From Oscillospiraceae bacterium (lineage in GTDB: Bacteria; Bacillota; Clostridia; Oscillospirales; Oscillospiraceae): a DNA stretch of 64,000 bases. The stretch is from NCBI GenBank assembly GCA_902795045.1, contig CADBJU010000013.1, positions 28,170 to 92,169 on the forward strand, in the 5' to 3' direction. Below, in pieces: positions 1-64,000 of this stretch. Under the pieces are notes generated by a model, which saw only the letters and a program-made list of their open reading frames with translations, was not told the origin of the DNA and searched no databases. The first letter of the stretch is position 1, and the number at the start of each line of letters is the position of its first letter. Position numbers and translations under genes: made by a program.

Positions 1-51
1 AAACTGCGCGTGAAGCTTCTCCCCGAGGAAGAGGGAGGTGAGAAGGCATGA
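1..51 (+). CDS. C-terminal end of an upstream CDS (partial)
   Basis: An open frame enters from the left edge and ends at TGA 49-51, encoding KLRVKLLPEEEGGEKA. Its stop overlaps the ATG of the next gene (ATGA at 48-51), which points to translational coupling. The charged tail ending a CorC/HlyC-type strand (LRVKLLPEEE) resembles the end of the next gene (VLVKRVEPEE), so a tandem CorC/HlyC paralogue is plausible. The visible part is too short for a firm family call. Confidence 0.6.
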   Translation, partial: KLRVKLLPEEEGGEKA

Positions 52-1322
52 GTGTCAGCATGATCGTTCTGGGCATCCTGGTGCTTGTGTGCCTGTCGGC
101 CTTCTTCTCCGGCGCGGAGATGGCCTATTCCTCCTGCAACCAGCTGCGCATGGAAAACCTCCGGGACGAGGGCTCGAGACGGGCCGGCGTCGTGGTGGAG
201 ATCCTCAGGCATTTTGACACGGCTTTAAGCGCCATCCTCATCGGCAACAACCTTGTGAACATCGGCGCGTCGTCGCTGGTGTCGGTGCTGGTGATCCTGG
301 TGTCCGGCAGCGACAGACTCACCTGGGTGGGGACGCTGGTGCTCACCATTGTCATCATCATCTTCGGCGAGACCATCCCGAAGATCTGCGCCAAGCAGAG
401 CGCCAACCGCTTCTCCCTGCGCTTTGCCTACGTGATCCGGGCCCTGACCATCGTGCTCATGCCGGTGATCTGGCTCGTGACGGGCCTCAACTGGCTGCTG
501 ACCTCCTGGATCAAGGAGAAGAAGGACGACAGCGGCGAAGAGGCCGTGGAGGAGCTGCACTCCATCATCGAGACGGCCGAGGACGAAGAGGTCCTGGACG
601 AGGACCAGTCGGAGCTTGTGCGCTCCGCCATCGACTTTTCCGAGATCTCCGCCATGGAGGTCATGACCGCCCGCGTGGACGTGGTGGCCCTGGACATCGA
701 GGACAGCTGGGAGGAGATCCTGAACCAGGTGGAAAAGGCATCCTTCTCCCGTCTGCCGGTCTATGAGGGCAGCATCGACAACATCATCGGCGTTCTCTAC
801 CTCAACCGCTTCCTCAAGGCGGTGGCGGACGGGGGCAAGACCGATATCCGCAGCCTGCTCATGCCGACCTGCTATATCTACAAGACCATGAAGCTGCCCG
901 CGGTTTTGAACCAGCTGCGCCGCGCGAGACAGCATCTCGCGGTGGTGACCGACGAATACGGCGGCACCCTGGGCGTTCTCTCCATGGAGGACGTGCTGGA
1001 ACAGATCGTGGGTGACATCTGGGACGACAACGACGAGGTGGAGCCCGAGGTCGTAAAGCGCACCGAGGGCGAGTACGAGCTGGACGGCGCGATGATGCTC
1101 TATGAGATGGAGGAGCTGCTGGGCCTTCCCGAGGACAGCATCGAGGCCGAGAGCAACACCGTCGGCGGCTGGACCATCGAGTGCTTCGGCGGCTTTCCCC
1201 AGGTGGGCGACAGCTTTGAAAAGCAGGGCCTCAAGGTGACGGTCCTGGAGATGTCCGACGGCCGCCGTGTGGACAAGGTCCTGGTAAAGCGCGTCGAGCC
1301 CGAGGAGAAAAAGGAAACGTAA
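48..1322 (+). CDS. CNNM/CorC-HlyC family membrane transporter
   Basis: This 424-residue protein has the standard order of the CorC/TlyC (hemolysin C) family. An N-terminal DUF21 membrane domain occupies roughly residues 1-170, with hydrophobic segments near 3-22, 63-85, 90-112 and 125-150. A tandem CBS pair follows at about 200-320 (FSRLPVYEGSIDNIIGVLYL and VVTDEYGGTLGVLSMEDVLE), then a C-terminal CorC_HlyC domain at about 335-415. Family members are linked to Mg2+/Co2+ efflux or resistance; the substrate cannot be read here. The ATG overlaps the upstream stop, so it is the second gene of a coupled pair. A strong hairpin follows the stop. Confidence 0.9.
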   Translation: MSVSMIVLGILVLVCLSAFFSGAEMAYSSCNQLRMENLRDEGSRRAGVVVEILRHFDTALSAILIGNNLVNIGASSLVSVLVILVSGSDRLTWVGTLVLTIVIIIFGETIPKICAKQSANRFSLRFAYVIRALTIVLMPVIWLVTGLNWLLTSWIKEKKDDSGEEAVEELHSIIETAEDEEVLDEDQSELVRSAIDFSEISAMEVMTARVDVVALDIEDSWEEILNQVEKASFSRLPVYEGSIDNIIGVLYLNRFLKAVADGGKTDIRSLLMPTCYIYKTMKLPAVLNQLRRARQHLAVVTDEYGGTLGVLSMEDVLEQIVGDIWDDNDEVEPEVVKRTEGEYELDGAMMLYEMEELLGLPEDSIEAESNTVGGWTIECFGGFPQVGDSFEKQGLKVTVLEMSDGRRVDKVLVKRVEPEEKKET

Positions 1323-1341
1323 AAAATCCCATAACGTACAG

Positions 1342-1380
1342 AAACGGTGAAACCGCATGACCTGCGATTTCACCGTTTTT
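1342..1380. terminator. Bidirectional intrinsic terminator
   Basis: The 11-bp arms AAACGGTGAAA and TTTCACCGTTT flank a 15-nt loop and are followed by further T residues on the + strand. The element lies between the convergent ends of the CorC gene and the acyl-CoA synthetase gene and could stop transcription from both sides. Confidence 0.8.
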
Positions 1381-1391
1381 TCATAGTCTTT

Positions 1392-3674
1392 TTATTTCAG
1401 CTTGCTGCGGATCACCTTGCCGCTGGTGGTCTTGGGCAGTTCCTCCCGGAACTCCACAATACGCGGGTACTTATAAGGCGCGGTGCGGTGCTTGACGTAG
1501 TTCTGGATCTCCTTCTTGAGCTCCTCCGTGCCCTCCTTGCCCTTGACAAGCACGATGGCGGCCTTGACCACCTGGCCGCGGATCTCATCCGGCACGGCGC
1601 ACACACCGCACTCGAGCACATAGGGCAGCTCCATGATCACGCTCTCGATCTCGAACGGCCCGATGCGGTAGCCGGAGGATTTGATAACATCGTCCGCGCG
1701 GCCCACGTACCAGTAATAGCCGTCCTCGTCCTGCCACGCGAGATCCCCCGTGTGGTAGTAGCCGTCGTGCCAGCAGGCGCTTGTCTCTTCTTCGTTTTCA
1801 AAGTATCCGGCAAAGAGGCCGCAGGGCGCGCCGTCGCCGGTGAAGATGCAGATCTCGCCTACCTCGCCGGCGGGAGCGGGATTGCCCTCGGGGGTGATGA
1901 GCTCCACGTCGTACTGGGGGTTGGGCTTTCCCATGGCCCCGATCTTCGGGACCATACCCACAAAGTTGCCGATGACGACGGTGGTCTCCGTCTGGCCGAA
2001 GCCCTCCATGATGGAAAGACCGGTGGCCTCGCGGAAGCGGTTGAAGACCTCGGGGTTCATGGCCTCGCCTGCGGTGGAGGCATGCTTGATGGAGCTTAAA
2101 TCGTACTTGCTCAGATCCTGCTTGATGAAGAAGCGGTACATGGTGGGCGGGGCGCAGAAGGTGGTGATGTTGTACTTCTTGAACATGGGCATGATCTCGT
2201 CGGCGTTGAAGCGGTCGAAGTCGTAGACAAAGACCGCCGCCTCGCACAGCCACTGGCCGAAGATCTTGCCCCACATGGCTTTGGCCCAGCCGGTGTCGGA
2301 GATGGTCAGGTGCAGGCCGTCCGGGTCCACACAGTGCCAGTAGCGGGCCGTGACGAACTGGCCCAGGGGGTACTTGCAGTTGTGGGCCGCAAGCTTCGGA
2401 TAGCCCGTGGAGCCGGAGGTGAAGATCATCATCATCGGATCATCGCCGCAGATGCAGTCCTCGGTGCGCGTAAAGCGGCTGGAGTACAGCTCGTACTCGG
2501 CGTCAAAGCTGCGCCAGCCCTCGACCTCGCCGTTGGTGACAATTTTGGTTTCGATCTTGCCGTACTTCTCGATGGCCGGAGCCGCCTGCCGGGTGCTGTC
2601 GCCGTCGGCGGTACAGATGATGGCGGAGATGTGCGCGACCTCAAAGCGGTAGAGGTAGTCCTTTTCCAAAAGCTGGTCCACCGCCGGGATGGCCACCGCG
2701 CCGAGCTTTTCAAGCCCGACCAGGATAGGCCAGAACTGCCAGTTGCGCCGCAGCACCAGCATCACCTTGTCGCCCTTCTTGATGCCGAGGGCGCGGAAAT
2801 AGTTGGCGGCCCGGGCACTCATCTTGCGCATCTGCCCGAAGGTGAGGCGCGTCTCCTTGCCGTAGCGGTCCACATGTAAAAGCGCGAGCTTCTCCGGCTG
2901 CTGCTCGCCCAGGGCGTCCACCACATCGAAGGCGAAGTTGAAGCGGTCGGCGTTTTCAAAGCGCACAGAGCGCAGCATGTCGCGCCCGTCCTCGATGGGG
3001 GTGATGAAGTTTTCGTAAATGCGGCGGCGCCCGGCCTCGCGCACGGCGGTGATGGCGGGCTCGGCGGCGGGCTGGGGCTCCAGCTGCTCCTCGGGTGTGA
3101 GCACGATGGCGTAGAAGTCGCAGTCCGAGCCGTTGGTGGCGATCATGCCGTGGGGCGTGGTGGAGTCGAAGTAGATGGTGTCGCCGGGGCCGAGGATCTC
3201 GGTGTGCTGGCCGAGCTGAATCTTGAGATAGCCGCGGATGACGATGTCGAACTCCTGACCCTCGTGGGTGGTGACCTCGATGGGGCGCAGCTGGGAGGCC
3301 TCGCTGAACACGCTGTGGACAAACAGCGGCTCCGCGATGCGGCGGCGGAACTTGTAGGCGAGGTTATAGTAGGTCATGCCGTGGGCCTGCTCCACGCGCC
3401 GCCCCTCGCCGCTGCGGGTGAGGATGTAGCTGGAAAGCCTGGGCGTGACACCCTCGATGAGCTCGGTCACGTCGACGTTCAGGATCTGGGCGCAGGTGTA
3501 AAGGAAAGCAAAGTTCAGCTCCTCTTCTCCGGCCTCGTAGCCCTGGTAGTCCTCCACCGTGATGCCGAGGCGCGACGCCATTTCCTCCTCGGAAATGCCG
3601 AGGATGCTGCGCAGCTCGCGGATACGGTCGGTGATCTCGTGGATCTTGTACTCCAAATCTGCCATTTTCGCCAT
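1392..3674 (-). CDS. XRE HTH-cupin-acyl-CoA synthetase (AMP-binding) fusion
   Basis: This 760-residue protein joins a Cro/C1-type helix-turn-helix (about 17-75), a cupin (about 130-195, with a GDTIYFDSTTPHG core) and a complete AMP-forming acyl-CoA synthetase (about 235-755). The ligase part shows the P-loop TSGSTGYPK near residue 420, GFGQTE, the hinge YHTGDLAW near 640 and the catalytic lysine in LPKTTSGKVIRSKL. The WGKIFGQW stretch recalls the medium-chain ACSM/AcsM subgroup. It probably activates a short or aromatic/branched acid to its CoA ester, and the HTH-cupin part may bind DNA or ligand. The ATG at 3674 is chosen because AGGGAGG lies 8 nt upstream. A T-box leader precedes it. Confidence 0.88.
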   Translation of the reverse strand: MAKMADLEYKIHEITDRIRELRSILGISEEEMASRLGITVEDYQGYEAGEEELNFAFLYTCAQILNVDVTELIEGVTPRLSSYILTRSGEGRRVEQAHGMTYYNLAYKFRRRIAEPLFVHSVFSEASQLRPIEVTTHEGQEFDIVIRGYLKIQLGQHTEILGPGDTIYFDSTTPHGMIATNGSDCDFYAIVLTPEEQLEPQPAAEPAITAVREAGRRRIYENFITPIEDGRDMLRSVRFENADRFNFAFDVVDALGEQQPEKLALLHVDRYGKETRLTFGQMRKMSARAANYFRALGIKKGDKVMLVLRRNWQFWPILVGLEKLGAVAIPAVDQLLEKDYLYRFEVAHISAIICTADGDSTRQAAPAIEKYGKIETKIVTNGEVEGWRSFDAEYELYSSRFTRTEDCICGDDPMMMIFTSGSTGYPKLAAHNCKYPLGQFVTARYWHCVDPDGLHLTISDTGWAKAMWGKIFGQWLCEAAVFVYDFDRFNADEIMPMFKKYNITTFCAPPTMYRFFIKQDLSKYDLSSIKHASTAGEAMNPEVFNRFREATGLSIMEGFGQTETTVVIGNFVGMVPKIGAMGKPNPQYDVELITPEGNPAPAGEVGEICIFTGDGAPCGLFAGYFENEEETSACWHDGYYHTGDLAWQDEDGYYWYVGRADDVIKSSGYRIGPFEIESVIMELPYVLECGVCAVPDEIRGQVVKAAIVLVKGKEGTEELKKEIQNYVKHRTAPYKYPRIVEFREELPKTTSGKVIRSKLK

Positions 3675-3693
3675 GCTTGTGTCCTCCCTTGAA

Positions 3694-3985
3694 TGGATAA
3701 AAAAACGCCCCGGAATAAATTCCGGGGACGACGTAAACACATCGCGGTACCACCCCTGTTGCGTCCCGATGGGACGCCGCTCAGCGCTCTGTCAAGCGCT
3801 TTGGCTCTTACGCGGCTTCACGGGAGGCTCTACTGACGCGGGAGTACCCGCGCTTTCTGCGCTCCGGCTCCGGAGTGACAGACCATGGGGCGGCTTCGCT
3901 ATCTGCTCGCAGCTAACGCAGACTCTCTGAAAACCGGGCCGCCGGGCCCTCTCCATCAATGCCTTTGGGCTGTATACAATTATTG
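3694..3985 (-). promoter_or_regulatory. T-box riboswitch leader
   Basis: Read on the minus strand, the conserved T-box GGGGTGGTACCGCG is at 3756-3743. A terminator follows with 8-bp arms (CCCCGGAA, 3727-3720, with 3715-3708) and seven T residues. Upstream lie Stem I hallmarks: an AGAGAGTC bulge and a GCTGCGAGC distal loop near 3925-3905. T-boxes sense uncharged tRNA and antiterminate. The leader ends just before the synthetase ribosome site. I could not assign the specifier codon by eye; the strand reading CATGGTCTGTCACTCC near 3887-3872 should contain it. Confidence 0.92.
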
Positions 3986-3991
3986 ACAAGG

Positions 3992-4020
3992 ATTATATAA
4001 TTATACATGCTGATTGTCAA
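3992..4020 (-). promoter_or_regulatory. SigA-type promoter of the T-box leader
   Basis: A perfect TTGACA (4020-4015), a 17-bp spacer and a perfect TATAAT (3997-3992) read on the minus strand. Transcription would start near 3985, just before Stem I of the T-box. Confidence 0.85.
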
Positions 4021-4078
4021 GGATTTTTTGAAGGCAATCGGTGCTTGTGTTGAATTTGTAAACAATTCCGCACCGCTC

Positions 4079-4107
4079 TTGACAGCGGCGTCGCGGCTTC
4101 CTAAAAT
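4079..4107 (+). promoter_or_regulatory. SigA-type promoter
   Basis: TTGACA (4079-4084), 17-bp spacer, TAAAAT (4102-4107), with a start expected near 4114, ahead of the small membrane zinc-ribbon gene. Confidence 0.75.
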
Positions 4108-4139
4108 GGGCAAAGCAATGAAAAGGAAAGGTGAGCGAC

Positions 4140-4541
4140 ATGAGAGAAAAACTGCGTCAGATCTTCACAGGGCGGCAGGGGATGGACGAGCTGTCCAAGC
4201 TCCTGTTCTGGGCGGGCATCGTGCTGCTCGGGCTGTCGGCCTTTCTCGGCGGCGGCCTCGGCTCTGTTTTGAGCTCCTTCGGGCTCATGGGCCTGATCCT
4301 CGCCTTTGTCCGCGCCTTCTCACGGAACCTGCCCATGCGGGAGGCGGAAAACATGCTCCTGCTCCGCTGGGCCGAGAAGAAGAAGCACGCCTTCGCCGCT
4401 TGGAAGGACCGCGTCCATAACCGCAGGGACTATAAATACTTCCGGTGCCCCGGCTGCGGAAAGTGGCTGCGCGTGCCCCGGCACAAGGGCAAGATCCACA
4501 TCAGCTGCCGCTGCGGCTATACGCTTTACCGGAAGACATGA
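4140..4541 (+). CDS. Small membrane protein with C-terminal zinc ribbon
   Basis: About 133 residues. Two hydrophobic segments lie near residues 18-35 and 38-55, followed by a basic, charged stretch and a C-terminal treble-clef-like zinc ribbon (CPGCGKWLRVP then CRCG). Proteins of this layout are common and uncharacterised in gut Clostridia; I do not assign a function. ATG 4140 is preferred over the in-frame GTG at 4131 because GGTGAG sits a proper distance upstream. It has its own consensus promoter and stands alone between divergent and convergent neighbours. Confidence 0.75.
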   Translation: MREKLRQIFTGRQGMDELSKLLFWAGIVLLGLSAFLGGGLGSVLSSFGLMGLILAFVRAFSRNLPMREAENMLLLRWAEKKKHAFAAWKDRVHNRRDYKYFRCPGCGKWLRVPRHKGKIHISCRCGYTLYRKT

Positions 4542-4545
4542 ACAG

Positions 4546-4588
4546 ACAGCGCCCCGTCTTTTACCCATGGTAAACGGCGGGGCGCTGT
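4546..4588. terminator. Hairpin between convergent genes
   Basis: Arms ACAGCGCCCCG (4546-4556) and CGGGGCGCTGT (4578-4588) are perfectly complementary. There is no strong T-run on either side, so termination efficiency is uncertain, but the position between two convergent gene ends fits a shared terminator. Confidence 0.55.
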
Positions 4589-4590
4589 GC

Positions 4591-5037
4591 TTATCTTCTG
4601 CGGCGCTGCTTGTGCTCGGCATACATGCGGCTGTCGGCAATGCGGCTGTCCGACTCCTGCATGAATTTCTTGAGCCTGTCTTCAAATTCCTGGTTCCCGC
4701 TGGTCTCCGCGGCGGGCGGGACATTGCGGGGCGCGCGCGGGGAGAGCGCGGCATATACCGGCGGCTCGGGGCGCTTTGGGCGCGCGTCGGTACGCGGCTG
4801 CTCGGGCAGGGCGCGCTTGATCGAAAGGTTGATCTTCCCCTCGGGCGTGACGCTCAAAAGCTTTACCTTCACCGTCTGCCCGACCTGTACATGCTCACTG
4901 ACATCGCTGACGAAGGCGTTGGCCACCTCAGAGATGTGCACAAGACCGCTCTTGCCGCCGGGGAGCGCGACAAAAGCCCCAAACTTGGTGATACCGCTGA
5001 CCTTACCCTCGAGTATCTCGCCAATTTCCCAATCCAT
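4591..5037 (-). CDS. yabR: S1 RNA-binding domain protein, YabR-like
   Basis: 148 residues with one S1 domain at about 4-75 (GEILEGKVSGITKFGAFVAL, then GLVHISEVA and GKINLSIKRA), followed by a low-complexity Pro/Arg-rich tail and a basic end (EHKQRRRR). S1 domains bind RNA. In Bacillus and many Clostridia a gene of this type follows divIC, as here, which supports the YabR name. The exact RNA target is unknown. It is the last gene of the yabP-yabQ-divIC-yabR run, about 65 bp after divIC. Confidence 0.85.
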   Translation of the reverse strand: MDWEIGEILEGKVSGITKFGAFVALPGGKSGLVHISEVANAFVSDVSEHVQVGQTVKVKLLSVTPEGKINLSIKRALPEQPRTDARPKRPEPPVYAALSPRAPRNVPPAAETSGNQEFEDRLKKFMQESDSRIADSRMYAEHKQRRRR

Positions 5038-5102
5038 GGATTATCCTCTCTGTCTCTTTTCAAGCTCTGTCCGGAAAGGCCGGACCCCGCTGCTGTGCCG
5101 GT

Positions 5103-5393
5103 TCAGCCCAATTGCTCCCGACCGTCCGTTTTGAAGCGGTAGATCCGGTCGCCCGGCAGGACGAGGCCCAGCCTCTCCCGCGCAAGCGATTCCAGCTCTT
5201 CCGCGCTCCAGCCCTCTGTGAGCTTTTCGCCCACCGCAAGATTTTCCTTCTCGATCGTCTCAAGCCTGAGGCGGAGCGAGGCTTCTACGGCGCCGGCGGT
5301 ATGCAGCTCGCGCCTTGCCGAGGCGAGACACAGCGCCGCATAAACCAACAGTGTCGGCAACACGATTCGGATCAGGGTTTCCTTTGCGTCCAT
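5103..5393 (-). CDS. divIC: Septum formation initiator, DivIC/FtsB family
   Basis: 96 residues with one N-terminal membrane segment (LIRIVLPTLLVYAALCLA, about 6-23). A coiled-coil stretch (LETIEKENLAVGEKL) and the family ending AEELESLARERLGLVLPGDRIY follow. DivIC/FtsB works with FtsL and DivIB/FtsQ at the division septum. The start at 5393 is preferred because AAAGGA precedes it; an upstream GTG at 5423 in the same frame has poorer support. The neighbours yabQ and yabR match the classic Bacillus order. Confidence 0.88.
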   Translation of the reverse strand: MDAKETLIRIVLPTLLVYAALCLASARRELHTAGAVEASLRLRLETIEKENLAVGEKLTEGWSAEELESLARERLGLVLPGDRIYRFKTDGREQLG

Positions 5394-5464
5394 GGCTGTC
5401 CTTTCACGCGCCGGAGCGCTCACAGAGCGAATAACCTACCGCGTGAACACTCCCACATCATATA

Positions 5465-5845
5465 TCATTCCCGCGAATTTTGAAAGAGTTTTTTTGCAAA
5501 AAGCAGAACTTTTTTTCGTGCATTTTGAGTAATTATCCAGATTGCTCCAATTGCACGGTCAAGTTTGTCAAATATTGGAAGAAACACCGGGCTCAGCAGC
5601 TGAAAGTAGAGCAGCAGACCGAAAAGCGACAGCAGCACCTCGCTGCTGCCGAGCACGCCGTCCGGCGCACGCATGGCGAAAAGAAAGGCGGCGGCCGCCG
5701 CGCACAGGCAAAACAGCGCGTCCCAGACCGAACCTCCGCCGTGCCGCCGTATGGGGCGCAGCAGATCGTACAGCAGCCCGAGCCCGGCGCCCAGCGCAAG
5801 GGCAAGTCCCAGCGACAGGGCCTGCGCGCGGATGCTCAGCTCCAT
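5465..5845 (-). CDS. yabQ: Spore cortex biosynthesis protein YabQ
   Basis: 126 residues, mostly hydrophobic, with three to four membrane segments and the family signature LGLLYDLLRPIRRHG near residues 23-37. In Bacillus, YabQ is needed for spore cortex formation and sits in the forespore outer membrane. Its ATG (5845-5843) abuts the yabP stop directly, so the pair is translationally coupled. The C-terminus is basic and aromatic (NARKKVLLFAKKLFQ). Confidence 0.88.
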   Translation of the reverse strand: MELSIRAQALSLGLALALGAGLGLLYDLLRPIRRHGGGSVWDALFCLCAAAAAFLFAMRAPDGVLGSSEVLLSLFGLLLYFQLLSPVFLPIFDKLDRAIGAIWIITQNARKKVLLFAKKLFQNSRE

Positions 5846-6130
5846 TCAGCCGAACAGCCGCGACCAGAAGCCGCCCTCGCGCGCCGGCTCCTCGTAGCTC
5901 AGATCGCTGACCTTGCCGCGCACATCCAGCTGTCCGGCGTTGAGATCGATGCGGTCGATGTGCAGCCCCTCGCCCCGCACGGTCAGCGGGCCGAGGCTTG
6001 TCACCAGCACGATCAGGCTCTCGTCAAAGCCGCTCACGTCCTGCACGCCCGTCAGGCTCAGCTTTTCCCGGTTCAGCATATTCAGGCTGTGCTCCTTGGG
6101 CGTCTGCCTGGGCGCCTGTTCATAAGCCAT
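5846..6130 (-). CDS. yabP: Sporulation protein YabP
   Basis: 94 residues matching the YabP/YqfC family: HSLNMLNREKLSLTGVQDV, then the short beta-rich repeat LGPLTVRGEGLHIDRIDLN and a closing VRGKVSDLSYEE. The role in the spore coat/cortex is poorly defined. ATG 6130 is chosen because GGGGTGAG precedes it. The first gene of the run; upstream lies an unrelated ion-channel gene ending in a terminator, so a promoter should lie in 6131-6180, though I see no clear SigA match (a SigE-type promoter is expected from known biology). Confidence 0.88.
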   Translation of the reverse strand: MAYEQAPRQTPKEHSLNMLNREKLSLTGVQDVSGFDESLIVLVTSLGPLTVRGEGLHIDRIDLNAGQLDVRGKVSDLSYEEPAREGGFWSRLFG

Positions 6131-6179
6131 ACTCTCACCCCCCGCAATCACTCTATGCCCGTCCGGAGGCGGATATGAC

Positions 6180-6216
6180 AAAAGACGGAAAAGATATCAG
6201 ACCTTTTCCGTCTTTT
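6180..6216 (-). terminator. Terminator overlapping the channel gene stop
   Basis: Perfect 14-bp arms AAAAGACGGAAAAG (6180-6193) and CTTTTCCGTCTTTT (6203-6216). The ion-channel stop codon lies inside the hairpin, so the hairpin encodes the last residues of that protein (TEKTEKV). Confidence 0.75.
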
Positions 6217-6988
6217 CGGTATTGATTTGCGGTGTCGGGAGCATTTCCACATGTGTGCCCTGGGGCTCCATGCGCCGGTTGAGCGCCCGGATATAACCGG
6301 CGGTAATGATGCTCGAGGGCAGGGCGATGATGGCGATGCCCATGAGGGAAGAGACCATCGTGACGACCCGGCCGATGGCGGTGACGGGGTAGATATCACC
6401 GTAGCCCACCGTGGTCAGGGACATGGTGGCCCAGTAGACGGCCTCGAAGAAATTGTCGAAGGACTCGGCCTCCACCGTGAACATCACCAGCGCCGAGAGG
6501 ATGATATACCCGGCGGCGAGGCTCAGCACCGCGGCCAGAGGCTGCCTCGACTCGCGCAGCACCTCGGAGAGGATGCGGATCGTGCCGGAGTAGCGCACGA
6601 CCTTGATCACGCGCAAAACCCGCAGCGCCCGCAAAAGCCGCATCACGCGCAGCAGGCGGAAGGCGGGGTGGACCATCAGCAGCGACGGCAGGATGCTCAG
6701 CAGATCCACGATCGCCATGGGGGAGAAGGGGTAGCGCAGGAAGGGCGCAAGGCCGCTCTGCCGGAATTTGTAATCGGCGGTCGCCCAGCGCAGCAGATAG
6801 TCCAGCGAGAAGATCGCCACCGTCACGCGCTCAAACAGCGTATAGACCGGCGGGTCCTCCTTCGCGGTCAGCGGCAGCAGGCTCAGCACGATGAGCACGA
6901 TCATCACAGCGTCATAAATGGTGCTGGCTGTATCGTAGCCGTCGGCGGGATCGTCGGCCTCGATGATCTCAAACAGGCGTTTTCTCAT
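6197..6988 (-). CDS. Voltage-gated-type potassium channel family protein
   Basis: 263 residues with six membrane segments. The selectivity filter TTVGYGD lies near residue 190, and an S4-like segment carries regularly spaced arginines (RLLRVMRLLRALRVLR, near 105-120). The layout is that of 6TM voltage-gated K+ channels; the acidic N-terminus and short C-terminus carry no RCK/TrkA domain. Its ATG overlaps the stop of the upstream exported-protein gene by 4 bp (ATGA), so the two are co-translated. Ion selectivity is inferred from the filter only. Confidence 0.9.
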   Translation of the reverse strand: MRKRLFEIIEADDPADGYDTASTIYDAVMIVLIVLSLLPLTAKEDPPVYTLFERVTVAIFSLDYLLRWATADYKFRQSGLAPFLRYPFSPMAIVDLLSILPSLLMVHPAFRLLRVMRLLRALRVLRVIKVVRYSGTIRILSEVLRESRQPLAAVLSLAAGYIILSALVMFTVEAESFDNFFEAVYWATMSLTTVGYGDIYPVTAIGRVVTMVSSLMGIAIIALPSSIITAGYIRALNRRMEPQGTHVEMLPTPQINTEKTEKV

Positions 6989-8181
6989 TTCTTGCTTTTG
7001 CGGCGGATGGCACTGCGGATGGAATCGATGATCAGCACCGCCACGGTCAGACCGACCAGCCCGCCGATGCCGATGGTGCCGAAGCGCACAAGATCACTCG
7101 GCCCCGTATACGGAAGCTCCCGTGTGACCTCATAGCCGCAGACGGAGCACACGCCGCGCTCCGTACCCGCGTGGTCACGGGCTGCCGGCTCCTGCACCTC
7201 CCAGACGAAGGTGTGGGCGCCCTGCTCGATGCGCTCTCCACAGCTGCACTCGCGCCAGTGGCGCTGTTCGTCGAAGCGGAAGGTCTCGGGAAATTCGTGC
7301 ACATGGATGGGCGGTGCGGTGGGCTCTGGAGTGGGCGAAGGCGTCGGCTCCGCGCTCGGCTCGGGGGAGGGAGTCGGCGAAGGCGCGGGGGAGGGCGTCG
7401 GTTCCGGGGTCTCCGCGGCCTGCTGGGCGGACTGGGCGTAGATGTCGTAGAGCGCCGGGTCCAGCGCCTTGACGTGCATGGTCGCGGGGGTGGACAGAGA
7501 GGTGCTGCCGAGCGCGCCCACAAAGGAGCAATAGATCTCCCAGCCGTCCATCCAGGCGGGCACCGCGTAGATATTCAGCCTGCTCTGCTCGCCGTCGGAG
7601 AAGATCTCGATGGCGTTGGGGATCTCGTAAATGGACTGCACCTCGCCGGTCTCGGGGTTGTGGGCATACCACTGGAAGCCCTCGGTATAGGAGGCGGAGG
7701 CCACAAAGGAGGCGAGCCCGCCCTCGCTGACGTACTCGTCGCCGGGGTTCTTGATGACGGAGGGCTTCCAGATCATGGGGTCGTAGGTGCGCGTGAGGGT
7801 CAGATAGTGCCGGTCCGGACTGACCTCGTAGGAGGCGGGGGAGTTGTTGAGATAGACGGCGACGGTGCTGTCAAATTCATAACCGTCATGGGTGGCAAAG
7901 GTCATGAGCACCGACACCGGGCGCACGCCGAACTTCCCGTTGACGGGGTTGCCGCTGCTGGCCTCGTACCAGCCGTATTCATAGAGATAGATGCCGTTGG
8001 TGCTCGTGGCGGCGGTGATTTCGCCTGCCTCCATCAGGGCGACCGGGGTATAGCTCGTGGTCGCCAGGACTTTGACAATATAGCTTTCAGCCTCGGCCTC
8101 AGGCGGTCGAAGCTGTGACAGTGTCAGGCACAGGCACAGACAGAGCAGTGCCGACAGAAAAACCGTTCTCTTTCTCCGCAT
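6985..8181 (-). CDS. Exported, membrane-anchored protein with Pro/Thr/Glu linker
   Basis: 398 residues: an N-terminal signal peptide (FLSALLCLCLCLTLSQL), a beta-rich extracellular region to about 255, and a linker of repeated PTPSPEP-like units (about 260-295). A Cys/His-rich segment follows (HWRECSCG...CSVCGYEVT), then a C-terminal membrane anchor (about 365-385) and the basic tail RRKSKK. The HWxxCSCG...CSVCG block is a recurrent surface-protein motif in Firmicutes. The function is unknown. It is coupled by a 4-bp overlap to the channel gene, which suggests a shared membrane role. Confidence 0.78.
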   Translation of the reverse strand: MRRKRTVFLSALLCLCLCLTLSQLRPPEAEAESYIVKVLATTSYTPVALMEAGEITAATSTNGIYLYEYGWYEASSGNPVNGKFGVRPVSVLMTFATHDGYEFDSTVAVYLNNSPASYEVSPDRHYLTLTRTYDPMIWKPSVIKNPGDEYVSEGGLASFVASASYTEGFQWYAHNPETGEVQSIYEIPNAIEIFSDGEQSRLNIYAVPAWMDGWEIYCSFVGALGSTSLSTPATMHVKALDPALYDIYAQSAQQAAETPEPTPSPAPSPTPSPEPSAEPTPSPTPEPTAPPIHVHEFPETFRFDEQRHWRECSCGERIEQGAHTFVWEVQEPAARDHAGTERGVCSVCGYEVTRELPYTGPSDLVRFGTIGIGGLVGLTVAVLIIDSIRSAIRRKSKK

Positions 8182-8310
8182 CCGGACACATCCTCCTTCG
8201 AAGATGCAGTATGGACAATAACACAGAATAATTATAACTTTTCAGGGACGAATGGTCAAGAATAATCATGAAAAAACTTTTACCGATTTTTTCCTGAACC
8301 TCATTAATAT

Positions 8311-8339
8311 TTGACGCGGCGGGAGCGGGATGGTAGAAT
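8311..8339 (+). promoter_or_regulatory. SigA-type promoter of mnmG-mnmA
   Basis: TTGACG (8311-8316), 17-bp spacer, TAGAAT (8334-8339), with a start near 8346, about 23 nt before the mnmG start. Confidence 0.75.
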
Positions 8340-8368
8340 AGCACGATAAATTCAAGGAATCGTGGTGT

Positions 8369-10249
8369 TTGCAATTGATTCGATATGACGCGGGCGCATG
8401 CGACGTGGCGGTTATAGGGGCGGGACACGCCGGGATCGAAGCCGCCCTGGCCTCCGCGCGCCTGGGGCTTGACACCGTGTGCTTCACGGTGAATCTCGAC
8501 AGCGTGGGCAACATGCCCTGCAACCCCGCCATCGGCGGCACGGGCAAGGGCCATCTGGTTCGGGAGCTGGACGCTCTCGGCGGAGAGATGGCGAAGGCGG
8601 CGGACAAAGCCTGCATCCAGTACCGCATGTTAAACCTCGGCAAGGGCCCGGCGGTACACTCCCTGCGTGCCCAGGCCGACCGGCGGCGCTACCAGCAGGT
8701 GATGAAGCACACGCTTGAACGGCAGGAAAACCTGCGCGTCAAGCAGGCCGAGGTCGTGGATATCGGTGTGGACGACACGGGCGCCGTGTGCGCGGTGACC
8801 ACCCACACGGGAGCGGTGTACCGCTGCCGGGCGGTCGTGATCGCCTCGGGCACTTACCTCGGCGGGCGCACCATTGTGGGTGAGGTCCTGCGGGATTCCG
8901 GCCCGGACGGACTTGCTCCCGCCCTTGCGCTGACTGATCGCCTGCGTGCGCTGGGCCTCTCCCTGCGCCGCTTCAAGACCGGCACGCCGCCCAGGGTCAA
9001 CGCCCGCACGGTGGACTTTTCCAAAATGGAATTACAGGAAGGAGACCCTGAGCCCGAGCCCTTCTCCTTCTCCACGGAGCATGTGCCGGAAAACCGCGCC
9101 GTCTGCTATCTCACCTATACCAACGAGCGCACCCACGACATCATCCGCTGTAACCTCGACCGCAGCCCCATCTATGCCGGGGTCATCGAGGGCGTGGGAC
9201 CGCGCTACTGCCCCAGCATCGAGACCAAGGTCATGACCTTCTCGGACAAGCCCCGTCACCAGCTCTTTGTGGAGCCGATGGGCCTTGAGACTGAGGAGCT
9301 ATACATCCAGGGCTTTTCCTCCTCCATGCCGGAGGAGATCCAGGTGCAGATGCTGCACACGATCCCCGGGCTTGAGCATGCGGAGATGACCCGCTGTGCC
9401 TACGCCATCGAGTATGACTGTGTCGACCCCACCGAGCTTTATGCCACGCTTGAGAGCAAAAAGGTCCCCGGCCTCTACGGCGCGGGGCAGTTCAACGGCT
9501 CCTCCGGCTATGAGGAGGCGGCGGTGCAGGGCTTTGTCGCGGGCGTCAACGCGGCGCGGAAGATCAGGGGAGAGAGCCCCTTCATCCTCCGCCGCTCGGA
9601 CGGCTACATCGGCACGCTCATCGACGATCTCGTCACCAAGGGCACCAACGAGCCCTACCGCATGATGACCTCCCGCAGTGAGTACCGGCTCTTGCACCGC
9701 CAGGACAACGCCGACTGGCGCCTTGCCGCTATCGGCCGGGAGATCGGCCTTGTGAGCGAGGAGCAATATCAGCGTGTGCTTGACAAGTATGCTGCCGTTG
9801 ACGCGGAACTGAACCGCCTGGAGAAGACCCACGTTCCGCCGACGGACGAACTCAACGCCATGCTCACGGCCAAGGGCACCGCACCTGTCGCCACGGGCTT
9901 TTCCCTGGCCGAGCTCATCCGTCGCCCGCAGATCGGCTATGCCGACACCGCGCCCTTCGACCCCGCGCGGCCGGAGCTTCCCAAAGCGGTCCGGCAGCAG
10001 GCGGAGATCCGCCTCAAGTATGAAGGCTACATCAAGCGCCAGCTCAGGCAGATCGAGGAGTTTTCCCGTCTTGAGGAAAAGAAGCTGCCCCGAGATATCG
10101 ACTACACTTCCATCGCGGGCCTACGGCTTGAAGCAAGAGAGAAGCTGGAAAAGATCAGGCCCGAGAACTTCGGCCAGGCAAGCCGCATCTCCGGCGTCTC
10201 CCCGGCGGACATCTCGGTGCTGATGGTTTATATGGAGGGGCGGAGATGA
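8369..10249 (+). CDS. mnmG: tRNA uridine-5-carboxymethylaminomethyl enzyme MnmG (GidA)
   Basis: 626 residues, the usual MnmG length. The FAD-binding [17 protein letters not shown] lies at about 17-33, the second family signature [20 protein letters not shown] near 370-390, and a helical C-terminal tRNA-binding domain ends the protein. With MnmE it installs cmnm5 at the wobble uridine U34 of several tRNAs, using FAD, tetrahydrofolate and glycine. The start codon is TTG (8369); AAGGA lies about 10 nt upstream, and an in-frame TTG at 8375 is an alternative. The stop overlaps the mnmA ATG. mnmE and rsmG, frequent neighbours, are absent. Confidence 0.93.
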
Positions 10250-11256
10250 GCAAGGTCGTACTGGGTTTTTCCGGCGGGGTGGACTCCGCCGTGTCCGCCG
10301 TGCTGCTTAAGAAGCAGGGCTTTGAGGTGCACGGGGTGTACCTCGACAATACCTCTGAGCAGGCAAGATGGGAGGCTGTTGTTTCAGCGGAGAAGATGGG
10401 TGTGGAGCTCACGGTGCTGGACGTACACAGCGAGCTGGAGGAAAAGGTCTGCCGCCCGTTTACGGACTGCTATCTCCGGGGCGAGACGCCGAATCCCTGC
10501 ATCCTCTGTAACCCCACCATGAAATTCCCCATGCTGCTCCGCGAAGCCGACCGCATCGGGGCGGAGCTTGTCGCCACCGGGCACTATGCCCGCGCGGAAA
10601 ACGGCGCGCTCTATAAGGGCATGCCGTCAAATGATCAGAGCTACATGCTCTGCCGCCTGACACGCGAGCAGGTTTCACGCCTGACTCTGCCGCTGGGCGG
10701 GTATGAGAAAAAACAGGTGCGGGCACTGGCGGAGGAATTCGGCCTGCCCGCCGCACATAAGAAGGACAGCATGGAGATCTGCTTCATCCCCGACAAGGAC
10801 TACGTGGGCTGGATCGAACGACGCGCTGTGCTTCCCGGACCGGGTGACTTCGTCTTCCACGGTGAGGTCATCGGACAGCATGAGGGCATCGTCCACTGGA
10901 CGGTGGGCCAGCGTATCCCGGGCCTGCATGACGGGCGCAAGCTCTATGTCTCCGGCATAGACGCGGAGAAGAACACGATCGAGCTTGCGCTCTGGGAAGA
11001 GCTTTTCAAGACGCAGTTTACGGCGGATGACTTCAACTGGCTCATCGATCCGCCGAAGAATTTCATCCCCGCCTCGGTCCGTGTGCGCCACACCAAGTGG
11101 GAGGAGCCGCCCTGCCGCGTCACGACCGAGGGGGAGAGCGCAGCCTGGATCATCTGCGAAACCCCTGTCCGCGCCCCGGCCCCCGGTCAGAGCGCGGTGC
11201 TGTACCAGGGCGAGCGCCTCATCGGCGGCGGCTTCATCGGACACTGGGCGAAATAA
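10246..11256 (+). CDS. mnmA: tRNA-specific 2-thiouridylase MnmA
   Basis: 336 residues with the PP-loop [19 protein letters not shown] at the N-terminus, the catalytic Cys in NPCILCN (near 87) and the second Cys in MEICFIPD (near 180), plus the C-terminal beta-barrel. MnmA thiolates C2 of the same wobble uridine U34 that MnmG modifies at C5. The two are joined by an ATGA overlap (10246-10249). At 336 residues it is slightly shorter than the common 355-370. A hairpin follows. Confidence 0.92.
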
Positions 11257-11284
11257 AAAACAGCGCGGCCATTCGGCCGCGCTG
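11255..11284 (-). terminator. Hairpin shared by mnmA and the symporter gene
   Basis: Arms CAGCGCGGCC (11261-11270) and GGCCGCGCTG (11275-11284) with an ATTC loop. On the minus strand it is followed by a run of six T residues (11260-11255), a good intrinsic terminator. On the plus strand only short T stretches follow, but it may also end mnmA transcripts. Confidence 0.8.
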
Positions 11285-11291
11285 AAATTGT

Positions 11292-12539
11292 TTATGTAGC
11301 TTGCTGATTCTTCTTTGCCATGGCCTTCTGGAGCCAATCCTTGCCGTCGTTGTAGCGGGAGACGATGAAGGAGGCCACATAGTCGCCGGCGGCGTTGACC
11401 ATGGTTGCAGGGGGATCGACGAGATCGCCGATGGCCTGCGCGATGGGGAAGGCGACTGCCAGCTGCTCGGGGAAGAACAGGGAGCAGAGCACCAGCTCGC
11501 CGGTGCCGCCGCCGCCGGGGATGCCGGACATGGCAACGGAGGAAACGGTGGCCACGATGATCGCGAGCAGCGCGTCGGTGGTGGCAAAGTCCTTGCCGAA
11601 CATGCCGAAGAGGAAGGCGACCTTGATGATGGCGCTCATGCCGGAGCCGTCCATGTTCATCGTCGCGCCCATGGGCAGAACGATGTCGGTCACGTCCTTG
11701 GAGATGCCGGTGTCCTCGGAGACCTCCATGTTGGTGGGGATGGTGGCGACGGAGGAGCAGGTGCCGAAGGCGACAGCCGCGGGACGGAACAGGTGCTGGA
11801 ACATGACCTTGACGGCGCCCGGGCCGCCGCCGAAGCGGGCGTAGAGCGGGAAGATCAGGAACATGTAGGCAAAGGCAACCACGTAGTAGAGGATGATGGC
11901 GCGAGCGTAGGAGGACACAAAGTCGGCGCCGTGGGCCGCGACCAGGGAGGCGAAGAAGCCGAAGAAGCCGATGGGGGCGTAGTAGCTGATGAGCTTGATG
12001 ACCTTCATGAGGACCTGGGTGATCTCATCGAGCAGGCCGGCCACCTTGGTCTTGGGTCCGCCGCACATCTGCACGCCGAAGCCGAAGAAGATGCCGGCGA
12101 TGATGAGCTGGAGGATGGAGCGGCGGCTCCAGAGCTCGGGGAAGTCGGGCTTGGTGAAGAAGCCGACGATCATCGCGCCCGCGGTCATGGGCTCGGAGGC
12201 ACCCGGCTCAAAGGCGGGCTCACCGGTGTAAACGGGGATGAAGCGTACCAGCACATACATGATAACGGAGGCAATGATGGTGGTGACCATGAAGGTGATG
12301 ACCGTCGTGCCCATCAGCTTGCCCGCACGCTTGGCGCTTTTCATGTTGGCGATGGAGGAGGAGATGGAGAAGAACACCATCGGCACCACCACGCAGAACA
12401 TCATGTTGATGAACAGCGTGCCGAGCGGCTCGAGCACCCCGGCATTGGGCCAGAGAAAGCCGACGATGATGCCGGCCACGATGCCGATGATCATGGAGAA
12501 GAAGAACCAGTTGTTCTTCAAAAAGCTGTTGGACTTCAT
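11292..12539 (-). CDS. Sodium:dicarboxylate/amino-acid symporter (SDF/DAACS family)
   Basis: 415 residues with eight or more membrane segments. The SDF-family signatures are present: the serine-rich loop (AVAFGTCSSVATIPTNME, a variant of the HP1 hairpin) and the substrate/sodium motif LPMGATMNMDGSGM. A glycine-rich HP2 loop follows (MSGIPGGGGTGEL). Members import C4-dicarboxylates, glutamate/aspartate or serine with Na+ or H+; the substrate is not determined here. ATG 12539 is chosen because AAAGGGG lies 8 nt upstream. It is divergent from an AraC-type regulator across a short region with an inverted repeat that overlaps both promoters. Confidence 0.92.
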   Translation of the reverse strand: MKSNSFLKNNWFFFSMIIGIVAGIIVGFLWPNAGVLEPLGTLFINMMFCVVVPMVFFSISSSIANMKSAKRAGKLMGTTVITFMVTTIIASVIMYVLVRFIPVYTGEPAFEPGASEPMTAGAMIVGFFTKPDFPELWSRRSILQLIIAGIFFGFGVQMCGGPKTKVAGLLDEITQVLMKVIKLISYYAPIGFFGFFASLVAAHGADFVSSYARAIILYYVVAFAYMFLIFPLYARFGGGPGAVKVMFQHLFRPAAVAFGTCSSVATIPTNMEVSEDTGISKDVTDIVLPMGATMNMDGSGMSAIIKVAFLFGMFGKDFATTDALLAIIVATVSSVAMSGIPGGGGTGELVLCSLFFPEQLAVAFPIAQAIGDLVDPPATMVNAAGDYVASFIVSRYNDGKDWLQKAMAKKNQQAT

Positions 12540-12578
12540 GGAGAAAACCCCTTTCAAATTGGTTTTTGCTTGTATGCT

Positions 12579-12606
12579 ATTATATTCAAATGTTTTGCAA
12601 AGTAAA
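12579..12606 (-). promoter_or_regulatory. Promoter of the symporter gene
   Basis: On the minus strand TATAAT lies at 12584-12579 with TTTACT 16 bp upstream (12606-12601). The -35 match is weak, as is common at activated promoters. The left operator half-site overlaps its spacer and -35. Confidence 0.6.
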
Positions 12607-12635
12607 TTGCAAACATTGCTTGATACTTTGCAAAA
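12593..12635. promoter_or_regulatory. Inverted-repeat operator between symporter and AraC genes
   Basis: TTTTGCAAAGTA (12593-12604) and TACTTTGCAAAA (12624-12635) are a perfect 12-bp inverted repeat with centres 31 bp apart, close to three helical turns. A further ATTGCAAAC lies between. Each arm overlaps one of the two divergent promoters. Binding by the adjacent AraC-type protein is an inference. Confidence 0.65.
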
Positions 12636-12648
12636 AATGCGGTATACT
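12620..12648 (+). promoter_or_regulatory. Promoter of the AraC-type regulator gene
   Basis: TTGATA (12620-12625), 17-bp spacer, TATACT (12643-12648). The right operator arm starts inside the -35 hexamer, consistent with autoregulation. Confidence 0.7.
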
Positions 12649-12685
12649 CAACAATGTAATGCGTTAAAGCGTCCGGAGGACTGTC

Positions 12686-13528
12686 ATGGCAGAGTCAAAC
12701 ATCAACCGCGCGGGCTATCTGCGCGAGAGCTTTCATTATTTTCATTTGAAGGATACGGCGGGCCAGGAGCTGGATTTTCACTTTCACGAATTTGACAAGC
12801 TGGTGATCCTCCTCGAGGGGAGCGTCAACTATCTCATTGAGGAGCAGAGCTACGCCCTGCCGCCGTGGTCGGTGCTGCTGGTGCGGCACCACGCCATCCA
12901 CAAGGCCGTCATCGACCGCAGCCGCCCCTATGAGCGCATCATCCTCTATCTCGACCGGCAGTATTTCGAGCGGGCCTTCCCCGGCGCGGGACTGATGGAC
13001 TGCTTCGACCAGGCGGACAGGCGCCGCCGCTATTTGCTCACCGCCACGGAGGAGCAGCTTTCGGAATTGAAGACCGCCATCGAAGCGTATGAGAAAGCCG
13101 CCTCGGACACCCGTCTCGGTGCCCAGACCATGCGCGAGACGCTCATCATCCAGCTGCTCATCCGGGTAAATCGCCTGCACGAGGCCGCGCCCGAGCGTCT
13201 GGAGGCCCGCGGCGACCCCAAGGTGCAGGAGGCCCTGAGCTACATCAACGAGCATTTCCGGGAAGCGCTCACGGTGGAAGCCCTGGCCGAGCGCGTCTAT
13301 CTGAGCCCCTACCATTTCATGCGCCTGTTCAAAGCGCAGACCGGCTCCACCGTCCACGCCTATGTGCGGCAGAAGCGGCTCATGCACGCCGCCCGCCTCA
13401 TCCGAGAGGGCACCCCCGCCGCCAAGGCTGCCGCCGACAGCGGCTTCGGGGACTACTCCGCCTTCCACCGGGCCTTCAAGGAGAGCTTCGGCATAAGCCC
13501 CGGCAAGATGCTGGGCAAGGGGGAATAA
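12686..13528 (+). CDS. AraC-family transcriptional regulator with cupin sensor
   Basis: 280 residues. The N-terminal half is an AraC-type cupin (HFHEFDKLVILLEGSVNYLI, then LPPWSVLLVRHHAIHK), and the C-terminal about 95 residues hold the double helix-turn-helix. The hallmarks are LAERVYLSPYHFMRLFKAQTG and the closing AAADSGFGDYSAFHRAFKES. It likely senses a small ligand and controls the divergent symporter and itself through the inverted repeat between them. ATG 12686 follows a GGAGG site (12676-12680). Confidence 0.9.
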   Translation: MAESNINRAGYLRESFHYFHLKDTAGQELDFHFHEFDKLVILLEGSVNYLIEEQSYALPPWSVLLVRHHAIHKAVIDRSRPYERIILYLDRQYFERAFPGAGLMDCFDQADRRRRYLLTATEEQLSELKTAIEAYEKAASDTRLGAQTMRETLIIQLLIRVNRLHEAAPERLEARGDPKVQEALSYINEHFREALTVEALAERVYLSPYHFMRLFKAQTGSTVHAYVRQKRLMHAARLIREGTPAAKAAADSGFGDYSAFHRAFKESFGISPGKMLGKGE

Positions 13529-13535
13529 AGGAAAT

Positions 13536-13561
13536 CCGCACGGCATTGTGCGGCTTTTCTT
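13536..13561 (+). terminator. Terminator of the AraC-type gene
   Basis: CCGCAC (13536-13541) pairs with GTGCGG (13548-13553), followed by CTTTTCTT. A short but GC-rich stem just after the stop. Confidence 0.7.
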
Positions 13562-13571
13562 CATACAACCT

Positions 13572-13678
13572 GACTATTCAGTCACCCCCGTCATTCCGAG
13601 CCAGTGACATCGGTCATTGGTTCGCAATGACACAGGACGGACCTTTTCACCGTTGAATAAGGCCAGGACTGAATAGTT
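13572..13678. repeat. MITE-like palindromic element, 107 bp
   Basis: Terminal inverted repeats ACTATTCAGTC (13573-13583) and GACTGAATAGT (13667-13677) enclose a second inverted pair (GTCATTCCGAGCCAGTGAC near 13590-13608, facing GGTCATTGGTTCGCAATGAC near 13613-13632). There is no coding capacity. The element ends directly against the stop codon (TAG on the minus strand, 13682-13680) of the following gene. Confidence 0.65.
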
Positions 13679-13679
13679 A

Positions 13680-14903
13680 CTATACGACCTGAAAAAGGTA
13701 AAACTTCAAATAGTCCGTCTCCGGCACGTTCCAGAGGATCGGGTGGTCCGGGGCCTGCTGGCGGGCCTCGATCTGCCGCAGCTCCACGCCCGCGTCCAGG
13801 GCCGCCGCGCGCAGCATTTTCTCAAACTGCTCTGCGGGCATAAAGTGGCTGCAGGAGGCGGTGGCAAAATACCCGCCGCGCGGCAGGGCCTTCAAGGCGC
13901 GGAGGTTTATCTCCTTATAGCCCTTCTCGGCGTTTTTGGCGGTCCTGCGGGACTTGGTGAAGGCCGGGGGATCAAGGATGATAAAATCGTAGTCGCCTTT
14001 TTTGATGGTCGGCAAAAGCTCGAACACATCCGCCGCCACAAAATCCATGCGCCCCTCGAGGCCGTTTCGTTTCGCGTTTGCCTCCGCCATGGCGATGGCC
14101 GATTCGGATACGTCCACGGCCGTAACGTGCGCAGCCCCGCCGTGGGCCGCGTTGAGGGCGAAAGAGCCGGTGTGTGTAAAGCAGTCGAGCACCCGGCGGC
14201 CCTGAGCCAGCCGCGCCACTGCCCGGCGGTTGTATTTCTGGTCGAGGAAGAAGCCGGTCTTCTGCCCGTTCTCCACATCGACGGCGTAGTATATGCCGTT
14301 TTCGCAGATCTCGGTCACGGCGCTCCCCGGCGCGCTCTCACCGGGCAGGACGTACCAGCCCTTGCCCTGCTCCAGCCCCTCGAGGGCGCGGATGGCGGCG
14401 TCGTTTCGCTCAAAGATGCCGGAGATCGTCTGCCCGTCCGCACGCAGCACCTCCGCAAGCAGCGGGAAGATCATATCTTTGAGCCGCTCCATCCCGACGG
14501 ACAGCGTCTGGGTCACAAGAAGATCCGAGAACCTGTCCACCGTGAGACCGGGGAAGCCGTCCGCCTCGCCGAAGATCACGCGGCAGCAGGCAAGGTCTTC
14601 CGCGTCCAGTACGGTCTTGCGGTAGTCCCAGGCGTATTGGATGCGCCGCCGCCAGAAGGCCTCGTCGAAGCGGTCGTTTGCGTTATGGGAGAGAAGGCGC
14701 AGGCCGATCTTGCTCTCGCGGCTGTATAGCCCCGTGCCGAGGTATTTGCCGCCCTCGCTCACGGCGTCGGCAAGCGCCCCGTTTTCCGGCTCCGCGCTCT
14801 TGGAAAGGATTTCCTCGGCGTAGATCCAGGGGTGCCCGCCCTCGACCCAGCGCGTCCCCTTTTTGCTCACGGTGAAAAGCGGATACTCCCGCGTCTGCTT
14901 CAT
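13680..14903 (-). CDS. Class I SAM-dependent rRNA methyltransferase, RlmI-like
   Basis: 407 residues: an N-terminal PUA domain (about 5-85), a middle domain, and a Rossmann methyltransferase domain. The SAM-binding motif I is DCFTHTGSFALNAA, followed by VTAVDVSESAI, with the motif IV DPPAF in FIILDPPAFTKSRR. The layout is that of RlmI, which makes m5C1962 in E. coli 23S rRNA; RlmK-like activity cannot be excluded. The start at 14903 is chosen for the GGAGG 11 nt upstream and because PUA homology begins there; the open frame runs further up through repeat DNA. It is transcribed alone. Confidence 0.88.
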   Translation of the reverse strand: MKQTREYPLFTVSKKGTRWVEGGHPWIYAEEILSKSAEPENGALADAVSEGGKYLGTGLYSRESKIGLRLLSHNANDRFDEAFWRRRIQYAWDYRKTVLDAEDLACCRVIFGEADGFPGLTVDRFSDLLVTQTLSVGMERLKDMIFPLLAEVLRADGQTISGIFERNDAAIRALEGLEQGKGWYVLPGESAPGSAVTEICENGIYYAVDVENGQKTGFFLDQKYNRRAVARLAQGRRVLDCFTHTGSFALNAAHGGAAHVTAVDVSESAIAMAEANAKRNGLEGRMDFVAADVFELLPTIKKGDYDFIILDPPAFTKSRRTAKNAEKGYKEINLRALKALPRGGYFATASCSHFMPAEQFEKMLRAAALDAGVELRQIEARQQAPDHPILWNVPETDYLKFYLFQVV

Positions 14904-14943
14904 AGTCCCTGCCTCCAGTTTCGTTTTTGGACATTCTAACATA

Positions 14944-15122
14944 GAAAGTGGAAAGTTAAAAGTGAAAAGTGAAGTGAAGGAGCGGCTCCGCCGCGTTTGA
15001 GAAACCCTCTCAGTCACGGCACACAGTGCCGCGACAGCTCCCCCAAAGGGGAAGCCGGGTTATACGCATCCTCGAAACGGACACCATATTTTCACTTTCC
15101 ACTTTTCACTCTTCACTTTTTT
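14944..15122. repeat. Composite intergenic repeat with GAAAGTG-rich ends
   Basis: Purine-rich GAAAGTGGAAAGTTAAAAG (from 14944) and pyrimidine-rich TTTTCACTTTCCACTTTTCA (from 15089) are imperfect inverted terminal repeats. The interior (15006-15058) carries a hairpin-forming CTCAGTCACGGC / GCCGCGACAGCTCCCC block similar in wording to repeats near 50790 and 60640. There is no gene. A similar GAAAGTGAAAATTGG stretch occurs at 29323-29355. Confidence 0.5.
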
Positions 15123-15129
15123 ATCAGGT

Positions 15130-15157
15130 TTGACTTTTGCGATTTCTGCTATATAAT
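15130..15157 (+). promoter_or_regulatory. SigA-type promoter of deoD
   Basis: TTGACT (15130-15135), 16-bp spacer, TATAAT (15152-15157), followed by an AAGGAGG ribosome site (15187-15193). Confidence 0.8.
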
Positions 15158-15200
15158 AATAGAAAACCACAACACAATAAAAATACAAGGAGGAATCACC

Positions 15201-15917
15201 ATGACCCCCCATAACAGTGCCAGACCCGGCGATTTCGCCAAGACCGTTTTGATGCCCGGCGACCCGCTGCGCTCCAAATTCATCGCGGAAAACTTCCTGA
15301 CCGACCCCGTACTCGTCAACAATGTGCGCGGCGTGCAGGGCTATACCGGCAAGTGGAAGGGCGTGCCGGTGAGCGTGATGGCCTCCGGCATGGGCATGCC
15401 CTCCATCGGCATCTACAGCTGGGAACTCTATGACTCCTACAATGTGGAGAACATCATCCGCATCGGCTCCGCCGGCGCGCTGCAGGACGACATCAATGTC
15501 ATGGACATTGTCATCGCCCAGGGCGCCTGCACAAACACCAACTATATGGAGCACTTTAATTTCCCCGGCACCTTCGCCCCCATTGCCGACCCCACGCTCC
15601 TGCGCCACGCCATGGACACCGCCGAGGAGCACGGCGCCACCTGGCATGTGGGCAACATCTACTCCTCGGATAACTTCTACCACCCCCAGGGCTACGAAGG
15701 TACGCTGGCCGTGCGCCGGATGGGCGTGCTGGCCGTCGAGATGGAGGCTGCCGCCCTCTACGCCAACGCCGCATATTTCGGCAAGCGCGCCCTGTGCATC
15801 TGCACCATCTCCGACCACCTGTTCAAGCAGGAGGAGCTGAGCGCCGAGGAGCGCCAGACCGGCTTCAACGAGATGATCAAAATCGCCCTGGATACGGCGG
15901 TCAAAATGGAGAAATAA
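15201..15917 (+). CDS. deoD: Purine-nucleoside phosphorylase, DeoD type
   Basis: 238 residues matching hexameric DeoD enzymes. The phosphate/nucleoside loop VLMPGDPLRSKFIAENFL lies at the N-terminus, MASGMGMPSIGIYSWEL near 64-80, the catalytic-region LAVEMEAAALY near 180, and ICTISDHLF near 200. It splits purine (deoxy)nucleosides with phosphate to base and (deoxy)ribose-1-phosphate for salvage. AAGGAGG lies 7 nt before the ATG. A membrane glycosyltransferase gene follows after only 19 bp, so they may share a transcript, though no functional link is evident. Confidence 0.94.
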   Translation: MTPHNSARPGDFAKTVLMPGDPLRSKFIAENFLTDPVLVNNVRGVQGYTGKWKGVPVSVMASGMGMPSIGIYSWELYDSYNVENIIRIGSAGALQDDINVMDIVIAQGACTNTNYMEHFNFPGTFAPIADPTLLRHAMDTAEEHGATWHVGNIYSSDNFYHPQGYEGTLAVRRMGVLAVEMEAAALYANAAYFGKRALCICTISDHLFKQEELSAEERQTGFNEMIKIALDTAVKMEK

Positions 15918-15936
15918 AAAACCAACGGAGTAAACC

Positions 15937-17352
15937 ATGGAAAAAGCGTCCGTCTTTTTCAAGCGGATCATGCTGGGCATCCTGCTTGCGGTGCTGGGAC
16001 TTACCCTGTGCCTCGTGGTGCGCGAAGGGCTCACCGCCCATTCCTACCTCCTGGCCCTGGTGCTGGGGGCCGGATGGGCGGCGGGCCTGTACTGGCTCCT
16101 GCGCCGCTATGCGCTCCCTGTACCGCGGCACGCGGCTCTATGGGCGATGGGCGTGTGCTTTATCATGAATCTCGCCTGGGTGCTTGCCGTGCGCATCGAG
16201 CCCTTCAGCGACTATCAGGAGTACTGGGACGTGGCCCGGGCGCTGGCAAACGGCACGGAGATCCCCGATGCCTGGTATGTCGCCATGTACCCCCACATCC
16301 TCGGCACCGCCACGATCCTCAGCGCGATGCAGCGCGTGTTCGGGGAGTCGGTTTTTGCGGTGACGGTGCTCAACGTCGTACTCACGACTTTAAGCTGCGG
16401 CCTTGTGTGGCTGCTTGCGAAAGAGCTTGCGGGTGAGCGGGCAGCGTTCCTTGCGGCGCTCTTGTGGGCATGTGCGCCCTGCAAGCTGATGCTCGGCTCG
16501 CTTGTGTTTTCCGAGCCGATCTATACCTTTTTGATCCTGCTGTTTTTCCTGCTGTTTCTGCGTCTGGAAAAGCTCATCGAAAAAGAGCCGCTGCCCGCGC
16601 TGCTGCTCGCGCTTGCGCTCGGGCTGCTGCTCGCGGCGATCAACCTGGTGCGCCCCATTGCGCTGATCCTCGTGATCGCGGCGGCGCTGTGGATCGTTTT
16701 CCTGCGGGGTGAGAAGGCAAAGAACGCCCGGCTCTGGGCGCTTTGGCTTGCGGCTTTTCTTGTGATGACGGCGGTGTTTCGCGTGTCCGGCTCGCTCTGG
16801 GACCGGCATGTGGAAAGGCTCCTCGGGCAGGAGATCGCGTCCGTGCCCTGGTATAACATTTACGTGGGCTTCAACGAGACCACCGGCGGCACCTACGCCG
16901 AGGAGGACATGGATCTGCTGACCGCCTACCTCAAGCAGGGCAAATCCGCGTCCGAGGCCCAGGAGAGCATGATCCCCCATCTGAAGGAGCGACTTGCCTC
17001 CGGCATCAACTTCCCGAAGCTGTTTGCGGTGAAGCTCTTCTCCTTCCTCGGCGCCGACCAGCTGGGCGGCTACACCTACCGCTTCACACGCTCGGAGCGC
17101 TTTGTGAAGCTCTGCATGGGCGTGTGCAATGTGTTTTACTACGGCGTGTTCCTCGCCGCCGTCGCGGGCATCATGCGCCTGTTCCGGTCAAGAGCGCTCG
17201 GCGCCGGATTGCTGCTGCCGCTCTACTTTCTGGGCCTGACGCTTGCCCACATGCTGGTGGAGGTCTCCGACCGCTACCACTATTCCCTGATCCCCATCCT
17301 CATCATCTTCGCCGCCCTCGGCTTTGCCGGGGAGGAAAGGAGAACGCAATGA
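15937..17352 (+). CDS. Multi-pass membrane glycosyltransferase, GT39/ArnT-like
   Basis: 471 residues with about ten membrane segments. An early acidic loop (RIEPFSDYQEYWDVARALAN, near 86-105) matches the first external loop of PMT/ArnT-type (GT-C) transferases, where an acidic residue is catalytic. Such enzymes move sugars from polyprenyl phosphate onto an acceptor outside the membrane. The next gene makes a polyprenyl-phosphate sugar transferase of the type that supplies these donors, and the two overlap by 4 bp, which supports a two-step glycosylation pathway. The acceptor is unknown. Confidence 0.75.
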   Translation: MEKASVFFKRIMLGILLAVLGLTLCLVVREGLTAHSYLLALVLGAGWAAGLYWLLRRYALPVPRHAALWAMGVCFIMNLAWVLAVRIEPFSDYQEYWDVARALANGTEIPDAWYVAMYPHILGTATILSAMQRVFGESVFAVTVLNVVLTTLSCGLVWLLAKELAGERAAFLAALLWACAPCKLMLGSLVFSEPIYTFLILLFFLLFLRLEKLIEKEPLPALLLALALGLLLAAINLVRPIALILVIAAALWIVFLRGEKAKNARLWALWLAAFLVMTAVFRVSGSLWDRHVERLLGQEIASVPWYNIYVGFNETTGGTYAEEDMDLLTAYLKQGKSASEAQESMIPHLKERLASGINFPKLFAVKLFSFLGADQLGGYTYRFTRSERFVKLCMGVCNVFYYGVFLAAVAGIMRLFRSRALGAGLLLPLYFLGLTLAHMLVEVSDRYHYSLIPILIIFAALGFAGEERRTQ

Positions 17353-18314
17353 ATAAGATCCCGCGCCTTTTTATCGTCATCCCGTGCTATAACGAGGAGG
17401 CGGTGCTGCCCATCACGGCCCCGCTGTTTCACAATAAGATCCTGAGCCTCGCCGAAGCGGGCAAGATCACCCCGGACAGCCGCGTCCTCTTTGTCAACGA
17501 CGGCAGCCGCGACCGCACCTGGGACATCATCCGCATGCTCGCAAAGCAGGACGAGCACTATATCGGCATCTGCCAGAGCCGCAACCGCGGCCATCAGAAT
17601 GCGGTGCTGGCGGGCCTCATGGAGGCCAAGGACCAATGCGACATCACCATCTCCATCGACTGCGACGGCCAGGACGACATCAACGCCATGGACAAGATGG
17701 TGGACGCCTACCTCGACGGCTGCGATGTGGTGTACGGCGTACGCTCGAGCCGCGAGACCGACACCTTCTTCAAGCGCTTCACCGCCGAGAGCTTTTACAA
17801 GTTCCTCGCCATGATGGGGGCGGAGGTGGTCTTCAACCACGCCGACTACCGCCTCATCTCGGCCCGTGTGCTCAAGGAGTTTGCCAATTTCAAGGAGGTC
17901 AACCTCTATCTTCGCGGCATGGTGCCCCTGGTGGGCTTCAAGTCCACCTCCGTCAGCTACTCAAGGGCCGAGCGCATGGCGGGCGAGAGCCACTATCCGC
18001 TCAAAAAAATGATCGGCCTTGCCGTCGACGGGGTGACCAGCCTCTCCGTCAAGCCCCTGAGCATGATCTTCGGCCTCGGCTTTGTGATCGCGCTGGTGAG
18101 CTTCCTGTTCTGCATCTGGGCGCTCATCACCGCCCTGTGCGGGAAATCCGTCCCCGGCTGGGCCAGCATGACCTGCATCATCTGCTTTGTCAGCGGCGTG
18201 CAGATCCTCTGTCTCGGCGTCATGGCCGAGTACATCGGCAAGATCTACATGGAGACCAAGCAGCGCCCGCGCTACATCATCAGCGAGCGTACCTGGGACG
18301 AGGAAAAAGAATAA
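17349..18314 (+). CDS. Glycosyltransferase family 2, polyprenyl-phosphate type (GtrB/CsbB-like)
   Basis: 321 residues. The GT-A domain begins FIVIPCYNEEAVLP and contains the nucleotide/metal motif SIDCDGQDD (near 100), then NHADYRLISARVL. Two C-terminal membrane helices (about 238-262 and 272-295) precede the family end IYMETKQRPRYII. Relatives (GtrB, CsbB, YkoT) transfer glucose or another sugar from a nucleotide donor to undecaprenyl phosphate. ATG 17349 overlaps the upstream stop, with AGGAAAGGAG before it; this supersedes the longer open frame upstream. It likely feeds the GT-C enzyme encoded before it. Confidence 0.9.
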   Translation: MNKIPRLFIVIPCYNEEAVLPITAPLFHNKILSLAEAGKITPDSRVLFVNDGSRDRTWDIIRMLAKQDEHYIGICQSRNRGHQNAVLAGLMEAKDQCDITISIDCDGQDDINAMDKMVDAYLDGCDVVYGVRSSRETDTFFKRFTAESFYKFLAMMGAEVVFNHADYRLISARVLKEFANFKEVNLYLRGMVPLVGFKSTSVSYSRAERMAGESHYPLKKMIGLAVDGVTSLSVKPLSMIFGLGFVIALVSFLFCIWALITALCGKSVPGWASMTCIICFVSGVQILCLGVMAEYIGKIYMETKQRPRYIISERTWDEEKE

Positions 18315-18318
18315 GTAA

Positions 18319-18346
18319 ACGGGAGCGGCCAACCGGCCGCTCCCGT
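18319..18346. terminator. Strong hairpin between convergent genes
   Basis: Perfect 12-bp arms ACGGGAGCGGCC (18319-18330) and GGCCGCTCCCGT (18335-18346) with an AACC loop, followed on the + strand by GTTGTCTTT. It sits between the convergent GT2 and MATE genes. Confidence 0.75.
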
Positions 18347-18353
18347 GTTGTCT

Positions 18354-19721
18354 TTATTCGTGTGCATGGCCCAGTGCCGCGCGCGTGCAGCGCTCGAGCC
18401 AGGGGGCTTTGAGATAATAGATCAGATACACCAGCGCCGTGACGCCCCAGGTGAAGGGATAGCTGAAGCTCACGCCCGCGATGGTGTTCCAGTGGGGCAC
18501 CACCAGGGCGATCCACAGGATGCGCAGCAGGCACACGCCCACAAGGCTGATGACCATGGGCCAGAAGGAATCCCCCGCGCCGCGCAGGGCATTGGAGAGA
18601 ATGTCGATGAACACCCACACCACATAGAAGGGGGCAAAGTACCACATCATCTTCCGCGCAAGCTGGATGACCTCGGGGTCCGAGGAGAACATGCGCAGCA
18701 TCCAGGGCGCGAGACTTAAAAGCAGCACCGACATGCAGGCGGTCACGATAATGTCCGTCAGCAGCCACTGCTTTACGCCCCTGCGCATGCGGTCGTATTT
18801 GCCCGCGCCGAAGTTCTGCCCCACAAAGGTGCAAAGCGCGGTCCCCATGGCGTTGCTCGTGACCCAGTAGAGGGCGTCGAATTTGCTGATGGCGGTCCAG
18901 GCAGCCACCGTCACGGTGCCGAAGTTGTTGACCGCCGCCTGAATGATGATGTTGGAGAGAGAGTACATGGAGCCCTGCACCGCCGCCGGGACACCCAGGT
19001 AGAGGATACGCTTGAGGGAGGCGGGGTAGATGCGCAGCTCCTTCAGGCGAAAGCGCCAGGGGCCCTCTGCTCTTGCCAGATGGATGAGCAGCAGCACTGA
19101 GCTGAAGGTCAGGGAGATCCCGGTCGCCCACGCGGCGCCCGCAACGCCCCAGGGCAGTACTGCCACGAACAGCAGGTCCAGCACGATGTTCAGCAGGCAG
19201 CAGACAGCCAGGAAGATGAGCGGCCAGCGGGAGTCGCCCACCGCGCGCAGGATGCCGGAGCCGATGTTGAAAAGCAGCATCCCCGCCGCGCCGAGATAGT
19301 AGATGCGCAGATACACGGCGGAGTCCGCCAGGATGTCCGCCGGGGTCTTCACCACGCGCAGCGACCAGGGGGCGGACAGCCACCCCAGCCCCGACAGCAG
19401 TACCCCCGCAAACATGCAGAAGCAGAGAATGGTATGTACTGCGTGCGAAAGCTGGTCATCGTCGTGCGCGCCGTAGTACTGGGAGATCACCACAGTCGCC
19501 CCGGTGCCGAGACCGGTAAAGAAGCCGATGACCAGATTGGTGATGACGGCGGGACTGCCGCCCACCGCCGCCAGGGCCGCCGGGCCGAGACAGCGCCCGA
19601 CCACGATGGCGTCCACAGTGTTGTATAGCTGGAAAAAGAGCTGGCCGATGAGGATGGGAAAGAAAAAGCGCGTCAGCTTTCCCAGAATGCTCCCCCTCGT
19701 CAGATCCTGACTTTCGTTCAT
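18354..19721 (-). CDS. MATE family multidrug/cation exporter
   Basis: 455 residues with twelve membrane segments and clear MATE features: FPILIGQLFFQLYNTVDAIVVGR at the N-terminus (segments 1-2), an internal half repeat starting near residue 235 (LGVPAAVQGSMYSLSNIIIQ), and GQNFGAGKYDRMRRG between. These export organic cations using Na+ or H+; the substrate is unknown. A promoter lies 36 bp upstream, so it is transcribed on its own rather than with citC-trxB. Confidence 0.93.
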   Translation of the reverse strand: MNESQDLTRGSILGKLTRFFFPILIGQLFFQLYNTVDAIVVGRCLGPAALAAVGGSPAVITNLVIGFFTGLGTGATVVISQYYGAHDDDQLSHAVHTILCFCMFAGVLLSGLGWLSAPWSLRVVKTPADILADSAVYLRIYYLGAAGMLLFNIGSGILRAVGDSRWPLIFLAVCCLLNIVLDLLFVAVLPWGVAGAAWATGISLTFSSVLLLIHLARAEGPWRFRLKELRIYPASLKRILYLGVPAAVQGSMYSLSNIIIQAAVNNFGTVTVAAWTAISKFDALYWVTSNAMGTALCTFVGQNFGAGKYDRMRRGVKQWLLTDIIVTACMSVLLLSLAPWMLRMFSSDPEVIQLARKMMWYFAPFYVVWVFIDILSNALRGAGDSFWPMVISLVGVCLLRILWIALVVPHWNTIAGVSFSYPFTWGVTALVYLIYYLKAPWLERCTRAALGHAHE

Positions 19722-19756
19722 CTGCGTTGATCCCTGCCTTTCACAAAGCGAGGGGC

Positions 19757-19785
19757 ATTATACAGCGCAGGGATCAAAAAAGCAA
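19757..19785 (-). promoter_or_regulatory. Promoter of the MATE gene
   Basis: Minus strand: TTGCTT (19785-19780), 17-bp spacer, TATAAT (19762-19757). It lies right at the 3' end of citC. Confidence 0.7.
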
Positions 19786-19788
19786 GGG

Positions 19789-20829
19789 TCAATAGTGGAT
19801 GACGTTTCCCGCGTTCCGGATGCTATGGAGCACCGGGGCGGCCTCCTCGCTTTCAAACCAGGCGGCGGTGGTCTCCGGCACCAGGCGGCGGAAGGTGTCC
19901 ATGTCGCCCTCCTGCAGGGCCTTGCGCACGGTGGAGGCGCTGATGGCCTGCCCGCCGTCGGCCTTGCGGGGGATGATGCGGCACTCGATCCCGGCCTTCG
20001 GCAGATCCTCGGCCATGATTTTGTTGTAAAGCCCCGTTACCTGACTTGTCGGTTCCTCGCCCACAAAGCGGGCGGTGACGTTCAGGGCCGCGGCGATCTT
20101 TTTGAAGATCTCCAGGTCGAGCCGCGCGTGGCCCTCGATGACCTTCGCCTCATCCTTGAGAAAATAGCTCGGGAAGGTGGCGGAGCTGATGATGTAGGGC
20201 CCGCTGTCGTGCAGGACGACATTGGGCAGATGGGCCGTGCCGCGGCGCACAAGCTCTTTTCGCACAGAGAAGGGGACGAGGCTTGCGTCCTCGCTCACCA
20301 CAAAGAGGTGCAGCGTGTCGCACGCTGCCGCCGCCGTCTCGGCGAGGTACTGGTGGCCCAGGGTGAAGGGGTTCGCGTTCATGACAAGGGCGGCGGATTT
20401 CCCTTCCGTCCTTGTCTTCTCCAGCCGTTTCAGGTATTTATTAAAACCGTCGCGGCGGTTTTCCATGAAGACCAGGGTGCCGTCCACCCGGGCGATCTCG
20501 TAGAAGCCAAGGTCGCCGAAAAACTTGGCCGAGGCGATCTTGGTGTACAGGAACAGGGACAGGTTGCCGCGCTCGTGCTGCACCTCGATGAGGTGGGTGA
20601 TGACCTGATTCAAAAGCCCCTCTCCCTGATGTTCATGGCTCACGGCGAAACAGCGCAGGGTGTTTCCGAAACAGGAGCCGGTGGCGATGACACGGTAGTC
20701 CTCGTCGTACATCGCCGCGATGTAGTCGAGATTCCCGTCACGCTGAATGCCCTCCTGCTGCAAAAGCGCGTCCACCTGCCTGAGCGCGCGCTGATCGGAA
20801 GGGGAGACGCGGGAGATGCTGTAGGCCAT
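19789..20829 (-). CDS. citC: [Citrate (pro-3S)-lyase] ligase CitC
   Basis: 346 residues: an N-terminal GNAT-like domain (about 1-130, with HEHQGEGLLNQVITHL) joined to a nucleotidyltransferase domain. The latter holds the HIGH-like motif NPFTLGHQYL near 155-165 and the late SASTVRKAL. CitC acetylates the thiol of the citrate lyase acyl carrier protein, using acetate and ATP, to activate the lyase. No citD, citE, citF, citG or citX is present in the window, so the gene is an orphan here. It follows trxB by 15 bp on the same strand and has a GGAGG site before ATG 20829. Confidence 0.9.
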   Translation of the reverse strand: MAYSISRVSPSDQRALRQVDALLQQEGIQRDGNLDYIAAMYDEDYRVIATGSCFGNTLRCFAVSHEHQGEGLLNQVITHLIEVQHERGNLSLFLYTKIASAKFFGDLGFYEIARVDGTLVFMENRRDGFNKYLKRLEKTRTEGKSAALVMNANPFTLGHQYLAETAAAACDTLHLFVVSEDASLVPFSVRKELVRRGTAHLPNVVLHDSGPYIISSATFPSYFLKDEAKVIEGHARLDLEIFKKIAAALNVTARFVGEEPTSQVTGLYNKIMAEDLPKAGIECRIIPRKADGGQAISASTVRKALQEGDMDTFRRLVPETTAAWFESEEAAPVLHSIRNAGNVIHY

Positions 20830-20844
20830 GGTGCTGTCCTCCGT

Positions 20845-21789
20845 TTATTTCAGACTTCCCACATACTTGCTGCACTGCATGGCGGCGATCGCGCCGTCCG
20901 AGCAGGCGGTGACCACCTGGCGCAGCGGGGTCACGCGCACGTCGCCCGCGGCATAGACGCCGGGGATGTTGGTCTCCATCTTGGCGTTTGTCTTGATATA
21001 GCCGCCCTCCATGTCGAGGATGCCCTCGAACATGCCGGTGGTCTTGCGGCCCGTGAAGCCGAAGAGACCGATCATGCCGTCCTCAGGGTCGGCGGTGATC
21101 TTCGTAAGCTCCCCGGACTCCGTGTCCCGCAGCGTGATCTCACTCAGCACGCCGTCGCCGCCGAGGTCCGCGACCTCCACGCCGCAGCGGATCTCGATCT
21201 TCGGGTTCTCCTCCAGTTCCCTGAGCACATCGGGCGTGACGGAGAGGGCCTTGCCCTTGTGCAGCATGATGAGGCGCTTGGCAAATTTGGAGAGGTAGAT
21301 GGCCTCCTCCGCCGCAATGCCGTTGCCGCCGACGGTGTAGATGTCGAGCCCGGTGAAGAAATTCGCGTCGCACACGGCGCAGTAGCTCACGCCGCGGCCC
21401 ACGAAGTCCGCCTCGTGTTCGCAGCCGATGAAGCGCGTCATGGCCCCGGTGCAGAGAATGACGGACTTTGCCAGATACTCGCCGCGATTGCCGACAAGCT
21501 TTTTGACAGGCCCGGAGAAGTCGCAGGCGCTGATGGTGTCGCTGACGCGCTCGCAGCCGAACTTCATGCACTGCTCGCTCATGGGGGCGATGAGCTCCTG
21601 GCCGCTCATGCCCTGGATGTTGGGCTGGCCGGGATAGTTTTCGATCTCATGGGTCAGGATGATCTGGCCGCCGTCCGCGCCCTTTTCGATGATCAGGACA
21701 GACAGCTTTGCCCGCCCTGCGTAAATGCCAGCAGCCAAACCGGCGGGGCCGCCGCCGAGGATCATCACGTCGTAAATTTTGTTTTCCAT
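20845..21789 (-). CDS. trxB: Thioredoxin reductase
   Basis: 314 residues with the FAD motif ILGGGPAGLAAGIYAGRA, the redox pair in CAVCDANFF (near 134-142; the usual form is CATCD), the NAD(P)-binding VGGNGIAAEEAIYLSKF and the C-terminal VYAAGDVRVTPLRQV. It reduces thioredoxin with NADPH, or possibly reduced ferredoxin-type donors in some Clostridia. ATG 21789 is chosen over an upstream start because GGAGGG precedes it. No trxA lies beside it in this window. It is first in a two-gene unit with citC. Confidence 0.92.
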   Translation of the reverse strand: MENKIYDVMILGGGPAGLAAGIYAGRAKLSVLIIEKGADGGQIILTHEIENYPGQPNIQGMSGQELIAPMSEQCMKFGCERVSDTISACDFSGPVKKLVGNRGEYLAKSVILCTGAMTRFIGCEHEADFVGRGVSYCAVCDANFFTGLDIYTVGGNGIAAEEAIYLSKFAKRLIMLHKGKALSVTPDVLRELEENPKIEIRCGVEVADLGGDGVLSEITLRDTESGELTKITADPEDGMIGLFGFTGRKTTGMFEGILDMEGGYIKTNAKMETNIPGVYAAGDVRVTPLRQVVTACSDGAIAAMQCSKYVGSLK

Positions 21790-21840
21790 TTTATTCCCTC
21801 CAATCATTTAATCCAATACGAATTACGCAACAAATCAAAT

Positions 21841-21984
21841 CGTTTTTGAGGCGGCTTTGCTGTCTCAAAAACGCCTTAAGCCGAGTCACGCGAGGCCTCG
21901 CGCCGACCAAACGCGGCTTGTCTCCCGTAAGCCGCGTGCGATAAGCGCGAGTACGTCAATTGCGAACCGTGTTCGCAATTGACG
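21841..21984. repeat. Intergenic stretch with three hairpins
   Basis: The gap between trxB and the ECF gene carries three foldbacks: CGTTTTTGAG (21841-21850) with CTCAAAAACG (21864-21873); GCGGCTT with AAGCCGC near 21913-21935; and a perfect CGTCAATTGCGAA (21954-21966) with TTCGCAATTGACG (21972-21984). No open frame is evident. Whether these are transcribed is unknown; the last resembles a terminator with a weak tail. Confidence 0.5.
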
Positions 21985-22022
21985 CTTTTATTATATATGA
22001 AGCGCGTATATTATTCAAGCGC

Positions 22023-22051
22023 TTGCAAGACCTGTTCTTATAGAGTATAAT
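22023..22051 (+). promoter_or_regulatory. Promoter of the folate ECF gene
   Basis: TTGCAA (22023-22028), 17-bp spacer, TATAAT (22046-22051), 28 bp before the start codon. Confidence 0.75.
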
Positions 22052-22078
22052 CATGCCAATCTGTGGGGAAGTGATTTT

Positions 22079-22585
22079 ATGCCCGACACAAAAAAACTCA
22101 TCGTCTCCGCCGAGCTTCTGGCGCTGGACGTAGTGCTCACGCGCCTGCTTGCCGTCAATACACCGGTCATGAAGATCGGCCTCGGCTTTGCGGCGGTGGC
22201 TCTGTGCGCCATATTATACGGTCCCTGGTGGGCGGCCCTGGTGGCTGCGCTGGGGGACCTGGTGGGCGCGCTTCTGTTTCCGACCGGCGCCTTCTTCCCG
22301 GGCTTTACGCTGACGGCGGCCTGCACCGGCCTCATTTTCGGCCTGTGCCTGTACCGCCGGGACAGGAGCCTTCTTTGGCCCATCCTCGCGGCGGTACTCA
22401 ACGTGGTGCTGGTGTCGTACCTTGCCAATACCGCCATGATCTCCTATATCAGCGGCACCCCGTATACGACGCTTCTCAAGGCGCGGGCGGTGCAGCTTGC
22501 GGTGATGCTGCCGGTACAGGGCGCGGTGCTGAGCTTTCTCCACCGCTCATCCGCCATCAAAAAGCTGCTGGAGAGGGCAAAATAA
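22079..22585 (+). CDS. folT: ECF transporter S component, folate type
   Basis: 168 residues with about six membrane segments. The features match FolT-type S components: an N-terminal helix ending in LTRLL, then AILYGPWWAALVAALGDLVG, and the substrate-loop GALLFPTGAFFPGFTLTAA near 62-80. S components bind the vitamin and work with a shared EcfT-EcfA1-EcfA2 module, which is not encoded in this window. Folate as substrate is inferred from the FPTG.FFPGFT wording. A single-gene unit with its own promoter. Confidence 0.85.
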   Translation: MPDTKKLIVSAELLALDVVLTRLLAVNTPVMKIGLGFAAVALCAILYGPWWAALVAALGDLVGALLFPTGAFFPGFTLTAACTGLIFGLCLYRRDRSLLWPILAAVLNVVLVSYLANTAMISYISGTPYTTLLKARAVQLAVMLPVQGAVLSFLHRSSAIKKLLERAK

Positions 22586-22604
22586 GAAAAAGCGCGTATA
22601 AGCG

Positions 22605-22633
22605 TTGACTTTACAGCGCAGGTCGCGTAAAAT
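22605..22633 (+). promoter_or_regulatory. SigA-type promoter of nfnAB
   Basis: TTGACT (22605-22610), 17-bp spacer, TAAAAT (22628-22633), start near 22640; the leader before nfnA is about 57 nt. Confidence 0.8.
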
Positions 22634-22696
22634 AGAAGTGTTGCAAAGTCAACAGAAAAACCGCAAATCCATTATTATATGTATAGAGGTGTTTCC

Positions 22697-23563
22697 ATGT
22701 ACAAGGTAGTAACCAAGCGTTTCCTCAACGACGCCAAGACCATCTGCCTGTTCGAGATCGAGGCGCCGCTGGCGGCCAAACACGCGCAGGCCGGTCAGTT
22801 CGTCATCTTCCGTCTGGACGAGCAGGGCGAGCGCGTCCCCGTCTCCGTTGCCGACTGGGACCGTGAGAAGGGCACCGTCTCCGTCATGGTGCAGGCGGCC
22901 GGCCGTACCACCAAGATGCTCCACACCGTCGAGCAGGGCGATTACATCTCCGACTTCGTCGGCCCCCTCGGCCGCGCCACCGAGATGGAAGGCCTCAAGA
23001 AGGTCTGCGTGGTCGGCGGCGGCGTGGGCTGCGCCATTGCCTACCCCATCGCGAAAGAGATGCACAAGCGCGGCATCGAGGTCACCTTCATCGGCGGTTT
23101 CCGCTCCGCTGACATCGTCATTCTCAAGGACGAGCTGAAGGAGGCCTCCGACAAGCTCATCATGTGCACCGACGACGGCACCTACGGCGAGAAGGGCTTC
23201 ACCACCGTCTTCCTCAAGCAGGAGATCGAAAAGAACATCGCTGAGGGCAAGCCCCAGTTTGACCGCGTCATCGCCATCGGCCCCGACATCATGATGAAGT
23301 TCCTGGCCGACGTGACCCGCCCCTACGGCATCAGCACCATCATCTCCCTCGACCCCATCATGGTCGACGGCACCGGCATGTGCGGTGGCTGCCGCGTCAT
23401 CGTCGGCGGCGAGACCAAGTTCGCCTGCGTCGACGGCCCCGACTTTGACGCACACCAGGTCGATTTTGATTCGCTCCTGAAGCGCGCCGCCTTCTACAAA
23501 GAGGAGCAGGATTTGGCCGCCCAGCACATCTGCAACATGACGGGAGGAAAGAGAAATGGCTAA
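22697..23563 (+). CDS. nfnA: NADH-dependent ferredoxin:NADP+ oxidoreductase, subunit NfnA
   Basis: 288 residues of the ferredoxin-NADP reductase type. The FAD-binding RVPVSVADW lies near residue 51, NAD-binding VVGGGVGCAIAYPIAKEM near 103-120, and the C-terminal [2Fe-2S] ligands are in MCGGCRV and FACVDGP. With NfnB it forms the flavin-based bifurcating complex that couples NADH, NADPH and ferredoxin pools; a plain sulfide dehydrogenase-type reductase is the alternative label. ATG 22697 follows AGAGGTG. The stop overlaps nfnB by 8 bp. Confidence 0.9.
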   Translation: MYKVVTKRFLNDAKTICLFEIEAPLAAKHAQAGQFVIFRLDEQGERVPVSVADWDREKGTVSVMVQAAGRTTKMLHTVEQGDYISDFVGPLGRATEMEGLKKVCVVGGGVGCAIAYPIAKEMHKRGIEVTFIGGFRSADIVILKDELKEASDKLIMCTDDGTYGEKGFTTVFLKQEIEKNIAEGKPQFDRVIAIGPDIMMKFLADVTRPYGISTIISLDPIMVDGTGMCGGCRVIVGGETKFACVDGPDFDAHQVDFDSLLKRAAFYKEEQDLAAQHICNMTGGKRNG

Positions 23564-24956
23564 TATGAGACTGACCAAGAACGAAATGCCCGAGCAGGAC
23601 CCCATCGTCCGTGCCGGTAATTTCGACGAAGTGGCCCTGGGCTACACCCCGGAGATGGCCATTGACGAGGCCAAGCGCTGCCTCAACTGCAAGAACCCCG
23701 CCTGCCGTACCGGCTGCCCCGTGGCGGTCCGCATTCCCGAGTTCATCGCCAAGGTTGCCGAGGGCGAGTTTGAAGCCGCCTACGACATCATCACTTCCAC
23801 AAACTCCCTGCCCGCCATCTGCGGCCGTGTGTGTCCCCAGGAAAAGCAGTGCGAAAGCAAGTGCGTCCGCGGCCTGAAGGGCGAGTCCGTCGGCATCGGC
23901 AGACTCGAGCGCTTTGTGGCAGACTACCACATGGCCCAGCAGGAGAAGCTTTCGAAGGTCGAGGTCGAAGTCCCCGCCTCCAATGGCCACCGCATCGCGG
24001 TCGTCGGCTCCGGCCCTGCGGGCCTGACCTGCGCGGGCGACCTTAGAAAGATGGGCTACGACGTGACCATCTTCGAGGCCCTGCACAAGTCCGGCGGCGT
24101 GCTGGTGTACGGCATCCCGCAGTTCCGTCTTCCCAAGGAGATCGTGGCCAAGGAGATCGAAAACCTCAAGGCCATGGGCGTCAAGATCATCAACAACGCC
24201 ATCATCGGCAAGTCCGAGACCGTGGACGAGCTGTTTGCCGACGGCTTTGAGGCCGTGTTCATCGGCTCCGGCGCGGGCCTGCCCCAGTTCCTGCACATCC
24301 CCGGCGAGAACCTGCTGGGCGTCTACACCGCCAATGAGCTGCTGACCCGCGTAAACCTCATGAAGGCCTACCGCGACGATTACGATACCCCCATCAAGCA
24401 CTTCCACCGTGTCGCCGTCGTCGGCGCCGGCAATGTCGCCATGGACGCCGCGCGTGTCGCCAAGCGTCTCGGCGCGGAGCATGTCTACATCTGCTACCGC
24501 CGCGGCCGCGACGAGCTGCCTGCCCGTCTGGAAGAGGTCGAGCATGCCGAGGCCGAGGGCATCGAGTTTAACCTCCTCAATAACCCGACCCGCATCCTCG
24601 CGGGCGAGGACGGCTTTGTCACCGGCATCGAGCTTCTGCGCCAGGAGCTGGGCGAGCCCGACGAGAAGGGCCGCCGCTCTCCCGTCCCCGTGAAGGGCAG
24701 CGAGTGGGTCCTGGACGTGGACACCGTCATCATCGCCATCGGCACCAGCCCTAACCCCCTCATCCGCAACACCACCGGCGGCCTGACCTTTACCCGCAAA
24801 GGCGGCATTGAGGCCGACGAGGGCGGCGTGACGGCCCGCGAGGGCGTCTTCGCCGGCGGCGACGCCGTCACCGGCGCGGCCACCGTTATCCTCGCCATGG
24901 GCGCAGGCAAGGCGGGCGCTGTCTCCATCGACAACTATATCAAGAGCAAGCAATAA
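23556..24956 (+). CDS. nfnB: NADH-dependent ferredoxin:NADP+ oxidoreductase, subunit NfnB (GltA-type)
   Basis: 466 residues, like the small subunit of glutamate synthase. The N-terminal 4Fe-4S ligands are in CLNCKNPACRTGCPV and CGRVCPQEKQCESKCV. They are followed by the FAD motif VVGSGPAGLTCAG (near 148-160) and the NADPH motif VVGAGNVAMDAAR (near 288-300). No glutamate synthase large subunit is adjacent, and the pairing with an NfnA-type gene marks this as Nfn rather than GltD. It starts inside the nfnA end, with GGGAGGAAAG upstream. A terminator follows. Confidence 0.92.
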   Translation: MANMRLTKNEMPEQDPIVRAGNFDEVALGYTPEMAIDEAKRCLNCKNPACRTGCPVAVRIPEFIAKVAEGEFEAAYDIITSTNSLPAICGRVCPQEKQCESKCVRGLKGESVGIGRLERFVADYHMAQQEKLSKVEVEVPASNGHRIAVVGSGPAGLTCAGDLRKMGYDVTIFEALHKSGGVLVYGIPQFRLPKEIVAKEIENLKAMGVKIINNAIIGKSETVDELFADGFEAVFIGSGAGLPQFLHIPGENLLGVYTANELLTRVNLMKAYRDDYDTPIKHFHRVAVVGAGNVAMDAARVAKRLGAEHVYICYRRGRDELPARLEEVEHAEAEGIEFNLLNNPTRILAGEDGFVTGIELLRQELGEPDEKGRRSPVPVKGSEWVLDVDTVIIAIGTSPNPLIRNTTGGLTFTRKGGIEADEGGVTAREGVFAGGDAVTGAATVILAMGAGKAGAVSIDNYIKSKQ

Positions 24957-24971
24957 TCCTGAAAAACACCG

Positions 24972-25004
24972 AACCCGGCAGAGCACATGCCCTGCCGGGT
25001 TTTC
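24972..25004 (+). terminator. Terminator of nfnAB
   Basis: AACCCGGCAG (24972-24981) and CTGCCGGGTT (24992-25001) are perfectly paired across a 10-nt loop; T-rich sequence follows. The frame-corrected end of the convergent clpC-like gene would reach 25005, right beside it. Confidence 0.8.
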
Positions 25005-25015
25005 TTATCCTTTTC

Positions 25016-27226
25016 TCAGTTCGATCCCGTCGCCCTCGCATACCGCCGTAACAACACTGCCGGGGCGGAGCGTGCCCTCCAGCAGCAATTGCGCAGCCCG
25101 GTCCACGATCTCGCGGCGGTTTCGCTGCGGCCCATTTCGGCAAGGCGGCGGGCCGCGTCCTCGGGGACGATGAGGCGCAGGCCGAGGTTTTCAAAACGCG
25201 TCTCCACCTCCTTCAAGAGCCTGCGGGTGATAGCAAGCATATCGCTTTCATCCAGGCGGCGGAAGACGATGATCTCATCCACGCGGTTGAGAAACTCCGG
25301 CTTGAAGGTGGTGCGCAGCTCCGCCCTCACCTGATCGCGCATGACACTCTCACCGCTGCCGCCGCCCGCAAAGCCCAGGGGCAGGCGGCCGTCGGTGATG
25401 GCCTTGGCCCCGACGTTCGAGGTCATGACCACCACGGTGTTGGAAAAGTCCACCCGCCGTCCTGTGGAGTCGGTCAGGTGCCCGTCATCCATGATCTGCA
25501 GCAGGATGCTCCACACGTCCTCGTGGGCCTTCTCGATCTCGTCGAACAGGACCACCGACCAGGGGCGGCGCCGCACCTTCTCGGTGAGCTGTCCGCCGTC
25601 CTCGTAGCCCACATAGCCCGGGGGCGAGCCGATGAGGCGGCTGACCGAGTGCTTTTCCATATACTCGGACATGTCGAGGCGGATGACCGCCCCGGCGTCA
25701 CCGAAGACCGCGTCGGCCAGTGCCCGGCAGAGCTCGGTCTTGCCCACGCCCGTGGGGCCGCAGAAGAGGAAGGAGCCGATAGGGCGCGCCGGGTCCTTGA
25801 GCCCCACGCGCCCCCGGCGGATCGCCCGCGCCACGGCGGACACCGCCTCATCCTGCCCGACGATGCGCTCCTTCAAGCGGTCCTCCAGGGCGATGAGCCG
25901 CTCGCTCTCGCTCTCGGAGAGTCCCGTCACCGGGATGCCCGTCCAGACGGACAGCACGCGGGCTACATCCGCCTCCGTCACATTTGCCCCACCCTGCACC
26001 CGCACGGCGGCCCCGGCCTCGTCGAGAAGGTCGATGGCCTTGTCGGGCAGAAAGCGGTCGTTGATATAGCGCACGGAGAGGGAGCAGGCGGCCTCCATGG
26101 AGGCGTCGGAAAAGCGCACGCGGTGGTGCTTTTCCAGCGCCGGGCGCAGGGAGCGAAGCATCTCCATCGTGAGCTTCACGTCCGGCTCGCGCACCTGCAC
26201 GGGCTGGAAGCGCCGCTCAAGGGCCGCGTCCCTTTCAATGTAGCGGCGGTATTCCTCGGGCGTCGTGGCGCCGATGATCTGCACCTCGCCCCGGCCCAGG
26301 GCGGGCTTTAAGATGTTGGCGGCGTCGATGGCTCCCTCCGCGCTGCCCGCGCCGACGATGGTGTGCAGCTCGTCGACGAAGAGGATCACGTCTCCGGCCC
26401 GGCGCACGTCCCGGAGAACGGACTTGACCCGGTCCTCAAAATCACCCCGATACTTGGTGCCTGCGAGCATCGCCGGGATGTCCAGGGACACGATGCGTTT
26501 GCCGCCGAGGTTCGGGGGCGCCTCGCCCCGGGCCACCGCAAGGGCCAGCCCCTCCGCCACGGCGGTCTTGCCCACGCCCGGCTCCCCGATGAGGACGGGA
26601 TTGTTTTTGCTGCGCCGGGAGAGGATCTGGATGGTGCGGCGGATCTCGGCGGAGCGGCCCACCACGGGGTCGATGAGGCCGCTTGCGGCGCGGTCGGTCA
26701 GGTCCAGACTGTACTGGTCGAGGATGCGCGTCTCCGCGCGCCTCAGCGGCGTGCGCAGGGTCCCGGTCTGGGGGCGGCCCCGGGGGTCGGGGTTGCCGAA
26801 GACATCCATGATGGCAGTGCAGACGTTGTTGAGGTCCACCCCCGCCCCGCGCAGGGCCCGCACCGCGCCGCACTCGTCCAGACGCAGAAGACCCAGCAGC
26901 AGGTGCTCTGTGCCGATGCAGCCGTGGCGCAGGGCCTGGGCCTCTTTTGCTGCCTGCTCGAGGGCTTTGCGGGCGTTGGGCGTCAGCCCCAGCCCCGGCG
27001 CGCCGGGGCAGCCCAGGCCGGATTCCCTGGCGATCACGCGGCGAAGGTGCTCACGCTCCAGCCCCTCGCGCCGGAGGATATGCGCGCCGAGACCGTCCTG
27101 CTCCTCCAGAATGCCGAGCAGCAGGTGCTCGGTGCCGATGTAGGCGTGGCCCAGTTCACCGGCGGCAGCGCGTGCGGCCTCGATGGCGATCTCCGCCCGC
27201 TGGGTAAATTTTTCGTTGCTCTTCAC
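25016..27226 (-). CDS. ClpC/ClpA-like AAA+ chaperone, C-terminus out of frame
   Basis: About 736 residues. Two Clp N repeats (about 1-140) precede AAA-1 with Walker A GEPGVGKTAVAEGLA and AAA-2 with GPTGVGKTELCRAL, DMSEYMEKHS and VLFDEIEKAHED. The ClpC M domain/UVR insert is missing: VRVQGG runs almost straight into VTEADVARVLSVWTG. After LAEMGRSE the frame reads a non-family tail (TGLRNCCWRARSAP). The other frame, from about 25120 to a stop at 25007-25005, reads RREIVDRAAQLLLEGTLRPG and continues like a ClpC end. So a frameshift, and probably a small deletion removing the GARPLRR sensor-2 motif, is present. GTG 27226 is preferred (GGGGAGGG upstream). It likely unfolds proteins for ClpP if functional (LGF loop kept). 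Confidence 0.82.
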   Translation of the reverse strand: MKSNEKFTQRAEIAIEAARAAAGELGHAYIGTEHLLLGILEEQDGLGAHILRREGLEREHLRRVIARESGLGCPGAPGLGLTPNARKALEQAAKEAQALRHGCIGTEHLLLGLLRLDECGAVRALRGAGVDLNNVCTAIMDVFGNPDPRGRPQTGTLRTPLRRAETRILDQYSLDLTDRAASGLIDPVVGRSAEIRRTIQILSRRSKNNPVLIGEPGVGKTAVAEGLALAVARGEAPPNLGGKRIVSLDIPAMLAGTKYRGDFEDRVKSVLRDVRRAGDVILFVDELHTIVGAGSAEGAIDAANILKPALGRGEVQIIGATTPEEYRRYIERDAALERRFQPVQVREPDVKLTMEMLRSLRPALEKHHRVRFSDASMEAACSLSVRYINDRFLPDKAIDLLDEAGAAVRVQGGANVTEADVARVLSVWTGIPVTGLSESESERLIALEDRLKERIVGQDEAVSAVARAIRRGRVGLKDPARPIGSFLFCGPTGVGKTELCRALADAVFGDAGAVIRLDMSEYMEKHSVSRLIGSPPGYVGYEDGGQLTEKVRRRPWSVVLFDEIEKAHEDVWSILLQIMDDGHLTDSTGRRVDFSNTVVVMTSNVGAKAITDGRLPLGFAGGGSGESVMRDQVRAELRTTFKPEFLNRVDEIIVFRRLDESDMLAITRRLLKEVETRFENLGLRLIVPEDAARRLAEMGRSETAARSWTGLRNCCWRARSAPAVLLRRYARATGSN

Positions 27227-27359
27227 AGGGCATCCCTCCCCTTGGTATAACAAATCCATTATCCTCCGCGCATGCCGCCGAAAGGGGCGAAACGCGGGGA
27301 GCAGAGAAAGTATCGCCAAAACCGAACCAAAATATAGGCGCGAAATTCATGATTTGTAA

Positions 27360-27387
27360 TTGATTTTTGGAAGAGTTGTGTTACAAT
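27360..27387 (+). promoter_or_regulatory. Promoter of the ferredoxin gene
   Basis: TTGATT (27360-27365), 16-bp spacer, TACAAT (27382-27387), followed by GGAGGTAAC before ATG 27430. Confidence 0.65.
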
Positions 27388-27429
27388 GTTCTTAGACCGA
27401 AAGGTCAATCTACATACGGAGGTAACATC

Positions 27430-27600
27430 ATGGCTTTTGTTATCACTGACGAGTGCCTGTCCTGCGGTTCCTGCGCAGCACAGTGTCCTGCCGAAGCGAT
27501 CGATATGGGCGAACTGCACTACGAGATCAACCCCGACAAGTGCCTGGAGTGCGGCGCATGCGCTGCCCAGTGCCCCGCCGAGGCGATCACCCAGGAGTAA
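27430..27600 (+). CDS. 2[4Fe-4S] ferredoxin, clostridial type
   Basis: 56 residues with two CxxCxxCxxxCP clusters (CLSCGSCAAQCPAEAID and CLECGACAAQCPAEAI), the usual small clostridial electron carrier. It likely serves NfnAB, pyruvate:ferredoxin oxidoreductase and the dehydratase activase, all low-potential partners expected in this organism. It is a single-gene unit with its own promoter and a strong terminator, which suggests high expression. Start at 27430 follows GGAGG. Confidence 0.95.
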   Translation: MAFVITDECLSCGSCAAQCPAEAIDMGELHYEINPDKCLECGACAAQCPAEAITQE

Positions 27601-27612
27601 TCCTGAGACATG

Positions 27613-27642
27613 AAAAGGGACTGTGAAAACAGTCCCTTTTTT
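27613..27642 (+). terminator. Terminator of the ferredoxin gene
   Basis: AAAAGGGACTGT (27613-27624) and ACAGTCCCTTTT (27629-27640) with a GAAA loop and a T-run; a textbook intrinsic terminator. Confidence 0.9.
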
Positions 27643-27682
27643 CATTCAATAGCGAACAAGGCGTAAGGAAAGGATTGGCGCT

Positions 27683-28399
27683 ATGTCCACGCCCGAAAAC
27701 CTCTGGCCCGGCGGGCCGCGCTTTATCCAGGCGGAGCATTTCCGCCTCGGGACCGACTGCGTGCTGCTGGCGGACTTTGTGAACACAGCCGGGGCAAAGC
27801 GCGGCATCGAGCTCGGCTGCGCGTCCGGGGCGGCGATGCTGTTACTGCTTGAACGCTCCCCAAAACTCTTCATGACCGGACTCGAAATCGTGTCCGGGGC
27901 GGCTTCCCTTGCACGGGAGAACATGGCGCTCAACGACCTGACCGAGCGCAGCGAGATCATTACCGGCGATATACGCGACCACCGTGCCCTCTTTCGCGCG
28001 GGCAGCTTTGATCTGCTGGTGTGCAATCCGCCCTATTTCCCGCAGGGCAGCGGCGCCCTGCCGCAGGATGCCGACCGCGCCGCAGCAAGGAGCGAGCTAT
28101 TATGTACCCTGTCGGAACTCTGCGCGGCTGCCGCATTCCTGCTTCAGACCGGCGGGCGCGCTTTCTTCGTCCACCGGCCCGAGCGCTTATCCGGGCTGCT
28201 GGTGAGCCTCACGGCGGCGGGGCTCGAGCCCAAGCGCCTGCGGCTTGTATGCAGGGACGCGCAGGCTGCGCCGAGCCTTGTGCTGGTGGAGGCGCGCCGC
28301 GGCGGCAGACCGGGCCTCACGTTGGAGCCGTCGTTGTACCTCCAAAATCCGGACGGCAGCGAAAGTGACGAATATAAGCATATTTACCATAGAATATAA
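27683..28399 (+). CDS. tRNA1(Val) (adenine(37)-N6)-methyltransferase, TrmN6-like
   Basis: 238 residues with the SAM-binding GIELGCASGAAMLLLLE near 40-56 and the N6-adenine methyltransferase motif LLVCNPPYF near 112-120. The opening LWPGGPRFIQAEHFRLGTDCVLL has the substrate-pocket wording typical of YfiC/TrmN6. The E. coli homologue methylates A37 of tRNA1(Val); other RNA targets remain possible. The ribosome site AAGGAAAGGAT precedes ATG 27683. A short palindromic repeat lies immediately after the stop. Confidence 0.85.
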   Translation: MSTPENLWPGGPRFIQAEHFRLGTDCVLLADFVNTAGAKRGIELGCASGAAMLLLLERSPKLFMTGLEIVSGAASLARENMALNDLTERSEIITGDIRDHRALFRAGSFDLLVCNPPYFPQGSGALPQDADRAAARSELLCTLSELCAAAAFLLQTGGRAFFVHRPERLSGLLVSLTAAGLEPKRLRLVCRDAQAAPSLVLVEARRGGRPGLTLEPSLYLQNPDGSESDEYKHIYHRI

Positions 28400-28409
28400 G
28401 CTTTCAGAC

Positions 28410-28439
28410 GTCATCCTTCGCTCACGCTCAGGATGACAG
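28410..28439. repeat. Palindromic GTCATCC repeat at convergent gene ends
   Basis: GTCATCC (28410-28416) and GGATGAC (28431-28437) flank TTCGCTCACGCTCA. Its right half is nearly identical to that of the element at 47669-47745. The repeat overlaps the 3' end of the SpoIID gene: the last two serine codons and the TGA come from it (CTGTCATCCTGA read on the minus strand). Confidence 0.65.
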
Positions 28440-29363
28440 GTTGAGCGACGCAAGCTTCGTGCCGGGATAATAGTGGGCGAGGATCTCATGGTAATCCGCG
28501 CCGTCCATGGCCATGATGTCGGCCCCGTACTGGCTCATGCCCACACCGTGGCCGGAGCCCGTAACGGTGAAGGTGAAGATCCCGTCGGCGCAGTCGACGG
28601 TGAAGGCCGTGGAGCGGAGTTTTAATAATTCACGAAGTTTCACGCCCGTAAAAACCTGACCGCAAATCACGGCCGCTGAAACTCTGCCGCTTTCGTCGCG
28701 GGTGATCTCTCCGAACCATTCCTCCGGCGGCGCGGAAAAATCCGCGTCAGGGCAGGCCGCAAGCAGCGTGTCACGCAGATCGAACACACCGATATCCACC
28801 CGGCTTACAAAGCCCGGGACACTGTCGGCGCTCTCGGGGCTCGACACGCTCACCAGATAGGGCAGCTCACTCCAGATCGCACCGCAGGCCTCGGTGAAGC
28901 CCGGCGAGGAGGAGTGAAAGGCGGTGAAGGCCGCCTGGCCCGCAAACTCCAGATACTCTCCGGCGGTGGAATAAACCGCGTCCCTTATGCGCGCAAGCTT
29001 CTCCGCGTCCTCCTCGCCCCGCCAGGCCTGGCAGCAGCGATAGTCCGTGCACACGTCCGCGTCCGCGTGCTTTCCCGAGCGCATGCAGTAGAGCGTGTAG
29101 GTACGCGCGGCGACAGCCTGGGCGCGCAGGGCCTCCGGCGCAAAATCCGCGGGCATCTCCGCCGCCACCACGCCCACCAGATACTCCTCCAGCGGCCCGG
29201 TGACGACCATATCTCCATGCTTCACGCGCACCTCAACAGTCACAACGGCAGGGGAGGGGACAGAATGCACGTTCCGCAGCACAGCCAAAGCCAGCGCGAA
29301 AACGACAGCCGGCAATAACTTCACTTTCCACTTTCCAATTTTCACTTTCCCGAAACTCCACAC
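28428..29363 (-). CDS. SpoIID/LytB domain protein
   Basis: Up to 311 residues: an N-terminal hydrophobic anchor (LLPAVVFALALAVLR, about 17-31), then the SpoIID/LytB domain. The marks are LEEYLVGVVAAEMPADFAPE (near 58-77), ALRAQAVAARTYTLY and the closing GSGHGVGMSQYGADIMAMDG. SpoIID is a lytic transglycosylase acting on septal peptidoglycan during engulfment; some paralogues act outside sporulation. No spoIIQ or spoIIM context is here. The start is uncertain: GTG at 29363 or an internal GTG at 29345, both in a GAAAGTG-rich repeat-like stretch. The last codons derive from a palindromic repeat. Confidence 0.85.
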   Translation of the reverse strand: MWSFGKVKIGKWKVKLLPAVVFALALAVLRNVHSVPSPAVVTVEVRVKHGDMVVTGPLEEYLVGVVAAEMPADFAPEALRAQAVAARTYTLYCMRSGKHADADVCTDYRCCQAWRGEEDAEKLARIRDAVYSTAGEYLEFAGQAAFTAFHSSSPGFTEACGAIWSELPYLVSVSSPESADSVPGFVSRVDIGVFDLRDTLLAACPDADFSAPPEEWFGEITRDESGRVSAAVICGQVFTGVKLRELLKLRSTAFTVDCADGIFTFTVTGSGHGVGMSQYGADIMAMDGADYHEILAHYYPGTKLASLNLSS

Positions 29364-29381
29364 TATTTAAAAACCCTTTAC

Positions 29382-29410
29382 TTGACGGAACGCCATAAAG
29401 GGGATATAAT
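29382..29410 (+). promoter_or_regulatory. SigA-type promoter
   Basis: TTGACG (29382-29387), 17-bp spacer, TATAAT (29405-29410), ahead of the membrane-protein gene. Confidence 0.8.
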
Positions 29411-29461
29411 TACACAGTTGCAAGTACTGCACAATCATTTTATGGAATCGAGATACGGCTT

Positions 29462-30292
29462 ATGTATAAAAAACCTCTGGAAATCTGCTGCTATGTGGCC
29501 GGTGCGGGCGCATTCGGCGTGTTCTTCCGCTGGCTGCAGGATCAGCTCGCCTTTGACGAAAACGGCCTGAACGAGCGCAGTTTCTTCAATCTCCTGGTCC
29601 CGGCGATGGTCATCGCCTCCGCGCTGGTGTTCCGGCACTTCATCCGCTCCATGCAGGACAAGCGCCTCGCCCCGCCGAAGGACTTCTGCAAGGCGCTTTA
29701 TAACCCGGGCAAGTTTTTCGCGATCCTGCGCTGGCTTGCGGGCCTTGTGATGATCGCGGGCGCGGTGGTGCTGATGATGACCACGGAGACCGACACGAAC
29801 GCGGACATGATCCGTGTGCTGTGCCTGCTTGCGGCCCTGTCCGGGCTTGCCTTCCCACTGGTGCTTGGCCAGGCAAACTACGAGACCTTTGAGCACCAGA
29901 CCCTGGTGCGTATCGGGTCGATGCTGCCGGTACTGATGTACGCGGTGTGGCTGATCCTCAGCTATGTGCGCAACCAGCTCAACAGCGTGGTCTGGAGCTA
30001 CGCGGTGGAGCTTGTGACGATCATGTTCGCCATGATGGGCTTTTTCCGTGTGGGCTGCTTTGCCTTCCATGTGGAAAAGCAGTATAACGCCCTGTTCGGC
30101 GCGATGATGGGCACGATGATGTGCATCATGGCCCTGGCCGACGAGCGCTATATGGGCATGCAGCTGATCCTCCTTGCCTCGGCGGGGATGCTGCTGCTGT
30201 ATACCTGGATCCTGGTGCGCAATCTCGAGCAGCTGCCGCCGAAGAAGATCGACGATCCGGCGGTGGACGAGGGCGGCTTTGAAAAGCTGTGA
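29462..30292 (+). CDS. Multi-pass membrane protein of unknown function
   Basis: 276 residues with seven probable membrane segments (near 8-25, 42-58, 88-106, 120-138, 152-168, 178-200 and 205-245) and a short acidic cytoplasmic end (DDPAVDEGGFEKL). I recognise no catalytic motif or family. The ribosome site is weak (GAGATA upstream of ATG 29462), but there is a consensus promoter and a strong terminator, so it is a single-gene unit. mutY follows on the same strand after the terminator. Confidence 0.75.
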   Translation: MYKKPLEICCYVAGAGAFGVFFRWLQDQLAFDENGLNERSFFNLLVPAMVIASALVFRHFIRSMQDKRLAPPKDFCKALYNPGKFFAILRWLAGLVMIAGAVVLMMTTETDTNADMIRVLCLLAALSGLAFPLVLGQANYETFEHQTLVRIGSMLPVLMYAVWLILSYVRNQLNSVVWSYAVELVTIMFAMMGFFRVGCFAFHVEKQYNALFGAMMGTMMCIMALADERYMGMQLILLASAGMLLLYTWILVRNLEQLPPKKIDDPAVDEGGFEKL

Positions 30293-30301
30293 TACGAATT
30301 G

Positions 30302-30332
30302 ACGGGGACGGCGAAAGCCGTCCCCGTTTTTT
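30302..30332 (+). terminator. Terminator before mutY
   Basis: ACGGGGACGGC (30302-30312) and GCCGTCCCCGT (30317-30327) with a GAAA loop and six T residues. The mutY ribosome site (GAGGAG) begins immediately after, so mutY expression may depend on readthrough or a promoter I cannot see. Confidence 0.85.
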
Positions 30333-30346
30333 GAGGAGTGAACACA

Positions 30347-31393
30347 ATGACCGACGAAGCGCTGACAAGGGCCTGCACGGAAAAACTCATCAACTGGTGC
30401 GCAGCGGTACGCCGCCCGCTGCCCTGGCGGCTCTCGCCCACGCCTTACCATGTGTGGGTGTCGGAAATCATGCTCCAGCAGACGCGCATCGAGGCCGTGA
30501 TCCCGTATTATGCGCGCTTCCTGGAGGCGCTGCCCGACATCCGGGCGCTTGCGGAAGTCGAAGAGGATAAACTATTAAAACTCTGGGAGGGGCTGGGCTA
30601 TTACAGCCGGGCGCGAAATCTCCAAAAAGCCGCGCGGCGGGTGACGGCGGATTTCGGCGGCGAGCTGCCCCGGGAGGCGGCGCAGCTCAAGACCCTCCCC
30701 GGCATCGGCGACTACACCGCCGGGGCCATCGCGTCCATTGCGTACGGGGAGCCGGAGCCCGCCGTGGACGGCAATGTCCTGCGGGTGATGACAAGGGTGC
30801 TGGCAAGGGCCGACGACATCATGCTGCCCAAAACCCGCGCGGATATCGCCTCCCTCCTGCGCGCCTGCTACCCGCGCGGGGAGCGGGCGGGCCTGCTGAC
30901 CGAGGGCATCATGGAATTGGGGGAGACCGTCTGTCTGCCGAACACCGCCCCACGGTGCGGGGACTGCCCGCTGAACACTCTGTGCCGTGCCTGCCTGAGC
31001 GGAGAGACAAACCGCTACCCGTTCAAGAGCCCGTCGAAGGAGCGACGCGTGGAAGAGCGGACGGTGCTGCTGCTCAAATGCGGCGACCGGTACGCCGTGC
31101 GCAAACGGGAAGGGAAGGGCCTGCTCGCGGGCCTGTGGGAGTTTCCGAACCTCGACGGCGCACTGGACGAGACGCAGGCGCGGGAAGCTGTGCGTGTCCT
31201 CGGCGGGGAGGTGTGCGGCATCGAGCCCTGCGGCGAGGCAAAGCACGTCTTCACCCATGTGGAGTGGCACATGACAGGCTACCGCGCGGAGCTTGCGCGG
31301 GAGCTGCCGGGCTTAAACTGGAAGACCCCGGGGGAGATCAGGCGCGACTGCCCGATCCCGACAGCCTTGAAGTATTATCAGAAGAAGCTGTAA
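30347..31393 (+). CDS. mutY: A/G-specific adenine glycosylase MutY
   Basis: 348 residues: the helix-hairpin-helix domain with LQQTRIEAVIPYYARF, LKTLPGIGDYTAGAIASIAY and the catalytic Asp in PAVDGNVLRV. The [4Fe-4S] ligands are in CLPNTAPRCGDCPLNTLCRAC (spaced C-x8-C-x2-C-x5-C here, reading first to last, with the final Cys just after). A C-terminal NUDIX-like domain (about 225-345) holds GLLAGLWEFPNLDG. It removes adenine mispaired with 8-oxoguanine. ATG 30347 is preferred over GTG 30338 because GAGGAG sits 8 nt upstream. The TAA stop is the first three bases of a foldback element. Confidence 0.92.
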   Translation: MTDEALTRACTEKLINWCAAVRRPLPWRLSPTPYHVWVSEIMLQQTRIEAVIPYYARFLEALPDIRALAEVEEDKLLKLWEGLGYYSRARNLQKAARRVTADFGGELPREAAQLKTLPGIGDYTAGAIASIAYGEPEPAVDGNVLRVMTRVLARADDIMLPKTRADIASLLRACYPRGERAGLLTEGIMELGETVCLPNTAPRCGDCPLNTLCRACLSGETNRYPFKSPSKERRVEERTVLLLKCGDRYAVRKREGKGLLAGLWEFPNLDGALDETQAREAVRVLGGEVCGIEPCGEAKHVFTHVEWHMTGYRAELARELPGLNWKTPGEIRRDCPIPTALKYYQKKL

Positions 31394-31643
31394 CAAGGGC
31401 GCGCTGCATAATTCACTTCTCGCATAATTGTCCATGAATACCGTAGGGGAGGGGCTTGCCCCTCCCGGCAGTACAGCATGACTATATAAAGGCAATGTAC
31501 GGCGATTTCGTAAAATTCTACGAAATCGCCGTACGTTTTTCACGGTTCAAGCTTGTCGTGCGCGGGAGGGGCTTGCCCCTCCCCTACGCTCATAATGCTT
31601 TGTTTTTCACGAAAAATCGTTGTTTTGCAACGCGCCCTTGTTA
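31391..31643. repeat. Nested foldback element, 253 bp
   Basis: Three nested inverted repeats. The outer 13-bp ends are TAACAAGGGCGCG (31391-31403) and CGCGCCCTTGTTA (31631-31643). The middle GTAGGGGAGGGG arms are at 31442-31467 and 31563-31588 (24 of 26 bases pair), each also self-complementary. The inner perfect 16-bp stem GTACGGCGATTTCGTA is at 31497-31512 with 31519-31534, followed by GTTTTT. The outer repeats supply the TAA stop of mutY (+) and of the dehydratase activase (-). No gene lies inside. It probably acts as a terminator from either side. Confidence 0.75.
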
Positions 31644-34600
31644 TACAGGTACGCTCTGCGCCTCCAGCGCCTTTTTGGCAGCCGAGAGCATGAGCTTGAT
31701 GCGGTTTAGTTGGTTGACCTCACTTGCGCCGGGGTCGTAGTCCACGGCGGCGATGTTGGCCCAGGGGTATTCCCGCCGCAGGGCCTTGATGACGCCCTTG
31801 CCGACCACGTGGTTCGGCAGGCACGCGAAGGGCTGGATGCAGACAATGTTCGGCGTGCCGGCGGTCAGAAGCTCCACCATCTCGCCGGTGAGGAACCAGC
31901 CTTCGCCGGACTGGTTGCCAATGGAGAGAAACGGCTTTGCCATCTGGGCCACCTTGTCGATGGGTACGGGCGGCTCAAAGCGGCGGCTCTGCTGCAGGGC
32001 CTTCAGGGCGGGGGAGCGCACCGCGCGGATGAGATCTACCCCGATGTGCGCCGACGCCGAGGCCGTCCAGCCTTCGCCGAGAAACTCATGCAGGTAGTCG
32101 TTGGAGTACACGCAGTAGTTCATGAAGTCCATGAGGTCCGGCACCACGACCTCGGCCCCCTCGCTCTCCAGCAGGTCCACGAGGTGGTTGTTGGCAAGGG
32201 GCATGTACTTGACCAGGATCTCCCCCACAATGCCGACCCGCGGTTTTAATAAACCCTCATCGATGGGCAGGTCATCAAAATCTTTCACGATCCCGCGGCA
32301 GACCTCCGCATAGGAGGAATACCCTTCGGTGAGCTGCCGGATGCAGAGCTTCTCCCACTTTTCATGCAGGGCATTGGCCGAACCGGGCTCCAGCTCATAG
32401 GGCCGCACCCGGTACAGGCAGCGCAGGAACAGGTCTCCGTAGACAATGGCGTGGGCCGCGTCCAGGAGCATGGGCAGTGTGAAGTGAAAGCCCGGATTTT
32501 TCTCCATGCCGTTTGGGTTTAAGGAGATGACCGGGATGTGGCTGAGATTTGCCTTGTCCAGCGCCCGGCGGATAAAGCCCACATAGTTGCTGGCCCGGCA
32601 GCAGCCGCCCGTTTGCGTCATCATGACGGCGAGGCGACTTGTATCATACCTGCCCGACAGCACCGCGTCCATGACCTGGCCCACCACAGTGATCGAGGGA
32701 AAGCAGGCGTCGTTGTTCACAAAGCGCAGGCCCGTGTCGATGGCGGAGCGGTTGTCGTTTGCGAGGATCTCCAGATGATAGCCGTACTTGCGAAAAACCG
32801 GCTGCAGGAGATTGAAGTGGATGGGGCTCATCTGGGGGGCGAGGATGGTCCAGCCCTCGCGCTGCATCTGCTTTGTGTAGACCGCGCGGTGATAGGCGGC
32901 GTCATGGGTTTCGGGCCGGATGTGCTTATCGCGGCGCAGATTCATGGCGGCGATCAAACTGCGGATGCGGATGCGGGCGGCACCCAGATTGTTGACCTCG
33001 TCGATCTTGAGTACCGTATACAGCTTCCCGCTCTTTTCCAGAATCTCCGCCACCTGGTCCGTGGTCACGGCGTCCAGGCCGCAGCCAAAGGAGTTGAGCT
33101 GCACCAGCTCAAGATCCTCGCGCCGCGCGGCAAACTCCGCCGCCGTGTAAAGACGCGAGTGGTAGACCCACTGGTCCGTCACGCGAAGGGGCCGCTCCGG
33201 CTCAAAGTCCACGGGCAGGCAGTCTTCGGTCAGCACCGTGAGACCGTAGGAGGCAATGAGCTCCGGGATGCCGTGATTGATCTCCGGGTCCACATGGTAG
33301 GGCCGCCCGGCGAGGATGATGCCGCGCCCGCCCTTTTCTTCCATCTCCCGGAGCATTCTTGCGCCCTCGGCCTTTACGTCGGCCTTTGCCTGGCGCTGGG
33401 CAAGCCACGCCGTATGTACCGCCGCGCGCACTTCCTTGGCCCCGATGCCCCACTCCTCGGCGCAGGTCTTGACCAGCCTGTCGGCGGTAACTTTCTCGTT
33501 GGTGAAGGCGATGAAGGGGCGGATGATATGTTCTTTGTGCTCGGCGATCTCTTCGACGTTATTTTTGAGGTTTTCGGCGTAGGAGACCACGATGGGGCAG
33601 TTGAAGTGGTTCTGGGCCTTGCCGGTCTCCTGGTGCTCATAGAAGACGCAGGGGTAGAAGATGGTCTTGATGCCCCGGTCGATGAGCCACTGGATATGCC
33701 CGTGGGAGAGCTTGGCGGGATAGCACTCGGACTCGGAGGGGATGGTCTCCATGCCGCGCTCGTAGAGCCTGCGGCTGGAAAACGGGGAGAGCTCCAACTG
33801 AAAGCCCAGCTCCTTAAAGAAGGTGGCCCAGAAGGGGTAGTTTTCGTACATATTCAGTACCCGCGGGATGCCGATCACGCCGCGCGGCGCGCCTTCAAGC
33901 GGGGGATAGTCGAACATGCGCTTTTGCTTGTACGCCACCATGTTCGGCGCGCGGTCCTTGTTGCCGTCGCCGCCCAGGCCGCGCTCACAGCGGTTGCCGG
34001 TTACGTGCCTGCGCCCGCCGGGGAATTTGTTGACCGTGAGCAGGCAGTTGTTCTGGCACCTGCCGCAGCGGGCCGTCGCCGTCGTGTAGGTGAGGGCGGC
34101 GATCTCATCGAGAGAGAGCATCGAGCTCTCCTGCCCGTGATAACGCTGACGCGCGATCAGCGCCGCGCCGAAGGCGCCCATGATGCCCGCAATGTCGGGG
34201 CAGGTGGCCTCCACGCCCGCGATCTGCTCAAAGGCGCGCAGCACCGCCTTGTTATAGAACGTTCCGCCCTGGACCACGATATGACGGCCGAGCTCCTTGG
34301 GATCGGTGAGCTTGATGACCTTGTACAGGGCATTCTTGATGACCGAGTAGGCAAGGCCCGCGGAGATGTCCGCCACCGTCGCGCCTTCCTTCTGGGCCTG
34401 CTTGACGTTGGAGTTCATGAACACCGTGCACCTTGTCCCGAGGTCCACCGGGTTCGGCGCGTACAGGGCCTGCCCGGCAAAGGTCTCGGCCGTGTAGCCG
34501 AGAGAGCCGGCAAAGTTTTCGATGAACGATCCGCAGCCGGAGGAGCAGGCCTCGTTCAACAGTACCGTGTCCACCGAGCCGCTTTTGAGCTTGATGCACT

Positions 34601-35873
34601 TCATATCCTGCCCGCCGATGTCCAGCACGCAGTCCACCTTGGGGTCGAAGAAGGCCGCCGCCGTGCAGTGGGCGATGGTCTCCACCTCTCCCTCGTCGAG
34701 GGCAAAGGCGGATTTTAATAAGCTCTCGCCGTAGCCCGTGGAAGCCGAGCGCACGATCCTCGCGCCCTCGGGCATAGCTTCCCGCAGACCCTCGATGGCG
34801 CTGATGGCGGTTTTGATGGGATTGCCCTGATTGGAGGCGTAGAAGGAGAAGAGAAGCTCCCCCTTAGCGCCGATGAGGGCGAGCTTCGTCGTGGTGGAGC
34901 CCGCGTCGATGCCGAGGAAGCAGTCGCCCCGGTAGGACTTCAGATCGGCTTTTTTCACGACGGCTTTTCCGTGGCGCTCACAGAAGGCGCGGTAGGCGTC
35001 TTCACTTTCAAACAGCGGCGGCAGGCGCTTGAGCTCGAAGGCCATGGACACCCCGGCGTCGAGCTTATCGATCAGTGCGTCCATGTCCACGGCATCGCTG
35101 TCCGCAGCCTCCAGGGCAGCACCCCGGGCGGCAAAGAGGTGGGAGCCGTCGGGATCGACGATGTTCTCATCGCATAAACGCAGCGTGCGGATGAAAGCCT
35201 TCTTGAGCTCCGGCAGAAAGTGAAGCGGCCCGCCCAGAAAGGCCACGCAGCCCCGGATGGGCTTGCCGCAGGCAAGGCCCGAGATGGTCTGATTCACCAC
35301 CGCCTGAAAGATGGAGGCGGCCAGATCGGCGGTAGTGGCCCCCTCGTTGATGAGGGGCTGGATGTCGGACTTGGCAAACACGCCGCACCTTGCGGCGATA
35401 GGGTAGAGCTGTTTGTAATCCCGGGCCGCCTCGTTGAGGCCCGCGGCGTCGGTCTGCAAAAGGGCCGCCATCTGGTCGATAAAGGAGCCGGTGCCGCCCG
35501 CGCACACGCCGTTCATGCGCTCCTCCAGCCCGCCGGTGAAGTAGATGATCTTCGCGTCTTCGCCGCCAAGCTCGATGGCTACATCCGTCTGCGGCGCGGC
35601 CTTCTGCAGAGCGGTCGCCACCGCGACGACCTCCTGCACGAAGGGGATGCCCAGCGCCTTGCCGAGATTGAGAGAGCCGGAGCCGGTGATGCCCGGCGTG
35701 AGCATACAGGGACCGGTGACGGCGCGTGCTTCCTTCAAAAGCGCGGCCAGGGTCTCCTGCGTGTGGGCCATGTGGCGGCGGTATTCCTGATAGACGGGCC
35801 TGTCCTCTTCGTCCAGCACCACAAGCTTGACCGTGGTGGAGCCGATATCGATGCCCGCTTTGTATGTCTTCAT
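31641..35873 (-). CDS. Giant fused 2-hydroxyacyl-CoA dehydratase activase
   Basis: 1410 residues. Two tandem BcrAD/BadF/HgdC ASKHA ATPase domains open the protein (GIDIGSTTVKLVVLDEEDRP near 7 and LGIDAGSTTTKLALIGAKGE near 320). Their cluster-binding loops are GVCAGGTGSFIDQMA and EACSSGCGSFIENFA. They are followed by DUF2229-type and HgdB-like regions (CGRCQNNCLLTVNKF near 605, GGCCRASNYVGF near 1100). HgdC-type activases inject a high-energy electron into 2-hydroxyacyl-CoA dehydratases with ATP. Fused proteins of about 1400 residues are frequent in Clostridia, but their substrate is not established. No HgdAB pair is adjacent. It is divergent from a TetR regulator. ATG 35873 follows AGGGTGAG. 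Confidence 0.85.
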   Translation of the reverse strand: MKTYKAGIDIGSTTVKLVVLDEEDRPVYQEYRRHMAHTQETLAALLKEARAVTGPCMLTPGITGSGSLNLGKALGIPFVQEVVAVATALQKAAPQTDVAIELGGEDAKIIYFTGGLEERMNGVCAGGTGSFIDQMAALLQTDAAGLNEAARDYKQLYPIAARCGVFAKSDIQPLINEGATTADLAASIFQAVVNQTISGLACGKPIRGCVAFLGGPLHFLPELKKAFIRTLRLCDENIVDPDGSHLFAARGAALEAADSDAVDMDALIDKLDAGVSMAFELKRLPPLFESEDAYRAFCERHGKAVVKKADLKSYRGDCFLGIDAGSTTTKLALIGAKGELLFSFYASNQGNPIKTAISAIEGLREAMPEGARIVRSASTGYGESLLKSAFALDEGEVETIAHCTAAAFFDPKVDCVLDIGGQDMKCIKLKSGSVDTVLLNEACSSGCGSFIENFAGSLGYTAETFAGQALYAPNPVDLGTRCTVFMNSNVKQAQKEGATVADISAGLAYSVIKNALYKVIKLTDPKELGRHIVVQGGTFYNKAVLRAFEQIAGVEATCPDIAGIMGAFGAALIARQRYHGQESSMLSLDEIAALTYTTATARCGRCQNNCLLTVNKFPGGRRHVTGNRCERGLGGDGNKDRAPNMVAYKQKRMFDYPPLEGAPRGVIGIPRVLNMYENYPFWATFFKELGFQLELSPFSSRRLYERGMETIPSESECYPAKLSHGHIQWLIDRGIKTIFYPCVFYEHQETGKAQNHFNCPIVVSYAENLKNNVEEIAEHKEHIIRPFIAFTNEKVTADRLVKTCAEEWGIGAKEVRAAVHTAWLAQRQAKADVKAEGARMLREMEEKGGRGIILAGRPYHVDPEINHGIPELIASYGLTVLTEDCLPVDFEPERPLRVTDQWVYHSRLYTAAEFAARREDLELVQLNSFGCGLDAVTTDQVAEILEKSGKLYTVLKIDEVNNLGAARIRIRSLIAAMNLRRDKHIRPETHDAAYHRAVYTKQMQREGWTILAPQMSPIHFNLLQPVFRKYGYHLEILANDNRSAIDTGLRFVNNDACFPSITVVGQVMDAVLSGRYDTSRLAVMMTQTGGCCRASNYVGFIRRALDKANLSHIPVISLNPNGMEKNPGFHFTLPMLLDAAHAIVYGDLFLRCLYRVRPYELEPGSANALHEKWEKLCIRQLTEGYSSYAEVCRGIVKDFDDLPIDEGLLKPRVGIVGEILVKYMPLANNHLVDLLESEGAEVVVPDLMDFMNYCVYSNDYLHEFLGEGWTASASAHIGVDLIRAVRSPALKALQQSRRFEPPVPIDKVAQMAKPFLSIGNQSGEGWFLTGEMVELLTAGTPNIVCIQPFACLPNHVVGKGVIKALRREYPWANIAAVDYDPGASEVNQLNRIKLMLSAAKKALEAQSVPV

Positions 35874-35883
35874 GTTCTCACCC

Positions 35884-35912
35884 TTGTTTTATCCAACAAC
35901 GTGTCGTATAAT
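35884..35912 (+). promoter_or_regulatory. Promoter of the TetR-type gene
   Basis: TTGTTT (35884-35889), 17-bp spacer, TATAAT (35907-35912). The left operator arm overlaps the -10. On the opposite strand TATACT (35928-35923) may serve the activase gene, with a poor -35. Confidence 0.55.
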
Positions 35913-35957
35913 GTCGAAAAGCAGTATACCACAAAGCTTTGAAAGTTTATCCGACAC
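35901..35957. promoter_or_regulatory. Inverted-repeat operator between activase and TetR genes
   Basis: GTGTCGTATAA (35901-35911) faces TTATCCGACAC (35947-35957); 10 of 11 positions pair and the centres are 46 bp apart. One arm overlaps the -10 of the TetR promoter, the other lies at the likely -35 of the activase promoter. Binding by the adjacent TetR protein is inferred. Confidence 0.55.
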
Positions 35958-35993
35958 ATTTTTTCAGTTTGTCGTTAAGAAGGAGTTAAGGGA

Positions 35994-36584
35994 ATGAAGC
36001 ATCAGGAGATGAGGGAAGCGACCTCCCGCGCGATCATGGACGCGTTCTGGAGCCTGTACCGGGATCTGCCCGTCGAAAAGATCACGGTCAAGGCCATCTG
36101 CGAAAAGGCGGGCTGCAACCGCTCGACCTTTTATGAATACTACACCGACAGCTACTCCGTGCTCGAGGCCATCGAGGAGGAGCTTATGGACTATGTGCGC
36201 CGCAAGCTGACCGAGGAGCTGCCCGCCTCCCTTGCCAGGAGCTTCCCGGAGATCCGCCTGGACGCCGAGACCCTGGCGCCGCTTTCGGACATGTACAGCA
36301 AAAGAGGGGAGTATTTCAGCATCCTCACCGGCGTGAAGGGCGACCCGTATTTTCAGTACAAGTACAAGCAGACGGTCAAGGAGCTGCTGACGGAGATGCT
36401 GGACGATCCGGCCAAAAAGTTCGACCTTTCGGCGAGCATCGTGGCGGAGTTTACGGCCTCGGCCCTGATCGGGGCCTTCAACTGCTGGTATCCCCACCGG
36501 GAGGAGTACCCGGCGGAGAAGTACTCAATGCTGCTGGTGAGCCTGCTGACAAACGGGGTTTTGCCCGCAATACACAGGCTGTAA
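35994..36584 (+). CDS. TetR/AcrR family transcriptional regulator
   Basis: 196 residues with the N-terminal TetR helix-turn-helix (ITVKAICEKAGCNRSTFYEYYTD, about 25-47) and a helical C-terminal ligand domain ending in the TetR_C-like SIVAEFTASALIGAFNCWY. It is probably the regulator of the divergent dehydratase activase, and of itself, through the inverted repeat. AAGGAG precedes ATG 35994. A terminator follows. Confidence 0.9.
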   Translation: MKHQEMREATSRAIMDAFWSLYRDLPVEKITVKAICEKAGCNRSTFYEYYTDSYSVLEAIEEELMDYVRRKLTEELPASLARSFPEIRLDAETLAPLSDMYSKRGEYFSILTGVKGDPYFQYKYKQTVKELLTEMLDDPAKKFDLSASIVAEFTASALIGAFNCWYPHREEYPAEKYSMLLVSLLTNGVLPAIHRL

Positions 36585-36586
36585 GG

Positions 36587-36630
36587 AAAGTACGGCGACT
36601 GCACGCTTCTGAGCAGCCGCCGTACTTTTT
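36587..36630 (+). terminator. Terminator of the TetR-type gene
   Basis: AAAGTACGGCG (36587-36597) and CGCCGTACTTT (36618-36628) with a 20-nt loop, followed by further T residues. The same GTACGGCG core appears in the hairpin inside the 31391-31643 element. Confidence 0.75.
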
Positions 36631-36649
36631 CACTTATTCCACTCCGATT

Positions 36650-37217
36650 TTGTCCTTCAAAACTACCTTGAGTTCTTTTGTCATCGGCAGGTTATAGAGG
36701 ATGACGCGCTGGGCCTCGGGATCGTCGGGCACACGCTCAGGCCGATACCCATGAAGCGCGAGCCGTCGCTCCTGCTGCTGCCGGAGAGGGGAAGGCTGCC
36801 GTCGAACAGGCGCGGAAGCAGTTCCTTCGGGATGCCCCTGCCGTCGTCGCGCACCGAGACGGTCATAAAGCCATCCCCGGCGGTGGCCTCGATCCGAATC
36901 TGGGTGACGGACCCACCGTGGGTGACGGCGTTGTCCATCAGGTTCATCAGCACCTGCTCGATGATAACGCTGACAATGGCGGCCAGCAGTCCGTAAAAAT
37001 ACCCGTCGGTGGACAGCGACACAATGAGCACCGCCAGCACAAAGATCATCGGCACATGCACGTCGGAGCTCGTGATGTGCTGCAAAAGCGCGCAGATCAG
37101 GGAAGCCGCGCCGAGGGTCAGCACGAAGATCAGCCAGCCCTTCGGGTACGAGCGCAGGTAAAGCTTCCGCTCCCGTTTCCGGCGATAAGGAAATTGAATC
37201 ATATTTTTCACCAACAT
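36650..37217 (-). pseudogene. KdpD-like sensor kinase remnant, internally deleted and frameshifted
   Basis: The frame from about 37217 (or ATG 37202) encodes a DUF4118-type membrane region (LTLGAASLICALLQHITSSD, VPMIFVLAVLIVSLSTDGYF) that jumps straight from GLLAAIVSVI to the HATPase N-box EQVLMNLMDNAVTHGG. All of the sensor and HisKA/phospho-His region is lost. The ATPase part keeps DDGRGIPKELLPRLFDG and FMGIGLSVC, then runs into an unrelated end (PTIPRPSASSS) that stops at 36681. Another frame continues to about 36640 (QRVILYNLPMTKELKVVLKD). No kinase activity is expected. No kdpE or kdpABC is nearby. Confidence 0.8.
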
Positions 37218-37312
37218 TAATTATAACACAAGCATGTGTTAAGCGGGCGTTAAAAATCCCTCTTCCCGCGCGGTGCAGGATTTGATATAATAAACTGTCT
37301 TCAAAAAAAGAC

Positions 37313-37341
37313 TTTACTTTAATCAGATAACGTGCTAATAT
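37313..37341 (+). promoter_or_regulatory. Probable promoter of the his operon
   Basis: TTTACT (37313-37318), 17-bp spacer, TAATAT (37336-37341), 36 bp before hisZ, with CCGGAGG as ribosome site. I see no T-box or leader peptide with histidine codons in the 160-bp gap. Confidence 0.55.
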
Positions 37342-37377
37342 GCTAAAGCAACCAGACAGATATTTCCGGAGGCATCC

Positions 37378-38307
37378 ATGACCATTGATACCGCTGTCCT
37401 CACCAATGAGGAGAAGATCAGCTTTGCCCTCCGCTCGCTCTATCACCGGCGCGGCTACGCGCCGTACCGCATGAGCAGGTTCGAGGAATATGAGCTCTAT
37501 ATGAAAAACAAGGACTTTCTGCGCTCACCCCAGGTCATCAGCTTCACCGATACAAACGGCAAGCTCATGGCCTTGAAGCCCGATGTGACGCTGTCCATCG
37601 TGCGCGCCTGGCGGCCCGCGGCGGACGAGGCGCAGAAGTTCTATTATGACGAGAACGTCTACCGCGTGTCCGAGAGCTCCGGGGCCTTCCGGGAGATCCG
37701 GCAGACCGGCGTGGAGTGCCTGGGCGTGCGGGACGATCCCGGCACCGCCGAGGTGCTGGGACTTGCGCTGGATAGTCTGAAGCTCATCTCACCGGATTAT
37801 CAGCTCTGCGTGTCGCTGCTCGGCGTCGTGGAGGATGTATTGGATCTGGCGCAGCTTCACGGCGACGCGCGGCGGGACGCGCTCCGCTGCATGGGCGAGA
37901 AGAACGTGCACGAGCTGAGGGCCGTCCTCGATCTCGCAGGGGTGAAGCAACCGGACGCGGAGCGCATCGCCCGTCTCACGCTCTGCACCGCCGCGCCGTC
38001 GGAGGCATCGGACGCACTTGGAGCCATCGGCTGCCCGGAGGCAGCGCCGGAGGAGGCAAAGCGTTTTGCGGCGGCACTTCCCCCCGAGGCACAGGGGCAT
38101 GTGAGCCTCGATTTCTCCATCCTCGGCGACATGCGATATTATAATTCCCTGGCCTTTCAGGGCTATGTACGCGGCGTACCGTCGAGCGTGCTGTCCGGCG
38201 GCGTGTATGACCGCCTCCTGCGCCGCATGGGCAAGCCAGGCCGCGCCATCGGCTTTGCCTGCTATCTCGACAAACTGGAACGACTGGAGGTGGGCGCCCA
38301 TGCTTAA
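37378..38307 (+). CDS. hisZ: ATP phosphoribosyltransferase regulatory subunit HisZ
   Basis: 309 residues of the class II histidyl-tRNA-synthetase-like fold: YRMSRFEEYELYMKN, MALKPDVTLSIVR near 62-74, YDENVYRVS, and the closing SSVLSGGVYDRLLRRMG with AIGFACYLDKLERLE. HisZ does not charge tRNA; it partners the short HisG to give an active, feedback-regulated enzyme. It is shorter than the common form of about 390 residues, lacking C-terminal sequence, but the core motifs are kept. First gene of the operon; overlaps hisG by 8 bp. Confidence 0.92.
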   Translation: MTIDTAVLTNEEKISFALRSLYHRRGYAPYRMSRFEEYELYMKNKDFLRSPQVISFTDTNGKLMALKPDVTLSIVRAWRPAADEAQKFYYDENVYRVSESSGAFREIRQTGVECLGVRDDPGTAEVLGLALDSLKLISPDYQLCVSLLGVVEDVLDLAQLHGDARRDALRCMGEKNVHELRAVLDLAGVKQPDAERIARLTLCTAAPSEASDALGAIGCPEAAPEEAKRFAAALPPEAQGHVSLDFSILGDMRYYNSLAFQGYVRGVPSSVLSGGVYDRLLRRMGKPGRAIGFACYLDKLERLEVGAHA

Positions 38308-38923
38308 TATCGCGCTTCCCAAAGGGCGGCTCGGCGAGAAGGTCTATGGCATGTTTGAGCGGGCGGGCTTTGAGTGCCCGTCGATCCGGGAGGAAAACCG
38401 CAAGCTCTTTTTTGAAAACGAGGCCCTCGGCATCCGCTACTTCTGGGTCAAGCCTTCGGATGTGGCGATCTATGTCGCGCGGGGCGCGGCGGACATCGGC
38501 GTCGCGGGCAAGGACATCCTGCTTGAGTACCGGCCCGACGTTTACGAGCTTCTGGACCTGCATGTCGGCAAATGCCGCATGTGCGTGGCCGGGCCGAAGG
38601 ACTTTCGGGACGACCCCGCGCGGACGCTGCGCGTGGCGACCAAGTTTTCCCACATCGCCACCGATTACTATACATCCATCGGCCGGGACATCGACGTGAT
38701 CGGCCTCAACGGCTCCATCGAGCTTGCGCCCATCCTGGGCCTGTCCGACGTGACCGTGGACATCGTGGAGACCGGCACCACCCTCAGGGAAAACAATCTT
38801 GCCGTGCTGGAGACCATCGTCCCCATCAGCGCGCGGCTCATTGCCAACAAGGCAAGCTTCGTATTTTACAAAGCCCGGATCGAGGAGCTGACCCGGGCGC
38901 TGGCGAAGGAGGCAACAGCATGA
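38300..38923 (+). CDS. hisG: ATP phosphoribosyltransferase catalytic subunit, short form
   Basis: 207 residues, the HisZ-dependent short HisG. It begins MLNIALPKGRLGEK and carries the PRPP-binding loop DIVETGTTLRENNLAVLE near 155-172. It condenses ATP with PRPP, the first committed step of histidine synthesis. It lacks the C-terminal histidine-binding domain of long HisG, which explains hisZ beside it. ATG 38300 has GGAGG upstream; the longer frame upstream is not used. The stop overlaps hisD (ATGA). Confidence 0.95.
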   Translation: MLNIALPKGRLGEKVYGMFERAGFECPSIREENRKLFFENEALGIRYFWVKPSDVAIYVARGAADIGVAGKDILLEYRPDVYELLDLHVGKCRMCVAGPKDFRDDPARTLRVATKFSHIATDYYTSIGRDIDVIGLNGSIELAPILGLSDVTVDIVETGTTLRENNLAVLETIVPISARLIANKASFVFYKARIEELTRALAKEATA

Positions 38924-40200
38924 TCCGTATTTATCAGGACGGTGAGCTCCGGGATGAGGAGCTTTTAAAAAGAAACGCGCCGAAGGTGGACGTGTCCGGC
39001 GTTGTCGCAGGCATACTCAAAGACGTGCGGGAAAACGGCGACAGGGCGGTTTTGAAGTACACCGAGAAGTTTGACGGCGCAAGGCTCGATACCATGCTGG
39101 CATCGGAGGCGGAGATCGCGGAGGCCATGGCTCAAACCGAGCCGGAGTTTCTCGACACCCTGCGCCTTGCCGAGCGCAATATCCGCGAGTACCACGAAAA
39201 GCAGCTCAGGCAGAGCTATTCCTTCACCCGCCCGGGCGGCGTGGTGATGGGCCAGAAGCTGCTGCCCATCGAGAAGGCGGGGCTCTATGTCCCCGGCGGC
39301 ACGGCGCCCTACCCCTCCACGGTGATGATGGACGCGGTGCCCGCCAAGATCGCGGGCTGCAGGGAGATCATCATGTGCACCCCCTGCGGGCGCGACGGCA
39401 AGGTGAACGCGGCCATCCTCGCGGCGGCGCGGATCGCGGGGGTCACGAGGATCTATAAGGTCGGCGGCGCCCAGGCTGTGGCCGCCATGGCCTATGGGAC
39501 CGAGTCCATCCCGCGGGTCGACAAGATCGTCGGCCCCGGCAACGCCTATGTCGCCGAGGCCAAGCGCCAGGTCTACGGGCAGGTGGCCATCGACACCATC
39601 GCCGGGCCCAGCGAGGTGCTCGTGCTGGCGGACGAGACCGCAAAGCCCACCCATGTGGCGGCGGACATGCTGGCCCAGGCCGAGCACGATATCCTGAGCT
39701 GCTGCGTGCTGGTGACGGACAGCGAGAGGCTTGCGTATGCGGTGCAGGCCGAGATCGAAAGCCAGTTATCAAAACTCCCGCGGGAGAGCATTGCCCGGCC
39801 CTCGATTGAGGATAACGGGAAAATCATCATCGCCGCGAACCTGCGGCGCGGCATGGAGATCGCCAACGCCGTCGCCCCGGAGCATCTGGAAATCTTTGTG
39901 GACAACCCCTTTGACTACCTGGACGACGTGAAAAACGCGGGCTCGGTCTTCCTTGGCAAGAACTGCCCGGAGCCGCTGGGGGACTATCTCGGCGGCACGA
40001 ACCACACCCTGCCCACCACCGGTACCGCACGCTTCGGCAGCCCTCTCGGCGTGGACGATTTTGTCAAGAAGATCCAGTATACCTATTACCCGGCGGAGGC
40101 CTTCAAAAAACTCGCGCCGGAGATCGCGCGCTTTGCGTACAAGGAGGGCCTGGACGGTCACGCGCGCAGCGCCCTGATTCGATTGGAGGAAGACACATGA
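38920..40200 (+). CDS. hisD: Histidinol dehydrogenase
   Basis: 426 residues. Family marks include GGTAPYPSTVMMDAVPAKIAG near 126-146, KVGGAQAVAAMAYGT, KIVGPGNAYVAEAKRQVYG, IAGPSEVLVLAD near 228-239 and LGGTNHTLPTTGTARF near 365. It oxidises L-histidinol to L-histidine in two NAD+-dependent steps with a zinc ion. ATGA overlaps join it to hisG before and hisC after. Confidence 0.95.
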   Translation: MIRIYQDGELRDEELLKRNAPKVDVSGVVAGILKDVRENGDRAVLKYTEKFDGARLDTMLASEAEIAEAMAQTEPEFLDTLRLAERNIREYHEKQLRQSYSFTRPGGVVMGQKLLPIEKAGLYVPGGTAPYPSTVMMDAVPAKIAGCREIIMCTPCGRDGKVNAAILAAARIAGVTRIYKVGGAQAVAAMAYGTESIPRVDKIVGPGNAYVAEAKRQVYGQVAIDTIAGPSEVLVLADETAKPTHVAADMLAQAEHDILSCCVLVTDSERLAYAVQAEIESQLSKLPRESIARPSIEDNGKIIIAANLRRGMEIANAVAPEHLEIFVDNPFDYLDDVKNAGSVFLGKNCPEPLGDYLGGTNHTLPTTGTARFGSPLGVDDFVKKIQYTYYPAEAFKKLAPEIARFAYKEGLDGHARSALIRLEEDT

Positions 40201-41261
40201 GCCGCTTTTTCAGCTACAAATACAAGGACCTCGTCCCCTACACCCCCGGCGAGCAGCCGAAGGTGCTGAACGTCACAAAGCTCAATACCAACGAATGCCC
40301 CTTCCCGCCGTCGGAAAAGGCCATGGCCTTCGCGCGGGAGCACCTGCGGCCCCTGAACCTGTATCCGGAGATCCGGTGCATCGACCTGCGCTCCCGGCTT
40401 GCGGAGCTGCACGGCATTGACGTTGACAGCATCATCCTCGGCAACGGCTCGGACGAGCTTCTGAACTTCTCCTTTATGGCCTTCTGCGACGACAGAAAGC
40501 AGGCCGCTTTCCCCAGCATCAGCTATGGCTTTTACCCCGTCTACGCGGACCTGAACCACGTCCCCTATACAACCATCCCCCTGCGGGCGGACTTCACCAT
40601 CGCGCCGGAGGATTACTTTGATCTGCACCGCACCATCTTCATCGCAAACCCCAACGCCCCCACCGGTCTTGCCCTGACGCGCTCTCAGGTGGAGGAGATC
40701 GTAAAGCACAATCCCGACAGCGTGGTGGTCATCGACGAGGCCTATGTGGACTTCGGCGGCGAGACCTGCATCCCGCTGATCAAGGACTACGATAACCTTC
40801 TCGTGGTGCAGACCTTCTCCAAGTCGCGCTCCATGGCGGGCGCGCGCCTGGGCTTTGCCGCGGGCAGCAAAGCCCTCATTGCCGACCTCAACGCCATCAA
40901 GTATTCCATCAACCCCTATAACGTAAACTCCATGACCCTGGCTGTCGGCCTCGGCGTGCTGCTTGACGAGGAGACCACAAAAGCAAACTGCCGTACCATC
41001 ATGGCAAACCGCGCCTACACCACAGCAGAGCTTCAAAAGCTGGGCTTTGAGGTGTTGCCCTCTTCTTCAAACTTCATCTTTGCCAGATCTGAACAGATCG
41101 GAGGCAAAGAGCTGTACTTAAAGCTCAAGGAGCGCGGCGTGCTGATCCGCCACTTCGCCCAGCCGGGCATCGAGGAATGGAGCCGCATCACCATCGGCAC
41201 GAAGGAACAGATGGACATTTTCCTCAAAAATGTCCGGGAGATTCTGGAGGAACGCACATGA
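40197..41261 (+). CDS. hisC: Histidinol-phosphate aminotransferase
   Basis: 354 residues, a fold-type I PLP enzyme. It shows [14 protein letters not shown] near 25-38, [19 protein letters not shown] near 154-172 and [10 protein letters not shown]. The PLP lysine lies in [18 protein letters not shown] near 210-227. It transaminates imidazole-acetol phosphate with glutamate. It overlaps hisD and hisB by ATGA. Confidence 0.94.
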
Positions 41262-41848
41262 GAAGCGCCGCAATCAGCCGCAAAACCGCCGAGACCGACA
41301 TTTCCCTCACCCTGGACCTGGACGGGACAGGGGAGAGCAGCATTGACTCCGGCGTCGGCTTTCTCGACCACATGCTCACGCTCTTTGCCCGCCACGGGCG
41401 CTTTGACCTGACGCTCAAATGCGTGGGCGACACCAATGTGGACGACCATCACAGCACGGAGGACATCGGCATCTGCCTGGGCCGCGCGGTGAAGGAGGCC
41501 CTGGGCGACAAGCGCGGCATCGTCCGCTACGGCGACACGACGCTCCCCATGGACGAGGCCCTGATCCTGACGGCGGTAGACGTGTCGGGACGGAGCTTTC
41601 TGTGCTTTGACCTGCCCATTCCCACAGAGAAGGTCGGCAGCTTCGACACCGAGCTTGTGGAGGAGTTTTTCACCGCCTTCTGCATGAATGCGGGCATCAC
41701 CCTGCACATCAGGGAGCTTGCCGGGAAGAACAGCCACCACATCATCGAGGGCTGCTTCAAATCCTTCGCTCGCTCTCTGCGCAAGGCCGTCGCCATCGAC
41801 CCCGCCTGCTTAGGTGAGCTGCCCTCCACCAAGGGGGTTTTGGGATGA
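41258..41848 (+). CDS. hisB: Imidazoleglycerol-phosphate dehydratase
   Basis: 196 residues, the monofunctional form with no phosphatase domain. The manganese-binding histidine motifs are [25 protein letters not shown] and the late [18 protein letters not shown]. It makes imidazole-acetol phosphate. Histidinol-phosphate phosphatase must therefore come from another gene, and none is in this window. It overlaps hisC and hisH by ATGA. Confidence 0.95.
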
Positions 41849-42468
41849 TCGCCATTGTGGACTACGGCGTGGGGAACCTGTTTTCGCTCAAAAGCTCCCT
41901 CGCCGCCATCGGGGCGGAGGCCGTCGTCACCGGGGACGCGGACGTGCTCAGAAAAGCGGACAAGATCCTGCTGCCCGGCGTGGGCGCCTTCGGGGACGCC
42001 GCCGACAAGCTGCGGGCAACGGGGCTGGACGCGGTGATTATCGACGAGGCCAGAAACGGCAAGCCTCTCATGGGCATCTGCCTCGGTATGCAGCTTCTGT
42101 TCGACCGGGGCTTTGAGTATGGCGAGCACGCGGGCCTCGGCCTCATCCCCGGCGAGGTGCGGCCCATCGCCGAGGTGATCCCGGCGGACTACAAGATCCC
42201 GCACATCGGCTGGAACGCCCTGTGCTTTACCGAAAACAAAAGCCCCCTCTTCCGTTACATCAAGGAGGGGGACTGCGTGTATTTCGTGCACTCGTTCTAT
42301 GCGGCGAACTGCGCTGACAGCGTCATTGCCAATGCCGAGTACGGCGCCCTGCTCACCGCCGCTGTGCAGCGCTTAAATGTCTGCGGCTGCCAGTTCCACC
42401 CGGAAAAGAGCGGCAGGGTGGGGCTGAACATCCTGCGGGCGTTTTGCGAGGAGGAAACCATATGCTGA
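41845..42468 (+). CDS. hisH: Imidazole glycerol phosphate synthase, glutaminase subunit
   Basis: 207 residues, class I glutamine amidotransferase. It begins [19 protein letters not shown], with the nucleophile Cys in [11 protein letters not shown] near 75-85 and the His/Glu pair in CQFHPEKSG near 183. It releases ammonia to HisF. It overlaps hisB by 4 bp and hisA by 7 bp. Confidence 0.95.
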
Positions 42469-43175
42469 TCTTTCCCGCGATAGATCTATACGACGGCAAG
42501 GCCGTGCGCCTGTACAAGGGCGACTATACGCAGATGACGGTCTACAGCGAAAACCCGCCGGAAATCGCCGAGGCGTTTTATAAAACCGGTGCCGGGTGTC
42601 TGCACCTCGTCGACCTCGAGGGCGCGAAAACCGGGGAGACCCCGAACCTGGAAACCATCAAACGTATCCGCGAAGCCGCACCGCTCTTTGTTGAGGTCGG
42701 CGGCGGCGTGCGCAGCATGGAAGTGGTGGAGCGCTACTTAAACGCCGGCATCGACCGCGTGATCCTCGGCACCGCCGCCGTCACCGATCCCGCCTTCCTG
42801 CGCGAGGCGGTGGAGACGTACAAAGAGAGAATCGCCGTGGGCGTAGATATCAAGGACGGCAGGGTCGCCATCCGCGGCTGGACGGAGAAGTCGGCGCTGG
42901 ACGCCTTCGACTTTTGCCGGGAGCTGCAAAATATAGGCGTGCAGACGGTGATCTGCACCGATATTTCAAAAGACGGGGCCATGCAGGGCACCAACCGGGC
43001 GCTGTACGGCAAGCTCTCCAAAGCGTTCAGCCTGAACATCGTCGCTTCCGGCGGCGTGTCCACGCTGGACGATGTCAAGGCCTTGCGGGCGCTGAACCTC
43101 TATGGAGCCATCATCGGCAAGGCGTACTACACCGGGGCGATCAACCTCAGGGAAGCATTGGAGGCGGCGAAATGA
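42462..43175 (+). CDS. hisA: ProFAR isomerase HisA
   Basis: 237 residues, a (beta/alpha)8 barrel. The acid/base Asp is in FPAIDLYDGKAVRLYKGDY at the N-terminus, the phosphate loop in EVGGGVRSMEVVERYL near 73-88, and the second Asp lies in CTDISKDGAMQGTN. The late phosphate site is ASGGVSTLDDVKAL. It isomerises ProFAR to PRFAR. ATG 42462 follows GAGGAGGAAACC and replaces a longer upstream frame. Confidence 0.95.
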   Translation: MLIFPAIDLYDGKAVRLYKGDYTQMTVYSENPPEIAEAFYKTGAGCLHLVDLEGAKTGETPNLETIKRIREAAPLFVEVGGGVRSMEVVERYLNAGIDRVILGTAAVTDPAFLREAVETYKERIAVGVDIKDGRVAIRGWTEKSALDAFDFCRELQNIGVQTVICTDISKDGAMQGTNRALYGKLSKAFSLNIVASGGVSTLDDVKALRALNLYGAIIGKAYYTGAINLREALEAAK

Positions 43176-43933
43176 TCACCAAACGAATCATCCCCTGCCT
43201 CGATGTGCGCGACGGCCGCGTGGTCAAGGGGGTCAACTTTCAGGGCCTGCGGGACCTGTCCTCACCCGTGGAGCTGGGAAAATACTACAGTGACAGCGGG
43301 GCAGACGAGCTGGTCTTCTACGACATCACCGCCTCCGCCGAGGGGCGCAGGCTCTTTACCGACGTGCTGACCGAGGTAGCCCGCACCATTTTCATCCCCC
43401 TCACCGTGGGCGGCGGCATTAATACGCTCGACGACTTTGACCGCGTGCTCAAATGCGGGGCGGACAAGGTCAGCGTCAATTCCGGCGCGATCCGGGACCC
43501 GAATCTCATCTTTGAGGCCGCCAAGCGCTACGGCGACCAGTGCGTGGTACTGTCGGCGGATGTCAAGCGCGTGGGCGGGGTGTTCCACGTCTTTGCCAGG
43601 GGCGGGCGCGAGGACACCGGCATGGAGGCCATCGCCTGGATCAAAAAGGGCGTGGAGCGCGGCGCGGGCGAGATTGTGTTAAACTCCATCGACACCGACG
43701 GGGTAAAGAAAGGCTTTGACCTCGAGATGCTGGACGCCGTGTGCAATGCGGTCTCCGTCCCGGTGATCGCCTCCGGCGGCGCGGGCGGCATCGACGATTT
43801 TGTCACGCTCTTCAAAACGCTTCCCAAGGTGGACGCGGGACTTGCCGCCTCTATCTTTCACTTCGGCGAGGTCACGATCCCTGACCTCAAGGCCGCGCTC
43901 AAAGAGAACAATATCCCCGTCAGAGAGGTATGA
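43172..43933 (+). CDS. hisF: Imidazole glycerol phosphate synthase, cyclase subunit
   Basis: 253 residues, the second barrel enzyme of the pathway. The catalytic Asp is in IIPCLDVRDGRVVKGVNFQG, the phosphate loop in LTVGGGINTLDDFDRVL, the second Asp in SIDTDGVKKGFDLEML, and the closing loop is ASGGAGGIDDFVTLF. It uses HisH-derived ammonia to give IGP and AICAR. It overlaps hisA and hisIE by ATGA. Confidence 0.96.
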   Translation: MITKRIIPCLDVRDGRVVKGVNFQGLRDLSSPVELGKYYSDSGADELVFYDITASAEGRRLFTDVLTEVARTIFIPLTVGGGINTLDDFDRVLKCGADKVSVNSGAIRDPNLIFEAAKRYGDQCVVLSADVKRVGGVFHVFARGGREDTGMEAIAWIKKGVERGAGEIVLNSIDTDGVKKGFDLEMLDAVCNAVSVPVIASGGAGGIDDFVTLFKTLPKVDAGLAASIFHFGEVTIPDLKAALKENNIPVREV

Positions 43934-44583
43934 ACATGGTAAACATTGATGAACTCAAATTCGACGAAAAGGGCCTGATCCCCGCCGTAGTGGTGGATTC
44001 CGTCACCAAAAAGGTACTGACGGTGGCCTATATGAACAGGGAGAGTTTGCAGATCTCCATGGAAAAGGAGCTGACCTGCTTCTGGTCGCGCTCGCGGCAG
44101 GAGCTGTGGCTCAAGGGGGAGACCAGCGGCAATTACCAGCACATCGTCTCCATCACCGCCGACTGCGATAAGGACGCCCTCGTCATAGTCGTGGAGCCGG
44201 ACGGCCCCGCCTGCCACCTGGGGACCTTCTCCTGCTTTGAAAACCCCGTCTGGCACAGCGACAGCCGCAGCGAGTTTTCGCTGGAGGGCCTGTATGAACT
44301 GCTCGAGGGCCGCAAGCGCGACATGCCCGAGGGGTCCTACACCAGCTATCTCTTCAACAAGGGCCTTGACAAGATCCTCAAAAAGGTGGGCGAGGAGTGC
44401 ACCGAGGTCATCATCGCCGCCAAGGCCGAGGACAGGAGGGAGACGGTCTATGAGATCGCCGATCTTGCCTACCATGTGATGGTGCTGATGGTCGAGGCCG
44501 GGATCAGCGTCGAGGACGTGCACAGGGAGCTTGCCTCCCGCCACGTGATCGACCACAAAGTCAAACAGGAGAAAATGACATGA
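43930..44583 (+). CDS. hisIE: Bifunctional PR-AMP cyclohydrolase / PR-ATP pyrophosphatase
   Basis: 217 residues. The HisI part (about 1-110) has LTCFWSRSRQELWLKGETSG and the metal-ligand stretch CDKDALVIVVEPDGPACH. The HisE part (about 120-217) has SYTSYLFNKGLDKILKKVGE and EVIIAAKAEDRRETVYEIAD. It carries out the second and third pathway steps. ATG 43930 overlaps hisF, but ATG 43936 fits the GAGAGGT site better, so the first two residues may not be made. Confidence 0.94.
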   Translation: MNMVNIDELKFDEKGLIPAVVVDSVTKKVLTVAYMNRESLQISMEKELTCFWSRSRQELWLKGETSGNYQHIVSITADCDKDALVIVVEPDGPACHLGTFSCFENPVWHSDSRSEFSLEGLYELLEGRKRDMPEGSYTSYLFNKGLDKILKKVGEECTEVIIAAKAEDRRETVYEIADLAYHVMVLMVEAGISVEDVHRELASRHVIDHKVKQEKMT

Positions 44584-45611
44584 AGATCAAAACAATCGGT
44601 GTCGTGAGCTTGTCCAGCGGTATGCTGGGCGAGGACTTTGCAAAGCGCCAGCGGGAGCTGGGCATCCAACGCCTTGAGGCTTACGGCATCAAGGTCAAGT
44701 TTATGACCAACGCCCTCAAGGGGATCGCGTACCTGAATGAGCACCCCGAGGCCCGGGCTGCGGATCTGATCGAGGCCTTTCAGGACCCGGAGGTCGACCT
44801 CATCATGACCGCCATCGGCGGGGACGATACCTACCGCCTGCTGCCGTACCTGTTCGGGCACGACGAACTCAAAAACGCAATCACCGACAAGCCCTTCCTC
44901 GGCTTCTCAGACACCACCGTCAACCACCTCATGCTCCACAAGCTGGGGCTCCCCACTCTCTACGGCCAGGCCTTCCTGACCGAAATCTGCGAGCTGGGGC
45001 CGGAGATGCTGCCCTACTCGCGGCAGTGCTTTGAGGAGCTGATCGAGACCGGGCGCATCGCGGAGGTCCGCCCCAGTGCCCTCTGGTATGAGGAGCACAA
45101 GAGCTTCGGGCCGGAGGAGTTCGGCGTCGCGCCCGCTGCCCACGAAAACGGCGGATTCGAGCTTTTGCAGGGCCCGGCGGTCTTTCGCGGCAAGATCCTC
45201 GGCGGCTGCATCTGCACGCTGTTCGATCTCTTCGACGGCGGGCGCTATGCCGATTCCCCGGCGCTGTGCGCCGAGTACGGCCTGTTCCCGAGTGCGGAGG
45301 ACTGGAAAGGCAAAATCCTCCTGCTGGAATCCAGCGAGGAGAGACCGAGCCCCGAGAAATACCGCACAGCGCTCATGCACCTGAAGAACGCGGGGGTCCT
45401 CGACGCGGTCAGCGGACTTCTCATCGGCAAGCCGCAGAACGAGGTATACGACCGGGAGTACCGCGAAGTCCTGCGCGAGGTCGTGGACGATCCAGCAAAG
45501 CCCATTGTCTGCAATCTCCCCATCGGCCACGCCTTGCCGCGCTGCATCCTCCCATTCGGCGTCGAGGCCGAGGTGGATGTGAACGAGCAGAGAATACGGT
45601 TTTTCTATTGA
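44580..45611 (+). CDS. S66-family peptidase (LD-carboxypeptidase/MccF-like)
   Basis: 343 residues. The nucleophile Ser lies in LGFSDTTVNHLMLHKLG (near 108-113), with the Glu in ILLLESSEERP and the His in NLPIGHALPRCILPFG; AIGGDDTYRLLPYL is the oxyanion-region motif. S66 enzymes cleave LD bonds of peptidoglycan peptides, or inactivate microcin C-type aminoacyl-nucleotides (MccF); the long insert fits the MccF-like branch. It overlaps hisIE by ATGA, so it is translated with the his operon although no known histidine step needs it. A terminator follows. Confidence 0.85.
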   Translation: MKIKTIGVVSLSSGMLGEDFAKRQRELGIQRLEAYGIKVKFMTNALKGIAYLNEHPEARAADLIEAFQDPEVDLIMTAIGGDDTYRLLPYLFGHDELKNAITDKPFLGFSDTTVNHLMLHKLGLPTLYGQAFLTEICELGPEMLPYSRQCFEELIETGRIAEVRPSALWYEEHKSFGPEEFGVAPAAHENGGFELLQGPAVFRGKILGGCICTLFDLFDGGRYADSPALCAEYGLFPSAEDWKGKILLLESSEERPSPEKYRTALMHLKNAGVLDAVSGLLIGKPQNEVYDREYREVLREVVDDPAKPIVCNLPIGHALPRCILPFGVEAEVDVNEQRIRFFY

Positions 45612-45618
45612 CAAATAT

Positions 45619-45652
45619 AAAAAATGTACGGCAGAGTTGCCGTACATTTTTT
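45619..45652. terminator. Bidirectional terminator
   Basis: Perfect 15-bp arms AAAAAATGTACGGCA (45619-45633) and TGCCGTACATTTTTT (45638-45652), usable from both the S66 gene and metG. Confidence 0.9.
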
Positions 45653-45679
45653 ATGTGAAAATTCAGTTGATACTGCCGA

Positions 45680-47632
45680 TCAGCAAAGCTGCGCGCCGGC
45701 GGGGACGGAGTCGTCAAGCATGATGAGATGCAGTTCCTCCTTACCGTCGACCTCGCGCACGGCGGACAGCAGCATGCCGTTGGACATCTGGCCCATCATC
45801 TTGCGCGGGGGCAGGTTCAGGATCGCGACCACGGTCTTGCCGACCAGGTCCTCGGGCTCATAGAACTTGTGGATGCCGGAGAGAATCTGACGCGGGGTGC
45901 CGCTGCCGTCGTCGAGCTGGAATTTCAATAATTTCTCGCTCTTCTTGACGGCCTCGCAGGAAATGACCTTGCACACGCGCATGTCGCATTTGGCAAACTC
46001 GTCGATGCTCACATCGGGCAGGACGGGATTGACCTTGACCTGTGGGCCCTTGGCGGCCTTCTCGGCCTGCTCCAGCTCCTCAAGCATCTTCGCCGCGTCG
46101 ATGCGGGGGAAGAGGGTCTCACCCTTGTGGACCTCGACATCGGCAGGCAAGGCACCGCAGGTGCAGGCAGAATCCCAGGTGCGCAGGGCTTCGTCCGCGC
46201 CGATCTGGTCAAAGGCTTTGGCGCAGCTTTCGGGGATGAAGGGCGTGAGCATCACAAGGGAGACGCGCAGGGCCTCGAGAAGGTTATACATGACGGTGGC
46301 AAGACGCGCCTTCTTCGCTTCGTCCTTGGCGAGGATCCAGGGGGCGGTCTCGTCGATATACTTGTTGGCGCGCTGGATAAGCTTGAAAATCTCTTCCAGG
46401 GCGAGGTGCGGCTGGAAGGCGTCCATCTGGGCTGCGTACTTTGCGGGGGCGGCCTTGATCATGGCGACGAGCTCATCGTCCAGGGCGTCCGCTTCGCGCT
46501 CCGCGGGGAGCTTGCCGCCAAAGTACTTCTCCACCATGGCGGTGGTGCGGGAGACCAGGTTGCCGAGGTCGTTTGCAAGGTCGGTGTTGATCGTGGAGAT
46601 CAAAAGCTCATTGGAGAAGTTGCCGTCGGAGCCGAAGGGGAAGGTGCGCAGCAGGAAGAAGCGCAGCGCGTCCACGCCGAACTTGTCCGCCAGCACGTAG
46701 GGATCCACCACGTTGCCCTTGGACTTGGACATCTTGCCGCCGTCGATGACGAGCCAGCCGTGGCCGTAGACCTTCTTGGGCATGGGCTCGCCGAGGCTCA
46801 TGAGCATGGCGGGCCAGATGATGGAGTGGAAGCGGACGATCTCCTTGCCAACGATGTGCACGGCCGGCCAGTACTTCTTGTAATCGTCGTAGCGGTCATT
46901 CATGTAGCCGAGGGCGGTGATGTAGTTGGACAGGGCGTCCACCCACACATAGACCACATGGCCCGGGTCGAAGTCCACGGGCACGCCCCAGGAGAAGCTG
47001 GTGCGGGAGACGCACAGATCCTCAAGGCCGGGCTTGATGAAGTTGTTGATCATCTCATTGACGCGGGAGGCGGGCTCGAGGAAGTCGCCGGTCTCCAGCA
47101 GCTCCTGCACGGGCTTTGCGTACTTGGAGAGACGGAAGAAGTAGGCCTCCTCTTCAGCGTCGTGGACGGGACGGCCGCAGTCGGGGCACATGCCGTTTAC
47201 AAGCTGGCTCTCGGTCCAGAAGCTCTCACAGGGGGTGCAGTACTTGCCCTTGTAAGAGCCCTTGTAGATGTCACCCTTCTCGTACATCTTCTTGAAGATG
47301 CGCTGGATGGACTGGACGTGGTAGTCGTCGGTGGTGCGGATAAAGCGGTCGTTGGAGATGTTCATCAGCTTCCACAGGTCCAGGATGCCGCCCTCGCCCT
47401 CTACAATGCGGTCGACGAACTCCTTGGGGGTGATGCCGGCGGCCTTGGCCTTCTCTTCGATCTTCTGGCCGTGCTCGTCGGTGCCGGTGAGGAACATCAC
47501 GTCATAGCCGCGCAGCCTTTTGTAGCGGGCAAAGGCGTCGGTGGCGACGGTGCAGTAGGTGTGGCCGATGTGCAGCTTGTCCGAGGGGTAGTAGATGGGG
47601 GTCGTGATGTAAAAGGTCGGTTTGTTTTCCAT
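45680..47632 (-). CDS. metG: Methionyl-tRNA synthetase
   Basis: 650 residues. The class I signatures are YPSDKLHIGHTYCT (HIGH) near 15-28 and GGKMSKSKGNVVDP (KMSKS) near 297. A zinc knuckle (CTPCESFW and CPDCGRPV) lies near 127-150. A C-terminal EMAP-II/Trbp111-type tRNA-binding domain covers about 545-650 (DMRVCKVISCEAVKKSEKL). GGAGAG precedes ATG 47632. No T-box is visible upstream; a palindromic repeat lies in the 120-bp gap. Confidence 0.96.
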   Translation of the reverse strand: MENKPTFYITTPIYYPSDKLHIGHTYCTVATDAFARYKRLRGYDVMFLTGTDEHGQKIEEKAKAAGITPKEFVDRIVEGEGGILDLWKLMNISNDRFIRTTDDYHVQSIQRIFKKMYEKGDIYKGSYKGKYCTPCESFWTESQLVNGMCPDCGRPVHDAEEEAYFFRLSKYAKPVQELLETGDFLEPASRVNEMINNFIKPGLEDLCVSRTSFSWGVPVDFDPGHVVYVWVDALSNYITALGYMNDRYDDYKKYWPAVHIVGKEIVRFHSIIWPAMLMSLGEPMPKKVYGHGWLVIDGGKMSKSKGNVVDPYVLADKFGVDALRFFLLRTFPFGSDGNFSNELLISTINTDLANDLGNLVSRTTAMVEKYFGGKLPAEREADALDDELVAMIKAAPAKYAAQMDAFQPHLALEEIFKLIQRANKYIDETAPWILAKDEAKKARLATVMYNLLEALRVSLVMLTPFIPESCAKAFDQIGADEALRTWDSACTCGALPADVEVHKGETLFPRIDAAKMLEELEQAEKAAKGPQVKVNPVLPDVSIDEFAKCDMRVCKVISCEAVKKSEKLLKFQLDDGSGTPRQILSGIHKFYEPEDLVGKTVVAILNLPPRKMMGQMSNGMLLSAVREVDGKEELHLIMLDDSVPAGAQLC

Positions 47633-47668
47633 GCTCTTCTCTCCTGTATGCGTAATTGTTTGTAGCAG

Positions 47669-47745
47669 CTGTCATCCCGCGGGCGGTGAAGGATCTCCCG
47701 GATAAGCATCCCATACGGGATCCTTCGCTTTGCTCAGGATGACAG
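47669..47745. repeat. Palindromic CTGTCATCC repeat element
   Basis: Ends CTGTCATCC (47669-47677) and GGATGACAG (47737-47745) are perfectly inverted, with a second inner pair GAAGGATC / GATCCTTC. There is no coding capacity. The right arm matches the repeat at 28410-28439. It sits between metG and the VanW-type gene. Confidence 0.7.
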
Positions 47746-47753
47746 AATCATAC

Positions 47754-49391
47754 TTACAGATAAAGGTCCCGCTCCTGGGGCTTGTCGTTGTTGAAGGCGT
47801 CGCTCAGGCGTTTGTCCACGCCGTCGGGCCACTCGATGTTTTCATCGTGGAAGTAGTAGACGCCCGAGTTTGCCCGCGAGGTATCGAGGTAGTTTCCGTC
47901 CAGATCGTACATGTCGCTGTAGGTGGTGACGCTGTTGCCGATCTGCACATCCGTGTACTCGCTGTCGTACACCGGCTCGACCACCGTGCGCAGCTGGACC
48001 TTGATGCCGTCAAAGTCCGTGCCCCAGAGCTCCACCACGAGGGAGCTTTCATCCTCATTGAGGTAGGCCGCGATCTTGACGGGCAGCTCCCGGTCGTTGC
48101 GGAACTTGTAGTCCGGCCCGCCCCAGCTGACCGTGGCGTCCATGCCGTAGTCGAGGTAGCCCACCTTGAAGTAGTGGTTGGTGCGGGAGAGGATCTTCAT
48201 GCGGGCGTAGAGCGAGGCGCTGTAGAGGGTAGAGGACACCTGGCAGATGCCGCCGCCGAGCTCAGGCACCACCTGGCCGTCGGAATAGGCGTCGGCGTAC
48301 TGGAAGCCCGCCTCCTCGGTGCGCTTGCCGACAACTTCGTTGTACGAAAAGGTCTCACCCGGCAGGAGGATCAGCCCGTCGAGCTTTGCCGCCGCAAGGC
48401 GGATGTTGTTGATGCGCTCGGCGGTGGAGCCCGCATAGTAGGTCATCTGCGCGCCCAGCAGGTCGCGGAACAGCAGCTCCTTGAGCTGAGCCGCCGTAAA
48501 CTCGGGCTGAGTCATGGTCAGCGGGACGATGACCTGCTCGCCGAGGTTGGCATTGCGCCAGAGCTGCACAGCCTCCTCCACGCCGAAGGACACGCCCACG
48601 GTCTCGGGCATGACCTCGAAGGTCTCGGAGTACCAGGCGTTGGCGGGCTCGACCGCGACCTCGGCATAGATCTGCTCAAAGTTCGGCATCGCAGGCTCGC
48701 GCAGGAGCGTTTCATAGCGGATCGCCTGCTCGCCCGAACGCAGGGCCGTTTCGATGGCCTTGTACAGCCCGTCGGTGTCCAGCTCCACGCCGCCCGCGCC
48801 CTTGTAGAGCGTGAGGCGCGCGTTTTCCAGATCGGCGGCGTAGGCGGGGCGGTTGAGGTTCGTGTTCAGCGCCCGGATGCCCTCGTCCATGCAGGAGCGG
48901 ATATACGCCTCGTCCAGAGGCATTTGCTCCATCTCGATGGTCGTGGGGGCAAGGCGGCTCTTCACCGCGGCCCAGAGGTTTGCGAACACATTCGTGCCGT
49001 GACCCGGGGCATAGGCGAGATCCACCGCAGCCTCCCGGCTCAGTACCGCGCCGGAGCGCAGGTAATCCACCCAGAAGCCCGCGCCCGCAGGCAGGGAAAC
49101 AGCTAAGCTCTCGCCCGCGTGGGCGTCAAAGCCCGATGCCCGCAGGGCGTCGCTTGCTTCCTCGCGCGTCATGCCGCCCACGAGCACCCGGCCCACATAG
49201 GTATTGGGCAGGATGTGCTTGTCCACGGACACCTTGTAGCCCCAAACGCCCGCGCCGCACACCAGCAGCGCCGCCACCAGCAGCACGATCACCAGCGTCA
49301 CCAGCGCGCGCCTGAAGGGATTGCGCTTCGGCTTTTTCTTCGGGGCGCTCTCGTTTTTGTTGTTCAGCAGCTTGTCAAAGTTGTCGCTCAT
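47754..49391 (-). CDS. VanW family surface protein
   Basis: 545 residues: a short basic cytoplasmic N-terminus (KKKPKRNPFRR), one membrane anchor (about 29-52), and two peptidoglycan-binding-4-like domains (about 80-330). A C-terminal VanW domain follows (LLPGETFSYNEVVGKRTEEA, GQVVPELGGGICQVSSTLY, SRTNHYFKVGY). VanW-domain proteins occur widely in Firmicutes, in and outside vancomycin-resistance clusters; biochemical function is unsettled, probably cell-wall related. Its ATG overlaps the hemW stop by 4 bp. Confidence 0.88.
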   Translation of the reverse strand: MSDNFDKLLNNKNESAPKKKPKRNPFRRALVTLVIVLLVAALLVCGAGVWGYKVSVDKHILPNTYVGRVLVGGMTREEASDALRASGFDAHAGESLAVSLPAGAGFWVDYLRSGAVLSREAAVDLAYAPGHGTNVFANLWAAVKSRLAPTTIEMEQMPLDEAYIRSCMDEGIRALNTNLNRPAYAADLENARLTLYKGAGGVELDTDGLYKAIETALRSGEQAIRYETLLREPAMPNFEQIYAEVAVEPANAWYSETFEVMPETVGVSFGVEEAVQLWRNANLGEQVIVPLTMTQPEFTAAQLKELLFRDLLGAQMTYYAGSTAERINNIRLAAAKLDGLILLPGETFSYNEVVGKRTEEAGFQYADAYSDGQVVPELGGGICQVSSTLYSASLYARMKILSRTNHYFKVGYLDYGMDATVSWGGPDYKFRNDRELPVKIAAYLNEDESSLVVELWGTDFDGIKVQLRTVVEPVYDSEYTDVQIGNSVTTYSDMYDLDGNYLDTSRANSGVYYFHDENIEWPDGVDKRLSDAFNNDKPQERDLYL

Positions 49392-50662
49392 GATTCCTCA
49401 GTCTTTTGTTTCTGTTGTTGATAAAGCTCGGCAAAGAGCTCCTCCTCGCCCTTGGGCAAATCTACCCGCTTTGCCGCGTACTCCGCGTCCTGGATCCAGG
49501 GCGCGCCCTCGATGCGGCCGCTGGCCTGGGTCTCGAGCATGATGCCGATGAGGGTGTTGGAGATGAGAAAGCCCGGCACCGTGAAGGCGTAGCGGTCCTC
49601 GGTCTGCTTAACCCAGCCCTTTTCCTTGAACGCCTCCAGCACCTGCCCGATGGGGCGCCAGTCGCACTGAGTGCGGGTGACGTAGTCATAGCGGGAGATA
49701 CCGCGGGCGGTGCGCATGCCGAGCATGACATACTCCACCGCACGCTCGAGGGGGCTTATCTCCTCATACTCGTCCACGATGCTCACCTTGCGGTGTACAC
49801 CGGAGATATATTCCCGCAGGTCCTTGATATAGCTGTAGCGGACATTGCCCACACAGGAGTGGGCACCGGGGCCGAAGCTGATATAGTCGTCCATGTTCCA
49901 GTATTTGAGGTTGTGGCGCGATTCAAAGCCCGGGGCGGAGAAGTTGGAGATCTCGTACTGCTTATACCCGTAGCGCTCCAGCATTTCGACGGCGTAAGAG
50001 TACATGTCCGCCTGCTCGTCGTCGTCCGGCAATATGGGGGAGTCCTTGTATTCCCGGTACATTCTGGTGCCCGGCTCCAATTTCAGGCCGTAGCAGGAGA
50101 TGTGTTCGGGGTGCATCTCGACGATCTTGGCCAGGGTGTCGGCCCAGTCCCGCCTGGTCTGGCTGGGCAGACCGTACATGAGGTCGAGGCTGATGTTGTC
50201 AAAGCCCGCCTCCCGCGCGTCCCGGAAGGCCTTCTGGGCCTGCTGGAAGCTGTGCCGCCGTCCGATGAGCTTTAATAAGTTGTTGTCCGTGGCCTGGACG
50301 CCGATGGATATTCTGTTGACGCCCTCCTGCCGCAGCAGCTTCAGTGCCGCGGGGCTGAGGGAATCGGGATTGCACTCCACACTGATTTCGCCGTCGAGGC
50401 GCACGTTTCCGTTGAGCTTGAGCTGGTCGAGGATCTGCACCAGGCGGTCGGCCCCGTAGAAGCTGGGGGTGCCGCCGCCGAAGTAGATGGAATCCACCTC
50501 ATAGCTTTTGATGGAGTGGGACGATTCCCGTATATGCTCGATCAGCGCCTTCTGGTACTCCGGCATCAGATGGTCGCAGCCCGCGAGAGAGTAAAAGTCG
50601 CAGTAGCTGCACTTCGAGGCACAGAAGGGGATGTGGATATAGATTCCGAGTCTTGGTCTCAT
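49388..50662 (-). CDS. hemW: Radical SAM heme chaperone HemW
   Basis: 424 residues. The radical SAM cluster motif is IPFCASKCSYCDF near 10-22. It is followed by YFGGGTPSF, ISVECNPDS, RISIGVQ, SLDLMYGLPSQT and the HemN C-terminal domain. HemW-type proteins lack the extra substrate-binding region of true HemN and deliver heme; a coproporphyrinogen-like activity is unlikely. ATG 50662 is chosen (CAGGAG upstream) over the longer frame, which runs through repeat DNA. Coupled to the VanW-type gene. Confidence 0.9.
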   Translation of the reverse strand: MRPRLGIYIHIPFCASKCSYCDFYSLAGCDHLMPEYQKALIEHIRESSHSIKSYEVDSIYFGGGTPSFYGADRLVQILDQLKLNGNVRLDGEISVECNPDSLSPAALKLLRQEGVNRISIGVQATDNNLLKLIGRRHSFQQAQKAFRDAREAGFDNISLDLMYGLPSQTRRDWADTLAKIVEMHPEHISCYGLKLEPGTRMYREYKDSPILPDDDEQADMYSYAVEMLERYGYKQYEISNFSAPGFESRHNLKYWNMDDYISFGPGAHSCVGNVRYSYIKDLREYISGVHRKVSIVDEYEEISPLERAVEYVMLGMRTARGISRYDYVTRTQCDWRPIGQVLEAFKEKGWVKQTEDRYAFTVPGFLISNTLIGIMLETQASGRIEGAPWIQDAEYAAKRVDLPKGEEELFAELYQQQKQKTEES

Positions 50663-50686
50663 AGGGCAACTCCTGAGATCTTTCTT

Positions 50687-50829
50687 GCCTCCCCCAGCCG
50701 CTTGCGGCGTTTGGGGGAGGGGGACCGCTTCAGCGGTGGAAGGGGTATGCAAATCGTCGCACAGCCCTCTCCGTCACGGCGCTTGCGGGGCCGCGCCGTG
50801 CCACCTCCCCCAGAGGGGGAGGGGAGGCA
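50687..50829. repeat. GC-rich palindromic intergenic repeat
   Basis: GCCTCCCCC at the left and GGGGGAGGGGAGGC at the right are inverted ends. Inside are the hairpins CCCCCAGCCGC/GCGGCGTTTGGGGG and GTCACGGCGC/GCGCCGTGCCA. The wording CCGTCACGGC...CCACCTCCC recurs at 60618-60766 and in part at 15006-15058. No gene. Confidence 0.6.
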
Positions 50830-50840
50830 GGCGGTTCAGC

Positions 50841-52754
50841 TCAGAACAGCTCTGCGACCTCGCTGACGAACGCGGCGGGGTCTTCGATCTCGGCGCCCGC
50901 CAGCAGCTCGGCGAGTCTCGCGAGGATCAGGGACATGCTCTTGGCCTTGTCCTTGTCGCCGGCTTCCCACGCGGCCTTGAGCGCCTCGACGGCCTTGTGC
51001 TCGCCGTTGAGTTCCAGTACGCGGGTGGCGCGGATGTTGCGCATTTCGGGGCTGGGGCCGCGGCGGAAGTATTTCTCCATCTCGAGGGTAAGCCCACCCT
51101 CGGTGGTCAGGCAGCAGGGCTGGGAGGCGAGCTTGCGGCTCAAACGCACCTTGCTCACCGCGTCGCCCACGGATTCCTTGACGAAATCGAGGAACTCCTT
51201 GTTCTCGATGTCGCGCTCCTCGGCGGCCTTCTTCTCCTCCTCGGTGTCGAAGCCAAGGTCGTCGGTCACCACGTTGCAGAAGCTCTTGCCGTCCTGATCG
51301 TGCAGGGCCTCCAGCACCATCTCGTCGATGGGCGTGGTCAGGCACAGGATCTCATAGCCGCGCTTGCGCACCTCTTCGCACTGGGGCAGGCTGAGGGCGT
51401 GCTTGACGGAGTCGGAGCTTGCGTAGTAGATGCTCTTCTGGCTCTCGGGCATGTTCTCCACATACTCCTTGAGAGTCATCTGGTGATCCTCGGAGGTGTA
51501 GAAGATCAGCAGGTCGCGCAGGAAATCCTTGTAGCGGCCGTACTCGTCGCAGATGCCGCACTTGATGTGCACGCCGTAATTGCGGAAGAACTCCTCGTAC
51601 TTGGGCCGGTCGTCCTTCATGAGCTTCTCAAGCTCGCCCTTGATGCGCTTTTCAATGTTCTGGCCCATGATCTTGAGCTGGTGGTCGTGCTGCAGGAGCT
51701 CACGGGAGATGTTCAGGGACAGATCGGGGGAGTCCACGACGCCCTTGACGAACTCAAAGTAGTCGTGCACCAGCTTGTCGCACTCCTCCATGATCATAAC
51801 GCCGTTGGAGTAGAGGGTGATGCCGCCCTTGGTCTCACCGTAGAACTGGCTGCCGTGCTCCTCGCCGGGGACAAAGAGCATGGCCTTGTAGCTGACCTGG
51901 CCCTCGGCGTTGATGCGCACCAGGGCGCAGGGATCCTTCACATCGTGGTGCTTTTCCTTGTACCAGGCGATGCAGTCGTCGTCCGTGACCTCGCTCTTGG
52001 AGCGCTGCCAGATGGGGACCATGGAGTTGATGGTCTCCTCCTGCTTGACGGTGCGGTAGGCCATCTTGGGGCTGCCGTCGTCGTTCTTCTCTTCGGTCTC
52101 GTAGCTCTCGCTGCGCTCGACCTCCATGATGATGGGCCAGCGCACATAGTCGGAGTATTTCTTGATAAGGGCACGGAGCTTCCAGGTTTCGAGGAAGCTG
52201 CCGTAGATCTCTTCTTCGCTGTCGGGCTTGATGTGCATGATGACCTCGGTGCCGACGTTCTCGCGGTCGATCTCCGTCACGGTGTAGCCGTCGGCGCCGC
52301 TGGATTCCCACTTGACGCCCTTCTCTTCGCCGTACTTGCGGGTGAGGACGGTGACCTTGTCGGCCACCATGAAGGCGGAGTAAAAGCCCACGCCGAACTG
52401 ACCGATGATGCTCAGGTCCTCGGCCTTGGAGCTGTCCATCTCGGCCTTGAAGGCGCCGGAGCCGGACTTGGCGATCACGCCGAGGTTGTTTTCCGCCTCC
52501 TGCATGCTCATGCCGATGCCGTTATCCTTGACGGTGATGGTGCGCGCGTCCTTGTCGGCGCTGACATCAATACGGAAGTCGGCGCGGTCAAGCCCCACCT
52601 GCTCGTCCGTCAGGGACAGGTAGCAGAGCTTGTCGATGGCGTCGGAGGCGTTGGAGATGATCTCGCGCAGGAAAATCTCCTTGTTGGTGTATATGGAGTT
52701 GATCATCAGATCAAGGAGCCGTTTGGATTCTGCTTTGAATTGTTTCTTAGACAT
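50841..52754 (-). CDS. htpG: Molecular chaperone HtpG (Hsp90)
   Basis: 637 residues. The GHKL ATPase N-domain shows FLREIISNASDAIDKL, DNGIGMSMQEAENNLG and IGQFGVGFYSAFMVAD; middle- and C-terminal Hsp90 domains follow (SPDLSLNISRELLQHDHQLK). It is an ATP-driven chaperone. GGAGG precedes ATG 52754. I see no CIRCE element or SigB promoter; a SigA-type promoter fits. Confidence 0.95.
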   Translation of the reverse strand: MSKKQFKAESKRLLDLMINSIYTNKEIFLREIISNASDAIDKLCYLSLTDEQVGLDRADFRIDVSADKDARTITVKDNGIGMSMQEAENNLGVIAKSGSGAFKAEMDSSKAEDLSIIGQFGVGFYSAFMVADKVTVLTRKYGEEKGVKWESSGADGYTVTEIDRENVGTEVIMHIKPDSEEEIYGSFLETWKLRALIKKYSDYVRWPIIMEVERSESYETEEKNDDGSPKMAYRTVKQEETINSMVPIWQRSKSEVTDDDCIAWYKEKHHDVKDPCALVRINAEGQVSYKAMLFVPGEEHGSQFYGETKGGITLYSNGVMIMEECDKLVHDYFEFVKGVVDSPDLSLNISRELLQHDHQLKIMGQNIEKRIKGELEKLMKDDRPKYEEFFRNYGVHIKCGICDEYGRYKDFLRDLLIFYTSEDHQMTLKEYVENMPESQKSIYYASSDSVKHALSLPQCEEVRKRGYEILCLTTPIDEMVLEALHDQDGKSFCNVVTDDLGFDTEEEKKAAEERDIENKEFLDFVKESVGDAVSKVRLSRKLASQPCCLTTEGGLTLEMEKYFRRGPSPEMRNIRATRVLELNGEHKAVEALKAAWEAGDKDKAKSMSLILARLAELLAGAEIEDPAAFVSEVAELF

Positions 52755-52798
52755 TGCTGAATTGTCCTCCAGTTTCTATTATAATTCCGTAAAAATGA

Positions 52799-52826
52799 AT
52801 TATAGCACAATTCAACGGAATTTCAA
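52799..52826 (-). promoter_or_regulatory. Promoter of htpG
   Basis: Minus strand: TTGAAA (52826-52821), 16-bp spacer, TATAAT (52804-52799). A second TATAAT-like stretch lies closer to the gene near 52785. Confidence 0.7.
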
Positions 52827-52888
52827 CCGTCCGGAGAACCCGGCGCGCGGAATTTACCGTTTGATAACAAATCCGCGTACAACAGCAA

Positions 52889-52912
52889 ATCCGGGGCGAT
52901 GCCGCCCCGGAT
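52889..52912 (-). terminator. Hairpin after the PAP2 gene
   Basis: ATCCGGGGCG (52889-52898) pairs with CGCCCCGGAT (52903-52912) across ATGC. The T-run on the minus strand is short (TTTGCTGTTG). Confidence 0.65.
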
Positions 52913-52932
52913 CATGCTTTGACCGGCTTTGT

Positions 52933-53901
52933 TCAGTGCTTGCCCTGATAGCTGCCGGAGGATTTGCGCGTACTCTTGCTGCCTTCGGGCAGAGCGTGAC
53001 GGCCGCCGGAGCGGGCAGCACCGCTTGCTTTCTCCGCTGCGGGCTTGGGGCGCTCGGCCTGGGGCGCGGCCTCGGCAGCCTGGGCACGGGAAGTGCGGCG
53101 CGGCGCGGGGGCGGGCTCATCCGCCTTGACGGGGGCTGCGCTGCGTTTGGAGGAATAAGTCTTCACGTCATCATCGGCGCCGGCTTTCTCCTTGCGGGGC
53201 TTGGGAGCCGCGTCCTTTTCCTTCTTGCCGATCAAAGGCAGATCGAAGGGCAGGATGTCCCGGATGTCAAAATCGAGGATGAAGCCGAAGATCGGCACCT
53301 TCCTGCGGTTGCGGTTGAGGAAGCGGAAAATCAGCTGGGTGATGAACCAGGCCACAAAACCGGAGAATATGCCGATGAGCAGCGCGGCACACACATCGCT
53401 GGGATAGTGGGCCATGAGGTAGGTGCGGGAGATCATCATGAGAAGCACGATCACCACCGAGGGGACGATCCACTTCTTGCCGCGCATGAGCGTGATGGCC
53501 GTCATGGCCGCCGCACAGGCCGTCACATGGCCTGACGGGAAGGAGAAGCCGTCCTCCAGCGGGGAGCCGACCGCCATCCACCACAGCTCGTATTCCACCG
53601 AGCTTTCATAAGGGCGGGGTCGGGCGATGGTATCCTTGAGGAGAATGTTGGTGATCAGCGCGCCGCAGCACACCGCGCCGAAGATGCACACGCCGAGATC
53701 GCGCTTGGAAGCTGTCAGCATGAAAATCAGCGCCAGCAGGAAAAAGGGCCAGCCCTTTTCTCCCAGGAAGGTGATGATGCGCATCAGGGGCGTCAGGATA
53801 AAACCGAGATGCTCGGCAAAGAAGTGCTGAATGGACAAAAACAAGTGGTCAAAGCCCGCAAGGGACGTGTTGAGCCACGTTGCAGCCGGGGTCAGAAACA
53901 T
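52933..53901 (-). CDS. PAP2-family membrane phosphatase with basic tail
   Basis: 322 residues with about six membrane segments and the three acid-phosphatase motifs: KDTIARPRP (near 89), FSFPSGHVT (near 120) and SRTYLMAHYPSDV (near 158). Members dephosphorylate undecaprenyl pyrophosphate, phosphatidic acid or similar lipids. After residue about 215 a long Ala/Lys/Arg/Pro-rich cytoplasmic tail follows (APKPRKEKAGADDD, SGGRHALPEGSKSTRKS), which is unusual for the family and may bind nucleic acid or other polyanions. Its own promoter lies 34 bp upstream; the start is preceded by GAGGGAA. Confidence 0.88.
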   Translation of the reverse strand: MFLTPAATWLNTSLAGFDHLFLSIQHFFAEHLGFILTPLMRIITFLGEKGWPFFLLALIFMLTASKRDLGVCIFGAVCCGALITNILLKDTIARPRPYESSVEYELWWMAVGSPLEDGFSFPSGHVTACAAAMTAITLMRGKKWIVPSVVIVLLMMISRTYLMAHYPSDVCAALLIGIFSGFVAWFITQLIFRFLNRNRRKVPIFGFILDFDIRDILPFDLPLIGKKEKDAAPKPRKEKAGADDDVKTYSSKRSAAPVKADEPAPAPRRTSRAQAAEAAPQAERPKPAAEKASGAARSGGRHALPEGSKSTRKSSGSYQGKH

Positions 53902-53934
53902 GAGGGTTCCCTCTTTTCGTTACAGGTTGTTACC

Positions 53935-53963
53935 ACTATACAACATAATGTTACAAATTGCAA
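53935..53963 (-). promoter_or_regulatory. Promoter of the PAP2 gene
   Basis: Minus strand: TTGCAA (53963-53958), 17-bp spacer, TATAGT (53940-53935). Confidence 0.65.
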
Positions 53964-53991
53964 GAGCTTTCCGAAGAAATTTCGCATGCCA

Positions 53992-54020
53992 TTGTCAGAA
54001 AGCCCGATTCGTGGTATGAT
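53992..54020 (+). promoter_or_regulatory. Promoter of the barnase-like gene
   Basis: TTGTCA (53992-53997), 17-bp spacer, TATGAT (54015-54020), with AGGAG at 54041-54045. Confidence 0.65.
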
Positions 54021-54049
54021 CTTACAAGAAAGAATATGACAGGAGCTGT

Positions 54050-54631
54050 ATGATTATGAATATAAAGAAGCTTTTGCCCGTGCTGGTGCTTCTGCTGGCG
54101 GCGGTCTGGCTCTTCCTGCCGGACACCGGCAACACGGCGCAGATGCCCGCCGCGACGCCTGCGCCGACCCAGAGCGTGCAAACCGTCGCTCCGGCGCAGA
54201 CGCCGAAGCCCTCCCCGGCGCAGACGCCGAAGCCCGCCGCCACGCCGAAGCCTGCCGCCGCACCGACACAGACCCCGGGCGAGCAGACGATCGACGAGAA
54301 CGGGAGTTACACCACCAAGGAAGACGTGGCCCTGTATATTCACACCTACGGTCATCTGCCCGATAACTTTATCAGGAAGAAGGACGCCCAGGCCATGGGC
54401 TGGACCGGCGGTTCGCTCGAGTGGGTGCTGCCCGGCATGTGCATCGGCGGGGACTACTTCGGCAATTACGAGGGGCAGCTGCCCAAGGCCAAGGGCCGCC
54501 GCTGGACCGAGTGCGACATCAACACCCTCGGCGCGCGCTCCCGTGGCCCCGAGCGCATCATCTTTTCCAACGACGGACTCATCTACTACACCCCCGACCA
54601 CTATGAGAGCTTCGAGCTGCTTTACGGGTGA
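54050..54631 (+). CDS. Exported barnase-type ribonuclease
   Basis: 193 residues: a signal peptide or anchor (LLPVLVLLLAAVWLFL, about 8-23), a Pro/Ala/Thr-rich linker with QTPKP repeats (about 35-78), and a barnase-fold domain (about 85-193). It shows IHTYGHLPDNFIRKKDAQAMGW, IGGDYFGNYEGQLP, GRRWTECDIN, RIIFSNDGLIYYTPDHYESF. The barnase catalytic triad is kept as Glu154, Arg169 and His184, with near-identical spacing. It should cleave RNA outside the cell. No barstar-like inhibitor gene lies in the window. ATG 54050 or 54056 are both possible after AGGAG. The stop is 3 bp from the first 0A box of spo0A. Confidence 0.85.
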   Translation: MIMNIKKLLPVLVLLLAAVWLFLPDTGNTAQMPAATPAPTQSVQTVAPAQTPKPSPAQTPKPAATPKPAAAPTQTPGEQTIDENGSYTTKEDVALYIHTYGHLPDNFIRKKDAQAMGWTGGSLEWVLPGMCIGGDYFGNYEGQLPKAKGRRWTECDINTLGARSRGPERIIFSNDGLIYYTPDHYESFELLYG

Positions 54632-54634
54632 GCG

Positions 54635-54796
54635 TTCGACACGTTTCGACAAAGGCAGCGAAAAAAGATGGGAGAATCCTGAAAGAATCCCTTGAACACT
54701 GTCAGAAAATATAATATTATGTCAACAGATAATCCCGATCATTCGACAGGATTCTGTTGTCGCAAAAGGCCCCCGTATGCTAAATTTATTGCGACA
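54635..54796 (+). promoter_or_regulatory. Spo0A-box cluster upstream of spo0A
   Basis: Exact 0A boxes (TTCGACA, reverse of TGTCGAA) occur at 54635-54641, 54645-54651 and 54742-54748. Variants reading TGTCGCA and TTGCGACA occur at 54758-54764 and 54789-54796. The first two are 10 bp apart, one helical turn. This supports direct autoregulation of spo0A. Confidence 0.75.
54692..54720 (+). promoter_or_regulatory. Probable promoter of spo0A
   Basis: TTGAAC (54692-54697), 17-bp spacer, TATTAT (54715-54720), between the upstream and downstream 0A-box groups; the leader would be about 137 nt. Confidence 0.55.
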
Positions 54797-54863
54797 AACG
54801 CGATGAACAAGGCTTTCTGACAAAGCATCTACCTGCTATCGCAAAATGGGAGGATTTATCATT

Positions 54864-55658
54864 ATGGAAACCAGGATTCGTATACTCACCGCCGACCCCA
54901 ACCGGGAATTTTGTCGCCAGCTGTCCGAGCTCATGACGGCCGAGGGCGACATGGAGATCATCGGCATGGCCTCCGACGGGCTGGAAGCGCTCGAGCGCGT
55001 GGCGGAGCTCAAGCCCGATCTGCTGCTTCTGGAGCTGGTGCTGCCGAAGCTGGACGGGCTGGAGGTGCTGCGCCGCCTGCGGGACAAGGGGACAAGCTGC
55101 CGCGTGATCGTGCTGTCAGGCTTTGTCAACGGCAAGGTCATCGCCGAGTGCTCCGACTGCGGTGCGGACTATTTCATCCCGAAGCCCTGCGACGTGCAGG
55201 CCCTCATCAGCCGCATCCGCCAGCTGAGCTTCGATCTGCCCCGCACCCCGGGCGTGGGTGTGGACTTCCGCCAGAGCGCGGAGGGCAGCTACAACGACGC
55301 GGACCTGGAGGCCATCGTCACCGACATCATCCACGAGATCGGCGTGCCCGCTCACATCAAGGGCTACCAGTACCTGCGCGAGGCCATCATCCTCACCATC
55401 AAGGACATGGACATGATCAACGCCGTCACCAAGGTCCTCTACCCCGAGGTAGCCAAGCGCTTCGGCACCACCCCGTCCCGCGTCGAGCGCGCCATCCGCC
55501 ATGCCATCGAGGTGGCCTGGGACCGCGGCGACGTGGAGACCCTGCAACGCTTCTTCGGCTACACCGTGAGCGGCATCAAGGGAAAACCCACGAATAGTGA
55601 ATTTATCGCGATGATCGCTGACAATCTTTCCCTCAAACGCAAGCACGCCGCGAGGTGA
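54864..55658 (+). CDS. spo0A: Sporulation response regulator Spo0A, with Glu at the phosphorylation site
   Basis: 264 residues with a receiver domain (about 1-120) and the Spo0A DNA-binding domain. The latter is strongly conserved ([67 protein letters not shown]). Spo0A starts sporulation once phosphorylated. Here the position of Bacillus Asp56 is Glu57 ([15 protein letters not shown]; codon GAG 55032-55034), and the acidic pair Asp10-Asp11 is Asp11-Pro12. The conserved Thr is Ser85 and the Lys is kept (Lys107). Classical phosphorylation is therefore doubtful. ATG 54864 follows GGGAGG; a longer frame from 54846 is unlikely. Confidence 0.95.
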
Positions 55659-55671
55659 GTGTGTTCTTGTA

Positions 55672-55717
55672 CACTTCCGGTTTATCAAGTATGTCTGATA
55701 AACCGGAAGTGCTTTTC
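55672..55717 (+). terminator. Terminator of spo0A
   Basis: CACTTCCGGTTTATCA (55672-55687) pairs perfectly with TGATAAACCGGAAGTG (55696-55711), then CTTTT. A strong terminator that separates spo0A from the hicAB island. Confidence 0.88.
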
Positions 55718-55733
55718 ATGACCGCCTTCGGTG

Positions 55734-55787
55734 ATTACGTAATAATACGTAATTTTTCTTGACATACGTAATATTACGTGCTAAAAT
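55734..55787 (+). promoter_or_regulatory. hicAB promoter with two palindromic operators
   Basis: The promoter is TTGACA (55759-55764), 17-bp spacer, TAAAAT (55782-55787). Palindrome 1, ATTACGTA-ATAA-TACGTAAT, lies at 55734-55753; palindrome 2, ACGTAATATTACGT, at 55766-55779, exactly inside the promoter spacer. The shared TACGTAAT core suggests a dimeric repressor, most likely HicB. Confidence 0.8.
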
Positions 55788-55820
55788 ACATTACAATAAA
55801 ACAATCTCGGAGGAAGCCAC

Positions 55821-56006
55821 ATGAAATACAGTGAGCTTGAGAAAAAGCTGCAGGAGGCCGGATGTAGCATTTCACGGGAAGGGAAAAACCATACTATATG
55901 GTACAGCCCTATTACCGGAAAGAGCTTTCCGGTTGGAAGGCATCAGACTCAGGATGTACCGCCCGGGACGTACAGGTCAATCATGAAGAGCGCGGGCCTT
56001 ATATAA
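55821..56006 (+). CDS. hicA: HicA-type mRNA interferase toxin
   Basis: 61 residues of the HicA dsRBD-like fold: KYSELEKKLQEAGCSISREG, then the catalytic His in GKNHTIWYSP (near 27) and the closing RHQTQDVPPGTYRSIMKSAG. HicA cleaves mRNA independently of or at the ribosome until bound by HicB. It is first in the pair, 69 bp before hicB, with GGAGGAAG upstream. The codon use is AT-richer than that of neighbouring genes, which fits transfer. Confidence 0.9.
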   Translation: MKYSELEKKLQEAGCSISREGKNHTIWYSPITGKSFPVGRHQTQDVPPGTYRSIMKSAGLI

Positions 56007-56075
56007 CGACATATTCCCAATAAGAAATACAGATAACACGAAAAATCGAAAAGCGAATAAGAAGGGAAGGAAAAC

Positions 56076-56474
56076 ATGAGCGAAAGGAGATATGTATATC
56101 CGGCGATTTTCACTCCGGAGAACGGCGCATACAGCGTTGTTTTTCCCGATCTGGAAATTGCCACGTCCGGCGAAACACTCGTCGAGGCAATAGATATGGC
56201 GCAGGATGCACTATGCCTGATGCTATACGATATGGAGGAACGGAAAGCGGATATTCCTGCGGCAAGTTCTATTACAGATCTAAGCTGCGAACCCGGCAGT
56301 TTTACAAGTCTGATTGAATGCGATACGATGGAATATCGGCGTTATTATGACAGCAAGGCTGTAAAGAAAACCCTCAGTATTCCCGCATGGCTCAACACCA
56401 TGGCCGAGAAGGAGGACATCAATTTCTCAGCAGTTTTGCAAAAAGCCTTGAAGGCTGAACTGAATCTGACATGA
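56076..56474 (+). CDS. hicB: HicB-type antitoxin
   Basis: 132 residues. The RNase-H-like HicB domain (about 5-60) reads YPAIFTPENGAYSVVFPDLE then EAIDMAQDALCLML. The C-terminal part (about 95-132) reads like a ribbon-helix-helix (KKTLSIPAWLNTMAEKEDIN). HicB neutralises HicA and usually represses the operon; the two TACGTAAT palindromes at the promoter are the likely sites. A hairpin terminator follows. Confidence 0.9.
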   Translation: MSERRYVYPAIFTPENGAYSVVFPDLEIATSGETLVEAIDMAQDALCLMLYDMEERKADIPAASSITDLSCEPGSFTSLIECDTMEYRRYYDSKAVKKTLSIPAWLNTMAEKEDINFSAVLQKALKAELNLT

Positions 56475-56478
56475 TCTG

Positions 56479-56509
56479 AAAGCTCCGGCGCTGCGGTGCC
56501 GGGGCTTTT
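56479..56509 (+). terminator. Terminator of hicAB
   Basis: AAAGCTCCGGC (56479-56489) pairs, with one mismatch, with GCCGGGGCTTT (56498-56508) and is followed by T. Confidence 0.7.
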
Positions 56510-56642
56510 GCTGTACTCTTCTCATGAACGGCAAGCCCTAAGGTGGGCCATAGTTTTCTCCTGGTGAGGAGGAAAACCATTGAGAGCTGTTGAAAGTGCA
56601 ATTTCAACAGAAAAAGAGCTGTATTTCAGTTCAATTTGAGAA

Positions 56643-56671
56643 TTGCGATTAGTGGAAAGGTATGGTAAGAT
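56643..56671 (+). promoter_or_regulatory. Extended -10 promoter before the foldback
   Basis: TTGCGA (56643-56648), 17-bp spacer, TAAGAT (56666-56671), preceded by TGG (an extended -10). Transcription would begin at about 56678, the first base of the foldback. Confidence 0.6.
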
Positions 56672-56677
56672 AATATT

Positions 56678-56782
56678 GCCACGCAATTTCATACGGATTT
56701 CTCACACCATAGGTATGTGTTTTTCATCGGTAAAAACACATGCCCATTTCGGCATACCTGTGGTGTGAAGAAATTGCGTGGC
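56678..56782 (+). ncRNA. Candidate structured RNA: 105-nt foldback
   Basis: Three successive complementary blocks fold the region on itself. GCCACGCAATTTC (56678-56690) pairs with GAAATTGCGTGGC (56770-56782); TCACACCATAGGTATG (56702-56717) with CATACCTGTGGTGTGA (56753-56768, one mismatch); and TGTGTTTTT (56716-56724) with AAAAACACA (56732-56740). The interruptions are an 11-nt bulge on the left and a small loop region on the right. It could be a structured leader, a small RNA or a mobile foldback. No known family is recognised. Confidence 0.55.
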
Positions 56783-56803
56783 AGCAAGCGGGCTGTGTTT
56801 TTC

Positions 56804-56835
56804 GTGCGCGGTCCGTTTGGGGCTGCGCACTTTTT
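56804..56835 (+). terminator. Terminator-like hairpin after the foldback
   Basis: GTGCGC (56804-56809) pairs with GCGCAC (56825-56830), with partial pairing inside, followed by TTTTT. It lies 36 bp before the next start codon, in the position of an attenuator. Confidence 0.6.
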
Positions 56836-56870
56836 ATACTACAGCAAAAAATTTTTGGGAGGAATAAATA

Positions 56871-58112
56871 ATGAAAAAAATTATTGCGCTTATCCTTGTC
56901 CTTGCAATATCCTTGGTTTCCCCAGTGTGCTGCGCTTTTGCTGACGATGGTGGTTATGATTTCAGTGATTGGGACGACGGGCAGATGGAATTCCTGTCTG
57001 AGCAAGTAAAAGAAGAAATGAGCAAACGAGGACTGGCTGTCCCGGAGCAAACATCTGATGATTGGAAACTGCAGTGCACAAAATGCGGAAAGAGTGTTCC
57101 CAATTCAAGCAGCTTTTGCCTCTACTGCGGAAATCACCTCCATGAGGAAGGCAATTCAACGATGATCCTCGAGTCGGATACCGGCAAGGCTGAGATCGTT
57201 GGACTGGCATCCATTCCTGACGACTTTCTGTCGGACAGCAACACACTGGATCCTTCAAAACTTGTCATGGTCCTGGTAAAATACACCAATTTTACTGAAG
57301 ACGAAAGACAGTTTCAACGGGATTTCTACGTTAGGGCATATCAAGACGGTATCGAGCTCTCCTCTAATTATGGCAGTTATCATCGTGATGTTTGCCGGGA
57401 GGTTGACAACTTCTTCAAGTCTGTTTTACAGAACGGAACCATCACGATCGGCAGTGTTTTTGTAACTGACAGTACATCCGATGTGACTGCGATTGTCGGC
57501 TTCAACGGCTCTTCCAAGTCGGAAACGGCCAAGGCTGTTTTCTCAATGGACGGGCAGCTCGTTGCTGGTAATTCTGAGACAACCAGCCAGACTGGGACAC
57601 AGACGAACGGTTCGGCAACCAATCAGTCGAGCAGTCAGGGCAATAATCAACGCCCGGTAGCCGAAAAGAGTGAAACGGTTGCTCCCCTGCATATCGGAGA
57701 TAAAATTACCTCAAGCAAATATGAACTCACGATTCACAATGTGGAATTTTCCTATCAGATTATGCCGGAGGACACTTCCGGATATTACAGATACTATACC
57801 CCGGACAGTGGAAAAGTCTATATTCATATTGATGGCACATTCTATAACACAGCCAAGCAGGATGCATGTATTCGTGATTTACCCGTAGCAACGGCGGACT
57901 ATAATGATGGCTATACTTATAAGGGCTTTGATCTAGTTGATGATGGCAGCTCTTTTACCTGGGGCTCTTCGTTTGTCGTATGCGAACCGCTGACATCCTG
58001 CCATTACCACTGCCTGATTGAGTGCCCTGAGGAAGTAGAAACATCTAATCTCCCACTGTATTTAACCTATAAAGTTGATGGTAACGTGTATCGTTACGAT
58101 ATCCGTGGATGA
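56871..58112 (+). CDS. Exported protein with zinc ribbon and two immunoglobulin-like domains
   Basis: 413 residues: a cleavable signal peptide (IIALILVLAISLVSPVCCAFA, about 3-23) and an acidic stretch. A zinc ribbon (CTKCGKSVPNSSSFCLYCGN, near 66-85) precedes a first DUF5067/DUF4352-like beta domain (about 95-225), a Gln/Ser/Thr/Asn-rich linker (about 235-265), and a second beta domain with four cysteines (about 270-413). The function is unknown. It is AT-richer than the chromosome around it and lies between hicAB and an integrase remnant, so it is probably acquired cargo. GGGAGGAATA precedes the ATG. Confidence 0.75.
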   Translation: MKKIIALILVLAISLVSPVCCAFADDGGYDFSDWDDGQMEFLSEQVKEEMSKRGLAVPEQTSDDWKLQCTKCGKSVPNSSSFCLYCGNHLHEEGNSTMILESDTGKAEIVGLASIPDDFLSDSNTLDPSKLVMVLVKYTNFTEDERQFQRDFYVRAYQDGIELSSNYGSYHRDVCREVDNFFKSVLQNGTITIGSVFVTDSTSDVTAIVGFNGSSKSETAKAVFSMDGQLVAGNSETTSQTGTQTNGSATNQSSSQGNNQRPVAEKSETVAPLHIGDKITSSKYELTIHNVEFSYQIMPEDTSGYYRYYTPDSGKVYIHIDGTFYNTAKQDACIRDLPVATADYNDGYTYKGFDLVDDGSSFTWGSSFVVCEPLTSCHYHCLIECPEEVETSNLPLYLTYKVDGNVYRYDIRG

Positions 58113-58161
58113 TTGCCTAAAACTTGAATACAGTGGTTGCCTCTGATACTATAGGATAAGA

Positions 58162-58338
58162 TTAGTTCGGTATTTCGGATTGAGAAGGCATTATGCTGCC
58201 AAAAACATAAAACACTACTCCACATGTCCCCTCTATCGCCTTTTCAATCCTCTGCGGCTCAATAGCAATATACCGCTGCGTGACCGCCGCGCGACTGTGA
58301 TGCAAAAGCCACTGAAGTAAAACAAGTACAAAATCCCC
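58162..58338 (-). pseudogene. Tyrosine recombinase (integrase) C-terminal remnant
   Basis: The minus strand reads LVLLQWLLHHSRAAVTQRYI followed by AIEPQRIEKAIEGTCGVV and ends at TAA 58164-58162. This is the last part of a phage/ICE-type integrase, including the conserved HxxR-like His and the catalytic Tyr (TQRYI). Nothing of the N-terminal or core domains lies upstream: a terminator hairpin begins at 58344. It is a truncated remnant of the element that probably brought in the neighbouring AT-rich genes. Confidence 0.8.
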
Positions 58339-58343
58339 TCCTC

Positions 58344-58381
58344 AAGGGAAACAGCCCACGGCTGTTTCCCTTGCTTTTTTT
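58344..58381 (+). terminator. Strong terminator
   Basis: AAGGGAAACAGCC (58344-58356) pairs perfectly with GGCTGTTTCCCTT (58360-58372), followed by GC and seven T residues. It would end transcripts from the exported-protein gene. Confidence 0.88.
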
Positions 58382-58382
58382 C

Positions 58383-58411
58383 TTTTCAGCCCGGTTCTTC
58401 TATGTTATAAT
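58383..58411 (+). promoter_or_regulatory. Promoter of the HAD gene
   Basis: TTTTCA (58383-58388), 17-bp spacer, TATAAT (58406-58411), 30 bp before the start. Confidence 0.6.
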
Positions 58412-58440
58412 AAAGGAAAACCCACGAACGGAGCGAGCCT

Positions 58441-59091
58441 ATGAAATACAAATGCCTGGTCTTTGACCACGACGACACGGTGGTCAACTCCACCGCCACG
58501 ATCCACCATCCCTGCTTTCAGGCCTTCCTCAACGACTTCTACCCCGGGGAGCGCATGAGCCTCAACGAGTATTTCCTCGTCAACTTTGACCCGGGCTTTG
58601 TGCCCATGTGCCGGGAGCGCTACGGCATGACGGATGAGGATTTAATCAAGGAGACCCGCTACTGGCGGGCCTGGGTGCAGAACCATATCCCCACCGCCTA
58701 CCCCGGCATCCGCGAGATCATGGAAAAGCAGAAGGCCGAGGGCGGGCTTGTATGCGTGGTGTCCCACTCCTTTGACTACAACATCCGGCGCGACTACGAG
58801 GAAAACGGCCTGCCGGAGCCGGACGCGGTCTACGGCTGGGAGCGGCCCGAGCACGAGCGCAAGCCCAACCCCTTCCCGCTTCTGGACATCATGGCGCGCT
58901 TTGATTTAAAACCCTCGGAGCTTCTGATGATCGACGACTTGAAGCCCGGCTACGACATGGCGCAGGCCGCGGGCACCGACTTTGCCGCCGTGGGCTGGGC
59001 CTATGACATCCCGCAGATCGAGACCTTTATGCGCGAAAACTCTCCCCGCTACTTCAAAACCGTGCCGGAGCTTGCACAATGGCTCGGGTAA
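58441..59091 (+). CDS. HAD-superfamily phosphatase
   Basis: 216 residues. HAD motif I is VFDHDDTVVNST (near 8-19), in which the usual DxD is DHD; motif II is VVSHSF (near 104) and motif III/IV is LLMIDDLKPGYDMAQAAG (near 162). A helical cap domain lies at about 20-85. The closest known groups are phosphoglycolate phosphatase-like enzymes; the substrate is unknown. It stands before a GT-B-like gene and an alpha-galactosidase locus and may act on a sugar phosphate, which is inference only. Confidence 0.85.
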   Translation: MKYKCLVFDHDDTVVNSTATIHHPCFQAFLNDFYPGERMSLNEYFLVNFDPGFVPMCRERYGMTDEDLIKETRYWRAWVQNHIPTAYPGIREIMEKQKAEGGLVCVVSHSFDYNIRRDYEENGLPEPDAVYGWERPEHERKPNPFPLLDIMARFDLKPSELLMIDDLKPGYDMAQAAGTDFAAVGWAYDIPQIETFMRENSPRYFKTVPELAQWLG

Positions 59092-59094
59092 CGT

Positions 59095-59123
59095 TTGACA
59101 CAGGCTTCTTTCTGTGTTAGTCT
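59095..59123 (+). promoter_or_regulatory. Possible promoter of the GT-B-like gene
   Basis: Perfect TTGACA (59095-59100), 17-bp spacer, weak TAGTCT (59118-59123). Confidence 0.45.
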
Positions 59124-59174
59124 GTCCTTATCTGATTACGGCTTTATCATATCATCATACGGAGGAAAAAGCTT

Positions 59175-60614
59175 ATGGAGCGTTCCAAAACCATTTTCGG
59201 CAACGACATCGCGGCCAGAGACTACGCCAAAGCGGTCAGGCAGAAGGCAAAATTCATCAAAAAATACGGCGACGACAGCCATCGCAATTACTTTTTCAAG
59301 GCGGTCGAAAACCCGGTGCTCGCCCACCTCGGAGTCAAGACCCTCGTGCTGACGGACAAGCCGGAGCTGGAGCTGCCAGACAACGCCCTCATCGTCGGCA
59401 ACATCCGCATGGGCTACGGCCACTACCGCATCTCCATGGCCATCGCCTCCGCCGCCCACGCCCTGGGCTACGAGCCCTACTGGCTGGACCTCAACTCCTA
59501 TCCCGAGTCCACCGCCACCAAGATCATCTCCGGGCAGAACGATCTCTACTCCCTCGGCTCGCGCATCAGCCAGAAATCCTGGCTCTTCAACAAATTCGTC
59601 TGGGAGCCCATCAACTACGAGGGCTTCCGCAAGCTGACCTACAACGCGGGCGACCAGAAAAACGCGGAGCTCATGGCCCCGCTGCTCAGAAATCTGCCGA
59701 AAGACGTGCCTTATGTCGCAACCCACGCATGGCCCGCCCAGGCCGCCATCCACGCGGGCTTTACCAGGGTGGTGAACGCTATCCCCGACAACTGGCCCAT
59801 GGCCCTGCATCTGAGCGAGGGCAGCATCCACACGGTGCAGACCCCGTCTTCGTTCATCGGCTACAAGATGCTGCGCGGCATGGACAAGAAGCGCCAGCTC
59901 AAGCCCATGCCCAAGGGCTCGCTCTTTGACGTGGGCCACTACATCGACCATGAGTTCGTGGAGAACATCGAGGCCGACTGCAAGGCCAGACTCGACCGCA
60001 TGGCCGAGGGCAAGCCCCGGCGCTATTTCCTCTCCATCGGCGGCGCGGGCGCGCAGCAGAAGCTCTTTGAGGACATCATCCGCCACCTCCTGCCCCAGGT
60101 GCGCGCGGGCAAGGTGACGCTGCTTGTCAACACCGGCGACCACTTCGAGGTCTGGGACTCCATCCTCGCCCACATCCCCGAGCTCAAGTCCCTGGCCGAG
60201 ACGCACTTCAACGACTACGAGGCGACAAAGGCCTTCCTGGAAAAGGACGAGAACATCCGCGGCGTACAGGTCTTCTGCCACAAGGACATCTTCGCCGCCG
60301 TGTACGTGACCAATCTTCTTATGCGCGTGTGTGACGTACTGCTCACAAAGCCCAGCGAATTGAGCTTCTACCCTGTGCCGAAGATCATGATCCACCGCGT
60401 CGGCGGGCATGAGATGTGGGGCGCCATCAGGGCTGCCGAGGTCGGCGACGGCACCTACGAGTGCGAGAAGACAGAGGAAGTGCTGGCAATGCTCGACGAG
60501 ATCACCGACGGCGACGAGATCCTCCCCGCCCTCTGCCGCGGCATCCTGCGGGCAAAGAATGCGGGCATCTACAACGGCGCCTACGAGGCCGTGAAGCTTG
60601 CCGTGGGGAAATGA
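59175..60614 (+). CDS. GT-B-like protein of unknown function
   Basis: 479 residues, soluble. After an N-terminal segment, LIVGNIRMGYGHYRISMAIA (near 74-93) resembles the glycine/His N-terminal loop of MurG and MGDG-synthase-type GT-B glycosyltransferases. In the C-terminal half, RYFLSIGGAGAQQKLFEDII (near 284-303) and LLTKPSELSFYPVPKIMIHR (near 390-410) match the donor-domain positions of that fold. I do not recognise a named enzyme. It is followed by a repeat and then a transporter and alpha-galactosidase, which suggests carbohydrate or glycolipid metabolism. GGAGG lies 10 nt before the ATG. Confidence 0.7.
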   Translation: MERSKTIFGNDIAARDYAKAVRQKAKFIKKYGDDSHRNYFFKAVENPVLAHLGVKTLVLTDKPELELPDNALIVGNIRMGYGHYRISMAIASAAHALGYEPYWLDLNSYPESTATKIISGQNDLYSLGSRISQKSWLFNKFVWEPINYEGFRKLTYNAGDQKNAELMAPLLRNLPKDVPYVATHAWPAQAAIHAGFTRVVNAIPDNWPMALHLSEGSIHTVQTPSSFIGYKMLRGMDKKRQLKPMPKGSLFDVGHYIDHEFVENIEADCKARLDRMAEGKPRRYFLSIGGAGAQQKLFEDIIRHLLPQVRAGKVTLLVNTGDHFEVWDSILAHIPELKSLAETHFNDYEATKAFLEKDENIRGVQVFCHKDIFAAVYVTNLLMRVCDVLLTKPSELSFYPVPKIMIHRVGGHEMWGAIRAAEVGDGTYECEKTEEVLAMLDEITDGDEILPALCRGILRAKNAGIYNGAYEAVKLAVGK

Positions 60615-60617
60615 TTT

Positions 60618-60766
60618 GCCTCCCTCTCTGAGGGAGGTGGCATGGCCGATCCCACGCGAGGCCATGACGGAGGGAGTCCTTCCGGGAAACCACAAAGACA
60701 TACAGACTCCCTCAGCCTCAGCGCTTGCGGGAGACGCGCTAAGACAGCTCCCTCAGAGAGGGAGCC
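60618..60766. repeat. CTCCCTCTCTGAGGGAG inverted repeat element, about 150 bp
   Basis: CTCCCTCTCTGAGGGAG occurs at 60620-60636, and the same palindrome closes the element at about 60748-60764. Inner inverted pairs GGCATGGCC/GGCCATGAC and GACGGAGGGAGTC/GACTCCCTCAG follow. A longer frame of the transporter gene reads into this repeat but is not a real N-terminus. It shares wording with 50687-50829. Confidence 0.65.
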
Positions 60767-60803
60767 AAAGCGGAATACATATTTTATAAGGGAGAAAGAA
60801 GTC

Positions 60804-62168
60804 ATGCAGAAGAAACCGATCACCAACAAGCTGCTGTGGATCTTTGCCGTCGGCCAGTTCGGCTGGAGCTTGCTCAGCGGCATCGTGACCAACTGGATGG
60901 TCTATTACTACACCGGCAGCCCCGACGCGCAGAACCCCAACACCGGCATCTTTGCCTCCGGCATCACCCAGCACCCGATCCTGTTTAAGCTGACCCTCTT
61001 CGGCCTGGTCCTGGCCGTGGGCCGTATCTTCGACGCCATCACCGACCCCCTGATCGCGGGCTGGTCGGACTCTTCCAACTACAAGGGCGGCCGCCGCATC
61101 CCCTTCATGAAGGCGATCGCCGTGCCCTTCGCCCTCGTGACCATCGGCCTGTTCACCCTGCCGCAGACAAGCTCCATCGCCTTAAACGACACCATCCTCT
61201 TCTGCCTGCTGATGGTCTTCTACCTCTTCATGACCATCTACTGCACGCCGTATAACGCCCTCATCGCCGAGCTCGGCGACACCCAGGAGCACCGCATCAA
61301 CGTCTCCACCTACATCTCCTTCACCTTCATCGCGGGCCAGTCCATCTCCTTCATGCTGCCGAACGTGGCCGGCATGCTGGAGGGCGCCTTCGGCCAGGCG
61401 GGCTCGGTACGCATGGCGGTGGCCATCATGGCGACGCTTGCCTGCATTGCGATGCTGGTGCCGTCGCTCTACATCAAGGAGCGGCAGTACATCGACTCCA
61501 AGCCCAGCAAGACGGCTGCCTTCTCGTCGCTGCTCAAGACCTTCCAGAACGGGCAGTTCAGGCGCTTTGTCTACTCCGATGTGATCTACTTCTTCGCCCT
61601 GACCCTCTTCCAGACCGGCCTTGCCTTCTATGAGACCAAGCTCATGGAGATCGAAGACACCTGGACCTTCGTCCTCACGGCGACCATGACCTTCATCTCC
61701 GTCTGCCTCTACCCGGTGGTCAACAAGCTGGCCCCGAAGCTCGGCAAGAAAAAGCTCATCGTCACCGGCTTCTTTGCCTACGCGGTGGTCTTCCTCATCA
61801 CCTCCCTCTGCGGCAAGGGCCTTGTCTGGGGCTTTGTCATCGCTGTCTGTGCCGCCATCCCTATGGCCATCCTTGGCATCCTGCCCCAGGCCTGCGTGGC
61901 TGACGTGGCGGAGCTTTCCCGCCTCGAGACCGGCGAGGACCGCAGCGGCATGTTCTTCGCCGCCCGCACCTTTGCCTTCAAGATGGGCCAGGCCATCGCC
62001 ATGGTGGTCTTCACGTCCATGACCGTCGCGGGCACCGCGGCAAGCTACCGCGCCACCGCGGTCATCGCCACCGTCACCTGCCTGATCGGCGCGTGCCTGT
62101 TCCTGCTTTACAATGAGAAAATGATCCTCTCCCGTATCGAGGAGCTGAAAGCGGGGAAAAAGGCATGA
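60804..62168 (+). CDS. MFS glycoside-cation symporter (GPH family)
   Basis: 454 residues with twelve membrane segments. The GPH signatures are RIFDAITDPLIAGWSDSSNY near 73-92 and a long substrate-binding-like FALTLFQTGLAFYETKLMEI. Family members (MelB, XynB-type) import oligosaccharides or glycosides with Na+ or H+. ATG 60804 follows GGGAGAAAG; the alternative upstream frame is repeat DNA. Its stop overlaps the alpha-galactosidase ATG (ATGA), so alpha-galactosides are the likely cargo. Confidence 0.88.
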   Translation: MQKKPITNKLLWIFAVGQFGWSLLSGIVTNWMVYYYTGSPDAQNPNTGIFASGITQHPILFKLTLFGLVLAVGRIFDAITDPLIAGWSDSSNYKGGRRIPFMKAIAVPFALVTIGLFTLPQTSSIALNDTILFCLLMVFYLFMTIYCTPYNALIAELGDTQEHRINVSTYISFTFIAGQSISFMLPNVAGMLEGAFGQAGSVRMAVAIMATLACIAMLVPSLYIKERQYIDSKPSKTAAFSSLLKTFQNGQFRRFVYSDVIYFFALTLFQTGLAFYETKLMEIEDTWTFVLTATMTFISVCLYPVVNKLAPKLGKKKLIVTGFFAYAVVFLITSLCGKGLVWGFVIAVCAAIPMAILGILPQACVADVAELSRLETGEDRSGMFFAARTFAFKMGQAIAMVVFTSMTVAGTAASYRATAVIATVTCLIGACLFLLYNEKMILSRIEELKAGKKA

Positions 62169-63781
62169 TGACCCTCAGCCTTCACACGGCGGATTTCAGC
62201 TGCAAGACCAACACGAGCGGCCAGGCCGGTGATTTCCGCTGGGACCTGGACTGCAGCGAGGACCGAATTTCCCTGCGCCTTCACAGCGAACGGGAGACGG
62301 TACTGGGCGATATCAAGCTCAAGTTCAACTTTCCCTTTGAAAAGCACGACATGCTCTACTTAAACGGCTATCAGTCCTGGACCGACAGCCGGGAGCGCGG
62401 CGTCAAGGGCCGCATGCACAGCCTTGACCGGGTGCCCAAGCGGATCGTGGAAAAGTACAGCCTCGACCGCTACGGCGACAACCGCTTCGTCACCTACAGC
62501 CGCAGCCACAGACAGCAGCACGGCTTTACGTACGGCTATGTGCGCCGGGACGAGGACTTCACGCTCTTCGGCTCCCTGGCGGAGGAGAGCGGCTTCACAA
62601 TCCTGCGCTTCGACACAGAGGAAAACACCGTCACGCTGGAAAAGGACTGCGTCGGCCACCACTTCACCGGGGACTACACGGTGTTCGACCTGGTGATCCT
62701 CAAAGGCACGGAGGATGCGGTCTTTGACGAGTACTTCCGTATGCTCGGCGTAGAACCTGCCAAGGGCAAGCGCCTGAGCGGGTACACCAGCTGGTATAAC
62801 CTCTACGAGAATATCAGCGAGGAATCCATCGACGCCGATCTCAAGGGCTTTGCGGGCAGCGAGAAGCTGCCGGACGTGTTCCAGATCGACGACGGCTACG
62901 AGAACGCGGTGGGCGACTGGCTCGTGATGAACGAGCGCTTCCCCCATGGCATGAAGGCCGCCGCCGACAAGATCCGCGCCGCCGGCATGACGCCCGGCAT
63001 CTGGCTTGCCCCCTTCGCGGCGGAGAAGAAGTCCATCCTGGTCAGGGAACACCCGGACTGGCTGCTGCGCGACGAAAACGGCGAGCCCCAGATGGGCGGC
63101 TGCAACTGGTCGGGCTTCTACGGGCTGGATATCTATAACCCCGAGGTCCGGGACTATCTCAAGCAGGTCTTTGACACCGTGGTGCGGGACTGGGGCTATA
63201 AGCTTTTAAAGCTGGACTTTTTGTACGCGGCCTGCCTGATCCCGCGCCGGGACAAGACCCGCGCCCAGATCATGTACGAGGGCATGCGTTTCCTGCGCGA
63301 GCTTGCGGGCGACGCGCTGATCCTCGGCTGCGGCGTGCCGCTGGCCCCGGCCTTCGGAAAGGTTGACTACTGCCGCATCGGCTGCGACATGACCCTCAAC
63401 TGGCTGGGCGACAAGATCATGCGCCCCCTGCACCGCGAGGTGCCCTCAACCCGCAATACACTGCTCAACACCGTCTACCGCCGCCACCTGGACGGACGCG
63501 CCTGGCGCAACGATCCGGACGTGTTCCTCCTGCGGGACGACAACATGAAGCTCACCCCCGAGCAGCGTGAGAAGCTTGCCATTATTGACGCCCTGTTCGG
63601 CGGGGTGCTCTTCACCTCCGACAATGTGGGCGCCTACGACGAAGCCAAGCGCAAAGCCTACGAACGCATCGAAAAGCTGGACCGCAAATGCGTCACCGCC
63701 ATCAGATCCACCCCATCGAAGCTTGTCATACACTACCGCGACGGCGATAAAAAATGCAAGCTCACGGTGTCAACGAGATAA
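62165..63781 (+). CDS. Alpha-galactosidase, GH36/GH-D clan
   Basis: 538 residues: a beta-sandwich N-terminal domain (about 1-190) and a (beta/alpha)8 catalytic domain. LPDVFQIDDGYENAVGDW lies near 235-252, AAGMTPGIWLAPFAAEKKS near 272, and the nucleophile Asp in YKLLKLDFLYAA near 350. The acid/base Asp is in CRIGCDMTLNW near 405. It lacks a signal peptide, so it is cytoplasmic and acts on imported melibiose/raffinose-type sugars. It is shorter than many GH36 enzymes (about 700). Coupled to the transporter gene. Confidence 0.9.
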   Translation: MMTLSLHTADFSCKTNTSGQAGDFRWDLDCSEDRISLRLHSERETVLGDIKLKFNFPFEKHDMLYLNGYQSWTDSRERGVKGRMHSLDRVPKRIVEKYSLDRYGDNRFVTYSRSHRQQHGFTYGYVRRDEDFTLFGSLAEESGFTILRFDTEENTVTLEKDCVGHHFTGDYTVFDLVILKGTEDAVFDEYFRMLGVEPAKGKRLSGYTSWYNLYENISEESIDADLKGFAGSEKLPDVFQIDDGYENAVGDWLVMNERFPHGMKAAADKIRAAGMTPGIWLAPFAAEKKSILVREHPDWLLRDENGEPQMGGCNWSGFYGLDIYNPEVRDYLKQVFDTVVRDWGYKLLKLDFLYAACLIPRRDKTRAQIMYEGMRFLRELAGDALILGCGVPLAPAFGKVDYCRIGCDMTLNWLGDKIMRPLHREVPSTRNTLLNTVYRRHLDGRAWRNDPDVFLLRDDNMKLTPEQREKLAIIDALFGGVLFTSDNVGAYDEAKRKAYERIEKLDRKCVTAIRSTPSKLVIHYRDGDKKCKLTVSTR

Positions 63782-63847
63782 TCATACCGAGAAAACTGGG
63801 GCTGTGAAAAAGGTCCCCTTCATCAAGAACACAGTAATATCAACACC

Positions 63848-63998
63848 GTAGGGGCCGACGCCCCCGGCGGCCCGGCAGAGAGAATCCTGAATAACACATT
63901 GCCCCCGGCGAATCCGTAACACTGTACGTTTTCGCCGGGGGCTTTCTGCTTTATTTTTGGACTGTACCGCTCGGGCCGCCGGGGGCGTCGGCCCCTAC
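63848..63998. repeat. Foldback element with 27-bp perfect inverted ends
   Basis: GTAGGGGCCGACGCCCCCGG begins the left 27-bp arm (63848-63874), and its exact reverse complement ends the element (63972-63998). Between them is a terminator-like stem. The GTAGGGG edge and nested layout match the element at 31391-31643. The window ends two bases later, so flanking sequence on the right cannot be seen. Confidence 0.75.
63901..63945 (+). terminator. Terminator inside the foldback element
   Basis: GCCCCCGGCGAA (63901-63912) pairs perfectly with TTCGCCGGGGGC (63931-63942), followed by TTTC. It would end alpha-galactosidase transcripts. Confidence 0.75.
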
Positions 63999-64000
63999 AC

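Follow-up and report, generated by a model that had tools for sequence, protein, structure and literature searches.

All endospore formers start sporulation via Spo0A, which is activated by phosphorylation of a conserved Asp, as summarized in the available text of a 2024 review (PMC11210211). Pseudo-receivers, which are receivers without key phosphotransfer residues, are described in the abstract of PMC12632262, where their switching mechanisms in bacteria are said to remain a mystery; that paper does not mention Spo0A anywhere in its main text. In pseudo-receivers and aspartate-less receivers such as ChxR and RitR, a non-acidic DD2 position, Glu in place of the phosphorylatable Asp, and the retention of DD1 and the active-site Lys are each a common state, as far as the accessible parts of PMC12632262 and PMC4395418 go. 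The latter source also reports that an Asp-to-Glu change alone is often insufficient in receivers and names Spo0A in this respect; in its available text, Spo0A appears for a mutant and in the reference list alone. Phage-borne Spo0A (PMC10294663, available part) has a Spo0A DNA-binding output that may need no phosphorelay signal, as may be the case for the protein described below. No description of Spo0A pseudo-receivers in the group studied here was found in searches of open-licence PMC papers.

The spo0A locus described here lies in a 64-kb stretch of DNA (the window) from an uncultured Oscillospiraceae bacterium that probably inhabited a ruminant gut. Its closest named sequences were Ruminococcaceae-labelled MAGs, RUG13650 (99%) and RUG14429 (98%), the prefix of which we take to denote rumen genomes; the titles of further relatives referred to Oscillospiraceae from goat, sheep or roe deer gut, and the relatives found were MAGs. 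The translated protein of 264 aa matched TIGR02875 spore_0_A (NCBIfam) over residues 4-260 with 313.6 bits (cut-off, 200), and it was the single Spo0A above cut-off in the window genome (92% complete). Profile scans placed a Response_reg match at residues 7-119 (76.2 bits) and a Spo0A_C match at residues 152-255 (155.9 bits), the latter covering the full profile from 1 to 104. The locus contained the following features:

54635-54651, plus strand: tandem predicted 0A boxes, TTCGACA-nnn-TTCGACA, 10 bp apart (exact pair in 52/72 genus rows)
54692-54720, plus strand: sigma-A-like promoter, TTGAAC-17-TATTAT, with 9/12 matches (-35 starting with TTG in 69/72 genus rows)
54742-54748, plus strand: predicted 0A box TTCGACA, 3' of the -10 element in what is presumably the leader (exact in 60/72 genus rows)
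54864-55658, plus strand: spo0A, 264 aa, with a pseudo-receiver (about residues 4-122), a linker and a Spo0A_C DNA-binding domain (about residues 147-260), from translation, profiles and alignment
54894-54899, plus strand: Asp11-Pro12 in place of the canonical Asp-Asp metal pair (DPN for DDN), from translation and alignment
55032-55034, plus strand: GAG encoding Glu57 at the Asp56 phosphorylation position, from translation and alignment
55116-55118, plus strand: Ser85 at the switch Thr/Ser position, from translation and alignment
55182-55190, plus strand: Lys107-Pro-Cys109, the conserved active-site Lys with Cys at K+2, from translation and row comparison
55672-55711, plus strand: terminator-like hairpin 3' of spo0A, a weak call (one found in the region against 1.3 expected by chance)

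The window protein shares with canonical Spo0A of Bacillus and Clostridium its two-domain layout, its DNA-binding domain, the 0A boxes at its own gene and the co-occurrence with spore genes, whereas it lacks the phospho-acceptor Asp and the second metal-binding acid, shows changed coupling positions, and comes from a genome in which no Spo0E-like phosphatase was found. The preliminary description of this DNA had placed Glu57 in the column of Bacillus Asp56 (LDIIMPHLDG), had read DPN for the DDN acidic pair, and had called the DNA-binding half intact. All three were borne out: Glu57 shares its column with the LDIIMPHLDG aspartate of the solved receivers 9phz_E and 1dz3_A, Asp11-Pro12 aligns with their DD pair, and the DNA-binding half, which carries the full Spo0A_C profile, aligns without gaps with 1lq1 and 1fc3. 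Compared with the same receivers, Lys107 was retained and Ser85 replaced Thr. The latter is ordinary, since Ser occupies the Thr position in 62/69 Spo0A rows from other orders of the class. Of the features of a canonical receiver, the conserved Lys is thus found in the window protein, and the phospho-acceptor Asp and the pair of acidic metal-binding residues are not. A receiver recognized at the profile level, with both the acceptor Asp and the second metal acid replaced, is a pseudo-receiver by the definition in the abstract of PMC12632262, and the window Spo0A receiver is so classed on its residues. A sequencing or assembly error behind Glu57 is unlikely because 16 genus genomes carry the same Glu and Pro, as does one named record; Glu also occurs elsewhere in the genus. 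In an AlphaFold model, the receiver (residues 1-120) had five helices and five strands, with ten-residue blocks scoring pLDDT 72-92; this model was used no further because it was built on a 5-row alignment and all blocks past residue 120 had pLDDT below 60.

Spo0A rows were gathered from the family, genus, order and class of the window. None of 91 distinct family genomes had an acid as the second metal-binding residue, and 78 of them carried Asp and 13 Glu at position 57. Among 192 distinct rows from the family and near relatives (239 before identical proteins were merged, with named rows at or below 150 bits against the window protein excluded as plain receivers of other phyla), the second acid was absent in all 191 that were readable. 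Position 57 was Asp in 149 of these 192 rows, Glu in 42 and Gly in one, Asp was kept at position 11 in 183, and the active-site Lys in 190. The family rows are a non-random sample, consisting mostly of best-scoring matches together with 30 hand-picked family genomes (mostly lower-scoring) and the genus. In contrast, 61/69 rows from other orders of the class (the 30 best-scoring and some 40 lower-scoring ones selected by hand) had Asp at the second metal position, and 65/69 had it at the phosphorylation site. In 45 rows from further families of the order, the second position was Asp in 20 and Glu in 6 more, the site was Asp in 33, and the Lys was gone in 4. Some Spo0A pockets in other families were more degraded, with Asn at the site and Met for Lys in L194 (G407) and L255 (G632), Pro for Lys in L272 (G416), and Gly at the site in L193 (G525).

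Position 57 has changed repeatedly between Asp and Glu. A FastTree phylogeny of the 192 rows, with five active-site columns removed, required at least 13 such changes, and a genus tree, whose 89 rows took in named rows and outgroup genera, at least 9. In the genus tree, in which 34 of 86 forks were open (weak) and several named rows sat on very long branches, the window fell in a starred set of 18 rows, comprising 17 Glu+Pro rows (16 genomes and the named record L099) and one Asp row, L303, whose placement just outside the 17 is unsettled because of the open forks. Separate Glu groups in the genus were two starred sets of 2 and 6 rows and the lone Glu row L355. Judged from these trees and alignments, Glu at position 57 arose repeatedly beside a family-wide loss of the second acid. 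The preliminary description had asked for relatives to be aligned and the residue mapped on a tree, which yielded the 16 Glu+Pro genomes and the recurrent interchange; it had overlooked that, as the alignments indicate, the loss of the second acid is a change of the whole family, beside which Glu arose many times. The charge at position 57 seems to be kept by selection, even though the site changes often, because only 1/192 rows had neither acid. By our own arithmetic, at most about one in four amino-acid changes of an Asp codon evolving neutrally would lead to Glu. In genus rows, Glu was found in 22/28 with Pro or Phe at DD2 vs. 3/45 others; these counts suggested a co-change of the two positions, yet independent pairs gave a median p of 0.22 and the association was not retained. 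Compared with other pseudo-receivers, the protein considered here is Spo0A, the endospore master regulator, and it is distinguished by the loss of the second acid in all readable rows of the family sample together with the repeated interchange of Asp and Glu.

The coupling positions of the Spo0A receiver are also changed in the family, as judged by comparing 179 family rows (those at or below 240 bits excluded) with 54 canonical rows from other orders that were picked for an intact DDDSK pocket. Phe87 at T+2 was found in 97% of family rows (canonical Val, 74%), Phe104 at K-3 in 88% (canonical Tyr, 83%), Cys109 at K+2 in 91% (5% of canonical rows, where Phe makes up 77%), and Leu60 in 96% (canonical Met, 94%). 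We take K-3 to be the Tyr of the Y-T coupling pair. Among the positions singled out in receivers by the accessible part of PMC12632262 are T+2 and K+2.

Spo0E-like proteins were found in none of 27 family genomes, compared with 19/19 canonical class genomes that had been picked for high Spo0A scores. They were detected in 9/40 other class genomes (8 above cut-off) and in none of 40 genomes of other families in the same order. The pattern is nested: 17 of these last 40 genomes have an intact pocket, and for this reason the absence of Spo0E as a plain consequence of pocket loss is not supported. By receiver state, Spo0E-like proteins occurred in 0/59 genomes with a broken pocket vs. 28/65 with an intact one (124/126 genomes with a Spo0A row). 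The Spo0A tree called for no fewer than 20 changes of the pocket (160 rows) and no fewer than 6 of Spo0E (105 rows), and an independent-pairs test on it, in which the family was limited to 45 rows and the window, gave no support for an association of Spo0E with the pocket. An order of events in which Spo0E went first is a reading and not a result of the test, because neighbouring rows hardly differ in Spo0E.

The window genome contained nine HisKA matches, of which eight lay in or beside frames with receiver-domain matches; four of the nine shared a frame with one (hybrid kinases), and such hybrids could feed a relay. The preliminary description had proposed a comparison with orphan kinases and spo genes. 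The sole candidate for a dedicated orphan kinase among the HisKA matches, the ninth, which had no neighbouring receiver match, was kept in 36/37 genus genomes including all 10 without Spo0A, and its orthologues adjoined a receiver-domain match in G334, G301, G805 and G818; it was rejected as such a kinase.

The upstream region of spo0A was searched with the 0A-box consensus. Three exact boxes were present in the 400 bp upstream of the window gene (at -229, -219 and -122 from the start codon), a number reached in 0/2000 mononucleotide shuffles of this sequence. Across the 64 kb the motif was not enriched (9 found vs. 6.6 expected), and it is thus the cluster and not single boxes that counts. 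At least two exact boxes were found in the upstream 350-400 bp in 25/25 Glu and 46/48 Asp rows of the genus (shuffled mean 0.05; rows with less than 350 bp upstream excluded from box counts). At least one box was present in 6/7 Glu and 32/47 Asp rows of other family genera, in 10/24 rows of other families of the order, and in 26/30 of other orders; at least two were found in 0/7 Glu and 11/47 Asp rows of other family genera, and the cluster was not seen beyond the genus. An alignment of 27 hand-chosen genus rows showed the tandem pair 10 bp apart, the -35/-10 pair and the leader box. With rows of less than 260 bp upstream excluded, the tandem pair was exact in all 16 rows of the window clade (listed by hand), 7/9 other Glu rows and 29/47 Asp rows, and the leader box in 16/16, 6/9 and 38/47, respectively. 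An additional box just upstream of the -35 element (at most one mismatch) occurred in 35/47 Asp and 8/9 other Glu rows and in 0/16 window-clade rows, which makes a simple positive loop at this promoter-proximal box doubtful. A tie between the loss of this box and Glu was rejected, since 8/9 other Glu rows keep the box, 12/47 Asp rows are without it, and the tree gave no support. Exact boxes upstream of spoIIE, located with a crude start-codon rule, were found in just 3/8 Glu-type and 0/18 Asp-type genomes and were dropped as a shared feature. The product of the gene 5' of spo0A (54050-54631) looks secreted and carries a ribonuclease domain (PF00545), presumably of the barnase type; in L357, a similar 195-aa frame also precedes spo0A.

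Directly downstream of spo0A in the window (55821-56474), a 61-aa frame resembling HicA is accompanied by a HicB-like antitoxin (PF15919). In L354, L355, L356, L357, L358 and L360 (genus genomes G807, G821, G823, G824, G833 and G796), the terminal 171 bases of spo0A occur twice: the repeat copy, with 147-153 of 171 bases identical, lies at a distance of 2.1 to 16.3 kb on the 3' side of the complete gene. No such second copy was present within the window. A tyrosine recombinase followed spo0A in L357 (as a short frame), L358 and L360; a WYL regulator and restriction-modification genes were also present in the latter two, and a Fic gene in L355. Mobile elements, some of them with defence genes, thus seem to use the 3' end of spo0A for integration. 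In the Glu-type L359 (G828), spo0A was split over two frames near its 3' end, with an extra 3'-end fragment about 3 kb downstream. Extra matches to the DNA-binding half of Spo0A alone were found in the genus genomes G806, G856 and G858, recalling phage Spo0A as described in the available part of PMC10294663.

Estimates of dN/dS for nine rows of the window clade were 0.20 in the receiver, 0.42 in the linker and 0.08 in the DNA-binding domain; the receiver values of four further clades of the genus, one of Glu and three of Asp type, were 0.13-0.41, the clades having been set by hand. These ratios indicate that both Spo0A domains are under purifying selection and that the protein is still used. 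Phage-borne Spo0A lacks a receiver (PMC10294663, available part), whereas that of the window protein is present and under selection. Among the spore genes, SpoIVA was found in the window genome above cut-off (632.8 bits) and in 7/8 Glu-type, 17/19 Asp-type and 0/10 Spo0A-less genomes of the genus, the Glu-type exception being G817, which gave no match. A SpoIIE match was present in the window genome (E 1.2e-105) and in all 26 Spo0A-bearing genomes searched (8/8 Glu-type), in each case below the curated cut-off. Ten genomes of the same genus (G109, G224, G264, G780, G815, G832, G842, G845, G846 and G855), all at least 91% complete, had neither a Spo0A above cut-off nor a SpoIVA match, and sporulation therefore appears to have been lost within the genus.

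We give about even chances to the reading that the window Spo0A is a pseudo-receiver protein that needs no phosphorylation and whose activity is set mainly by its amount. The protein would take up no phosphoryl group, and the fixed acid at position 57 would contact Lys107 and Ser85 and hold the receiver in a dimerisation-capable form; because of this, activity would depend mainly on the amount of Spo0A, which autoregulation at the three predicted 0A boxes would set together with further inputs into the promoter of spo0A. In this family, position 57 could switch between Asp and Glu because charge alone would still be required. Phosphorylation independence, as put forward in the preliminary description, is supported by the loss of the acceptor and of a direct metal ligand, the changed coupling and the lack of a detected Spo0E-like phosphatase; the accompanying idea of Glu alone as a constitutive phosphomimic fared less well in view of the available text of PMC4395418. 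Gating at the level of expression, which had also been put forward, is suggested by the predicted 0A boxes upstream of spo0A; on the main reading, Spo0A is probably gated by its own amount. A wider version, in which the family and, in several independent steps, parts of the order start sporulation without Spo0A phosphorylation, is offered tentatively, at somewhat less than even chances: the phosphatase would have been lost first, the pocket would then have decayed repeatedly, and the switch would have passed to Spo0A concentration, in the genus via 0A-box feedback on spo0A. The main reading has to contend with the HisKA hybrids, the nested Spo0E pattern, the few boxes at spoIIE, the lost proximal box, the restriction of the cluster to the genus, and the insufficiency of Asp-to-Glu changes in the accessible part of PMC4395418.

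Glu57 might instead be a plain phosphomimic that renders Spo0A constitutively and fully active, so that sporulation would be decided solely at later steps or through the transcription of spo0A. Among receivers without the aspartate, the most frequent substitute is Glu (26%; PMC4395418), and Glu can partly mimic phospho-Asp in many response regulators (PMC12632262), as far as the available text of both sources goes, and the promoter-proximal box is gone in all 16 window-clade rows, as if the feedback had been rewired. However, that loss is not associated with Glu on the tree, and the upstream boxes and SpoIVA are retained in Asp-type relatives whose metal site is broken in the same way, so that function in the genus does not require Glu. 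This, together with the reported insufficiency of Asp-to-Glu alone in Spo0A (PMC4395418, accessible part), weakens the simple phosphomimic idea, which we regard as rather unlikely. Control by another signal, such as redox or a ligand acting at the changed pocket, e.g. via Cys109 beside the Lys, or a partner protein, is distinctly unlikely in our judgement. It would account for the prevalence of Cys109 in the family, and redox- and ligand-controlled pseudo-receivers exist (PMC12632262, available part), but about 9% of the family rows are without this Cys, the redox Cys reported in that source sits elsewhere, at DD+19, and neither a ligand nor a partner was identified.

That phosphorylation persists, with a different residue (Asp11, Ser85 or Asp64) as acceptor or with a kinase of another type, is highly improbable: the near-invariance of Asp11 and Lys (183/192 and 190/192 rows) and the hybrid kinases of the window genome would fit it, whereas the protein has neither the usual acceptor nor the direct metal ligand, the coupling positions are altered, and no Spo0E-like phosphatase was found in that genome. 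There is very little to recommend the idea of a receiver decaying in a lineage that is abandoning sporulation. Both Spo0A and SpoIVA are missing from 10/37 genus genomes examined, the receiver evolves faster than the DNA-binding half, and among Glu-type genomes G828 has a broken spo0A and G817 lacks a SpoIVA match; on the other hand, three Asp-type clades span 0.13 to 0.41 in receiver dN/dS and the window clade falls between these values, position 57 is acidic in 191/192 rows, and 7/8 Glu-type genomes keep SpoIVA and 8/8 a SpoIIE match.

To return to the reading in which phosphorylation is not needed, the relatives show the same kind of pocket change, which suggests that spore formation in them may start without the usual phosphate signal. 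If this is true, the central rule of Spo0A phosphorylation would have a large exception among intestinal anaerobes, in which the pocket has been lost across a family sample while the DNA-binding domain, the 0A boxes upstream of spo0A and the spore genes have been kept, and the Asp and Glu forms of close relatives would provide a natural series for the role of the acid in a pseudo-receiver.
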